Positions 1-64,000 of a stretch of DNA of 64,000 bases are shown here, piece after piece. The notes under the pieces are model-generated. The model searched no databases and was not told the origin of the DNA. It saw nothing but the letters and a program-made list of their open reading frames with translations. The stretch comes from Polytrichum commune (taxonomy: Eukaryota > Streptophyta > Polytrichopsida > Polytrichales > Polytrichaceae). Position numbers and translations under genes: made by a program. Location of the stretch: the NCBI GenBank assembly GCA_950295325.1, contig OX485803.1:10416001-10480000 (forward strand). The letters are read 5' to 3'. Within the stretch, counting starts at the first letter, position 1. Each line of letters starts with the position of its first letter.

Positions 1-793
1 GTATGCTAGTCTCACATTATATGAAGCAAGGTATGTAAATGGAGACGGGTCATTAAGCTGTTGCTAGTTGTGATACCTTGCAGGGTCCATCCGTGATTAT
101 GGACAAACCAACTATTGTTTTTGACATTGTCGCCACTGTTAAACCGAGGAATGTGGGGGGCCGTAACACATACCACCTCACCCATCATTGTGATGGACAT
201 GGGGTCAGGAGTGGAACAACATGGCCTAGGTTTAAGGACATATGTATGTTCCCACAAACTTTGTTCAACATAACATTCATGTTTCCATTATATGGATGTA
301 TCCATGCATAACCATCACATGCATGCTTAGCCATGGGATGGTTGTTTTGGACGACATTTTTCATGTTTTTGAATTTGGATCTAAGAGCTTGATACCACAT
401 TTGGGTGCCCAAATCTTAGCACCATGATCAACTTACGTAAAATCCTAGAGCTTTGGAGGAGTCAATGACAAATACATAGATATTTGTGGGATTTAATGTG
501 GTCGTTAACTTGAACACGAAGTATGCTTGTATTTGATTTGTAACGCCATCATGTGTGCTTAGAAATGCACGTTAGTCCTCGTAGTGCTCAAGAACATTTA
601 CATGCCAGCTGTAAGTGGTTTGGATTTAGTTCACATCAATTCGGAGAAACTTCAGCTTCAATTTCAATGCAAGTTTCAGTTTGAATTTTCCATCATTGTT
701 CACTACGGAACTTCCCATAGCTTCATTTGTCTATCTTGTTGATTGTATTACAATCGATTTTGATTTCGATCAGTACCTCAAATTCCTCATTCC

Positions 794-1153
794 ATGACAT
801 CTCAAAATTTACAGGCTCTCGGAAACGTTGTGTACAACACAAATTGTCCAAAATGGATTGGACATGGATGTGTTGGCGCATTAGGTGTTGGAAAAAATCG
901 TGCTCACAATGTCGGTGGAGCCAACAAAGTATTGGGTCTACATGAAGGAGGGGTGGTTGCCACATACAAAAGTGTGGCTTAAGATTTGCCCTATGTGGGC
1001 CAAGACATCAACGCGGCAATTCAGAGTTATCACTCCAATCTCAAGGCTATCGTAAAGCAAACGAAGGGGAAAGCACATGATCACCAAGTGGATTCGATGA
1101 TCTATCAACCGACTGAAGATGCATTTTTCCCAATATTGGTGTCAATCCTTTAG
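794..1153 (+). pseudogene. Broken coding segment, probable transposon-derived
   Basis: One frame is open for 119 codons except for a single TAA at 980-982, which a C-to-T change from CAA would explain. Downstream of that stop the frame reads DLPYVGQDINAAIQSYHSNL and then KAIVKQTKGKAHDHQVD, which looks like genuine protein, with the YHxxLK pattern seen in plant transposase-derived or SWIM-type zinc-finger proteins. Upstream there is a Cys/Trp-containing stretch. No start context, intron set or longer frame supports a live gene. The family assignment is from memory of the pattern and is weak; the degenerate state is directly visible. Confidence 0.35.
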
Positions 1154-4100
1154 AAAGGCTCATGGGTTTATGGGGAACATGAAACATGGACAAATCACTA
1201 TCAATGCTCTTCTCAAGGCTTGGAACATATTAGACGCATGTGTGAAGTTGAGCACGAATGAAAAAACATAAAGTAGCAGTTGTGAAGTTCAAGAATTGGG
1301 TTGACAACTTAGGGCCTTAGGACAACTTAGGGCTCCTCTTGTACATCTACGTTTTCTTCAAAAATATTAATAGCCTTTTTAGATGTACACACTAGAGAAA
1401 ATTAAAACCTCTCTCTTATGTATACTTTATACGATAATGCCTCAAATAATGCCCCTTCTTACACTCATGTTAGTTTGTACGTGATATGAAGAGCCACCAC
1501 CCTGGAAGGCATTCAAGAGAAAACATAAGTTTTTAGAATTTTAAATATAATGAAAAATAAAAAAATAAAAAATTGAGACATCTAATATTTGAAAGCATGG
1601 GATTACAGCAGGCTAGAGCAGGATATTGTAGCACTTCATTGCAAGCAGATGGCCCAATTCTAGAAAGAAATGAAGATTTAAAGCCGGGACTAACTATGAA
1701 CAAGGAACATTGGTAGAATTATAGAGTTTTGCCATGTTGAAGGTGTATGCCAACATTGACCTAAAGTGCCAGTAGGCCCTAAAGAAAGAATTTTCTGAAT
1801 GATTGCTATGTTGCAAAGACCACAGTGCTCCAAAAGCATATTCGAGGGTAGTAGGCTCCAATACCACAATGATCATGCATTGGGTGGGTGTAGTGGTCTT
1901 GAATGTGTATCGAAAAAATTGCCAACCTTAACAAAAGCTCTCCGGCACCTCAACACTCCAAGAAGCTTGCCCTTTTTTCTCCAACGCGAATGAAGTAGAC
2001 CCATTCAAACTCTTCGTGTACACCCTACTTGCATTGAAAAGAACCTTTGCAATAAATGTGGCGATCCTCACAATTTGTATGCGATGAATGAGGTTAATAA
2101 CAACTGCCCCCCTTTATAGGGCACACATGATGGCGTGGCATATGACATCACGTCATCGGCACCCACATGATGACCTTCCCACACACATGTTACGGAGCAT
2201 GTGCCTTGTGAGATATGTCCCATGGAGTTGATATTATGTTTACGCATTTTCCAAGGGACATGTGTTGGACATCCCATATATGTCCCAAGTTTTATCATTG
2301 ATGATCCTTGGAACATGGAAACTGAGATCATGATCTCAAGAGTTGGGACATGGTTCAACTTGTTATATATTGTTAGACACAATAGCTAACTCATCCTACT
2401 TGGTGTTAGAATCGCAAATGGGCCTTGCCGACTACCACAACTAGTAACAATTGATTTACCATTCAAACCTTGGTTCGTTTAATATGAAAAGATTGGAATG
2501 CAAAGTTCCTCAAATTAAGCTATGACAAGATCACAAAGTTTGCATTCCAACAATCAATTTTTGGTGCAACGATTTACAATGCACCACCCTACTAGCATAT
2601 GAGATCAATAGTTCGGGATTTGGAGTACAAGATTAGGGATGTAGACGATAGATTTCCTCTAGGCTCGCTATCCACAAGCTTTCCACCTCATTCCGTGAAT
2701 GCTTGCAAAACTTTATTGTTGGCATGCATGTGCAGTGATCATGAGCACTTGTACAACATCGGGAGCCAACCCACAAAGTACTTCAAATCTTGGATATAAG
2801 TAGCGGAGCCGTTGCTCTTTACGGTGCAACATCTTGGGAAGCAAGGCTGGGTTTCTGAAGTAACTTATTGCAGTGGGTAGCTTGAGAGACGGGTGGTGAA
2901 GGAGGGAAGGGTCGACCTACATCGTAAGTTACGCCCACGGTACATGGTGCTAAATCCCTTCACTTTTGAGAAGGAGGCTGTTGTTAGATATAATAAAGAT
3001 TCAAGCGCTCGTCGTTAGCAATCGACAAGGCATTCCAACACACCAACCCGTGTCCTATTCGAATGTTGCATGCAATAGTTACGAGGATTCAAAGTTTTAG
3101 GTAGATGACCTGGAAACGGTTCACGATCAACATGAGAACATGATGTTAAAATGGTGGAAATTCTCAGATGCTGGATGTATTTATGTGTAAGATTCTAGGG
3201 TGTTGGTTCTCACATCATCTATATTACACCTAGAGGTGTACATCCCTATGTCGGCATTTCCAACTCCCTAAGCATTTCTAACTGTTGAATTCGATTGGCA
3301 TTTGTTTCATCCCATTAGCAATTGCAAATCCCAAGGATTGTCGATTGAAGTTTTAGTACTAGAGTTGACAGGCAAAGATTTTAGTGAGAGTGAAAGAAAA
3401 GATTCCCTTTATTTCAAACAATCACATAGACCCTCCCAAGTGCATTCAATATTCAATCTATATTGATGAACTTACATTTCGAGCACATTGTCCAATCTCG
3501 TCGTAACTTATATCTTTTTAAGTGAACATTAATAAACACAAGCCTTACCATGCGCCACTCAAATTTAGGTATCCAATTGAGAGGAGTGACCACACTAAGG
3601 CCCACATACCCCCCACGTACCTCAGATAAGTCAACCTCGCAAAATTGCTATGAACATCATGTCAGAGTTGATGGATTCTGAAATAGTCAATCGATTCTTT
3701 CCGTATTACACTTTTGAGTGGTCAGTAGATTATGATTCGGTACACAGGAACATTCCTTAAAAACATTTTAAAGCAATTTATATAGCTGTCAGGTTCCCAT
3801 CGATTAATTATAGTTTGGAAGCATTGACAAGTGCACAATATTTGCAGAAATCAGTTCAACCACTATCGATGAGCAAAAGGGCTTTGAAGGCAAGAAGATG
3901 AACATGTCCACCCACAATCTGACAGTGATGATGGATGTAACCTATACGAATTCTTTAAAGCTAAGAAACTAATATGAGACGTAGGTAGATTGTACAACTA
4001 ATAAGCTCAAAAGCCTCTTCATTCGATATTCATTTGAGTTCCTAGCATGGTACATAGGCTTTCTAAAATTCTGCATCTTCGAGTTGATTATATCTTTATT

Positions 4101-5023
4101 ATGAGAAGCAATTCAACCACCTTTTGTTGATCTCCTTTCGTAGCCAAACCCTCGTCAATTGAGCGCACCATTCACTGAACGTCAATCTCTGCACATTTTC
4201 AATTTAGAGTGTTAATTATTTTACTGAGGGGAATAATCTACCTTCACATGGAAACATTATCTGTGATACCTTATTCTATCTGTAAGTCCCCTATGTAGTG
4301 TATCTAAAAGCCCTACCTAAAAAAGAATCTGAAAAAAAAGGCATTATAGCTCCTCTTTGTATTTAGTCCTAAAAGGAAGAGCATCTGGAATGAAAACTGA
4401 TGCAAATAATTCTGTAATTCCATCACAAAGTTACGAGCTAGGGAGTTATATGGTTGATGTAATTCAATGACGGACACAATCCTCATAAACTATAACGTAG
4501 AAACTGAAACAATACAAGAGAGAAGGGTCCTTACATAATATAGAGTAAACACCTCCAGAGGGCTGAGCATCATTCAATTTCAACAACTGTAAGAACATAT
4601 GCGGTGAAGTTTATATATCAAGTGTTATCAATCCCTTTGATACAAAAATAAACAGAAATAATGACAATGTTTTGTGCAAATGTATTGCTAACAGCAAGTT
4701 GACAGTTTATTATCTCACAGGTCATTCCATACAATATAACCGTGACAGCACGACCTTATCAAGATCCTATTTGCTGAAGTGTCATGTTGACGGGTATTGG
4801 TACTTTAAAATTGATCTCCATTAATTAACAACAAATGGTTTGTAAACTGGCAAACTCAATAGCTCTGATTTTCTAGAGCAATTTGAAGGCTGTGTATGAT
4901 TCACACCCATATAAGAGTGCAAATGATACGGTATTTCTCTTGTGTTTACAGAAGCAAAAATTGTCTAGACTTCTGTGTGTTTCAGTCCATGATATCCTGT
5001 TTCTTACAATTACAAGTACCTCT
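1154..5023. other. Gene-free stretch 3' of the CEP44-like gene
   Basis: About 3.9 kb without a supportable gene. A short open segment at 2911-3018 (+) reads like protein (VDLHRKLRPRYMVLNPFTFE) for 35 codons and then stops; it may be a transposon remnant. The rest is AT-rich with no splice-compatible coding run that I can recognise. Confidence 0.4.
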
Positions 5024-8000
5024 CTAGTTTGATTGAAACGAGCTCTTACACTCGCAATGAAATCCTGAGTATTTGCCTTCAACAGTCCTGCGCACAGTGG
5101 CAGTTTTTGCATCGTTTGCAGGTCCTGCTAAATAGCACATCAGCTAAGCAATTCGCTATATTGCCAAAAAATTAAGACAGTATGTGATGCTTGTTCCAGG
5201 AAGCATGCTCTTCAGGCTTGACTCATTTGAATTTTTTCATTTTAGGATGTTTCCACAACCAGATTTGTGAGTCACAGGACCACAGGTAGTAAACTTTCAG
5301 AGAGAGGAACCCTAATCTGGTTTAAGTAGGACTTCTCAATCTAAATGTCTTAAAATTGGCCATACCAAGACAAATTCAACAAACCCCATGTGCATACGCA
5401 TGTTTCACTCATTTGAACGCAACTTATTGGAAGTTAACCTGATGTTGATGCCAGCTGGGATATTGGAAATATTCTCTTGTTTGAAGTCCGTTAAAATTTC
5501 TCCCTGATACAGTTCATACAAATGCTCTTATCATTTGACGAATAAAGAGTATCATGGAACTTGACCTCCACTTACATTGACTTGCATGAAATTTTTTCCA
5601 AATGTGATTTATACCTTCTCAGAAATGTTCTTTCTGGACATAACATAATATTCAGGACATGGATTTGACTTACATTGACGATTGTCTACACCATTGTCGA
5701 AGGTATTACTTATATCACGAAGAGGATGTTGATCATCCATGTGGATTACACTGTTTGCTACCTGCAAATCATGGCGGAAGCTATCCACTCAGGTACACAG
5801 TGTAGCTAAAAGGTTTGAAGTAGGCGTTGTTAATGATTTCATTTCAGGGGATTGCAATTGTTGGAGAAACATTATCGTATATCGAAAGTTGATAAATGTA
5901 GAAAAGTACCATCACGCTTCCAGATCTATGTAACAGACATTTCTTATTAATGTACATGGCTTCAAACATAGTTCTCTCCTCATCATGCTATGATATTCTT
6001 CAAACCTGAGGAGCCATATGGAACATATGGGGAGACGATGGACTTCGAGATGCACTTTCCAGATGTTGAATTCGTGTTTCTAGGAGAGACAATTTCTCCT
6101 GTCATGCATACCCAAGAAGTCAGGGTTAGTGAAGGTAAAAATTGCAGCTATAGTTGATCAAGGTGAGTCTGATTGCCAGGAATAGATAGTCTTTGCTGTT
6201 AGAGACCTACCTAGCAGCTGGAATAAAAAATTTAAAAAAAAAAAATCACATTACTTTCCAACTTAATCAGTTATTCCTCTAAATTGCAGAACCAGAACTC
6301 TGCTTCTCATTCTGTTAATTGCCAACACTCTTCTGAACAGTCACAATGCAGGAAGAATCCTGTGTGAACCACATCATTGTCATAACGAATCACCAAATTT
6401 AAGTAGTTGTTGCTTCATATGCAATAAAGGTGTCATTCGAGCAAGAGTCATGTCAATATTTAACTCACAACAATTTTTTATTCCAAAAAATTCTCAGCTA
6501 GTAATTATTTTCTACCTCTCAATCTCAAAAAACTAGCCAGAATTCATTGCAACTTCACAACAGGAACAAACAATGTCACAATAAACTATTCCCCTTTTTC
6601 ATGTGAATCCTGGACACACAGAGGACACTATCAATATATACAATGGAAATCAGTGACGAAAGCATTGTGGGGCTGTTATGTGCACCTGCAAAGTCTCTCT
6701 AGTGCGCATTACACCTGCATCCAAGTATTTGAATTTTGTCTCCAACTTATTATCGATTAAATTGAAGGATTTCCCTATTCTGGTATCCAAAGAGTTGAAG
6801 CAGGAATCTATCTTGTTGGCAAGGTCCATCTGCATTTAGAACAGCATAAGAATTCTGCTTCCTTGATACCACAGTTTCTAAGATAGGAGTATATCTTGAG
6901 AAATACAGTCGATTAAAAATGCAACTGAATTATATTTTTGAGTTCTTTTCAACAAGGTGGTGGTAAGATTCATCTGACAACAGATGAGTTGATTTAAAGA
7001 ATACCAACATCAAGAACATAACCAGTGAGACTAATTGTTCTTTTGAGAAGGTTGAATAATGAATGTCGAAGTACAGAGACCTCTATCAGTGTAAGACCTT
7101 ATCAATTCTGGTGAACTTATTAACTACTGAAGTGATACATTGTACATACAATCTTCTGCCACATAGCTGGAGGGCAATCATCTGAAACACTCGGTGAACT
7201 TTGGTTAGGCGGTCCAGCATCCTCATGGGCAATAATAGTTGGAGCTGAAAATGAATGCAGATGAGAGTTGTCATGCTGGCGCACCTGGAACATTAGGTAA
7301 AGCTGATTATTAGCATTTACTGCATGAGGTGGGCCCCTTTCGCACCAGTATTTATTAAAACTCATATTATTTTATATCAGCTACACCATGACGCTTGATT
7401 GAAGATAATCAAGAACAAGATCAAATAAATGCATGTGTGTTGAGTAAGAAAGAATCATGGCTTTTGCCCCGTTTGGCCTGTGTATAATACCTACACTTTT
7501 AAATCATATACCAAAAGTCTTCCATACAGAAAGCTCTCAGCAATTTTCTACGAAAACACAAAGTCATTTAATTTCAATCATTGTAATTTTATTCAGATGG
7601 CTGAAGTGTAAATGTACATTGATCATCATTTTTTGTCGTTGGATTTTATCATTGTGAGATCTTAAAAAAGCGTTCTAGCTTCAAACAGAATCATTTTTCT
7701 TTAAAGCAATGTCTCAAACTATGTCATGGAAAACTCGGTTTTCAGTAGATATTTTAAGAACACTCAAAATCCCACAGGTTGAATCTTAGAATCAGATTGT
7801 ATTAAGCTAGTTGAGGAGTTTGAGTCCATGGCACACTAAAGTTTTAATCAGTCTTAGTTTGGAGAAGCACATTTGATAACACAATCATCTCACGAATATG
7901 TGGAGCTCAGTTACCTACTATAAATACTAACCTCTTGTGATGGAATATGAGGCCCTTCACCCAACTGTACATCTGGAATACTCTCAGGTTTCTGATTATT

Positions 8001-11000
8001 CAACGATTCTTCTTGAGAGCCCTGATTGCCATGATACACCTGCAATATATACATCCAGATCCACTTCAGCGCATTCAAGGGTTCCCTAGGCTATAAAAGT
8101 TTGCAGGTTGAGGAAGTGCCTAAATAGTGTCAGCTTTCGCTGTGTAAGGATATAAGCTGGTCTGCTATTCATTCTGACCCCTTAGAACTCTTTCCTGAAC
8201 AGATTTAATAACAGACAATGAAAACTCTCGTCCCTCGTAAGGATATAACTAGAGCAGGCAACAATTCGAATGAAAGCTAATCCACCACCGAAAACCATAG
8301 TGCTGTAAAATTTCCTCAAGTCCACCAACTCTAAGTTTCTGATCCTGTACAACTTCACTCTAAGTAATGACCACAACGATCTAATGAGTATGATCTAATA
8401 CGATTACTTACATAATTCATGGATATTACTTTTAATGTGTGAAAGGCTCTTCGAAAGGCTCGTTAAAGATGTCAATGATTGTTTTCAAGTAATAGGCAAG
8501 GCCTTCAACGACTTGCGGCCTTACAATACCAGATCAAGCTTCATACAAGTCGCACCAAAATTTAGATTGATGATAAAAATAGGACACGTTGTTTCTACAC
8601 AAATACCTTATTACCTCAAACCACTCGAGAGGAACTTACAGGCTCGGATGGTAGCCTGGCATCGCAATCATTACACAAATCAGGTGAAAACTTCGGCAAG
8701 TCATTAGTAGGTTCACAAACTTCTTGAGGTGCTGATGAGGAAGTGCAGGTCTCCTGGATATGAAAATACACGCACATGCCACACATGTTAAAAGAAGTCT
8801 CGGTAAGTGCAGAAGTCGAAGGTGAAAGTCCTCACAAGCCTTTAAAACCTACAAGCAATTGATGAAACAAGAGAGTGACTATAAGTTCAGAAGCCCCTTT
8901 CGTGGGTCAATTGTTCAAACTTACAGGAATTTTTTTACAATGGATCGCAGGAGACAATTTGGGTGAGACTCCCTCATGACTTTGAACTCGTTCCTGAATC
9001 CTTTGACCAGGAGACTGTGATCGATATTCAGACTCCTTCTGTAAAATTAGAGACATTACACGGCAAAGGAACATCAACAAAGTGAGGCACTTTCGTGTAG
9101 TCATTCAAATCATTTGAATAGACCACTATAACCACTTCTGTATTTCAGCTACGGGGACAAACATAAGGAGATAAGAGAGATACTTGGAACAGCTGTGCAG
9201 CCAGTGTAGCAGTTCTTCTCAGTGAGGAATTTGAGGGCGATGATCCACGAGGATAGCACCAATCTTGAAAAAATTCTCTCGACACTAAAGACGGGTTTAT
9301 GGTCCCCTGGATAAGAAAAATAAATGATCAGTACGGTGGTGAGCAAACGCATTAACGCTGGCACGATGTAGAACGTCCAAGGTGATTGAAAGAAAATGCC
9401 CACTCAGAAAGAAAATGCCTCAATACACAAGAATATATTGGAGAGGAAGCTCAGCAGTGACTTCCTGTCACAAGATCAACTTCAATACTGCTTTTGGATA
9501 CACTTGTTTTATATGATGAGATGGAAACGGAGGTAAATCTGAAGGTTAATTTTTATTCCTCTCAACAAGATAATATGTAAGAAGATGGGACGACAAAATG
9601 CAGCAATGCAGTGTGTTCCAAGTGTAATCTATCTGCTCCTTGATGGTATTCTGCTTCATATTAACAAGAATAATAGATAAGAAGACCTACAGGACCAAAA
9701 CAGGCTGATTTGACTTTTGGAGGCGGGATCCAAGGATTCTCCTTGCACGTGCGACAAATTTCCTTGCATTCGATAGTAGGACTCGTGTCCAGCTGTAAAT
9801 AATATTCAGATGCATCAGAAAAGATACATGAGGGATCAACCAAAAAGCTACGCCATTGTGTAATTCCCAAGTAAGAAAGTCAAGTACAAAGTGTAGTTTC
9901 TGTTACAAGAATCAATAACGGACCTGTACTCACATATCCAGGCGAAAGTGATTGACAGAAAACACCTTGTACTTCACTGTACTGGGAGAAATTCTAGATA
10001 TCACCAAGGGCCATATTGGGATTCAACAGCCCGCACTACCGGAAGGATGAGCCTAAGGAGGAAAAGAAAATGGTCACTAACCTCACACCTTCGATCCATT
10101 TTGGAAGTCAAGTGCCTGTGTCTGCAAATCGATTTGTGAAGATTTCTGCCAAGTGCCTTGGGCTGAGAGCGAGTTCGCTTCTGCATTAACGGCAAAGGTC
10201 AAGAATCAAATTATGTGCACTATCTCAATTGAAGATAAATCAAACAGGAGCATACGTTGTGTGATACAAGCGCAAATTGAACAGGTCGCACAGGTCACAG
10301 GATGACCAAACGTTTTTCATCAGCACCTGAAAAAAAGGATGTAATTTACCATGAAGCCTTCTTAAACCCCTGCAATATTGACCACTATAGTAGCTCCACT
10401 AAGAAATAGTGGCTCTAGGATAAACTTAATGCACAACTCTCTCATGCTTGGTAATTGAGCAGTTTCGCATACTGAAAGGCAGTGGAGTGTTGGTAACCTT
10501 GTCACTTTGGCGGGCAGCCAGAAGCAATTCGTTGTGTTTTCTCTTGCACATCTGTACATTCTCAGGAGGTTTATTAAGTTGCAACAAAGTCTTTCAAGCT
10601 TACAAATAAAATTCTGCAACTCTTGATCAGGTGTACTTCATAATTACTTGAGATTTTTTTTTAAATTATCCTCCACTGTATGTGCAGTTTCTTACACATG
10701 TGCAATCGCAACCAATTGTTAGACTCCAATTAGCAACCGGATTTACTCTTGGTATGTGCATTAGATTCATACAAAGAATGTTGTTTCTGGCTCCAGGCAT
10801 CTAGACTTGAGCATAGAATACTTCAAAAGGTCCTCAGTGACCTTTTTGCTTTGAGTTACTCAAATTTCAACTATGTCCACCGTTGCCTAAGAGGGTATAT
10901 GTTCAATAACTCTTCAACGGAAATGTTTCTCAAGGGAGATATAGGTGGATGAAACTTACATATCCCTGGTACCAACTTATTTGCTAACATAAAACAGACA

Positions 11001-12313
11001 GAGTTAACACGCTTCTTTGCGGTGCCTTCTCACCTGAATAACATCGTGGAGAAAAATAAATTTCTTCTCGGCAAATCCCTTCGCAAAGATCTGCACCGTT
11101 AAAATTTATAATCGTCAGAGCAGCTCCTGCTACTATGGTGCATTCCAACAATATCCCTGTTATTCACATTACTAGTGCCTTCAATGTGTGATGAATAGTT
11201 TGTTTACTTGTAGATACGAATGAGCAAAACTATTCTTGAACCCGTTGTCATTAACTTCAGGAGAGGTATTTTTCTCTTCATTAGTGGTACCTGTGCAACT
11301 GTTAAAGGGCAACGGTAGTCAAACTCCTTCCGAAGCAACTTGATCACGCACTCCACAAACCGCTGGATTATGAACGAGAAGCACACTAATATCAGATTTT
11401 TTGATTGACCTAGACCTGCAGACGACACGGCCACCCAAATGCTACATTCTAATTCTGCCTCTCGAAAGAATAAGATTTCCTCAACGTTTGCATGTGGATT
11501 CGCTTTCCTACCATATATAATGAGAGACATGTAGATCACACACTTCGGAGTACAAGGTTTTCAACTTCGGTATTCTGTTCTGCTGACCATGACTCTTCGA
11601 TGGACACCGCATTAATTCCACAATTTTTCAAGAAGAGAAACAGCTACATTCAAGTGTTCATTTCCTGGACACGCTACCGAACTTGCAATTGTAATCTACA
11701 TGAAATTAAAACTTGAACAGAGTAAGAAGTTTCGTTGCGCACCAAATCACTTTTCGCATGTAATATATAGCCATTGATAGACAGGTAACGCGCTAGATGG
11801 CGAGAGTATCCCAGCAATGCGTAATGAAGCAACGGCAGTATTGCAGCCGGCAGTCCATCTTTGGCTCTGTACTCCAACATCAATAATTGAAGAGCCACTT
11901 TCAGAGATTATGACAGTACAAGAGAATCGACTGAATATCATCAACTGTGGAACTTGTCATCGAAGCGTCAGGGTATAATTGTCGACAAAAACTTGACGCA
12001 AAAGTTTCACTCAAAGGTCCCAACAGGACAACATCGGGACAGCATCCGTCTTGTAAGAGTTCTATAGAGCAATGAAGATGACAGAGTGGCGCGCCACAGC
12101 AAAATTAGAAATAAAATTATAATTCGGAACACTATAATTATACACTTTGTAGTGGCCCTTATCTCCAGCAATGCAACAAGCAAATCATCAAATCGGATGC
12201 ATGGTTATAAGTTAAGATACTCACCCTTGCGTATCCAGGCAGTGCGGATACGAAATAGAGCGGAGCTGCACTCTCATGCGCTCCAAATTTCCCCGAACGT
12301 CACCTGTCGCCAT
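5024..12313 (-). CDS. CEP44: CEP44-like centrosomal/basal-body protein, multi-exon
   Basis: Exons in transcription order: 12313-12225, 11866-11743, 11362-11291, 11090-11034, 10551-10498, 10180-10089, 9976-9934, 9792-9691, 9306-9184, 9038-8925, 8753-8640, 8039-7932, 7284-7150, 6829-6686, 6098-6006, 5761-5674, 5503-5439, 5087-5024. The N-terminus MATGDVRGNLERM then SYPHCLDTQGAKDGLPAAIL, HAKSDL, RFVECVIKLLRKEFDY and KGFAEKKF follow the N-terminal CEP44 domain of animals (MATGDLK..., NYP, GDPAA, RF..VYKLLRD.FNYKP, GFAEWK) in order and spacing. In animals CEP44 sits in the centriole lumen and is needed for centriole-to-centrosome conversion; here I infer a role in basal bodies of motile sperm. The rest is Ser/Pro-rich and poorly conserved, with a predicted coiled coil near the end (exons 6829-6686 and 6098-6006). 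Uncertain joins: 8640 to 8039 may hide another exon (a candidate starts at 8344), and 5674 to 5503 closes only with a 5-nt micro-exon (5580-5576) or an alternative donor 16 nt earlier. Total about 555-561 aa. Confidence 0.82.
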
Positions 12314-12935
12314 TGCCTTCTGGAAAAATCACGGTGCCCCGGCAGTGCGTAACATTACCATCAGCCTGTTCCGCATAATAAAAAAATAAAACGGCCGAAA
12401 TCACGACCTCGATCGTAGCCACCTTCGACTCCCTCACTCCTTCTCACGGAAGTCGCTATTCGCCATTGCCCCTGACAAGTGACGATGCCTCAGCAGTGCG
12501 TAGCCATCGTTCTGTTCTAAATGTTGCTTTGATTGGCACAACGAGCGTCAGCTTATTCCTTAGTCTTCGCCACATTCTTCCGTATTCAAGAAATCCTCGC
12601 ACGTCGCCTGTGGCCATTGCCATCTGGGACAAGATCACAATACCTCAAGCAGTACGTAACACCACCATCATTCTGCTTCACATTGGACGAACGAAGGAAT
12701 TAAGAAAGATCTCAATTTTTGACTTTCTTTCCTCAATCAAGATATCAAACAAGAGAATCGAAAAGCGTCGGACGAAATCACGACTTCTCGATAAAGCAAA
12801 ACATTACCATCGTACTGTTCTGTATTAGTACCTGTGTAAATGACAACAAAAGATCAAAACCTTCACCAAAATCACAATACCTTAGCAGTACGTCGAACTT
12901 ACCATCATTCTGCTTCACATTGGATGAATTAAGGA
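12290..12935 (-). repeat. Repeated copies of the CEP44 first-exon/leader region
   Basis: The sequence around the CEP44 start codon (12313) recurs upstream on the same strand. At 12620 another ATG opens a copy reading MATGDVRGFLEYG, nearly the same first eight residues as the gene, then diverges. At about 12472 a third copy reads MANSDFREKE and stops. A fourth, leader-only copy lies at about 12870-12935. Copies share the leader motif with CAGTACGTAAC/CAGTGCGTAAC and the adjacent GTG-ATTTT or GTGAT tract (on + strand, e.g. 12335-12350, 12490-12503, 12640-12660). This looks like serial partial duplication of promoter plus exon 1. Which copy starts transcription in vivo cannot be seen; the 12313 copy is the one whose splice phase joins exon 2. 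Confidence 0.65.
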
Positions 12936-13987
12936 ATTAAAAAAAGATGTCAATCTACGCTGCAAAATGGACGCAGAATTGCGGTAGGAACAGTCACAAT
13001 TCAAGAAACATTCTACCTACCTGTCTACCACCGACCTACCACCGTGGCAGACAAGGTGGTAGGTTGTTATGCCACCCATTACCGCCGGGTCTAGCTTTAG
13101 GTACCACAACCCCTTCACGTGATAACGGCTCCCCCTCTGCAAGGCCACATGAGCTACCAAGGGGTGCAATTCCAAAACCCCTCAATCAAGTTAAGCTTAC
13201 TAGGGTTTGGCTACATCTCTCAACCTCGTTAATAGAGTTATCTTCAAGTCTCTTGAAAACCTCATGTTTTGGTAGGGAGTTTCATCCCATTTTCGATCAT
13301 TCATAATGTTTAAGGAGTGTTTGACAAGTGGCATTAGGGTGAAACAAAGGGAAAGCGTTTGACTTTGGCCAGAAGACGGCTACATAAAATTGAGTTTCAT
13401 GGAAAACTTTCAAAGGCTTCTAAAATGGTGCTCTTGAACATTTGACAAAGAGCTTAGTTTCAAAGACCTCCGCTTCAGTTCACCGAAACTAGGGGTTCCT
13501 ACACGACTTGAATGCTCCTTAAACATTATATATTGTCAAATGTGGGATGAACAAAACATAGTTTTTTGAGAGACTTTAAGGAGAACTCAAATGTCTTCAT
13601 CCAATTGTCACTACCTAACTTGGAAGACATATTGGCTCTTGGTTTCATTGGCATGGTAGGCCCATAATCACTCTTTCATCCAAGTGAAGAGCAATTCCCA
13701 AAACTCCCATGAATTTTTTGAGCAACGCAAAGAATTTTTTTATCTATGCCTTTTTATTTATGTTCAAAGTTCATGATTGATGTTGCATGAACAATTTCAA
13801 TATTCTATATATTAACACAACTCATCTTTCTAAGCCCACATCTACTAGGAGACTCAATGTATAGCTCGCAGAGACCCATGTGTCAGAGGTGCTTTGTTGG
13901 AGGGTTGTGGCTGGCTTACGACGTTTCCAATTATCAACTAGGTCTTAGTCTTACAATCCCAAGGAAATCGTGGATGAATTCAATTTG
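12936..13987. other. Gene-free stretch with a short inverted repeat
   Basis: No gene seen. Around 13025-13072 a CTACCACC-type run is mirrored by GGTGGTAGG, giving a small hairpin. Frames that are open here have no protein-like composition. Confidence 0.4.
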
Positions 13988-14367
13988 CTACACTAAATAT
14001 TTATATTTAGTGTCATATGGTATTTTACGTCATTGTGGTATCTTTTCTAGTGACACTTCTTATGGTTATATTTACAAGTAACGTGTCGTTGATTGAAATT
14101 TGGATAAAACTCATGCCAATTATTGGGACAAAGATTGGTATACTCTGTAACATGACATCTATGTAATGAAATATCGTCATGAATGATTGAAATAAAGATC
14201 AAACTTCACTTAGCAGGCAACAGTCATTGCAACATTGCAAATTTATAACACACACAAGAATTTACTAGGAACGAAGAATAATGTTAGTGACATTACAAGG
14301 GCAGTTTACAATTAGTATTGAGCAAGACAAATAGAATCGGTGACACTGAAGGCAATGTTTAGTGTAG
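13988..14367 (-). mobile_element. MITE of family C (CTACACTAAATAT ends)
   Basis: Both ends read CTACACTAAATAT inward, and internal landmarks of the family (CTTGCTCAATACTAATTGTAAA on the reverse strand, and TGTCATGTTACAGAG-like variants) are present. The copy is 380 bp and is flanked by TTG on both sides, a possible 3-bp target duplication. It is in the opposite orientation to the other family members in this window. Confidence 0.75.
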
Positions 14368-14609
14368 TTGTCATGGAGTGAGAATCTGAAGAGTTCTTTG
14401 TAAAAGCGGGTCAGTTTGCCACCAGACAAGACTGGGACTGTTTCACTAATTGGTAGGTAGTTCGATAAATATAGGCAGGCAAGTCGGTAGGTCAGTTCAG
14501 GGTCCGTAGTAGGTCGGTACAGAACCATGGTGTGTTGCGAGAAGAGAGAGAACTGGAGCTTCACGTGGAAGCACAGCCATGACGGAAGGAGGATTAGGCC
14601 TAATCCTGC

Positions 14610-15210
14610 GCTTGTCTTTATTTCTCCTACTTCTTGGTGCGTTTTGATGTATTTAAATTTGGAAAGGAATATATTCTCATCGATCTTGATGCCATCCTGA
14701 TGTTGAATCGGGGTTGAATCAACAGGGGAGCGACAGTTGGTGTGCTGTTTGACATTGTTGTTTGACATTGTTGCTGGTCATGGCTCTAGGATGAATGTCC
14801 AGCTTCTTTGTCGCTGGATCTTGTACTTCTTGGAGCATCTGATTAGTGTACGGTGAATGAGAAAGAAAAACCGGATCGATTTTGAACCGGTTTGGATGTT
14901 GATTCAACTTTTGAATGGCAATCGGCCTTCTGCTGCTCTTGTCTTTATTAATTCTACTTCTTAATCCGTTTGATGCAGTTGAATTTCTTGATGCCATGTT
15001 GTTGTGGAGTCGCAGTTGAAACAACAGAGGAGTAAAAGTTGGTGTGTTATTTGGATTGTGGTTTGATATAGGTGCCGATCATGTCTCTAGCTCGGATGAA
15101 GGCCCAGCTTCTTTGTCGCTGTTTCTTGTACTTCTTGAAGCATCTAATAAGTGTGCTGTGAATGAGAAGACAAAAAAAATGGTCATTATGACCCGGTTTG
15201 GATGTTGATT
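14610..15210. repeat. Two-copy tandem duplication, about 0.3 kb unit
   Basis: A unit containing CTTGTCTTTATT, GTTGGTGTG, CAGCTTCTTTGTCGCTG and GGTTTGGATGTTGATTCAACT occurs at about 14610-14912 and again at about 14935-15210, diverged and with small indels. It lies in the intergenic space upstream of the transferase gene. No coding signature was found in either copy. Confidence 0.75.
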
Positions 15211-15812
15211 CAACTGATAAAGTGGCAATCGATTAATCGGTGTGGTCTTTTGGCTATTTAAAGTGGTCCGAAAAGGTTGCTGGTGAATTTCTGTTGCAGG
15301 TCTGGCTTCTTTACAGCTGCAAACACGGGCTTCGTGGAATATTCTCGAAAGGAATCCTCCGAAAAAAATCTCTCAAGCAGTGAACCCGCGGCGTGTGAAA
15401 CACAAGGAACTCGTAGCGGGACCTGCTGCGGGTCAAGGACTTCATGGCCGAGTTCAATGCAACGCCCGGGGTGGCAACTCTTCTTTCTAGAACAGCTCCT
15501 TATTATTTCCTTCTGATGCATCTAAGAGTTTGTGACTTGTTTTTTGTGAAGAGCCCTTGCAACATGTGTTAAAGACATTGGGAGGAATCCAATTACACCA
15601 TAAGGAAACTTTGAATCCCAGCGCTAGGTTGACTTCTTAAAAGCGGTGACTGCTTATTAGACTGGAGTTGCCACCCGGTGATGCAACGGTTCGGCTCTAT
15701 GAGGAAAACAATTCTTCAAATACCCACCATGGTTCTATGAACTTATTATAAGTTGGTGTGGAGTTGTTGTGTAGGTGTCCATGTCCACTCGAAGAATGGA
15801 AAGCTACCAAGG
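15211..15812 (+). other. Upstream region of the transferase gene
   Basis: Moderately GC-rich stretch (15270-15520) followed by sequence leading into the first coding exon. It could carry a non-coding first exon or the promoter. The open frame at 15277-15516 shows no recognisable protein, so I do not call it a gene. Confidence 0.35.
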
Positions 15813-18088
15813 ATGGCGGTCACCAGCGAAGCAAGAGTGCCAGGAAAATTGTGCTTGGACTCAGGGAAGGAAATTATGTCGTTTGTAACACTATACATCT
15901 TACCGGTAGGCAATGGTACGAAGAGCTCCTCTGTTCAACGTTATCATGGAATCGACAAGGCGATGTTTTATAGCAGACAAATGAAGCATGGCAAGCTGCT
16001 TTCTGTCCTCAATATTTTCCTGGAATCTATTCAGGTATATCAATTCATCATGTTTGGGACAGGTATCTGATCCTGTAAGCCTGTCGGCCTGCTCCAATAC
16101 GATATACATGAATGTCAAGGAAATGTACTAGGAGCCAGCCGACTGTCACATCTAGCTGTGTTTACATATGAAATTATTTGCATCATCTTTGGAGTTGCTC
16201 GATTTCGCATATCATTTGAATGATGTTGACTCAAAAGATGTCGAGGTAGGTCGAAGAGAGAGATAGTGAGAGTATGCGATTGATTGAAAAAAAATTGAAC
16301 TGTGGCCGATGATGCTTGGATCAAAGTTTCAGTTCATAAACTTGACAAAAAGTTGTGGGCAATGATGAATTACGGGGCTTATAAGGCTGACATTGTTTTT
16401 AGCCAAAATAGACCACCTCTATATTCACACGGTGCTGACTGCCTTGAACTCCAAATGTACAATTCAACTATTTTCTGTTGTAGTAGAGACTGTCGAAATT
16501 TGAGGCTAAACTTGCACATTCGTCACCATCTGCAAATGAACACATGCACATGTACAGGTGTCCATGCCAGGCACACAAGTCATTGTGATCAGTGATCCAC
16601 GCTCTATTCCTGCAAATGAGGACCTACCACAACGTATCGTTTGGAGGCCAATAGCTGGAGACTACAGCAGGAGCAACCTCATGATCCAGAGACTGCAGTC
16701 ATATATTGTACTATTGTACATAAGCTTTGCTTTGAAAATGTCAAAAGAGTGCAGTGGCAGATTGCATGGGGTTTAGTGCAAAACGAATAGATTGCTAATA
16801 TCTGTATACTTAGTACTCATTCATCCAAATTCTTACCTGGTGGTGATGCTTCTTAAAAGCATCAAGCAGAAGATGTGGAACTTTTACACTGGAGGCAATC
16901 TTGAAATATAAATGGTTATATTGAAGAACCTGGCACTTCCAATCTGCAACTAGGTAGACACAATGCTTAAAAGTGATTGCCTTCTTCTGCAGGACTTGTT
17001 GGAGAGCATGGTAACAAGTTTCAACACCAGCAACAAGACAATCATGCACGTTGTATTTACTGACTTTGACATGATCGTGGTGGATGACATAGGATGTGTC
17101 TTTGAAGACCATCCTGCCTTTGATGTTGCCCTCACATATAGGAATAACTTCAAGCAGCCTATCAACTCTGGTGTGATAATGGTGCGGGGTACTCTCAGAA
17201 GTCTTTCCAGGTCAGTGAATATGTGCAATGTGCAAGCTGGTCGGTAGTAGATGGTTGTAATGTGTTGGATTTAAAACAATACATGTTAATCATGGAAAAA
17301 CCATGATGTGTACCAAAATCCATAATAATTTGGATCAATATGCTCTGTACAAAGATAGAACTTAGACAAGGAACACCGTACTTACATGCTCAAAATGTGC
17401 GCTGTAGGGGAAAACTGCTGCTGAGGGAAGCATTGAAAGCATACCATACCAAGTTCAGATATGCAGCAGGTCTACTTGGCGACCAACTTGCACTTGCAGA
17501 TGTGGTGAGAGCTGCAGTTGAATCCAGCACCTTTCAAAGAAACACATCTTTCGAGGCCTGGGTGATGACTGCGAGGACTCTATTCTTGCCATGTTCAATT
17601 TTTAACTGGACACCTTCTGAAGGGGCGGGCCAATTCCATGGGATGCCAAATAATGTGCAGGTAAGCATTCTATTTCCTTGGGAAAGTCCTTGAGAAGATC
17701 TGGTCACATGGTTTTATCCTCTTGAAACGTTTTAAGCATTCCTCACCACAATACAGGCCTTTAAAGCTGGCACTGTGGGGATGGGAGACATGCAAGTTGG
17801 GACATAGGTTTTCATGAAACCAAATTTGAAGATGAACATTCTATGCCCGTAGATAAGGTTGTGAAAGTGAGGACACACCCTCTTTAACCTGCTCAATATT
17901 AAGATTTACATACAAGGTTTCCCCAAGTTAATTGCATTTTTGCAATGAAGGTCTTACATTTCAAAGGATCAAGAAAACGCCTCATGGTTGAAGCTTGGAG
18001 CTTGTTCAAGGAGCAGGGCATTATGGACTTCTCCAACATGAAGTGCCTCGTACTTCAGAGTGGCCGTTCAAAATATGAATATCTATAG
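15813..18088 (+). CDS. Nucleotide-diphospho-sugar transferase-like protein, 5 exons
   Basis: Exons 15813-16034, 16558-16707, 16993-17210, 17408-17660 and 17951-18088 join with matching phases into 326 aa. Visible signature: FTDFDMIVVDD (DxD-type metal/nucleotide-sugar site), ALTYRNNFKQPINSGVIMVR, GDQLALADVV, LPCSIFNWTPSEGAGQFHGM and, near the end, VLHFKGSRKR with the His-Phe-Lys-Gly loop that closes the active site in this fold. These match a small plant family annotated as nucleotide-diphospho-sugar transferases; donor sugar and acceptor are not known from sequence. No signal anchor or other membrane segment is visible, although Golgi glycosyltransferases normally have one, so an upstream exon may be missing. 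The frame stays open upstream to an ATG at 15753. The gene converges on the thioesterase gene, with 389 bp between stop codons. Confidence 0.85.
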
Positions 18089-18477
18089 GAGACAAATACT
18101 GGCTCAGGGGTTTGATCCACTGGTTTAAAGAAAAGCTCCCAAGGATGACATAACTTGGTAAATGCCATCGTGCTTTCGTTGTTCAGCAATCTTGTCAAAA
18201 ACCTACACTTCCATGAAGACCATTGCTTCCCACATGGGATGAACCTACAGTAATGATTGTAATTGGTCCACACAAACGGTGTCTAATCAGATTGCAGCAA
18301 TGAGATACACTTCCAATGCAAAGTCTCCTCAGTTTATCTATCTTGTAGAAGTTCTAAAACTGAACCAGTCACATTTATTAAGGACAGTATTTAGAGATAT
18401 CCTCCACTTTGTATCTTTAAAGAGTGATCTAATAAAAATCACTATACTAAGAAAACTAATGTATTGAAAACCCACCA
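18089..18477. other. Convergent intergenic region
   Basis: Short space between the ends of the transferase (+) and thioesterase (-) genes. It should contain both polyadenylation regions; AATAAA-like motifs are not distinctive enough here to place cleavage sites. Confidence 0.4.
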
Positions 18478-21155
18478 CTAATTTCTTGGATGAGTTAATT
18501 GCCTCCAGACAGTGCGCCCTTTGTTGATTTCTTGACCCTGTTGATTTTTTATCACATGAATAAACTTCTCCTCAGATGGCTTCTCAGTCACACCAATACT
18601 ACTATTGCTGGGCTCCACCTTGGCCATTGAGTCAACAGTGTCACCTTTGCAAACTTCTCTGCGATATTCAAGTGTTATCTTGGACACTTCGTGGTTATCT
18701 CTAAATTCTTGGGGTAAGCTCTGCAATAAACCACAAGCTCACTCTCAGACAAATAGAAGATGTGATTTTGTGCACATGCTGATATGCAAAGATTGCAAAA
18801 GAACCCACTTTTTACAGGTTCTTTCAAACTAGCAATCAGAAGGTCTTGTCAGTTTAAAAGTTCATGGCAATCAGCATCTTTCAATCCAGAAAGCAAGTAT
18901 GAATATCAATCGTGGTAAAGAGAGCACACACCTCCAGTGTCCAGCTTATGTATTTTACATTGTTGACATGCTGATTCATATCAAAATCTCTATCCAGCGG
19001 CTGCACAGGTTTTCACAACTTAATATTAACACCTATTTTTTGAGTTACAAGACACAGAAGTTTCCAGAAAAGAAAAACAAATCAAATAAATAGTAAATAA
19101 ATATAAATGCACCTCAACAGAAGAGTCCTTGCAGAAACATTATGCAGGTGTGAATCAAGGAAGCTAGATGAAAATGAATGACTTGGGAGAATCAATCATC
19201 AGACACTTCTCTGAAGGAGACAATTTACAGAAGAATTTGAACATATGTATTCAAATACTACATTAAATAAATCCAAAGACCGCTGTTAATAAAGGTCGTC
19301 TCAATCAACAGATGGCACGTACATAAAGTCCACATTTATGAAATTCTGCATCCCCGTCAATTTTCGAAATCCTTCCTGAGCTAGCCTCCCTCCTTTCTTC
19401 TGACAAAGCCCACCTGTAACCAGCAGCGCACTAAGTAGATCAGCTACTCCAACTGCAAAACGATGCATAAACCAAATAATGAAAATTCCAAACGCAGTTG
19501 TAAGTTTCTTGCAGATATTCTTGCAGACTAACCCAAGGAAAGAAACACAATGATATTTTCTGAACTTGAACGCTTACATTGGAGGATCTCTAACCCATGG
19601 GGCAAATTCAGCTCTAATATTGTCTGTGATTCGTTGAATAGTCTTTGTATCCATGTGCATGAGAACCCAAGTACTGCAGATAAATCGGAATGTCAATATC
19701 AAACAGCAAGATATTCTAAATAAGTTCTTCACCGATCACTGGGCACAGAACTGCGGTGCAAACAGTAAGGCTAATAGGGAAAGCTACCCAACATGTGCTA
19801 CAGACATTTCTATTTTGGAATGAATGAAAAATGATCATGCAAGAGTTATCCTAGTTCTTGGAATGCTCCAAACATTTATCCGAGCAAGGCACTTATTTAT
19901 GTAGCACTATGCTCAAACGTGCCACTATCTCGAATTGAACACAACAGCAATCTCTCCCCTAGGGTTTACAACGTGAGGCAAATGTTGGTGTGTACAGAAA
20001 CCTGGTTGCAAATGCGATGATCTCGCCGCTATTCACATCTTTCACTGTCCAATCTCTTCTAACGGCGTTTCTTCCCTCGGTGCAAAACCAAGTATCAATT
20101 TCCAAAAGATCTCGCCTGCAAGGCTAGTAATGAGTCAAACAGCCGGCTCACGATTCCCAACAAATACTGGCATCTTCGACAACGTGTAGAAGGCCGGCCT
20201 CGAAGGATCAAGAAAGCTCTTAAGATGGTTGGCATTGCGGAATGCATGGAAAGAAGAGAACTGTCAATGTAGTTGATTTAGAAAAAACACTTTGGATTTC
20301 AAGATTTTACCATGCAGGATAGCGATCTACTTCGATATGCATTCGCGTTGTCACTGTAATAAGCCGCTCATTCATGCCTGGAAAGGCTCCATATCCAATC
20401 TTCAAGACGTGATTGCATGCAGCCTCCTACATGACGGGAACCCAAAATATGCATTACAACATATGCGATTTCACCGGCAGCTCAAGGAGTGAGGGGAAGG
20501 GGGAAAAAGAATGCAAGCGATAGCTAACAAAACAGCCTGATACAATGTAAGCCTGTCCACATGCCACCCGAGCCATCCATGTCACATGCAAATCACCAAA
20601 ATCTTTCCAATTCTTTGATATCAGATTAAAGGTCCATCCACACACTATGTGTGAAGTGTGAACCACCATATTATAGAGTTGCTCAACAATTTGTCTGTAA
20701 AACAACACCTGCAGTAAAGAAGCAAGCATCTCCAAAGAAGTAGTTCCTCGATCTCCCACTTCAGAGAAGCGCACTACAAAGCGCTCCCTGTAAAATGCGT
20801 CTTTCTCTTCCAGCATACCAAAGCCTATATATTCATTAGACGGACTACTTCTTCCACCGAAAGTAGGATAAGCTGGTGGTAGAATGGAGGCACCATTCTG
20901 CGTCTCCTCATTTTGCATCACTTGCACTTCCTCCTTTACTGCCCGCCATCTCCTCTCCCCTCCTCCTCCTCCCCTGCTGCTGCCGATGCTGCTGCTGCTG
21001 CTACTACACTGCACGCTCTTCCATCGCGACAACCCTACCACGCTCATTCCCATAGCCATTTCCCGCCCCCCCGCCCCCACCACCACCAACCCCCCGCTAC
21101 TGCCAACCAGCCCGCACATCGTCGTCCGCTGCACCAATGCGCTCCCTGCCGCCAT
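18478..21155 (-). CDS. Acyl-ACP thioesterase, plastid FatA/FatB-like, 7 exons
   Basis: Exons 21155-20709, 20426-20311, 20115-20002, 19673-19578, 19413-19323, 19000-18932 and 18720-18478 join in phase into 391 aa. The enzyme releases free fatty acids from acyl carrier protein in the plastid stroma. The first ~95 residues are Ser/Gly/Arg-rich, typical of a transit peptide. Then come YRERFVVRFSEVGDRGTTSL, EAACNHV, TTRMHIEVDRYPAW, EGRNAVRRDW and ATSTWVLMHMDT, the first hotdog domain, and FDMNQHVNNVKYISWTLE with ITLEYRREVCKGD and INKGRTVWR, the second. Catalytic Asp295, Asn297, His299 and Glu333 are all present with the family spacing (Asn to Glu 36). The Cys that usually follows the Glu (YRREC) is Val here, with a Cys one residue later. 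The sequence mixes FatA and FatB features, so I give no symbol. The ATG at 21155 is chosen because the longer in-frame extension upstream has ordinary leader composition. Confidence 0.9.
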
Positions 21156-21460
21156 TGCAATCGAATCGAATCGAATCAAATCGATCCGAGTGGAGCGCCT
21201 CGATGCGAACGGAGACGCGGGGGGCGAATGCGAGGCCCTGCTGGCTAGGGTTTGCTCGCTTGCGGAGTCGCAAGTGAGCCCGTTAAGCTTATTCCGTAGC
21301 GACGACGCGGGCGGGCACAGTTGCGGCAGCCTGCTAGCGGGGTCCTCGCGCGCGCTAGCGAGGGTCTGCGAAGACAAGACAGCTGACAGCGCGCTCTGTC
21401 TTGTCTTCCCTTCCCTTTCCCATGCGCATCGCAGGTTCCAGTGGCAATCGACTTTACTAA

Positions 21461-21957
21461 GGGCCACTTCACACACGAGACTGAGAGCCCGTGACCATGA
21501 CACTTCAAGCACTCTCATTGGTGGAAAAGGCGGAGCCGGTCCAAGCTCGCTTCACACTACGCTTGAGGGACCAAAGGAGTATGTGAATGCAAGATGGATG
21601 TAAAGTCTACATGGATTCCTACGTGGCATCGAATGGATCATGTTTCATGATCACTTGGATTATTTTCAAAAACCATCTCTTGGAGGTAGGCCTACCACAG
21701 AACTAGGAGACCATGGTATTCCAAATGCTCACGACCATTGATTTATTTTATTTAATCATATATGGGACCCACATGAATAAAATTCATTGAAATAGCATTT
21801 GGTTGAGGGCCCGGACACATATGACTTCACACTACACTTGAGGATTTGTGACCACACTACATGATTTTGGAGGTGTCTTGAGACGGCCTTTGGACACTTT
21901 CTTTTGGGCTCCCACAATTTCATGGTCACGGCTCTGGGCTCGTGTGTGAAGTGGTCC
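21461..21957. mobile_element. Tourist-type MITE, TAA target duplication
   Basis: Inverted ends start GGGCCACTTCACACACGAG and the similarity continues through CCGTGACCATG, about 40 bp. TAA lies at 21458-21460 and 21958-21960, the 3-bp duplication typical of PIF/Harbinger elements. The copy starts about 305 bp upstream of the thioesterase start codon, so it lies in or beside that promoter. Confidence 0.8.
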
Positions 21958-21960
21958 TAA

Positions 21961-22332
21961 GCGTTGTTCACACGGGGTCCCAAGTCCCAACATGGAGGCA
22001 AAGTCCCAACTTGTGAGCCTCAAGTAAGCACTAAAATATGGTTAGTTATCATTAAAGTCGGATCTTGATTATTTATGCAAAAAATATTTGCAAGACTTGG
22101 GTTGAGAGTTGGGTCTAGCTTTTCGTTCGACCCAAATCGCAACACAAAACTCAAGTCTCATCTCCAAAGAGTGTTGTCATGTAGGGGCATTCATGTCATA
22201 GTTGGGACTTAGGACTTGGGACCCCATCTGAAGTGGTAAGTCCCAACTTCCCTGCTCTCAACAGTCAAGGTTACACGGATTGACCTCAAGCGACTTGGAA
22301 CTTAGGACTTGGGACCATGTGTGAACAAGCCC
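21961..22332. mobile_element. Tourist-type MITE family B, TAA target duplication
   Basis: Ends read GCGTTGTTCACACGGGGTCC and, inverted, GGGCTTGTTCACACATGGTC. It directly abuts the previous element, sharing the TAA at 21958-21960, and has TAA again at 22333-22335. Internal GTTGAGAGTTGGGTCTAGCTT and CATGGAGGCAAAGTCCCAAC recur in the related copy at 39453-39732. Confidence 0.82.
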
Positions 22333-22367
22333 TAAGTTACTACTTAGTGTGGTAAGTCGGGAAGTTA

Positions 22368-22727
22368 CTACATTAAATATGATATTTAGTGTCACCAATT
22401 CTAATTGTCTTGCTCAATACTAATTGTAAATTGCGGTGTAGTGTCACCAACACTACATGTTAACCCAACATTATTTGTCACTCCTTGTAAAACATTTGGG
22501 GGTTTACATATTTATAGTGTTGCAATTACTATCACTTTCCAAGCGGTTTTTCATCCATATTTCAATCATCCATGACAATGTTTCATCACAAGTTGGTGCC
22601 AAGAGAAGGCAAGGTTTTGGCCAATGGATGAACTTATCCACCATCCATAACAATATTTGTTCATTTGTTCATAAGAAGTGTCATCTGAAAAGTTACCATA
22701 CGACCCTAAATATCATGTTTAGTATAG
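22368..22727 (+). mobile_element. MITE family C, copy 2
   Basis: Starts CTACATTAAATATGATATTT and ends with the diverged inverted form (ATGTTTAGTATAG). Internal landmarks TCTTGCTCAATACTAATTG, TGTCACCAACACTA and ATGACAATGTTTCATCACAA match the copies at 59587-59965 and 50107-50516. Length 360 bp. Flanks are TTA and TAA, so no exact duplication is claimed. Confidence 0.8.
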
Positions 22728-23318
22728 TAATTTGGAATCCGGTTGTGAATGACGAAGTCCAGATCATGCGTTGTTGCGATTGTTGTTGCATTCGTTTGTT
22801 GTTGTGTTCATTTGTTGTTGTGTTTGTTGTTGCGTTTGTTATTGTGTCATGTGGTGGTGGTGGTCGGTGAGAGGGAATTATTGCATAAGTGCGTAGGTAA
22901 GGTAGACATGCATAATCCGGCTACGTTTCGTAATCAAACACTTCTATTTGAATGGTATGTGATCAGGCGTGGCTCCAAGATTGGATATTAAAAGGACATG
23001 TGTTTGACAAAAGATTGGACTGCGTGTTCAGAATATGATAACCATTGTAAGTTCAATGGTCAACATAATCGTGGAGATCTATATGACCAGTTTCTCAACA
23101 TGAGAGTCTTCACTTTGATACCGAATAAGATATTCATATGGGTTCCAAAAATTATGAGGTGAGTGACTATGGCCTTGATTTGGATTTGCTAACTAGTTTC
23201 TACTAATTGTGCGCTTCGTATCCTAGGAGAAGTGGGCTAGTAGCATGAAAATTTTGTTTCCCAACACTTACTATTGGGGGTGCAATAAAAATTTGCTCCT
23301 ATAGTTTTGTTGTTGGAC
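22728..23318. other. Repeat-derived stretch, TTG-rich
   Basis: Contains a TTG/TGT-rich run (22770-22870) giving Cys/Val-rich artefact frames, and a segment at about 22930-23040 (AATGGTATGTGATCAGGCGTGG, then GATTGGACTGCGTGTTCA in parts) that recurs at about 41165-41270 and, inverted, near 40010-40110. Nothing coding is supported. Confidence 0.45.
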
Positions 23319-23423
23319 CACGGGGAGGTCACTCCATTGTCAAGTTGAACACTATGTAGGATTTTTACATGTAAAGTGTTCGCACATGGTTGTTCAACTT
23401 TACAATGGAGTGACCTCCCTGTG
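23319..23423. mobile_element. hAT-type MITE, short copy, 8-bp target duplication
   Basis: 105-bp element with inverted ends CACGGGGAGGTCACTCCATT and the mirror image at the right, nearly all of it terminal repeat. It is flanked by perfect 8-bp repeats TGTTGGAC (23311-23318 and 23424-23431), the hAT signature. Confidence 0.88.
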
Positions 23424-23431
23424 TGTTGGAC

Positions 23432-26400
23432 ACATATTTAAGTGACAATAGACTAAGTCCAAGTCCATAATTAAAACATGTTGAATTTTATCATAAGATC
23501 CTAAGATGAGATTCTATGGTAAGATCCTCCGATAGAATATGCAAAGTTGATGATAATAACATGATAGTATTTTTATTATATTCTCATTATTCACCATTTA
23601 TTTATATGTATTTAACTTCAAAAAACCAATAAATTGTTTTCCAAGTAATATTTTAACAACATAAATTTCAAGGAATCACTAGTATTCACATATCTTATAT
23701 AAATTTTAGTTTTATCATAAGTGTATTTTAGGATCCTATGATAGAATTGAAGCAACCAAAAAGTACAAATTTTGAGAACATGTCTAAATTTCACTTAAAT
23801 ACAACATTGGTTCTTACTTAATCAACCTTACACTAGTAGAAAAATATGCCCAAAAAATCGCATTCAAAATCAACTACGGTTTTTTTGACCAACATGGTTT
23901 GTAGTCATCAAATGATTACAGATTTAAATTTTTGTTTTGTGATTTGAAATTTAAACAAATCTAGGGCATGTAATATACTATTGGCAAGGTATTTTCAAGA
24001 CCTTTCCAATGGTATATTGCACACTCCAGATTCCTAAAATTTCAAATGATTAACACACCGATTTCTAGAATATGTAATGGTTATATTCATCTACTCCAAC
24101 AATTTTATGATATATTTGTTCTCTTGCAAGTTCTCATATATATTTTTTCATAAAAATATATTTCATATGAGTCACGATATTTGGTACTTCGTTATCAACT
24201 TGCTCAAATACAATGTGGGCGTGTAGGATATTTTGAGAACCTTCTATATACACCCGATGCATATTTGAATAGACCCATCTAGGGATTGTTTGTGCATGTT
24301 CCGCATCCTCCAATCGACCAAGAATACATTCTTCTTTGATGGATGTCAACAAATCTACTATACACTATAGTATTACTTCCATTGAAGTATTTTGGATACC
24401 TTTTGTATGATGAGTCACTCAAATATTAAATTTCCTTCACCATACTTTGACAATATTAGATTCGATGCTTTACCGCTCTCATGACCTTCACTTTCATTGT
24501 CATCACTATATCTATATATATCTTTTGATTTTCAATGTACAAGGATTGTTTCCAATCCACATATAACATAACCATAATATGTACCCAAATACGCAAAATA
24601 TCACATTTTGTGGAATATCAATATTGTGAAGTACTATTTTAAATTAGTGTTTGCACATGTTCCACCGAATAGTCCATTCACATGAGGAACATGCATATAT
24701 AATAAATATATGTGTACTTTTATACCATCTATGAATCATATTTGGGCGTTGGGACTTTACCCACCGTACATTTTATTTGTCATTTGGCTCTTCAATATTC
24801 CCTTGTAGCATGCCACCCACCTTTAATAGTCTTGTTTCCATGATTATTTTCACCACCTTGTTTGGTACAAATTCATATAATTTACTCTTTTACATGTACA
24901 TATAATGGGTACGAGTTAGATTTGGCAACCTCCACATCAAGCATTCCATTATTCTTCCTCGCAAACCACGTGTCTCGAGTTCCAACCAACATTTTAGAGC
25001 ACCATCATATAATTGAATACTTGATTGAGTCTCAAAATTGGCATGCAAAACACGTCGACATCCAATACACCATAACTCTATCATCAATCATAAATATTAT
25101 TTTAAAAATAAATATTTAAAACAAACTTATGTATAATATTTAAGCCATTATATTGGAATGCAAATTTAAGAGTTTTCATATTACACATAGGATTGAACCC
25201 ACTTCACGATGAAACGACATCGAAATCCGTGTGACCGATAACATCAAAGTCATCTCAACTTGACATCCATGCAACATTCTTGTTACGTTCAAATGCAACG
25301 TCAATTTCACTACCGGAATAACTTGGCAAGCTCAAAACAAATCGTCGGATATTCCAAGGTTCCATTTGAAGAAATGAAAACCCTCCCCCCGATTTCTCGA
25401 ATTTGTTGGTTTTACGGAAATAAGGGAATTACATCAAATACATCTCCCAAAGTGACGTCATTTTCGTATTCAAACCAAGTCCAATTGTACTATGGTATAT
25501 GTACGATGCCATCGGTTAAAATCACTCACAACCCGTGGCCCACTCCACATCATCATAGGGTATACCTCATTCTTACAAACGGTGGGCTCCCTTTCAATGT
25601 GTCCACAATCGGTTGCTCCAACTCAAGATGCATTTGAGTACATTGACATATAACAATGGGAGACATTAATGGCATCTTGGTACATTTTTTCTCAAGTAGT
25701 AGCTAGATAGTAGGTCATAAATTTTCAAAGGGCATCAAGATTCTAAAAAGGAACCTTCAGATTTAAACTATGTAATGTACTAGAACTTGTTCAAATTGAA
25801 ACCCCCCCCCTCCCCCCTATTCTTTATAACTGAGAATTGATTTGTCTTTGAACTAAGTTGCTATGCATGTTGGGCATTGCTCAACTGATTTATTTAGCTA
25901 AACAATAAAGCACTCCTATCGAGCTATGAATGCTTAAGAATATGTCATCCATGGTCCACGCCTCAATGTTCATACCAAAATTTACTAGTCATGCCCATGT
26001 GGTTGCCCGCAACTTGCTTGAACATATGAAACTATGGACGAAATCAACTCTAGCAATGTTAGTAATCCTTCGAGTCATGAACCCTTCTCAGACATTGGGA
26101 ATGTTCCTTGCTCCCATCTCATTGGTTATGCATCACATCTCCTAGTGTGTTACGCATCACAACTCCTAATGTGTTATGCACCATATCTACAAATGTGATT
26201 TGCAACAAAATTAACGGATATGAACTTGTTAGGGCGCACAACTATTTCATACAAATCATGTTTGTAATCGAGTGACCTTCCTCTTCAGGCATGTGATGCC
26301 AAGATTCTATAGCTTGATGCACGCACCCTCTTGTTTTGTGCATGTACTCACATGATCCGTAGGTTGTGTATAAGTATTCTTGATCGCACTCAATTTTATA

Positions 26401-26966
26401 ACGTATTGGAAGTTGATGTGGTGTTATGGGATTTTGCTATGTATGATGATTATGTTGATTCACTACAATCTACCATTCATATCAGTGTAGACCCAAGATT
26501 GTTTTGTACCCATTTGATTGGATCATCACTTATGAGTCTTATGAATCTGTAATCGGTTAGTTAATCCAACCGGTTTTATAATGCGTGCTTGTTGAATATA
26601 ATAACATATTGATTTGTTGAATTTTGTGGTAGTAGCACAATTGATCAAGACATGGCGAGAAACATGTTATGGTTTGCGCAAAGCAATTACAATTATCATT
26701 ACATAATAATCAACTTCATGGACATTAAACCCAATTACAAGACAAACAACAAAGATGCTAGATCTAATCCAACTGCCTTACTCTAGCATTCTACATGTGA
26801 TTCCATCCAAGGATGGTCAACAATCTAGTTCTCGAATCTAGTGGCATAGTCATCTTTCTTGTTCAAGGACAAAACATAGTACTCAAAACATGGAAGTAGC
26901 AACTTTGATTATGAGAATATACTTTTAGCTTACCTTTTATCCCTTAAGGAAATTCAAGCAATCAAT
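23432..26966. other. AT-rich gene-free stretch
   Basis: About 3.5 kb with no supportable gene. Open frames at 25260-25637 and 25930-26145 are up to 125 codons but have no recognisable motif, no intron partners and no relatives within the window. They could be worn transposon sequence. Confidence 0.4.
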
Positions 26967-26974
26967 GGACATTG

Positions 26975-27381
26975 CACGGGGAGGTCACTTCATTGTCAAG
27001 CTGACACCATGTGCGGACAAAGTTTGCTACCCCTATATTACATGCCATATATAATTTTAAAATTTATGATATTTTCCTACATATACATAACCATTGATAG
27101 TATCTTTTGTATATATTTTTGAAATTTTTAGTCATCTTTAATTTTTAGTAATTGTTTTAGTTCAATTATGTGTCATTCTAGTTAGAAACGGTATGTTTTA
27201 TGAAAAAAACAAATCATCAAATTTAGTTACCACTTTTAACTGTGTCATAGGTACTGTGTATATCTACTCACGAATTTTTTTTGATAATATTTTGACCCAT
27301 TTTGGTGGTGCAACTTACCAAAAGAAGATATTTTTTGGTCGCACGTGGTGTTCAACTTGACAATGGAGTGATCCCCCCGTG
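26975..27381. mobile_element. hAT-type MITE, long copy, 8-bp target duplication
   Basis: 407-bp relative of the element at 23319-23423. Ends are CACGGGGAGGTCACTTCATT at the left and the inverted form near 27350-27381 at the right. GGACATTG occurs at 26967-26974 and 27382-27389, a perfect 8-bp target duplication. The interior is AT-rich and non-coding. Confidence 0.88.
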
Positions 27382-27954
27382 GGACATTGGCATTGGAAAC
27401 TACATTGTTAACCATGGAACTCCTCAAATACAATAAATTTGATATATTTTAAACAAATTAAACTTCGAGTTGAATGGAAATTGATCTCCTCATTATTTTA
27501 CAAAAAATGAATCACTTGCATTCACGCAATTCAATAGGTACTAAAAACACTTCAATACCAAAATTTGACAATTTAGTAAGGACAAGGAAAAATCAATAGT
27601 AGGAACAATGCAAAAGATGTGGAGCACCAAAGGAGGATAATTTGAGATGTTTCAATATATAAAGAAACTCCAGGAAAATAATGAAATTCTTTACATCCAT
27701 TGTAGAAACAACGAAAAAAAATGTGCATGTGTAGTAAGCCACATATCAAACCACACTTCGTCATAAATGGCATCACTGATACCCTCATCGCCAAAGTGTA
27801 GCCCAAGCACAAGAACACCGCAATTGCTCAAACAACAACACTTGTGATCATTAAGAGAACTCTTGCACAACTTCATTGTGAGAAGGCAAACACAAGAACG
27901 CCTCAATTGTTCGAGAACAATGATCATAAACATAACTCCACAAGAAAGTGAACA

Positions 27955-28192
27955 CAAAAATGCCACCACAACTTGAGCAAGAGATCATATTGCCACAAAA
28001 ACATAACCCAAAAACAATGCCTACGATGATGGAAACAATGCTAGCAAAACTCTCTGCAAGAATGTGAGCACAAAATCGCCGCCACAACTTGAGCACAACA
28101 ACATATTATCCAATACGCAACCAAACAACAACGCCTATGACAATGAAAACAACGCTAGCAAAAGTCATTGCAAGAATGTGAGCACAAGAATG
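27955..28192. repeat. Tandem repeat, about 115-bp unit
   Basis: Two clear units, each with CCACAACTTGAGCA, an ACAA-rich run, ATGCTAGCAAAA/ACGCTAGCAAAA and TGCAAGAATGTGAGCACAA. More diverged units seem to extend on both sides (27830-28230). Open frames across it are by-products of the CAA richness. Confidence 0.7.
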
Positions 28193-29505
28193 TCGCAACA
28201 ACAAGGTCACAACAACGTCGAAACAAAAACAACAACAATATTGTCTCAATTGGTAACCAAAATCTCTCGAAACAAGAGTTCATGATTGCGGACCACCAAA
28301 ACACAACTATAGACTCTGTGGAAGTGCATGAGCACAAACAACGTGCTAAGCCATTAATTACTAACAAAAAAAATGATGCCTCATCAAGAAAACAAATATG
28401 CAAGGAATGTAATGATTCCTTTTAATGATACCAAACCCTCCCCAAACCTAAGCTACCACCCAGGTCCAAAAAACCCTTAAAAAATCAAGCTAGTTGTCAC
28501 ATCAACAATAACATGGCCCACATGCCCCCCCCTGCCCCCCCTACCACCATACACTGCAACCTGGCACTTGGAGGTTGGCACGACATAGAATCTAAACCCT
28601 TGCAATGTCCAATCATGTACAATATCAAACACTACCGTAGGTTCATAGCTGGTTCGACAGAAAACAATTCTAAAAATAGATGCCAAAAACTTTGGAATAT
28701 TATTGGCATTTTTTGCCGAATATGAAATTAATTATTTTTCAAAATTTCCAAAAAGTAAGAAATTTTTACTTCTCACTAAAGTTTTACTTACAGTGGAAGC
28801 ATATGTGAATTTTGAAAGAGAGAAGGTGCTCCTTTTGTAATCAAGCTCACTTACATTAGTCCACAAAGAATATGGGTTAAGAAGTAGCAAGACTCTAGGT
28901 GAGGCTTTTCAAATGTGTTGTACACAAATTTTTGGAGTCCAATTGAGCATAGAAGATGAAGTTTTATAGAATTTTGTCCAACTAACAAAAGTTGAGAAAT
29001 CAATCCTTCTTCCACCTCCAACAAGTTTTGTGTCAAAATAAGTCTTTATGCAAAAGATATGGACAAAACATTGCAGCCGTGTAAAGATCAAAAAATTAAA
29101 ATGCGTTCATAACAGTTTTTCGGAGCTCATTTGTGCATAGAAGATCAACTTTTTTGGAATTTTGTTGGTCTAAGAAAAGTTTAGAAATCAAGTAATCTTT
29201 CACCTCCAACAAATTTTATGTCATTTGAAGACTCTGTGCAAAAGTTATGCGTGTTATAAAAATGAAGTCTAACTCGGTGCTTCACCTCAAAGTTTACATA
29301 TCCCATATGCATTGTTGAACACAACTCCACTCTACTTGCATAAAGCACAGAGCATTCTCAACTCTTCACTCACATCTTACTTGTCATTCAATGCAAGAGA
29401 GATGTACAAGATATAAGCTTAAATAGAAGATAGAAAATGAATTTAAGCCGAAAATTTAAAATTGAAAGAGAAAGTTGCCGAAAATATGAATATTCTATTT
29501 TTAGG
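28193..29505. other. Gene-free stretch with weak distal inverted similarity
   Basis: No gene seen. The sequence TAGGTTCATAGCTGGTTCGA at about 28637-28657 recurs inverted at about 29600-29625, with patchy similarity beyond, so 28.5-29.7 kb may be an old element with decayed long terminal inverted repeats. Confidence 0.4.
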
Positions 29506-29605
29506 TATCGAACCGACTTTTTGAAATTTAATTAATTATTCGGCTAACATGTATCGAACCGACTTTTTGAAATTTAATTAATTATTCGGCTAACATGTAT
29601 CGAAC
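29506..29605. repeat. 46-bp tandem duplication
   Basis: The unit beginning TATCGAACCGACTTTTTGAA starts at 29506 and 29552 identically, and a third partial copy begins at 29598 before diverging (ACCAGC instead of ACCGAC). Confidence 0.9.
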
Positions 29606-29746
29606 CAGCTATGAACCTACGGGTAGTCACGCCATTATTGTATGTAATCAAAATCTACGTGGGTTGTCCTATTGGGCTCACTGTAATGGCGCTCCTAACA
29701 CTCATTACCTAGTAACTTTGACATGTTGTCAATTCCCATGGTTTAA

Positions 29747-30274
29747 GGGCCTGTTTAGACTTGGGGCCAAGGCCATTGTGAACGAAGGCCAATATGTCCC
29801 ATGTGGCATGCAAATTGGCCCCCAAGGCCATTAATAAGAAAGTAACCTAACTCCATTCATTGCTTTCATGTGTAAACCTATTTAGGTGGGGTTGGGGCCA
29901 TTTGGAGGCTGCAATTATGAGAGGGTTATGAGAGGTTCCAATGTACTCATGAACTATTCTATGGATAATGATTAAAGTATAATAAATTTAGAATTTCTCC
30001 CCTCCTATTCAATGCTCAAAGAATAAACTACTACAAGCAAATAAAAGCTCTGACAATGGCCTCAACTAGAGGGAAAGAGTCCACAAGGTTGGGAGCTCTA
30101 TCTTCCAAGGCTTGAGGCCATTGTCATGATGAATAAAATAATTTATATGTTGATTGGCCCCAACTCATGGTGTAAACTTGAAGAGGCGAGTCCCAGCCTC
30201 TTTACCAATGAGAGGAGTGGATTTCTTTCACCCCAACCCATTTTTGAGCCTTGACTCCAAGTCTAAACCCGCCC
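29747..30274. mobile_element. Tourist-type MITE upstream of VPS33, TAA duplication
   Basis: Ends GGGCCTGTTTAGACTTGGGG and, inverted, GGGCGGGTTTAGACTTGGAG; the GGGCCTGTTTAGA start is typical of PIF/Harbinger MITEs. TAA lies at 29744-29746 and 30275-30277. It ends about 280 bp before the VPS33 start codon, so it may contribute to that promoter. Confidence 0.82.
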
Positions 30275-30554
30275 TAAGAGTTCATGTGACATGTATATCT
30301 AGGTGGCACACACAATTCGCTGAGGTGGAGAATCCACGTCCTCAGTCCTTTGTCGAAGGCAAATGCTCGACTCAATTGTCTCTCTCTCGTTGCGCAAAAC
30401 CCCTGTTGCTTGATACGCTTCACTGTGATCGCTGCGACAACATTTGAAGACAAAGAAGGGCAGATACATAGATCTTTGGCTGAAACCCTAATCGTATTGC
30501 TGGAGCCCTCGCACCACTTGTCTTCGGACGCAGCGAAGACGAGACGCGACAGCC

Positions 30555-33500
30555 ATGGCGCAGCTGCCGAGTCTCGACAACGCTCCGGTCAATCTCACGA
30601 GTCTCAGGTGTGTTATTTTTCCACTTCATGATGGTATTGCATTCTCAAGTGATTTCCATTATCTGATTGATTGCATTTTTTTGATGATTTTGTGGTCAGG
30701 GAGCAGGCGCAGAGGGATTTGGGAGAGGTTCTCGATTCTGTAAGTGATTCATTATCTCAGGCATATGCAACTGTATTGGTTCGTGATCTTGAAGCGATCT
30801 GCTAACTCAAGAGGCTCGTGGATGATCAAGTATCATAAAATTGACATAATAACTGAACTTTGGACGCATTCTCCATTATATCTGAACTCCTGTATTGTGG
30901 TGGCCGTAAATGGTGGTCCCTATTGTGATGAGATGGATCATACTGAGGAAATTGATGCAAATTACATGTTGGATTGTAATCTGGATGTAGAAGAGGATTA
31001 GATACTACATCCTAGAGTTAATCAGGTTTATACAGAGCACTTTGATAGGACACCTCGCGTCAAGCCGAAAATTGCAAACTGCTGCTGTTGTCATCGATTT
31101 CTCAATTATATGCTGTTGAAATAGACTCCCTTTGTTAGTCCAATCAAGACAGGATGTGGTCATGGACAAGTGCTTCAGTATTGTCGAAATCGTTTGCCTA
31201 TTCGAGGCGGCTTCTTGGTATGAAGTTTGGAATGTGTACATTCTGGAAATTGTATTGGAGATATCTAAGTGCATAATGTTTCCATATTCAGATGCGTGGA
31301 AAGAAGGTGCTTGTGCTCGATCCCCAACTCAGTGGGCCACTTGCTCTTATTGCGCAAACATCTTTTCTCAAGGTATTGCCTTTCCACTCCCTTCACTTGT
31401 GTAGACTGCACAAATTATATTTGAGTTACCACCTTTTTCTACTTTTGAGCACTGTTAATGTGTGGCATCATTTCTGATGTTCCTTGCAGGAGCATGGAGT
31501 TGAGAATTTGTATTATGTATCAGCCGATTCTGTACCATCAGAAAGCAAGAATGTAATTTATTTAGTACGGCCTCGCATCCCGCTTATGAGACAAATTGCA
31601 ACTCACATACAACAGGACAATCGTCAACAGTTGCAGAAAAGTTATTCTGTGTTTTTTATGCCTCGACGAACTATCAACTGTGAAAAGGTTCAGTTTGTGA
31701 AATCAATGAAACCCTATTATGCTTCCTATATTTAAGATGTAGTACCTTCTCCACCTCTCCAGGTCTTTGTTCCTCTTTGCATTCATTTCAAGGATGTTAT
31801 TGCAAACAGCAGTTTCTTATTCTTTTTTAGAGGGGGATTTACTGGTCTTGTATTAGAGAGTCTATTCTTTATTCAGTTGCTAGACAATGTTTTAGATTGC
31901 AAACAATGCTGGACCTTTTACTTTCCTACAATTAGTACAAACTTCTTGTTCTAATACTGAATCACAAAGGTTCCACATTTTCTGCGTGCAGCTGGTTATA
32001 TTAACCAGCTATGACTGGTATTTAGCCTCACGTTGAGATAAGAAGTCACTCTGTAATTTGTGGAATTCTAGAAAAGGTTTAGGATGTCTGAAATATTATA
32101 TTTACTTTCTGAGCTGACAGTCATCATCTAGCAGTCCCAGATAATCTGTATATAACAGTGTGGGAAGATGTTCCAGATAAAGTAGTTATTCTAATTTAGT
32201 TTTCACCATGTTGTAATCCTCTAGTGCCAGTCAATATACACATTATTGGAAGTTCTTTAGTAGCAGATTGATCTTTGATAAGCCCAAAGTTATTTTTGAG
32301 GTTGTGTAAACCATGCTTTCCAAGCCCAAGTGGGATAAAGCTGATGCACTACTTGATCTATCGCTCTATCTGAAGTAGGTGCTAGAGGAGGAAGGAGTTA
32401 TTACAAATCTCACCATTGGAGAGTATCCTCTCTACTTCATCCCATTTGATGAAGATGTGCTGTCTCTAGAGCTGGAGCGTTCTTTCAAGGTGCAATCTAC
32501 TTCCTCTGTTTTCTCATTTCCTGTTTCTATGGTTGTTATGGTCCTCCATAGAACTAACCTGAGTGGGCCTAAATTATTTTGCAGGAAATTAAAGTGGATG
32601 GGGATGCAAGTGCTCTGTGGTATGTTGCAAGGGCACTTACCAAGCTTCAGGTACATTATTCCCTCACTACTTCACCAACAAGACAGAGATTCAGAAGGTG
32701 TCTTTAGAAAGTGACATGTGACTATCTTGTCATGATTTGTGGCAGGATATGTATGGTGTCATACCTAACATCAAGGGGAAAGGCAAGACAGCTGAGAAAG
32801 TTGCGGATATTCTTAGCCGAATGCAGCGAGAGCAGCCCCCTCCTCTTCCTGCATCGGTATGTTGGTATACTATGTCCTACCTCAGGCATGTTGTTTTAGC
32901 CTTCTTGCTCAGACTGCTACCCAGATTTCTCTAGTTCCAATTTTCTCACGCCACTATGTTGGTGTTAATATGTGTTCTTCACTAGATTGGTAAGATGCAA
33001 GTAGTTTGCTGTTTGTGAATGAATGGTGTTTGTGAGCTTGTTCGTGACAGAACCCTCCGCTAGCCTGCGGGTGAAGAGACTCTTCATTTACGCTGCCTTC
33101 CTCAAGAAGCAGCGTTTGTATCTATATCTATCCATGTGGCTGGCTCATGATCCTTGTCTTTGTATCATGATGTATAGGCAAGACCTCCTGAGATAGACAC
33201 ACTTATCCTTCTTGACAGACAGGTACTATTGAGTTCTTCATCCCTTTCTGACTTTGGTTACTGTGAAGTCATTGTGATTTTTTTAATTCTGTTGACTGCT
33301 CTTAATATTTTCTAGTGCTCACTGTACTTACCCTGTATCAAAAGGGATTAGACATGTAAGTCATCAAGATTAGAGGAATCAAGTGAAGCAGATCATGACA
33401 GTTCATTTACCTTGAATTATGTTTTTAGCTCTTTTTGGGTTTTCGTGAACTATACAGCAAAGTTATGCTTTCTATAGTTCACATTTTCTTTTTGTGCTGA

Positions 33501-36500
33501 AGCTCAAAAAAATGATGATATGCCAGGTCGACTTGGTAACACCCATGTGCTCACAGCTTACCTACGAGGGCGTGATTGATGAGGTACCATGTCTTTCTTT
33601 CCTGTCTATTTTTCATAGTGTGACTTATTACCAGAGTGTAAGTCATGTGCTATTCATGATTTTTGAACTGCAATTTTTATTTATTTATTTTTAGACATGG
33701 TTTTGCATGTCTAGGTGTTAGGATTTTTGATAGTTCACATATTATTGGAAACTAGGAATATTTGTTTTACATACGTCGTGGTGTTGGACTGTAGTTCTTG
33801 CAAATCAACAATGGAGCAGTGGAGCTTGATCCTGTCATTATGGGAGTTCCACAAGGTAACTCACAGGCCAGCACTAAGAAAGTCAAAGTGCCACTTAACT
33901 CCAGGTATATCAATCCCAGATAAGGAACTGTACATCCTAAAATTAGTTATTAGTTATTAGTTATTATTATTATTATTATTAAATAATTAAATAATAATTT
34001 TGATTTCTTTCTGATATGAATGAGCAGGGCATGGTGTATTGTTTACTTAATTGTTTGAAATTGTGTATGCAGTGACAAATTGTACAGGGAGCTTCGTGAT
34101 CTCAATTTTGGAGTGGTGGGCCAGGTGAGAATGTGGTGGGCTGCTCTTTGGGAGTGCATCGTGCAATGTTGACGTGAACTTTAGCTTAAAAATGTCAACT
34201 TCTCAATTAGTTGTATTCTTGTCAAGTCATTGGTTTCCTCGCTCCTTTTGGAGTTCATCGGAATTTACATCATTGTTTCGATCCAAGTCTCCTCTATTTG
34301 TTGTTATGACTTTCTACTAGTGTCTGAGGTCCCAATTTCTTGCAAGTGAAGAGTTTCTCCCTGTCATTTCTTGTCATTACCTTCAGAACAGAAAGCCAAG
34401 AGTGTCCTGGAATTTGTGATGCTCTAGACCCCTGACATGTCTGGAAGGTGGCAGGTTTTACGGCAAAAAGCTGTGAGCATAAGACAGGACTACTCAGATG
34501 TCACGAGCACAGTAATTCTCTTTCCCTTGGCATTTGTGTTATTTCTTTCTATCTTGCAGAGAGTAGAGTTTGGAAAAGAATGATGAAATAAATCCTAACT
34601 GGATTTTCTCTTTTCTGAACAGCAAAACCAATCTATCTCGGACGTGAAGGACTTCGTCAAGAAGTTAAATGTCCTTCCTGAGATTACGGTAAGCATTGCC
34701 TCTCAAATTCACACCTTCATAGGAATCACCATGTCTTGTGAGCTTGTGATGGTGGCTGCTAGCTCTCTGACCTTAACCAACATATCTCAGGGTAATGCAC
34801 TGACTGCAAGTGCTGGACTCACATAAAATACTTGCTTGTCTACTCTGTACACTATTTTTCTTTCAAATGTTAACATCTTCTTATGGGCTGGACAGAGACA
34901 TGTAAATATAGCACAGCATCTCTCAACCTTCACAACAAAACCATCTTTTCTGAGTAGACTGAGTATTGAGCAAACTCTGGTCGAAGCCCAAAATTATGAT
35001 GGGTATGCTTCTGGACCAACATCACACCTGCCAGTTTTCTATGAATCTACTGTGTGATTATGTATCACAATATCATCGATTTGTTTTGTTGAAATGAAAC
35101 TCATCATAAGTTGATGGCAGGTCATTCACTTATGTAGAAGAGTTGATACATAGGCAAGAACCTCTTGTCAGTGTGCTTCGCCTTCTTGTCTTACTTTCTA
35201 TTACCAACAACGGCCTTCCTAAGAAACACTTCGACTATTTCAGGTGCAATCATATCTCCTCTGCTAAATGCCCACATTTCTGTTTCTTTTTGTGTTCCAA
35301 TTTCAGTACTCTGCAAATAAAACACTCCTGGCGAAGCAATGTTGTTATCCTTGGCATGAAAGAGTATCCCTAAACTTGTTTCTTGGTTAATTTTTTAGTT
35401 GTTGCCAAGTGAGCTTCTTTCCTTCTAATTTTTCCTGGAGGAAAAGAAGAGTTTCTGATGTGTATGCTCTTGAATTGGTGATTAACATGATCTCAGCTAC
35501 GTTATTCTTATTGCAGAAGGGAAGTACTGCATAGCTATGGCTTTGAGCATATGTTTACTCTGAGCAACCTTGAGAAAGCTGGCCTACTGACAAAACAAGT
35601 ATGTTTCAGCAATTCCTGAAAAATAGTTTGTAGGTATATTACCTCCCAAAAGATTGTTAAGTTATATCTGCTTAGGATTGGGTTGTACTGACTCATACCA
35701 GCGACTTTGACTTTTTATACATATGGATTGAATGTTGTATTTTATTACATTGCAGGAGGTAAAGAGTAATTGGCTTGCTATCAAGAAGGGACTCAAGTTA
35801 GTTCCAGAAGAAAGTGATGATGTGAAGTGAGTTCTTACCTTGCATTTCCTAGATCCAGTGTCTGTTCAATATGAAGTTTCAGGTGGCTAGATCTGTTATA
35901 ATTGCAAAGAACATGTTCAAGCAAATAATGTCGTTCAACAATCTTTTATTTCTTCACCAGATTCCTTGGATTGTAAAGAAAGTGTGACCTAAACACAAGG
36001 AAAAGTCTTACACACTTGACCTCTACTGAAGCTCTCTTTGAGATTCCCTTGGCATATTTAGAGTGATGTCTAATAAGAAGAGCAATGCAATGTTTGGTAT
36101 GGAGGTCCTAATCATGTTGGGTGCTGTTGAACAGTCCAAACGACATATCCTATGTTTTCTCAGGATATGCTCCACTCAGTATCCGGGTTGTACAATGTGC
36201 CCTTCGAGGGGAATGGTACGTGACTGATCAACTCAAGATTTATTCATATGATTCTTTGGAGGGTGAGTTAGGTACAAGGTGGACCTCTAAGGCAGTGATA
36301 AAAGCATTGTTCATTGTTATTCCTGCAGGCGACAATCTGAAATGTTAAAATTGCTTCCTGGATCAACATTTGAGAAGTTCGAGAAGAACCAGGTTTTTTA
36401 CACTCAAATTTGTTTGACTGTGGATGCCAACTGAGTGCACATACACTAAGTGAAGGATGCCCTTAAAGGGTGAAAGTGGTGTAGGTTAGATAGTTCTGCA

Positions 36501-37422
36501 CTGCTTTCCACAAACGTACTCCTGCATTTTCCTGGCGATCGAGTTTTAAACTTCTTGGGTGGATGTCTGATCCAGGAAGTAAATGTAGCTAAGCGGGAGA
36601 GCACATCACCTTCTGAAAGGTAAATGTTTGCTACATAATGTTGTGGTTCAAATTTACATTTTACTTGAACCCTGGCTCCACTTCAGTTTCAGGTCTTCTG
36701 CTATAATTCAGCAGCATTCTACTCATTAGTAACTGAAAGTCCTTCGTCTCAGGAACCAAAGTTTCACTACAATCTCAGTCTGAAGAAAGACGTTGGAAGT
36801 CATATGGTAGTGGTCACACCACTATGACAAATTTATGTTTTTAAAGAATATGCGTTATAAAGAAATAGCCATGCAGATGTATTGCATTTATACAACCTCT
36901 AACTAGAGACAACTCACGTTACATATATTAAGCATTGTAGTAGCAAAGGGGAGTTCTTTTTGAAAACACTGGAAACAGAGCAAATATGTATATAGTCTAG
37001 CTTGTTGCTCATTTGTTTATTATGGGTGGAGTGTAAACAGTGGTCCAGGAGGAGATGCCCACCGGCTTGTGGTCCTGGTTCTGTTCATTGGAGGTGTGAC
37101 ATTTGCAGAGATTTCTGCACTTAGATTTCTAGAATCTCAGGTGCGTTCAGACTCTTTCTTGATTTCCATGCACATAGCTTTGGTAGCTCTATAGCGGCGT
37201 TTCGCCACTGAGCTGCCAGGCCTTTTTACTCTTAGTTCAAGCATGTCTAGCTTAAGCAACGCTTGTGTTTTAACACGCATACTACATTGAAATGTGGTTG
37301 CCAACAGAGAATTTGTTTTGTTTCAGGAGGGCATGAAGTATGACTTTATTGTAGCAACAACAAAACTCATCACTGGTTCTAGCTTCCTCAAGAGCCTTGT
37401 TGATGACCCTTCAGCTCCATAA
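30555..37422 (+). CDS. VPS33: Vacuolar protein sorting-associated protein 33, 22 exons
   Basis: Exons: 30555-30607, 30700-30739, 31292-31372, 31490-31687, 32379-32489, 32585-32650, 32746-32856, 33178-33222, 33527-33583, 33795-33904, 34073-34124, 34455-34511, 34623-34688, 34896-35002, 35121-35243, 35517-35598, 35756-35826, 36135-36215, 36329-36392, 36576-36619, 37041-37140, 37327-37422. All phases close, giving 604 aa, the usual length for plant VPS33. It is the Sec1/Munc18-family subunit of HOPS/CORVET that guides SNARE assembly for fusion at the vacuole and late endosome. Landmarks: [20 protein letters not shown] at the N-terminus, [51 protein letters not shown] (the hallmark central motif), [47 protein letters not shown] and [17 protein letters not shown]. 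No frameshift or stop breaks the frame. A (TTA)n microsatellite lies in the intron at about 33950-33980. Confidence 0.96.
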
Positions 37423-39452
37423 AACAAACTGCACTCAAAACACACGGGTCACAAAGTTTTAGTGTATCCAATGCTGTTGTTTTTGTTCGTGGATGCTAAA
37501 GATTTTTTAGAAGCTGCATTGAATTATTACGTAGTCTTGATTATCTTCTGGAGAATGTAAACTAGCCACTGCAGTTTGTTCTAGTCTTCAGAATGGGTGC
37601 TTTGAAAGCAGGTAATTGTACAGCATTTTGTCTCATCTATGCACATGGTATTCTTATTAAGTGGGTTACTGTATTATCCTCAAGAAAGGTGATAAACAAC
37701 TCAGCTTTGACACTCTCTGGTCCATGTGCGTATTTATGCCTGTTCATATATCAAATTCTATGCATGTGTATTGGATAAAGTGTTTTGTAATAGGAAAGTT
37801 ATTTTCAGTGCACCCCAATATTTAACTGTGTTGCTTTCTATCGTATTCATGGACATTCAAGATAATTCTAGAATGATAAATTCTGAATTTAACATATTTC
37901 TTTGTTACAAGGCAGAGTTTAGTTCACCAGGCCACCTCAATTCATGTGTACACTCCAATCTTTGGGATTTACCTAATCTTGTATTGCGATTTATGTGGAT
38001 GGTTTTCAAGCATCTGAAGTTCTGCTCAACCAGATTCTCATAGCAACTTGCAGTGCATTAGAAGGGGATACTATGTGCTGCACTTTGACAAAATAGTTTT
38101 TCTAAACATTTTGTGTTCAGTAATTATGCGCACAAACAAATATAGCCGATAGTTTGTACATGGTTAGAACTTTGACTTGTAAATGGTTGAGCAGATTAAC
38201 TTGCATGTATTGCCATATATGTTAGATACTCTGGGATTAATAACTAAGGCTTTTGTTTCAAGTTCTCTAATTGCTCGCATGTTTAAACTTTGTGTACATG
38301 TTCCCTTTTGCACCACTGAAAGGGTTAAACTGACAGGGAGCAACAAGCGCAGGGAAGGACACTTGCATGTTGTACTTAACTTACTCATGCTGGACAACAT
38401 TCGAGCGGAATGGGATGGGCCGTCCCAGTCTTGCCATTCTCATTGGTTAGTTCCACACATCACCTGCAGCACATCATTATCCTTGAGAAAAACTAAGAAA
38501 ACTATGTCTAGGGGCTAGCACCCTGGGTACTGAAAAGAATGGCAAGTACATGCAGGAACCAGTAAAACCTAAAATAGGACACTCTGACCAACAATTCTCC
38601 CAATGAGAGGGAATTGTTGCACAAGAATGCACCACTCATACCATGCATTGTATAAACATGCTCCCTATGTTTGTGGGTAATTTGTTTGAAAAGTGACTCA
38701 ATAAATTGGGGGTCTTCGGAACTACTTGTGGTGTCAAAATATCCAAATAAAAGTATCATCCGACCTATCTACTATTTCAGGGCATTTTTTGTTGGATGCA
38801 TGAAGGGTACATTGTATGGAACAATATCCTCTCACTGTTTTCACCTTGACACATGTTATGGACACCACATTTCAGCTTGTGCAATCCAAGTTCAAATGCT
38901 AATGTAGGGAGAGTTAAGTATCCTTGCATATATACTACTGAGACTTAATGCAAAGTGAAGATGTCTAGGTTAACTACACTAACCATGTTATTTTGTGTCG
39001 ATTACTATTTGAAGTTACACAGACATTGACTAAAAGGTGTCTGATGTCCTTTAAAATGTACTTTAAAAGGTCCTTGAAAAGAAGTACATTCTTGCGATGT
39101 GGTAGATACAAAGTGTGTGGCCAATCGATTCCAACAAATAATATTGGTAGTGTGGAAAACCGCTATCAAGTAGGTTTAAGCATGCCCACATTAGGACCAA
39201 CAACATGCCCACAACAGAGGGAGAGTTTCCATCTTGCTAGGAGGTTTTGTCTTGTATATAGTGAAGTAAACATGCGAAGTTGCAAAACATTTTATCTAGT
39301 GAGATTATTGTGAGTAGAACAATTGACCTTATTGATAATAGTAAATTCAAGGACGAGGTGAACTTTCCTTATCAAGGGATACCTCATGTTGCCAAGGATT
39401 AGCCACTAGTCCTAGTGTGGGCATCCTATTAGTTGTCACAACATTTTTTTAA
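37423..39452. other. Region downstream of VPS33
   Basis: Probable VPS33 3' untranslated region followed by non-coding sequence. Open frames (for example 37726-38043, 38183-38518) have no recognisable domains or coding bias. Nothing else supported. Confidence 0.4.
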
Positions 39453-39732
39453 GGGTTGGTTCACATGGGGCCCCAAGTCCAAGTCCTAACATGGAGGCAA
39501 AGTCCCAACTTTTGAGTGTCAAGAACCCATTAAATATGGCTAATTATAAATTAAGTCGGATCTTGATTATATGCAAAAATATTCGCGGGACTTGTGTTGA
39601 GAGTTGGGTCTAGCTTTAGACTTGAACCAACTCTCGACACAAGTCCCAAGCGTCACCTCCAAAAAGTGTTGCCATGTAGGCATCCATGTCATACTTGAGA
39701 CTTAGGACTTGGGACCCCGTGTGAACTGGCCC
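39453..39732. mobile_element. Tourist-type MITE family B, second copy
   Basis: 280-bp copy with ends GGGTTGGTTCACATGGGGCC and, inverted, GGGCCAGTTCACACGGGGTC. It shares CATGGAGGCAAAGTCCCAAC and GAGAGTTGGGTCTAGCTTT with 21961-22332. The left flank is TAA and the right flank TTA, so one base of the duplication appears changed. Confidence 0.8.
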
Positions 39733-40009
39733 TTAGGTGCTTGAAGGCACGTCGGAAGGCATGTTATGGACATGCAAGTAAGGTAGATGTGTGTTATTCA
39801 AATACTCTCTTCACCCACTTCTCATAGTATATGAAACACGCAATGAGTGCGAGATCATTAGCAAATCCAAATCATGTCTCTAACCATTTGCTTCATAAAT
39901 TTCAAAGCTCGTAGGAATATATGATTCAATATCAAAGTGAACCACTCGTGCTCATTCAGTGGTCATATGAGTCTCCTCAATCATGCCGATTTCAAAGCTC
40001 ATAATGGTT

Positions 40010-40300
40010 AGCATATTTTGAGCACGTATTGTAGATTCTTTAAAACAGGTGTCTTTTTGGTTTTTGTTCTTAGATCCACACCTAACCACATACCACTCAA
40101 ATATAGGTGTCCAAATTTTTGCTATGTTGGATTTATACACATCCACCTCATAGGGTAGGTTGTAGGTCTTATGTGGTCACTCTTCTTAATCGGAAACCTA
40201 TATTTGAGAGGCATATGGTGCCACTTGAAACACACACACACACACACACACAAGTTTTGATGAGATTGGACTATGTGCTCAAGACATAGACTTCGTTGTA
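40010..40300. mobile_element. Foldback-like repeat with CA microsatellite
   Basis: ACCACATACCACTCAAATATAGG at about 40087-40109 is mirrored by CCTATATTTGAGAGGCATATGGTG at about 40177-40200 in part, and the outer arms (GAGCACGTATTGTAG versus CTATGTGCTCAAGACATAG) are also roughly inverted. A (CA)n run of about 11 units sits at 40231-40252. The arms relate to the dispersed segment at 22930-23040 and 41165-41270. Borders are approximate. Confidence 0.5.
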
Positions 40301-41689
40301 GGTACAGTGATCAACGCAACTGAGAGGGCATTTGTGATCACTCAAAGAGGAAGAGATTATTTACTTTGCTCTCTTATAACTTTTGCATCTCAACTTGGAT
40401 TCGGGAACTTGAAATGAAATATTTTTGTGTATCACAAATTCTAGCTAGATAAGCCAATTCATGATCTGATCCAACTATCATAATTGTTGAACATGGAGTT
40501 AAAAGTGCTCATAATAAGGCCACACACCTTAAGAAAACAACCATCACGAAAACATCTCCTTCGCACTTGCTCCATGTGGTCAAGAAAAACTTTACATTTG
40601 TCATCACAGGATAACTTTTAGATCCCTTGTTTTGTTTTCTTGATGCTAATGAATCAAGTTTCAGTTGGGGACCCAACAAACGCGTTGCCATACATCCCAA
40701 TTTTACGCATATCTTTTGAGTCTTGACCGTTTGCGTCAAAGCCCCAATTCTTTCTTATTTTAGTGTAGGAAGTCAAAAAGGTAAGTTTAAACCTAGGCTG
40801 CCTCAGTTTGCTTTTTGCTCTCATTCCGAGTAGCTAGGAACCCAGTTTTCACTCGGCATGCCCATTCCAAGTTGGAGTCAAAGTTGCAGCTGAGTCTCCA
40901 TGTGCCTCATAGTTTGGGAAAAACCTTTCTAAATATCAAGAGCAATTTGCTTTTGGACTTCCACAGTGGGGATGGAAAATGTCACTAGAAACAAGATTGA
41001 ATTTAGAGGTCTTTACGACACGACCTAATGATGAGAGTCAAGTCCAATCTACCACACCCTATATTAGACATGAATTTTTTTTCCCTCGTGATAGTTCAGA
41101 TAGATTTCCATAAGGTAGTTGTGCCTATTCTGAACATAGCAATAATTTGAACACTTATACTTCAATGGTATGTGGTTAGATGTGAATCTAATAATGACAT
41201 ATATACATATATATATAAGGCACATGTTTAAAAGAGATTGGATTACGTGTTCAAAACATGCGAAGTGTTGAACTTGGCATGGTATTAAAATATTCTATCC
41301 AACAATATGCTTTTTCATTTCATGAGAAAACAATCAATTTTGAGGTAGGTCATTGACTTGGTCAACCCATTCGGTACGTATGTCATGAAAACAACGTGTT
41401 ACATGCTTACCAAGTTATTTTTCAAGTAATCATCGTTGTGGTAAAACGTGGTAAGTATTACAACTTTGGAACCAACATGACTCCATTGCTCACATAGAAG
41501 AAATTCAATACCCCCCAACCCGATGACCTTGACTCCCAAGCATATATCATGAAAAGCCATTCGCGGCGTTCGCATAGACTACAAACAATACTCCATTGGA
41601 ACCTCTAAATCATAACATATGTACCTATGTCAATAGAAAGGCTACTTAGACATGGTAAACACATGGCAACATGTAGAAATATCTTTGGC
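40301..41689. other. Gene-free stretch
   Basis: No gene recognised. It includes one copy (41165-41270) of the dispersed segment also seen near 22.9 and 40.1 kb. Confidence 0.4.
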
Positions 41690-44420
41690 ACCCCAAAGAC
41701 TACAACCCAACCCACAACACCCACCTCTTCACCCAACACTACACACACAACCACCTACACAAAACACATCACAAAAACTACCCACAAACTCAAACCAAAG
41801 ATGTCCACTTCATTGACAAACCAATACATATTCCACAAATCCACATATCCACATATCCACATGAACATGATATAATGTAACCCCGACACAAATATAAACA
41901 CCACAACACCAACCCTCCACATTTCTTTCGCCCATAGCACGCCTCCACACATTGACAAGCTCCACCCACCATGAATTTTCTACCACACACATTCAATGGC
42001 TTTGAAACCAATACCAACAACACTACAACTCCTCAATCACCCCAACACTTGACCCCTGCCCCAAAATTTAATAACTAAACTAACATGGCTCACCCAAAGA
42101 TACATATCCAATCTACCCCCCCCCCCCCGCCTCCCTACCAACCCTATTTTACTCAAACAAGCGGCACATAAGGTAGAGGGTGCTAAAACCAACACCCCAT
42201 CCAAAACCAACACACCTATAAACGCCTCCCAATTGCCAACACTCTACAACCTTGAACCGTACCCGGCGGTGTAGGAGTGTCTGGGCCCACGAAGTGACGG
42301 TTTTAGGTACCATAAGTGGTGCCACCTCATAGCGGCCTCAATGACCTTCATGTAGGGTATGTAACGGGCTCCACTCTATCTCGGGTTGGTTCAAGATGGG
42401 ATTAGGGTGGCTTGTCAACGCCTATTCTAGTCATTCTATTCACAACGCCAAGGAGGTAGGCCCACAAAGCACAAAAGGGTCATTTCCCGGGATGCAAAGG
42501 GGATCGGTTCCCGGGATGCAAGGTGATGGTTTTGCAAGCGAACCAAGAGGATCATGGAGGTAGCCGTGTGGCTTTGCATACCATTACTACTTGGGCTTTG
42601 ATGTAGTTTGGGTCTAGTACCCAGCTATGTTGTGTTGGTTCTAGGCAATGAAGGTGGGGGTCCTCATCATATGCGAGGTTGCCATACACATGGCCTATGG
42701 ATTGGTATAAGGAAGCTAGTAGTTTTGACTTTGAATATTCATCAAATATTCAATTGAGACTAAAAATATTTTTTCTTTCTTGATACCTATGTTTAGCCCA
42801 AAGGCTAATATGAATATATATTTTATATATCAACCACATAGCCATATGTATGTGCAATAGCTTAAAGTGTTGGTTTAAGCACCCTCTACCTTACAAACCC
42901 CAAGGCCCTCACCATTCTCATCCTACCACATGAAGATTGGTATAACAAAAGACATCCCTTTATTGGACCCCACCTAGACACCCATGTACTTGCCCACCTC
43001 AATCCACACATGCCATCCCCAAACATGTTTCCCAACACACCAAGCAAGTGCCAAACCCCAAGAAATAATGATTTGTGTATACACAAATTTAGGAGCCACT
43101 CCATCATTCCCATCTTCACTGCAAGATTCAAATATTGCCTTGAAGTTGCATTACACCTAACATACTTACCCATCACACAAAATCCCACCCCACTGGACAC
43201 ACCAAGGTCATCATGTCCAATAAATGGAAACACGATCCCAATCCAAATACCCCACCTACTCCTATATCTTCACAGACAACCTCAACTTTATCTACCTAAT
43301 TCACAACCACCTCCACCAACCCTCCTCCCAACACAACCACCCAGACAAACTACTCATATAAGTTAAATACTTATGACTAGCACAACACACACACCCTTTC
43401 ACATCCAAAAGATCCGGCACACACTCAAGCATACTAGGAAATGAAACCGCCGATAAACTCGGCAAATACAGTGCTTAAAACCCCCTCGAAACGCTACTCC
43501 CCCAACACATACCGCACATACCACCCCTTTTTGGCACTTCAAAATCCTTTTAGAATACCCCCATACTACACCCATCAGACACCTTAAACCCTACATACAA
43601 AAGGAATACACACATTAACTTACGGCCAACACACTCCTTCAATACCCATACGTAGCAAAATGGTCCAACAACCCACTAGTTCACTCTTCCCTTTCCAACT
43701 ACTTCTAGTCATCATCCCAATGCACATATGCCCAAATCACACAAGCCCTCAAACTATGATACGGTCAATACATGGGCAATCGAAGAAAACACACCATTTG
43801 GCCCAGCCAATTCCCTTCTTCCCTTTGCAACCTTTGTTCATTACTCAAAAAACTGACACATGCCTCCACCTACTCTCCATAAGCACAAACACCACCCTCA
43901 ATAACATCCAAATTATTAAACACAACAAAAGTTGTATGGCAAATATACAAACTATTCCTCTCCCATTCCTCAACAACATACACATTTCTAATGAACGTCA
44001 ACACCCACCTCAGAACACCCCCTGAGAACACCACCTCTCCATGGCTATACATGTGCCTCTGCACCACAAGACCATGCCAATGCCTTGTTAGACTCCAACC
44101 TTATCATCACTACCACACTCTAGACCAACCCAAGAATTGCCAAGATCACAATCCCACCCCCGCCACCCAACGGAATTTTTTTTATAGTACCAACCTTTAG
44201 TGGACGCACTAGAAGAGGCTAGATGGTACGTAACACTCACTACCCTGACATCAAACATCCGTGGAGGGATACACATGAACATCATCACCAACCTCTTCGA
44301 GCAATGATACATACCTTCAATGCCCATACACGCATGCATGCAACAAATCCATTTGATAGCTATCAAATACCTCACACGACTCATGCTCAACAAACAAAAA
44401 TTTGAAAACCATTAGTCACT
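41690..44420 (+). mobile_element. Degenerate non-LTR retrotransposon (LINE) 3' part, A/C-rich sense strand
   Basis: Translation in shifting frames shows a LINE C-terminal region. YTDNLNFIYLI-type RNase H start lies at about 43270, SILGNETADKLGKYS at about 43423-43476 (classic RNase H 'GNExADxLAK' motif), RYGQYMGN-like text at about 43755-43780, a Cys-rich tail with CLCTTRPCQC at about 44050-44080, and IAIKYLTRLMLNKQKFENH near 44355-44405. The same order occurs in the LINE at 60375-61668, so the family assignment is mutually supported. Many stops and frameshifts make it inactive. No reverse transcriptase core is left. A 721-bp element interrupts it at 42171-42891. The sense strand is strikingly poor in G. 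Confidence 0.75.
42171..42891 (+). mobile_element. 721-bp TIR element, copy 1, inserted in the LINE
   Basis: Begins AGGTAGAGGGTGCTAAAACC and ends with the inverse, GGTTTAAGCACCCTCTACCT, about 25 bp of terminal inverted repeat. It is flanked by TA on both sides, fitting a Tc1/mariner-type target. No long frame is present inside, so it is non-autonomous. A copy of exactly the same length lies inverted at 45312-46032. Confidence 0.85.
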
Positions 44421-45311
44421 AATACTCCCCACCTAAACATAGACAAACAACAAAATCCCAAGAATGAACTCTACAACATGTTGCCCAAACCCACACAAAC
44501 AACTTAGGTAAAGAGATAGCCAAACTCCCAAGAGTCACCCCTAGGAATCAAACCCAACACAAATTGCAATGAACTGAGACTACAAGCCCTTGTATTACCC
44601 ACCCTTGAGATGCACAACACTGGCAAACAAAACATATAACCCCCTCAACTGGACCTACAATGCCCATGTCATTTGCCATAGCACTTGTCCCATAACCATG
44701 CTCAATATACCCACTCCAGGTTCACATATGAGCTCACGGCTATGATCAAGATGAAATGTCCCTCATTCACGCTAGCACTAGTGGTTGGTGTCGTCTCTTT
44801 CTCTCTCTCTCTAGTAAGTATTCAAGTATTAGGAAGACAATGCTCAACATGTGCAAATTATCACTCATACATCCCATGCATGTAAACCATCAAAACATTG
44901 AACCCCAAAGAGTGAAAAAAACTCTAGTCTTTGCTATACATTAAAATATCAAGACTTTAACTTGAAGGTCCAACCTCACTTGTGTTGTCTCAAAAACTCC
45001 CACAAACATATACTATGAGGTTAGTGAGAATACAACATGTGTTTACAACCATAATTCACGTACTAATATACCTTATTTGCTATGTCTCCTTGTACATTAT
45101 TCTTCTCTTCAACAACTATAACAACAAGGAAGAGCTTGAGAAGAGCACCGCATTAGAGCAAGGATTAAGGTTAGAGGATACTTAAGTATGATTAGCCTTC
45201 CCCTCTTTTCATACTTAGATCTTTGCCACATGCCCATCATATTTACCCTAAGTATAATGAAGTTAATCCCATAAAGGGCAACTTGTACAAACATAAGGGT
45301 TTTTTGACATA
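44421..45311. other. Spacer between LINE end and second 721-bp element
   Basis: No gene seen. A possible RNA polymerase III B-box-like GGGTTTGATTCC lies on the minus strand at about 44541-44552 but without a convincing tRNA fold or A box. Confidence 0.35.
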
Positions 45312-46032
45312 AGGTAGAGGGTGCTTAAACCAACACTTTAAGCTATTGCACATACATATGGCTATGTGGTTGATATATAAAATATATATTCATATTAGCC
45401 TTTGGGCTAAACATAGGTATCAAGAAAGAAAAAATATTTTTAGTCTCAATTGAATATTTGATGAATATTCAAAGTCAAAACTACTAGCTTCCTTATACCA
45501 ATCCATAGGCCATGTGTATGGCAACCTCGCATATGATGAGGACCCCCACCTTCATTGCCTAGAACCAACACAACATAGCTGGGTACTAGACCCAAACTAC
45601 ATCAAAGCCCAAGTAGTAATGGTATGCAAAGCCACACGGCTACCTCCATGATCCTCTTGGTTCGCTTGCAAAACCATCACCTTGCATCCCGGGAACCGAT
45701 CCCCTTTGCATCCCGGGAAATGACCCTTTTGTGCTTTGTGGGCCTACCTCCTTGGCGTTGTGAATAGAATGACTAGAATAGGCATTGACAAGCCACCCTA
45801 ATCCCATCTTGAACCAACCCGAGATAGAGTGGAGCCCGTTACATACCCTACATGAAGGTCATTGAGGCCGCTATGAGGTGGCACCACTTATGGTACCTAA
45901 AACCGTCACTTCGTGGGCCCAGACACTCCTACACCGCCGGGTACGGTTCAAGGTTGTAGAGTGTTGGCAATTGGGAGGCGTTTATAGGTGTGTTGGTTTT
46001 GGATGGGGTGTTGGTTTTAGCACCCTCTACCT
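45312..46032 (-). mobile_element. 721-bp TIR element, copy 2, opposite orientation
   Basis: Reverse complement of 42171-42891 along its full length. I noticed one difference (GGCATTGACAAG here against the complement of CTTGTCAACGCC there) and few or no others by eye. It is also flanked by TA dinucleotides. Together with copy 1 it forms a 2.4-kb-spaced inverted pair. Confidence 0.87.
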
Positions 46033-47327
46033 TATATCATGGCTTGGTTTGGTAGTTCGTGTGTATGTGTGTATATATAATGCAAAATTTTGAGAACACC
46101 ACTCCAATAATTAACCATGTGGAATCAAGTAGAATTCATGGCATGTCTCAAAGTTTTGGCACAACAATTTTTAAATCTATACTTATATTATGGAGGAGCT
46201 CTTTGGAAGATAAAAATAGTTTGTATCTTAGTAAGACAATATACAGTGAGAGAACTATTTAGAACTTTTTGCAAGGCTTCAACTTCCTCTTGTCAGAGGC
46301 TAGACTCTTCTTCATTGCATTGCAAGGGTGGGTGAGTGGGACATTTCCATAGACTCCTTCAACTTCTTTTTCAACATTCAAACTTGCAACAAAGTACTTG
46401 CTTGCATGGTAAAGTATATTTGTTTTCAAATATTGCTCAATATGTGTATGGTGAGATATCCACAAGTTGTACATTGGACTAAGTTGCTTTGCAAGAATGT
46501 ATACCATACCTAGGGATTCTATTTTTCAATGATATGCAACAATAAGGGTCTGAGTATGTATATCTCATAGCTTGGAAGTTCAAGCAAACACTTTTTTGTT
46601 TCACCACGAATCGTATGTAATATTACCATAACAACTATGAAGTACTAACTTGGGTACAAGTCCCTAGTATCTTCCATCCAACAACATTATATAAAAATTC
46701 TTGAGCATGTTGAAAGTGTGAATGGCCTACCTCAAATGTGTCCAAGCAACCAACCAACAAATATTTGAGGATTGGTCACGTCCAAGAGGTAAACAACATC
46801 AGGACCCACTTGTCATCCATGTCACACACCATGAACATAATTCAAATGCATTGTGGTATTTCAAGCTACTTCACTCATTGAAAGATGAAAAATGAGTGTT
46901 CCGAATTGTTCCTTTGCCATGATTGAGTAACTCCAAGTCAAATACTCATCATGTGATTTACCCTAACTTCTCCCACGTTTAGCATAAATCTACCACCTTG
47001 GTAAGCATGAACAATGTGAGCACCTCCTCTCACTTGTGTGAATGGGAAAAAATAAGGCTCATTTAGGGTTCAAGGTCTATATTGTAGACCTTACCCATGC
47101 TAAGTTCCCATAAACCATGTAATTTAACCATGGTAGTGACGTAAGTTATGTCTATAAGTTTGGTTATTTTACCTATTCGTTTACCATCATAATAGATTTG
47201 TTTCATAGTAAGTGTAATATTTGTCCTTGTGCATGTAGATTTCTAATGAGCTTGAAGTCCTTTTTATTTTAAAAAAGGCTATTGCTACATAGATTAATGT
47301 AAGATTTTTTTTATTAGATGCCAAGGC

Positions 47328-47392
<65 letters not shown>

Positions 47393-48355
47393 ATTGGCAA
47401 ATACAACCTTCAATTTTGGTTTGTACAGAGTGGCTTTGTATTCCGACATGAAGTATTTAATGTCCCCTCCAATTGTGCGCCACATGTCATTCCCACACTA
47501 GTTGAGACACATTTCAATCCCATGTGGATACTACATTCCAACATTAGTAAAGATGAAATAGAGCACCCCTACAATTGACCTCGTACTATTTTATGGTTGT
47601 GTTCAATCACTCTACTTTTCTAGAAAAAAAAGAGGCCTCCATATGCTTTGGGAAATTTTGAGTATACCCAATCATCCTATCATCACGAAAGTGTGTGGTG
47701 TAAATTTTGAACACTTGATTCTCAACTCATGTGAAATCAACATATCTCTCTTGTTGGGTGTGAAGCTTTGGAACAAGTTGTGGTACATTCATAGTGATTT
47801 GGTGATATTAAAAAATGGTTGTCTCATGGCCATTAGGAGCACGATCTCATGAAATATCACAATGACAATTAATTACTTAGAACATGTGGTTGGGTTCAAA
47901 TTAGAGACCATCACTAAGAGGATCTCTCTCTCTCTCTCTATGCCCTTGAACTTTAAAATACAATATGTGCAGGGGATTGTTGAATTGACCACACATTAAT
48001 TAAAACGACCATAATCAATTTGTAAGTTATTGAATAGGTTTGGACTTGTTGTCTAAGTTGGTCAAGTTTATTAATTCTAACACCGAGCTAATACCTTACT
48101 CCTTTTCACGTGTGTGATGAAAAATCAAATGTTGACAAATCATGTGACTGCATGATGTATCTTTGTGGTTGTTTTGAAAAACTACATGAACAATTTGACA
48201 ATTCCCTATATAAATTGAGTGTATCAAATACAATCACAACATATTTTGTGCATCTTATGTATTTGATCTTGTACCTTGTATTTATGTGTCTGATAATTTG
48301 TAATACTATCTTGTATGATGAATTTGTTGGCCCCTGACTCAAGACATACTCTATA
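46033..48355. other. Gene-free stretch with GA microsatellite
   Basis: Nothing coding supported. A frame at 47318-47578 starts inside the GA run and continues for about 65 plausible residues, which could be a transposon fragment, but no family is recognised. Confidence 0.4.
47331..47389. repeat. (GA)n microsatellite
   Basis: Uninterrupted GA dinucleotides for 59 bases; long perfect runs like this are usually length-polymorphic. Confidence 0.98.
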
Positions 48356-48517
48356 ACACCATATTCGAAATTTTGGGAAAATTCCATGATTTTGGGAAAA
48401 TACAGTTTAGGTTGAGTCGACCTAAAATGTACCCACTGGGTACATTTTAGGTCGACTCCACCTAAACTGTCATCAAATTGGGAGACTGGAAATCTCCCAA
48501 AATTTCGAATATGGTGT
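48356..48517. mobile_element. 162-bp foldback MITE
   Basis: ACACCATATTCGAAATTTTG at the left is mirrored at the right end, and the centre is a near-perfect palindrome around CCTAAAATGTACCCA/CTGGGTACATTTTAGG. Almost the whole element would form one hairpin. Flanks share TCTAT. Confidence 0.85.
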
Positions 48518-49385
48518 TCTATGCATTCACTAGCCATAGCAATAACTATCGATCATTGAAGAGACCATATTATGACTAGCAAACATTTGGGATTAGGGTT
48601 AAATAGCTCCATGATCAACACATGTTTCCTAAATCTTTTCTTCAAAGTTTGAGGAAAAAATTTGGGGACATGTTGGTAGTTTCAATTGTTCTCGTAGACT
48701 TTGAGAAGTGTGCAAGCCATTCCGTATTCTAATAACTAGACATACTTTAGTACCTACATGGAATATCCGTTGTTACTCAAGGCAATTCAAAATGGTCACA
48801 TACAAGTGTAACACTGCATCTCACCATTTGCAAGCAAGAATCCGAGGTATTTCATTATAACGATTATTCTAATCTACATGTCTTTATATTCCTTCAAACA
48901 CATACTTACATTGTTCTATCCGTACCAACTAATTAGCTCATATGTGTTTAGTGGTGTTATCATTTTTTTCCCCCTTGCTTGCATATGTTACGATTAGAAT
49001 GGCTTACATATCCACCATAACGTTTGACATGGACACATGTTCAACATTGTATGGTGCCTCTTTGTTTGAGAACCTTTTCGCAACTACAAGTTTGTCTTTT
49101 ATTGAGTCCAACAATCAATATGGGCCATTGAGTCATGAGATTGTAAGCATACACACATTTAATATATTGGCATCCATCATTGATTCATCTTTTCTAGAAC
49201 CAACCCGAAGTCCATCGTCATTGACAATGTTAATTTGTGTACCTTGAAACACTGTGCATGATTTTGCTTTGTTATTATGATGGGCTTCCTTTTCCGAATT
49301 GGATTTTTTCAAGGCAAGGACAATACAACACAACCATGACATGTAACTTAATGCACGTGCTTCAATACCCAATGTTGGTTTTTAA

Positions 49386-49552
49386 CTTATAGCTCACCCA
49401 CACTTATAGGTGCGGGCCACTAGTGAACGGTTCCTACTAGCATGGGCCACTTTTAGAGTTGGTTTAGCTAATGAGAGCCACTGGATGTAACCAATGCTGA
49501 TAGGAACCGTTAAGTGGTGACCCACACCAATAAGTGTGGGTGGGTTATTAGA
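49386..49552. mobile_element. Foldback MITE, ~165 bp
   Basis: CACCCACACTTATAGGTG with the following AACGGTTCCTA is mirrored by TAGGAACCGTTAAGTGGT and CCAATAAGTGTGGGTGGG on the right. Exact borders and target duplication are not fixed. Confidence 0.75.
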
Positions 49553-50106
49553 TGGGGCTAGGCCATATGGGTCAAATCTTTCAAGAAATGAAGGGCATGG
49601 TTCTCATTTGGGCCTCCGTAATACATTTATGCGTAAAGTCTCTCAAAGAATATTGAATTGAGGGTTCGATCCTTCTTTGAGAGATTTATTTATTTATTTA
49701 AGAGTTTGTTAGCCTATTTTGAAAGTTGAGTGAAACTCCTTGGACCTCCTTATGTTATTCCAAAAACTTTGAAAATGATTCACGATATGAAATAGGGTTT
49801 TCTCATGGGACCCACCGCTCTAAATGTCGAATTGGACTATGCAAAGCTGGTTTGGCCCATGTATCCTAGTATGACAAGCTAGAAATGATGTTCTTAATAG
49901 CCCGACATCACTCTATTAACATGTCAATTTGAGCCTTTACAAGACTTGGGTGACATTATGGATACACTCTCAATCTCATGTTTTAGCGAACTTGACAAGA
50001 GTTTGATCGCATAACTCTAATGCACAATAAAGTTTACAAAGATGTATCAAAACATGAATCTCTCACATGGAATGCATTAGTATTGGTGCATCATACTAGT
50101 AATGCA

Positions 50107-50516
50107 CTACACTAAATATTGTAATGAGTGTCACCAACTCTATTTGTCTTGCTCAATATTGAATGTAAATCACCCATGTAGTGTCACCAACACCAAATGC
50201 ATACCTAACATTATTTGTCATTCCTTGTAAATAAGTAAATAAATAAATAAAATTGGGCATGATGGATTTACAATGTTGCAATTACTGTCACTCACTAAAT
50301 GATTTTTCATCCAAATTTCAATCGTCCATGAAAATATTTTATCGCAACATTGTCAGGATGCATAAAATACCCGACCTTCTTCTAATAGTTGGCATGGATT
50401 TCATCCATATTTCAAATCATCTATGGCAATGCTTGTAAACTTATTCATAAGCCGTATAGTTAGAAAAGTCACCACGGTGACATAATATACCATATGACAC
50501 TAAATACAATACGTAG
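50107..50516 (+). mobile_element. MITE family C, copy 3
   Basis: Starts CTACACTAAATATTGTAATG and ends with ATACAATACGTAG. Internal landmarks (TCTTGCTCAATATTGAATG, TGTCACCAACACC, TTTTTCATCCAAATTTCAAT) align with the other copies. 410 bp, the longest intact copy. An A/T-rich insertion (AAATAAATAAATAAA) sits at 50233-50250. Confidence 0.78.
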
Positions 50517-51760
50517 TTTGTGTGGTCCAATACATTCCACTTTGTAAGAGCCTCCTTGGATTTTTTTCGTCTTTGGAAACCGCTTCACTTACAATACATG
50601 TGAAAGGACTCTAGGGTTACTTAAATTGGCGCATTATTGCTGCACTTAATGCGCAAGGTGGCCTTCGGGCTCCCTTTATGACATCACGAGAATAATCATA
50701 GACTAGCTTACGTGAGTATGGACAAGTGAGGTAAAGTTGGAATCCTCCCATCATCATAAGAAGTTGTGGGCCATGGCTCGAGGCAAGGATCAATGAAATA
50801 ACTTACAAGTTCTAAGTAAGATTTGTGATACCCATGGTGACCTCGCATCATTGAGGCGTTGTGAATGGAGGGTGTGTGGTCGTGGGCATACCACATCCAA
50901 GGCATTCATTCACAGAGCTTCATCTTCCAGTCTACAAAACCGCTCGAGTAGCCCGAAAACAAACTTCTGACAAATGAAGTTTTGGTGGATGAAAAATCAG
51001 TGTTTCCAAGATGAAGGGTTGATGGTTCGTCCCATCGTATGAGAGCATTTGTGTGGGAATATGAAGGTTCCGAGAGGGTTTCCTAAGTTCCCAATGGACT
51101 TCCGTGGAGGTTTTTAAACTCTACTGAAGGAGAAGAAAATCTAAAAGTTGGGGTAGCATAGGAGCCTTTAGATTTGTCAGATCGCAATCAACGGCCAAGA
51201 TCTTCCTAGCCCCCCACCCACATGGGAGGCTTTCACATCGCCTCAGTGACGCGGCCTGGTGACCCCCACCTTCCCACCATACAATCGCACATTATATTGA
51301 TATTTTGTTGGAACCTTCATGTTTCAAACACAAAGGTATCCTTGAACCATCAAACATCTTACTATTATTTCTATATGAAGTGCAGAAGAGAGAAGAAGCT
51401 ACTAATTGGAATGGAGTATGGAAGATAAGGGGGAAAAAAACAAGTTATTTATCCAATATTAGGCACTTTCATCCAAAATAGTGACAGTCTCCATCCAAAC
51501 CAAGGGGATATATAGCTGAATATCCCTTCCCAAACAACTTGTACGGCATTATGGGCGACACATAGCGCCAAAAGAAAATTCCATTGTTCGCAATCATTGA
51601 AGATTATGGTATGATTCAATTTGTGCCAAAAAGGAAGGAAAAAAAAGAAGAAGAAAAAAATTATGGTATGATATTTAGAAAAAAAAGAAAAAAGGAATGT
51701 CAACGTATATTTTAACATTGACTTGCGATATCCGTTCAGTACCTCCTATCCGTGTTCATG
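50517..51760. other. Gene-free stretch
   Basis: No supportable gene. A/G-rich low-complexity run at about 51630-51690. Confidence 0.4.
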
Positions 51761-54700
51761 TAGACATGGGGTGGGGGGTAGCTTAATACCTATTTCTTAA
51801 TAGGTGGACTAGAGGTAGTATTGTATATTAAGTGTTAGATGCATATTATGTTTAGTGGTTCCTTTAGTGGTCTTGGTGCTTGTTTCTTTTCAAGTTTTCT
51901 TTTGTTTAGGATGATGTGTGGTAGGTATCGTATAGATATCTGATAAAAGTTTCCTATTAAATTTGGGATTTTATTGTGAAGAATCTTGAGATCTATAAGA
52001 ATTTGAGTGGTAGCAGTAATGGAGCCTCTATTCCTTGAAGTGATGATCTTTGGGGGGAGAACCATCCATCCTTGTTGGGTTAGTAAAGGTAGGAGTATGG
52101 GCCAATAGGGTGTTGGCTAGTGCGTTAAATGCCTTGTTATGTCTATTGGTGCAAAGGTTGTTTATGTGTTTTTGTGTTTATTCGTGTAGCATGATAGTAG
52201 ATGGAGGCAATTGTCATTTTCTTGTAATTTGCATAGGTTACAAAGTGGAGAGATGTCTTGTTTAGGGATGTGTTTTTTTGGGAAGTTTCCCAAGTATGAG
52301 CCATAGCGGAATTTCAGTACTTGTGTGATTTGGGCATCCGTGATCCATGATGTATCCCAAAATAGGTTAGACCATTTTAAATGTAGTTCATTGGTGGAAA
52401 GCCATTTTTTTCATTTGATATTGTGTTTGAGGCGTGTGATACAAGCGCACTTTGGTATTCTTTGTGCATGTAATTTTGTAGGCTTTTGAATGATCTATTG
52501 TGTTATTTCAAGGTGAGGAGGTTGGAGGGTCAAAATGGTGTTTCTATAATCTAGGGTTCTAATGTTTTCTTTCTTTTTTGGTTAGTTTGTATGTTTCATC
52601 GCTCCTTATGACATTCATGTGGGCTCTAATTGGAATGTTGTGTGAGGTATTTTGGATGGCATTGATTATGCTTGTGATGAGGAGTTTGTCTGGATGGTTG
52701 TCTAATGTGGTTAATTAGAAGGTACATGTTGTTGAGGCCCTTACCAGACGGACGGCAGGCAATTTCGCCGTGCATGCTAGGAAAACTTGTAGGCTTGCTA
52801 TAGCCACTTCACCCCAATCTCGCTAGAGCCATCACACGGGCGGCAGGAAGTTCCTCATCATTGACGACGACTAGGCACGGAGATTCGGCGAGAGAGGGCG
52901 GGAGAGAGCGGGAGAGGACGGTCTCGGTGGGCCAGGGGGTGGCCACCACCGGATTCCATGGGTTTCCGGTGGGAATCCCCTGGTAGTTCCGATGGCCTAA
53001 ATTCTTGGACACGTCATCATGCCTCCCCTCATAATGCTGCTTGTGTGGTAAGCGGCAAGGTTGCTCGGCCAATCAGGGCCACCGGTTCATGGAAGTTGCC
53101 GGTGGTGTGGCAAGGGCCTCACGCTATATGTCAAGATGAATGTGTCAGTGGTAAGTGACTTTGTGTGTGCTATTGCAATTAGTAATGCATATAATAATGC
53201 TCTTAGGATGTTCGCATAGCCAAGTAGTTTTATGGCCATGTGTATTTTTGTAATGGGTTGTTGAAGACCCCTAATTTTGCAGTGTTTCCTTCCATGTCCA
53301 GGGGTGTAAATGAGATGTTTGTGGAGTATGATTTTTTTTTTTGGGGGGGGGGATCTTTGTGGATGTAATGTGGTGATTTTGGATGGGAAAGGTGTGTGCT
53401 GTGCGGAAGGGGGGGAGGGTGGTGGTGTAGTGTTATGCCATTCTTTAGGGATTGTAGTGGATGGGGTGTGTGTTTGAGTGCACAAAAGTTGAGATGCACG
53501 TTTGGTTGTGTTTTTGTGAGATGATTACTATTGAGGTGAGGAGTGGTTTTTTGGTGTTGTAGTTTGAGGGGAACACGGTTGATTGTGGGTGTTGTACTAT
53601 TAGAGGGGACATCGTGATGATAGGTGTTACATTTGTTGGTTGGAGTGGGTTAAATGCATTTTGTGTCCAATCATCATGGTTTATGATTAGTACGGTGGTG
53701 GAGTTTGGGTCGGTTTGGGCTCCTAGTCTAGCCCATTTTATAGCTTTGGGACATCCTCTATGTTTAGTATATGTGCAAGGCCATGCCCATTCCATTGATT
53801 TGAGCCAAGTATGTTGATCCAAGAGAGCCAAAGACGTTATCTATGTCATGTGGGGAGTGATCTTGAGTGAATTTGGGCATGTGGGTGAGTTCAAACGTGT
53901 TGGTGAGGTTGTCTAGTATATATGAGGGGAGTGTTTGGTGGGTGGGTGGGGTAGTACTTGGGGGTGGTGTGCCAAGGTATTCAATATATCGGTTTATTAT
54001 TATGATTTTTTCCGTGGTGAAGTCTTGGGTTAGTGATGAAAGGATAAAGGTGTTTGTGGTTATATGTGTGGAGTATCGTTCCCATAGCCATGTGAGTCTT
54101 TCAAGTGGGATGAAAGCATAGTAGTTGCCTTTGTGGTCAAGAATTTTTGCAATGGGGAGAGATGGGAGGGATTTGTATCATGGGTTTGTTGGTGATGATG
54201 TACTTGTTTGAGCTACATGCATGAATGCTTATATCTAGATGTGGAATTAGTAAGGTGCACATGACAAGTTATAAATGTTGGTTTAAAGGCCATTATATGG
54301 GTAATGGGGATTCCCATTGGTTGGGTTTAGGTGTTTTGTCTAGTTTGTGTGATGAGGGCGGGAGGGGTGGTAGTTTTAGTTCATGTTGGGTGGGGTTTGG
54401 TCTATAGTACATGGTTGGGGAAAGAGGGCTACAATTTGTAGAAGTGCATTTTTCATTATATAGAATTTGGTATTATATTCTTGTTGGAATTTGTGGAAGG
54501 TTAGAATACGCGTGTTCATGAGACCTTGTATTCGAGGTACTAATGCTAGGTTGAGAGTGGCTAGTATTTTGAGGAATTGTTTTGAGTTAGTTTTTTGGTT
54601 GGGGTGAGAGTGTTGTAGAAGAGGTTTTTGAACAAGTTGTCTTGGAGGAGCCACTTGTTGAGTGGGGAATTTGGTATTACTGAGTTGATGTGTATTTGAA

Positions 54701-57200
54701 AGTTTTTTTTAGTATGTGGAGGCTAGGGATCTCACAATGGGGGCTCTACACATGCTTGTGAGTTGAAGTGTGGGAGGTGTTAAGCTCCTCCATATTTGGT
54801 GACTATGAATTTTGCTAGACCTTGGTACATTTGATTGGTTGGTCCTAGGTCATTAAAGTGTTTGGTTCAATTGTTCGCTAACATGGTGGCATATCTTGGA
54901 GGAGTGAGTGTGTTCCTATGCCGAATGCCTCTCTTAGTAGTTGAGTAAAGATGTTGGGGGTGTTTGTTGTGAGATTGTAGATGTATTTTGTGAGTTTGAT
55001 GAGTAGTGTGTCCATTCTCCTAATGTTTGGAATTGAGAACAAGGTTGCATAGATCCAATACAAGGCTTACCCACTCGACGCCATTAAACTTATAGGCAAC
55101 ATATATTGGGGAGCATCCACGTCCTTCTAGGGAGCCAGATTCACAGCCACTCCTCTAATCCAAATCATACGAGGCAATGTTTCTCATAGGGCAGAAGCCT
55201 TCTTGGCTATGGTGTAGGATTCTATGATGTTCTCCAAATGTGGTGAGTAGGGAGGTTAGCGTGCTTGTGAAGGGTTTGTATATGGTGCAAGCCAATGCAA
55301 TTGGGTTCATAATTGGTGACTATGATGGGGTTGTCTTTCTCGTGTAGTAAGATGGTGCTACTATGTTTCCATTCCTTGGGTATGGCAAATTGGTGGTAGC
55401 ATTGTAGGAAAATAGGAACATCATATCATGAAGGTTGTTGGGTAGGGCTTTTAGGATGTCACTTGGGATTCCATCTGGGCATAGGGCCTTTCGTTTAAGA
55501 AGGTTTTTGAGGCATGTGTTGTATGTGGTTTTGTTCAACATTTGGGTTAAGGTGGCTTGAGGGCTGGTTATTTTTCTAACTTACATCTTTTATTAATTTG
55601 CCATGGATATTGTCTAATTGCTCAAATACATTCAAAGGGATGGTCTACTAGGTTCGAGCATAGAGGGGCTTCACTGTTGATTGATTATGTTTGTGTATTA
55701 TATGTGATGTTGGATGCAATGTCTGGATGTGTGGCTAGATTGCCATTGTTGTGTATAAGACTCTAATTGGGTAGCATGTTGTGGATTGAAGATTTTTGTG
55801 TAATTTTTTGGTAATTTTTCTGATGTTTAATGGTATTTGTATCAATCTTGCAATTTTGTGTGGTTTGGTTGGTGGTAATTTTCTTGGCTTCATGTTTTGC
55901 TTATTTTTCTATTTTTGCTTGTGATATGTTCTATCCATTGTTGGGGTTCATGTGAGTTGTTGGAGTGTAAGGGGGGAGGAGGGGAGGGATGTTGGGAATG
56001 CTTCGTACTTTGGATGCTTGGTTGGGTGTGCCATTGGGGGTGTGTTGGGAGGGCGGTGTCTCTTATAACTTGTTTGATGAGATGGTATGTGTTGAGGTGT
56101 TTATTTCATTGTTTTAATTTGTTGCAAGGTAGGAATTCACCTTGTTGTTTTGTTTGTGGGGTGGGCATTAGGGACTCGGGGGTTGCGAATGTTTGTATGG
56201 CACAATCGCTAATGGAATGTATTTTAAGGTTGATTAATTCTTGTGCTTCAATCCATTCTTTAGGGGGTAAGGTTGTGGTTTCTTGTAGTGAGTTGACAAA
56301 TATGGGTGAAGTTGAGTTCGATGAATTTAGTTAGGAATGCATTTATGTTCATTGATGGTATTGGGTATATGTATTGGGCCATAGAGCCGGTTTGTGTTAC
56401 ATGTGTTCTTCTTACACGGTGATGAAGGGGGGGGGGGGTGACTGGGAAGTGGTCTAAGTTGAGGTTGATGTGTGTGTTTGTTTGACATTGTTGATGGTTG
56501 CAGTCCTTCATGGGGATGTAAAAGTTGTCTACTAGTATTGGGGAATGTGTTGGATACATGTTGATTATTAGTTCAATTGTTGATTGTATGAGGTGTAGGT
56601 CTTCTTCATACGATGGCATGTACATGTGGACGAGGAATATAAGTGTGAGAGGTTTATAATTTGGAGGTATGGGGTTAGTTCTTTGGGGGTTGTCATCTTG
56701 GTGATGTTTCTAGTATAGGCAATTGTTTTATGTATCATTGTAAGGAGGCCTCCTTGGGTGGGGTGATATATAGAATATATGGTCTTCTTAGGCATGTGAT
56801 GGCGTTGGTTGTGTTGTTGTAGATGATTTTGTTTGATGGGAATTGGACATCTTCAAATCACGTGGTTTTGTTTCTTGGCAAATTTGTTTCTTTGATGCAA
56901 ATAATTTATGAGGGGTGCCATTAATGTTGGCACTCTGGTGGAGGTCTTGTAGGTTGGTGCTAATGTGGGCATAGTTCCAAGTGAGGTAAGTGATTGGGGT
57001 ATTTGAAGTGGAGTTTTGTTGGTTGGGGGGGGGGTGTTGATAGGTTGGTGTGTAGTATGTGAGAAGCCTTGTATTGGATCTAATATGTTTAAGGCTTCTT
57101 GGACTTCTTGGAATACTTGGGGTGGGTAAGCTGGGAATTATTGTTGGATTATGTAGGTATGGTGTTGTTTGTGACAATGTTTGAGCCATTTGTTCACACT
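51761..57200 (-). mobile_element. Degenerate LINE with endonuclease and RT remnants, G/T-rich on + strand
   Basis: Read on the minus strand, endonuclease pieces come first: ITYLTWNYAHI near 57000, GGLLTMIHKTIAYT near 56740, ILVDNFYIPMKDC near 56530. A reverse transcriptase start follows, ALCPDGIPSDILKALPNNLH, at about 55430-55490, then HEKDNPIIVTNYEP-type text at about 55310-55350, ending in C-terminal sequence near 53.5-54.1 kb. This is the order of apurinic-endonuclease-type LINEs. Numerous stops and frame changes and no intact catalytic YADD box show it is dead. An upstream frame (57138-57566) may be its first ORF or leader. Both outer borders are approximate. A GC-rich insertion interrupts it at about 52734-53120. 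Confidence 0.72.
52734..53120. mobile_element. GC-rich insertion with short inverted ends
   Basis: In sharp contrast to its G/T-rich surroundings, this ~387-bp block is GC-rich and balanced. It begins GAGGCCCTTACCAGACG and ends with CGTGTGGCAAGGGCCTC-like sequence, giving inverted GAGGCCCTTRCCA ends, with weaker GGCAGGCAATTTC/GGCAACTTCCA similarity inside. No target duplication was identified, so the class is open. Confidence 0.55.
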
Positions 57201-58763
57201 TCTCGGAGAGGCTTTGAGAGGGATTTGATTAAAGGGATATGAGGGTTCTCTATTGTGGTGAACTTTTGTGGGTTTGAAAGCAAGCTTTTTGGTGGAAGGA
57301 ACTTTGTGAGTTTGAGATGACAATCTTTGTGAATTGCAGTTGCTAACTAAATGAGACAAGTCCGAGTCCGATCCAAGGACAGTGCATGGAAGATTGATGG
57401 AGGGGCTTTGTGAGAATCTCTTGGTGAGACTTTGTGCCTTAAGAAGAAGCATAGCATTGGTGAGATCTTTGTGGAGACAACATAGTGCAAGCCCATGTAG
57501 CCAGGGTTTGGTGGGAGAGCATTGTGAAAGAGAGTGTAGCTTGTGCTTGATGGGAAGACACTTCATAAGAGTTTGAGACTAGAGCTTGATGGAATATTGT
57601 TGAGTGATTTTGCAGATCATGTAGTGTCAGAGTGTAAGGACATAAATATAGTTGAGCAATGATCCATAATATTACCTTCACCCTCGGGTATTGGGTTGAC
57701 TCCATTCTCTCTTATTCCTTCCTCGCTCGACTCCTGATATGTAGTCCGTTCCGTAGGCTACGGTGTGTGGTCCTTGAGCTTTGATCGTTTGTGTCCGAGC
57801 TTGGATCATCAAGCTTCGACCTTGTTCTTGGCCTCCAAGTTGGGTCCTTCTCCCGATCTGGTGCTCTCGCATCACAACTTCAAGCCTCTAGTCTCTCATC
57901 TTCTAAAGCTTGCTCGGAATGGACTAGAACTCCTAAGTAAGTACGATCCTCTAAGTGAAACTACTTTCCTTCCACTCGCGTTTGTTGAAGACAAAGCTTG
58001 TCTTCATGGGACTTCACTCGCATTTGTTGAAGACCGAGCTTGTCTTGAAGAAACCAAGCCAAGGGCACAAATCACAAATCACCTCAAGAGTGATTTCTTT
58101 GAAAGCCCTGGAAACCCGAATGTGCCTTACCGGTGCTTGTTGATCTTGTGCTATAGTCTATAATCACTCCTCTTCTTGTCGTTCTTCCTCGCGATCTCCT
58201 TCATTGATGCATTCACAGCGCTAACGAGCACTGATCCAACACCGATTTCGCTGCACGTCTACCTCATTGAAGGCCGTTGTGTGAGGTGAAACCTCTTGTC
58301 TCACTCTTGTGATCAATTCTGCAGTGATCCATATGATATGTTTTGCTAGATCTACTTTAGATCTCTCTTCAAGGGTTGCTAGTGACTACATCCACTCCTA
58401 TTTTGGTCGATATTCCTCATGATCTCCTTCATTAAAGCATTCACCGCGCTTGCAAGCACCGATCCCGTCCCTACGTCAATGATTTCCGGAACATGCATTC
58501 TTACATTCAGGAAGCAATTATGGAAATGCACCTAGCCATACAAAAAAGAAAAGCAAAAAAGAAAGTCAGAGCCTTTTACCCTCACATGGGATGTCCGTTC
58601 ATTGCCTCCCTCTTATGTCCACACGAGCATGAGAGTGTAGCCATATAATATTATGGTATGGTACTTACAACACTTTCGGAAGGAGCTTGGTTTCTAAAAA
58701 TGACAGATTTGTATATTTCATAACATTACACAACTCCTTTGCTACGTTTCATGGGACCATATA
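57201..58763. other. Repeat-rich stretch between LINE and SINE
   Basis: Contains a two-copy ~47-bp tandem repeat (TTTGTTGAAGAC-AAGCTTGTCTT, about 57978-58055) and a diverged ~240-bp duplication (ATCTCCTTCATTGATGCATTC at about 58193 and ATCTCCTTCATTAAAGCATTC at about 58433). The open frame at 57765-58163 runs across these repeats and is not a convincing gene. Confidence 0.5.
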
Positions 58764-59131
58764 GATAGATAGAAACTCCGGTCCCTTTTTAGCAAGGGGC
58801 CGGCGTGAATAAAGTGTCCGTTCGTAATGTCAATGACCCGATGCCCACCGGACAAGGGGACATTGGGGCAATACTACTCTCCCCTTTTGAGGATGGGCAC
58901 TATAGTGACACACTATACTAGTTCCTAGCTAGCCACTAGTGCCTTGAAGATACCGGACATGGTATCCCCCCAAAGGGCTTTGAGGTACCCATACAACAAG
59001 GTCCAAGGACCCCCCACCATAGTTGGGTGGACTAAGGTGGTGAGCACCACACCGGCATGGGGAATAAAACCCACAACCTCCTCATTGGGGGCCATGAGCC
59101 CTAACCACCAAGCCAAGGCCCGTGGTGCCTC
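58764..59131 (-). mobile_element. tRNA-derived SINE with perfect 17-bp target duplication
   Basis: 368-bp element on the minus strand. Its head begins GAGGCACCACGGGCC and carries an RNA polymerase III A box TGGCTTGGTGG (59115-59105) and a B box GGTTTTATTCC (59071-59061), 33 bp apart, as in tRNA-type SINEs. The tail ends in TTTCTATCTATCTA repeats instead of poly(A). TTTCATGGGACCATATA flanks it exactly at 58747-58763 and 59132-59148. Its 3' ~125 bp (58764-58887) matches the end of the LINE at 61541-61666. Because the duplication is perfect, the insertion is probably recent. Confidence 0.9.
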
Positions 59132-59586
59132 TTTCATGGGACCATATATTACACGAGCATAACTCTCCTTTAATTCAGGGGTTCCCAGTTTATGGGGAGC
59201 ACTCATGTTCTAGACTTTGAGCCTTTCAAAAGGCATATGTAAATTATCAAAGATTTTTTTAATTGCAGCACGTCTTTCTTTGGAAATAAACCATCATGTA
59301 GGTACTTAAAAAATTCAATTTTTTTTTTTTATACCACTCGATTAAATAGAAAGGTCAATTGTTATGCGAACATTTTGTTGGTGCTGGTAGGATATGGGTA
59401 TTTGAGGATATTGGTGTTTTGAATGTCATGTGAGATTATATACAAGTCAAGAACCTTCACACTTGGGTAAATCACTCTAGTATGGATATCGTATCAAGGT
59501 AGTATTGATCCAAGTAGTGATTATGGACGATATACAAATCTCTCTCTCTCTCTCTCTTCATACCCACAAGGTAGCAATTTATCTAA

Positions 59587-59965
59587 CTACACTAAATATG
59601 ATATTTAGTGTCACCAATTCTAATTGTCTTGCTCAATACTAATTGCAAACCACGGTGTAGTGTCACCAACACTAAATGTTAACGTAGCATTATTTGTCAT
59701 GCCTTGTAAAATTTTGGGAGATTATAGATTTACAGTAATGCAATTATTGTCACTTACCAAGTGATTTATCATCCAAGTGTCAATCATCCATCACAATAGT
59801 TCATCACAAGTTGTTGACAAGAGAAAGTAGGGTTTTGACCAATGGATGAACTCATTCATCATCCATGACAATATTTGTTCACTTACTCATAAGAAGCATG
59901 GGATCTGAAAAGTTACCATAGTGACATTAAATACCATATGACACTTAATATCATATTTAGTGTAG
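59587..59965 (+). mobile_element. MITE family C, copy 4
   Basis: Clean 379-bp copy starting CTACACTAAATATGATATTT and ending with its inverse ATATCATATTTAGTGTAG. The end motif is itself palindromic (CACTAAATATGATATTTAGTG), so each end can form its own hairpin. Confidence 0.88.
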
Positions 59966-60284
59966 TCTTTCAATTTTGAGATTGGTATACCATTGGTGAT
60001 ATTGTGTATGGATATCATGCATTCACATCTATACCGGTCCAATATCGGTTTATTTCTTTGCGACTGCTTTCAATTAGTTTTGAAAGAAACTTGTGAAACC
60101 AATAATTTGCCAACACATCGTTGCTACAATACTTGTTCTAGAATGTGCTTGTGAGAATAATTCTAAATATCCATAAGAAATCTCTTCACAAGTTTTTTGT
60201 CCTTGGAATAAACATATGCTCAATCAAATGCCCTTCAGAGAGTGCCATGAACTTGTGTGAAACAACAATTAAAAGAAACAAAAA

Positions 60285-61982
60285 CTAGACTAAATATGAT
60301 ATTTAGTGTCACTTATTCCAATTGTCTTGCTCAATACTAATTGTAAGCCGCAGTGTAGTGTCATCGACACTAAATAATGAAATATCCAATAACTTTTGGT
60401 CTAATCCTGCAATTACAGATTCACAAAAAACAAGCCTACTAAAATTCCGTCCTGGACAATACATGGGAAATGCTAGAAAACAACTATTTTTTGGCATAGA
60501 AAGATTTCATCAATAACATGCCCGATTTGCAACTCCTTTGATGCAGACACATGGCTCCATGTACTCCTAAAATGTAATCAACACCACATACATGCCCTTA
60601 GAACCAAAAGACATAACAAAGCGGTATGGGAACTAAGAAAATTAATTTTATCATCACAAAAATCAAGATGCTACACCCTCATGAATGCAGGGACATTTAA
60701 CAACAACCCACAAGAAAATACAGTCCCCCTATGGCTCCTACCTTGTACATGCAGACAACAGAGATGTCACTGCAACGCCATATTCAAACCTTATCTACTA
60801 TGTATTAAAGAACTTCCACACCAAAGTACTCCACCAATAAACCTGGCAGACAATCTCACCATACAATTTATTGAATTCACATACACAAATGACAGATTCT
60901 CACAAGATACAATAAAAAATTAAATTAAAAAGTATCAACCATTAATTAATAACATCATTCACCAAGGATGGAAAGTAAATCCACTTATAGTCATCTCAGC
61001 TGGTGCTAGAGGTACTACGCAGGTCCCATCAATGAAACAACTGGAAACAAATTTTAAATTATCTGAAACTTTTGTCAAACACACATTTAAAGAAACAAGC
61101 ACTATTGCTATACAATATGCCGGATCAATCCTTCTACATAAAAGATGAATAGAAAACAACCAATCAATACCAATAGAATAAAAAGAGGGGGTAGTGGTGA
61201 AGACCACTATCTGTTTTAAACAATTAGCACAGTGTCACCACTTGTCTCAGGAAGATGGGTAGGGGCTGGTTGGTTGGTACAACTTTTCTGCCTATGATAA
61301 ATTCACTAGTAGCACCAAGTCATGGATATTACAATAACGCTCAGATGGACCCAACATGAATCGAACCCGGTCTGTATAATTGTAACACAAACATCCTCCT
61401 CCAACCAACCTAGGAACCATGACTTCGCGACCATCAACATAATAAACTTCGTTTTATACCATTACAAATGATGTAAATACTTGATAATGGCTACTGTGCG
61501 TTACTTTTACTTGTTTCTGGTTACTAAAGTGTTTATTCCCGGAAGGGGAGAGTAGTCTTGTACCAATGTTCCTTTGCCCGGTGGGCACTGGCACATTGTC
61601 AAGACGAACAAACACTTTATTCACGTTGGCCTTGCAAGAGGACCGGAGTTTCTATCTATCTATCTCACCGACACTAAACATTGTCCTAAGAGTATTTCTC
61701 ATTCCTTGTTAACGTATTTGGGCATTATAGATTTACAGGGTTGCAAGTTTTGTCACTTACTAAGTGATTTTTCATTCACATTTCAATCATTCATGACAAT
61801 ATTTCATCACAAAATTGCTAGTATGCAAATTATATCAGTTTGTTTCAATAATTGACATTTGGATGAACTGAAAGTAAGTGGGGATAACAATATAAGTAAA
61901 CTTATTCATACAAAGTGTCACTACATAAATTACCACAATGACATAAAATGCCATATAACACTAAACATCATATTTACGGTAG
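60285..61982 (+). mobile_element. MITE family C, copy 5, split by a LINE insertion
   Basis: The 5' part (60285-60374) runs from CTAGACTAAATATGATATTT through TGTCATCGACACTAAA. The 3' part resumes at 61669 with CGACACTAAACATTGTCC and ends at TATTTACGGTAG (61982). Removing the LINE and one copy of the repeat gives about 394 bp, the size of the intact family members, so the interruption is certain in outline. Confidence 0.85.
60375..61668 (+). mobile_element. 5'-truncated LINE with 10-bp target duplication
   Basis: Flanked by CGACACTAAA at 60365-60374 and 61669-61678. The remaining ORF2 C-terminus reads RPGQYMGNARKQLFFG, CPICNSFDADTWLHVLLKC, HALRTKRHNKAVWELRKLI, LPCTCRQQRCHCNAIFKPYL, then INNIIHQGWKVNPLIVISAG and ARGTTQVPSMKQLE, IAIQYAGSILLHK, with about three in-frame breaks in 270 codons, so it is much younger than the copies at 41.7 and 51.8 kb. 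The CxxC-H-C pattern is the zinc-knuckle-like tail seen after RNase H/RT in plant LINEs. A 3' untranslated region of about 450 bp ends in TTTCTATCTATCTATC, the same simple repeat and preceding ~125 bp as the SINE at 58764-59131. Confidence 0.85.
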
Positions 61983-63233
61983 TTTCATTAAATTGAATCA
62001 TTATAAAACTAAACCGTCATTAGAACCTGGATCTAAGGAAGGTTTTTCCTTGAGCATCAAACCAATGCCTAGTTGAGTATTCAAGACCTATGTATGCCTT
62101 GCAAATGGTGTAGGTTTCATTCCCATGACAAGTACACTAAACAATTATATTATTGTGGGTCACAATAAAGTTTTACAGCCCACACGAATTTTCATAATAA
62201 GAAGTAACGTGGGCAACATTAATTTTCATCCCTCACCAAATTTATAGTAGAGAATTAGCGTGGACCACAATAATTGTTTTCTAAATAATTAGTGTGCTTG
62301 ATAATTTTATTTTGTGCTACTTTTGTCCCTTAACTTATACACAATGTGTTGGTCAAAAGTCTTCATGAAGACTTGGGGGAAGACCTAGGGTCTTGGACTC
62401 AAGTCAATTCCACCTTGACTAAAAAATTAGTGTGGCCCACACTAATTGTTTCCATGCTAATTTTCCACCCACATTAATAGGACTATCCATTGTAGTTACC
62501 CGTAAACTAGTATTTAAGTAATTACATATTTTTTATGAGTCTAGAAAGAAGCAAGTAGTTTTTGAAAATGTGAACACTTGTGTTTCAAGTGTTATCATAT
62601 GTACTTGCCATTTAGTCATTATGTAAGTGGTTCTATATTAAAAGACAGTGGACATGATGTGTGCAAACATTTAACATCATAGTAAAGATATTTTAAACAA
62701 GTGTGCAATGACAATCCAGTCTAAAATCGACCAAATAGTTTGAAATCATCCACACACTAGTTCATGATTTATGGACATTACTACAAAATGTGTAGAGTAT
62801 AACATGGAAAACATGCAATCCTCACTAATTATAATTTGATCTGGGACACATTTACTTTTAAGTAGGGGTGAGTGTAGGTGCCATACAATTGTTTTGTAAC
62901 CTTGTAGGTAAAATGACCAAACATTAGATCTAATGTGTATAAATACATCAAAGAGGAAGTTGCCTTAATGCCTTAATATTCGTTGATGAATAGTGTACCT
63001 CTTAAGGGGCATAACACCCTATATTGCATCACGGCAAGCCGTGATCAATATAGGGCCAACGGGCTCATATTCACGCCGGTATGAATAATACTGGCGTTTT
63101 CTTTTCTTTTCTTTTCTTTCTACCTCTTAAGGGGTGACAGTTGTAACTATGATTCAAAGTTGTCTTCTAACCCCAACACTTTTTTTCTTGGGTTATAAGG
63201 TGTCACATAATAATTTCAACTCTTATTACATTG
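61983..63233. other. Gene-free stretch
   Basis: AT-rich, no coding frame. Short related motifs (GTGGGTCACAATAA, GTGGACCACAATAA, GTGGCCCACACTAA at about 62156, 62262 and 62432) suggest decayed repeats similar in flavour to the foldback element at 49.4 kb. Confidence 0.4.
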
Positions 63234-63568
63234 CCCCGGGCTAGATCACATCTTCATTTAGATGGGCCCTGCCCCTCCCATGCCTCCTTCATTGCCCGCA
63301 ACTGTGTGGGAACTCTTCCTCGTTGGGAACCAATGTGACAATACTTGGTCACTTAAGCCATTAAGCTCCTTTGATATGTGAAGGAACTCCATCAATTAAC
63401 TTGGGAACAATAAAAGCTTGAATATTTGTAATTTTGACCTAGCATTGTCACATTAGTTCCCAATGAGGAGGAGTTCCCACACAAGTGTGGGCAGGTCAAC
63501 CGGACAGTGAAGGAGATGTGGGAAGGGCGGGGCCCAGCCGAATGGAGATGTGATCTAGTCCGGGCCCA
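63234..63568. mobile_element. Foldback element with ~125-bp inverted arms
   Basis: The left arm (63234-63350: CCCGGGCTAGATCACATCTT ... GTGTGGGAACTCTTCCTCGT) is mirrored by the right arm (63440-63568) with about 85% identity by eye and a ~20-bp deletion in the left arm. The loop is about 90 bp. An open frame begins in the right arm but is not protein-like. Confidence 0.8.
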
Positions 63569-63738
63569 TCACATCCATCAACTTTCGTATGGTACCAATA
63601 CACACACCATGGTTGTAACTAAATGGCGCCTTCTTTCATGTCTAAATAACATTGAAATTGCATCTATGTTGGTCTTATGTCTTGCTTGTTCCACGAGCTT
63701 CTGTTGGGCTTATGTACGAGTGCAGCCTATGCCCAAAT

Positions 63739-64000
63739 CTACACTAAATATTGTATGTAGTGTCACCGATTCTATATGTTTTGCTCAATAGTAATTGTAA
63801 ACCGCATGTGTAGTGTCACTAACACGAAATGTAAACCTAACATTATTGTCATTCCTTACTTTAAATAATTGAGCATTAGAGTTTTACAATGTTGGAATTT
63901 ATGTCATTTACTAAGTGATTTTTCATCCCATTTTCAATCATACATGAATATATTTCTCGCATAATTGTTAGGATGCAAAATATACCAAACTTTGTTTCAA
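63739..64000 (+). mobile_element. MITE family C, copy 6, cut by the window end
   Basis: Starts CTACACTAAATATTGTATGT and keeps TTGCTCAATAGTAATTGTAA, TGTCACTAACAC and TTTTTCATCCCATTTTCAAT before the window stops. Confidence 0.85.

Follow-up and report, generated by a model that had tools for sequence, protein, structure and literature searches.

A SINE of the moss Polytrichum commune carries a folded 3' tail in common with LINEs of a probable Dualen/RandI-like type

In the stretch of Polytrichum commune DNA considered in this work (64,000 nucleotides in all, hereafter referred to as the window), a SINE and a 5'-truncated LINE lie about 1.2 kb apart, on opposite strands, and end in similar 3' sequences (Table 1). 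The locus raises the question of whether this tail is a genuine part of the LINE or a piece of SINE that came to lie beside it and, in the former case, of whether the SINE depends on the enzymes of such a LINE for its own copying. A partnership between the two elements had been proposed in a preliminary description of the locus; the analyses reported below support it, the dependency itself being still something that we infer from the sequences.

The shared tail in the window and in the genome

The two tails had been described as roughly 80% identical. The match was recovered, with slightly lower values: 75.7% when counted from alignment column 27 onwards and, by BLAST, about 78% across 149-151 bp (E about 1e-28), that is, overall, 76-78% across about 115-150 bp, after which the CTAT repeat follows in each copy. 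The block begins some 20 bp further upstream on each element than first described; the CTAT ending of both elements and the presence of a separate target duplication for each insertion (exact for the SINE, with one mismatch for the LINE) were confirmed. In the window, a covariance model of the tail, whose training alignment contained both sequences, retrieved the SINE tail with an E-value of 3.8e-36 and the LINE tail with 4e-33, the next match being at 0.046.

Table 1. Coordinates of the elements and of their parts in the window
Feature	Position	Strand	Remarks
SINE	58764..59131	-	head through tail hairpin ~358 bp, then (CTAT)n; exact 17-bp duplication
SINE target-site duplication, tail side	58747..58763	.	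exact 17 bp, TTTCATGGGACCATATA
SINE target-site duplication, head side	59132..59148	.	exact 17 bp, TTTCATGGGACCATATA
SINE putative tRNA-like internal promoter boxes	59061..59115	-	A-box-like and B-box-like
SINE 3' tail common to LINEs	58771..58911	-	alignment, common fold, covariance model
LINE copy, group LINE1, 5'-truncated, with 3' UTR, tail and (CTAT)n	~60375..61664	+	
Broken LINE coding end: zinc finger and restriction-like-endonuclease-like region	60465..61178	+	77% aa identity to L070
LINE 3' tail common to SINE	61518..61653	+	alignment, common fold, covariance model
LINE target-site duplication, left	60361..60374	.	14 bp, TCATCGACACTAAA
LINE target-site duplication, right	61665..61678	.	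14 bp, one mismatch, TCACCGACACTAAA
Paralogous empty site without LINE	~59587..59797	+	same window
Older degenerate LINE, like domain plan	51877..56905	-	APE, RT, PCIF1-like and C-terminal pieces
Older degenerate LINE, like domain plan	42896..44412	+	PCIF1-like, RNase H and C-terminal pieces
Fourth LINE family, 5'-truncated copy	63010..63120	+	111 bp: ATTCACG, hairpin, (TTTTC)n
Fourth-family duplication	62996-63009 and 63121-63134	.	14 bp

The proposal of a partnership had been made to hang on whether other LINE copies also end in the block. To this purpose, the genome (408 Mb, its seven large contigs amounting together to ~406 Mb) was searched with the LINE coding sequence upstream of the tail; the best 40 of 919 candidates were scored and 30 loci, window copy included, were cut out, some of which repeat earlier-cut ones (L011 = L005, L013 = L003). 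In 29 of the 30 the sequence closes with the tail block (this number counts the window copy); in the remaining one, L035, similarity to the LINE breaks off ~120 bp short of the tail. The tail, therefore, belongs to the LINE. The terminal repeat is (CTAT)n in most LINE copies and (ATC)n-like in L017 and L020.

The organization of the tail cores along contig C1 was also analysed. In its first 35.9 Mb, 10 out of 21 listed matches to a PCIF1-like domain of the LINE (see below) have a tail core on the same strand 2.2-2.7 kb downstream, compared to 0.2% of random places (the count was run on 20 of the 21 matches, and the listing shows no core downstream of the remaining one, C1:25516121). Taken as a set, the first 100 cores of the listing, which are all on C1, comprise 17 of the CT/CC type, 76 of the TT type and seven of the TC type. 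Ten of the 17 CT/CC-type cores are 2.2-2.7 kb behind a PCIF1-like LINE domain; as for the 76 TT-type cores, an exact SINE head is found 200-420 bp upstream in 27 and a PCIF1 match in none. Among these cores the SINE-like type is the commoner one, a fact that, together with the short distance between the two elements of the window, would favour the idea of a SINE fragment (the block at 61541-61666) accidentally placed beside a LINE piece. The probability of this idea is nonetheless negligible: the block is contiguous with the LINE 3' UTR in 29 out of 30 loci, on several chromosomes, and a single duplication encloses LINE and tail, with an empty site nearby, so that the LINE copies ending in the block elsewhere and the spanning duplication rule it out. 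The LINE landed in a repeat around ACTAAATATGATATTTAGTGTC, which is found at 59587-59797 and in the LINE flanks.

Regarding the SINE, its exact 35-base head occurs 416 times in the genome and the exact tail core, which the LINEs have too, 877 times, both reversed-pattern controls giving 0; copy number is expressed here by exact-pattern counts only. The 416 heads and the duplications found at 27 out of 30 loci characterize it as an interspersed element. The 30 loci examined (window copy included), picked as the best matches, form one narrow set, and all of them possess the tail block; most of these copies end in a CTAT repeat and not in poly(A) (L042, L061, and L062 differ). The window SINE shares 97% identity with copy L045, and the best-scoring copies are 98-100% identical over the queried part, from which the SINE looks young. 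Within the head, the A-box-like sequence (59105-59115, minus strand) agrees with the consensus in 10 out of 11 letters (1 mismatch) and the B-box-like one (59061-59071, minus strand) in nine out of 11 (2 mismatches). A tRNA origin of the head was also sought by covariance model, and the one copy searched, L045, gave no tRNA match to the Rfam models at E<=10; ARAGORN did not retrieve any tRNA from the window.

Three LEAFY-like places were also found in the genome (C1:40571878, C1:62299295, and C7:8635861); the piece checked, one of the three, has H and R, as in 2vy1, where the best-matching PDB chain (4bhk, from the moss Physcomitrium) has D and C. The other proteins compared, plastid PsaA and PsaB among them, likewise find their nearest PDB chains in Physcomitrium (8htu, 6l35, 7ksq); the plastid contig, 146.6 kb long, exceeds the usual length in mosses.

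Fold of the tail and relationships among the LINE groups

A structure alignment was built from 36 out of 66 tail-bearing loci (6 LINE1, 18 LINE2, and 12 SINE). The predicted common fold, ~138 nt long, consists of an outer helix around two hairpins, followed by ATTCACG with a last hairpin and then by the repeat; 93.9% of the cells pair in it. The cells changed on both sides were 30, compared to 8.0 +/- 3.5 in shuffled alignments, a value reached in 0 out of 500 shuffles, and versions of the structure slid along the alignment gave at most five. As for whole pairs, seven were changed on both sides, a figure that 24 out of 500 shuffles also reached; for the count of pair types, 405 out of 500 did so. 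Most of the paired changes fall on the LINE1 branch and, therefore, represent few independent events. Folded singly, LINE tails (two LINE2 and one LINE1) gave z-scores from -2.6 to -3.1, and the SINE tail was only moderately stable (z -1.84; eight out of 200 shuffles as good). According to these data, the SINE and the LINEs have 3' sequence and structure in common beyond the simple repeat, and the alignment predicts for the tail an RNA of several helices, common to both, in which paired changes distinguish the families.

Three LINE groups carry the tail, that is LINE1 (to which the window copy belongs), LINE2 (e.g., L019 and L034), and LINE3 (L080-L082, belonging to three elements whose open frames measure 2625-2924 aa). 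The identity of the SINE tail is 70-82% (mean 76.9%) with the LINE1 group, 79-92% (mean 85.5%) with the LINE2 group, and 83-87% with LINE3, the last value referring to two SINE copies; representative LINE2 and LINE3 tails both gave 83-87%. The preliminary description had seen in this locus two partners caught together: the tails are indeed shared, but the adjacent LINE1-group copy is not the closest match, since, judging from tail identity, the LINE beside the SINE belongs to a less similar sister group and the LINE2 and LINE3 tails are closer. We did not recover the exact donor LINE; the highest identity between a SINE tail and a LINE tail is 92%.

LINE1 and LINE2 are ~74% identical in the tail and 82-86% identical in the coding end; the greater divergence of the tail (~26% versus 14-18%) speaks against a simple sequence constraint. 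Between LINE2 and LINE3 the difference is 15-20% in the tail and ~31% over the aligned 3' kilobase (BLAST, tail included), and coding windows of 501 nt, compared end to end in a cruder way, were only 55-58% identical. LINE groups with identities down to 69% over the 3' kilobase (BLAST) thus still share the tail. Moreover, the covariance model detects LINE3, which was outside the alignment, at three out of three loci (129.6-144.5 bits), and weakly matches a remote fourth LINE family at five out of six loci (E 8e-5 to 1.3e-3, with only 2455 bases searched). This family has at least 40 scored copies among 468 candidates. Its tail in the window (63010-63120) differs but retains ATTCACGCCGG, a perfect hairpin, and a CTTTT repeat; the insert was also considered as a mini-SINE, a candidate rejected on the basis of five out of six other copies, which extend upstream into sequence resembling the LINE protein C-terminus.

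The sharing of the tail by three LINE groups, together with the ATTCACG hairpin of the fourth, suggests that the tail is old in LINEs. This bears on the opposite direction of transfer, i.e., the acquisition of the tail by a LINE from the SINE: two sequences alone give no direction, but with identities as low as 69% among the three groups, the hairpin kept in the fourth, and SINEs that represent one narrow set (though chosen as best matches), such a reverse capture appears very improbable.

The LINE protein and the insertion sites

The preliminary description could not see the LINE type, which we traced in the long copies L069-L071, whose frames are broken in places and whose last stretch is absent from the fetched sequence. 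The order of domains is: APE-type endonuclease, RT, PCIF1-like domain, RNase H, zinc finger, and C-terminal domain. The APE domain lies upstream of the RT (PF03372, E 6.1e-6 in L069 and 1.8e-7 in L070, both above the curated cut-off); the RT (PF00078, E 1.6e-25) finds its best PDB sequence matches in R2 proteins (E 9.4e-33), and the RNase H matches PF00075 with E 7.6e-15.

In the C-terminal domain, the order [KR]PD...E...KxxKY is conserved (alignment A2); [KR]PD...E...K is the order of the restriction-like endonuclease (RLE) motif. The top Foldseek match of its model (pLDDT 47.6) is R2Tg (PDB 9dou; prob 0.91, E 3.8e-3), no match of the model reaches E 0.001, and most of the 50 matches listed are nucleases of the PD-(D/E)XK kind; the sequence profile matched neither R2 nor any other protein among the PDB sequences. 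With R2Tg at the top for a weak model, no match at E 0.001, and an empty profile search, the domain is called, on this low-confidence model and the motif order, a probable RLE.

The PCIF1-like domain, placed between RT and RNase H, has a Pfam match in six out of six members (best 4.5e-14), L069 alone scoring 29.3, below the curated cut-off of 31.1. PCIF1 proteins are its top two PDB matches, with non-significant E-values of 0.16 and 0.24, and its AlphaFold model has a pLDDT of 37.3, so that the assignment rests on Pfam and on the PDB ranking. In the PDB alignment, the NPPF of PCIF1 aligns with HPHN in the LINE domain (HPPN in L086); the domain, therefore, may be inactive as a methyltransferase.

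Furthermore, a 2A-like DI[EK]xNPGP motif precedes the APE domain in two LINE groups (L069:2002, L070:484, and L088:2128, the last a LINE3 piece), and apparent degenerate repeats of it are found further upstream in L069. No protease family was found by Pfam at E<=1 in four open pieces, the ~575 aa before the L088 motif lying outside the scan. On the whole, the sequences probably represent a Dualen/RandI-like plan (APE, RT, RNase H, and probable RLE), that is, a probably dual-endonuclease LINE; an identity as plant L1 or RTE is excluded by the domain plan and by the (CTAT)n tail, which is neither poly(A) nor (TTG)n.

As regards the two degenerate LINEs, the one at 51877-56905 coincides with a strong GC skew (+0.41 at 52-56 kb), and a possible tail at 44765 goes with the other. 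An ATTTACG followed by a stable hairpin and a TATCTA-like repeat at 33086-33140 (plus strand), adjoining an apparent gene exon, is perhaps another tail.

The insertion sites of the two types of element were then compared. The SINE duplications, found at 27 out of 30 loci, measure 8-17 bp; L061 and L062 lack a full head-tail pair and L057 lacks the duplication, while L042, L049, and L051, which are within the 27, have a simple-repeat setting or an odd tail. On the LINE side, the 5' break was visible in 17 rows, and seven junctions, with duplications of 9-13 bp, were picked by eye (L010 and L014 showed no duplication; L004, L005, L008, L011, L015, and L029 showed short or misplaced ones; L013, which repeats L003, and the window copy L009 are also outside the count). 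A G precedes the duplication in 14 out of 27 SINEs and in all seven LINE junctions picked by eye. The duplication starts with T in 24 out of 27 and in seven out of seven, respectively, and has G as its second base in 13 out of 27 and in five out of seven. A G|TG-like site is, hence, common to both element types. The T at the start may partly be an artefact, the tail itself ending in T; the site fits a priming at the terminal U of the CUAU repeat.

Proposed mechanism and comparison with known systems

According to the explanation that we favour with considerable confidence, a SINE with a tRNA-like head would bear the 3' recognition signal of a Dualen/RandI-like LINE group and would be copied by the LINE protein; this would bind the folded tail in the LINE RNA as well as in that of the SINE, nick the target at G|T, prime at the final U of the CUAU repeat, and then copy the RNA into DNA. 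The SINE very probably uses the enzymes of a Dualen-like LINE to copy itself: the common sequence, structure, and repeat, the like target preference, the duplications, the APE, RT, and RNase H domains of the LINE, and the presence of the tail at nearly all the examined LINE loci point to this mobilisation. The second endonuclease (from the weak C-terminal model and the motif order), the binding, the priming, and the role of this LINE, rather than another, as the SINE mover are inferred.

In principle, the tails might be homologous and the SINE now be moved mainly by other machinery (e.g., that of L1), the tail being a relic. This would agree with the young look of the SINE and with the failure to find a LINE whose tail almost equals that of the SINE, but it appears improbable in view of the CTAT ending, instead of poly(A), of most examined SINEs (with the three exceptions given above), of the G|T preference common to SINEs and LINEs, of the tail kept in 30 out of 30 SINE loci, and of the existence of LINEs of the Dualen-like kind with open frames up to 2924 aa.

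A wider scenario can also be depicted, which we offer only tentatively: this land plant would keep living, diversified dual-endonuclease LINEs with a PCIF1-like domain (NPPF changed to HPHN), the CTAT and CTTTT families would share ATTCACG and the terminal stem-loop, and the SINE would have captured one of the tails and amplified recently. In this scenario, the PCIF1-like module might take part in the choice of the template, binding adenine or the 5' end of the RNA. A moss with several Dualen-like groups, some with frames near 2900 aa, would extend the range of the Dualen type, and a SINE with hundreds of exact-head copies would extend the Dualen habit of feeding SINEs. Such a plant system could be used for asking which endonuclease of the two cleaves the target, which shape of the RNA is recognized by the LINE protein, and in what way plants maintained or lost stringent recognition.

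The Dualen/RandI LINEs are said to go back to work by Kojima and Fujiwara in 2005, and the Dualen of Chlamydomonas contains a cysteine protease. The LINEs described here resemble them in combining APE, RT, RNase H, and probably RLE within a single element, and may differ from them in the cysteine protease, which the scan of four open pieces did not retrieve, as well as in the PCIF1-like domain and the 2A-like DI[EK]xNPGP motif. R2 provides the best fold match of the C-terminal region (R2Tg) and the best PDB match of the RT; its target, however, is the rDNA, and it is not known to have an APE or an RNase H. No restriction-like endonuclease is known from the L1 and RTE LINEs of the land-plant pairs.

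In two papers (PMC4640811, PMC3636483), APE and RLE with RT and RNase H constitute the Dualen/RandI plan. Dualen LINEs are recorded in all the Chlamydomonas relatives of one study (PMC8226300) and in cryptophytes (PMC12747079); a 2015 survey places Dualen/RandI under green algae only (PMC4438587), and the LINEs mentioned for land plants in a review of 2022 are only those of L1 and RTE (PMC9033089). According to PMC3747384, L1 and RTE were the only known partners in land-plant SINE-LINE pairs (maize ZmSINE2/3 with L1, tobacco TS with RTE), the 3' repeats being poly(A) in most L1 and of the (TTG)n type in RTE. In these pairs the SINE has a LINE 3' end as in the moss, and the maize hairpin shows compensatory changes; the conserved LINE end of maize/sorghum, however, is the last 45 nt, whereas here it is ~138 nt with another terminal repeat, and the partners belong to the L1 and RTE clades instead of being Dualen-like.

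The Chlamydomonas SINEX-1, -2, -4, -5, and -6 share tails with RandI/Dualen LINEs (PMC3747384, Tables 1-3), with repeats that are (ATT)n and (CTTT)n in the SINEs and (ATT)n and (CTATTT)n in the RandI LINEs. As in the moss, the SINE tail comes from a Dualen/RandI LINE and ends in a short repeat other than poly(A); the host, however, is a green alga, whereas here it is a moss and the repeat is (CTAT)n, and the two systems are likened by description only. In the literature searched, outside which most subscription papers and preprints lie, no Dualen LINE or Dualen-SINE pair was found in land plants. The pairing of Dualen and SINE is known from green algae; what would be new here is its host, a moss and, thus, a land plant.
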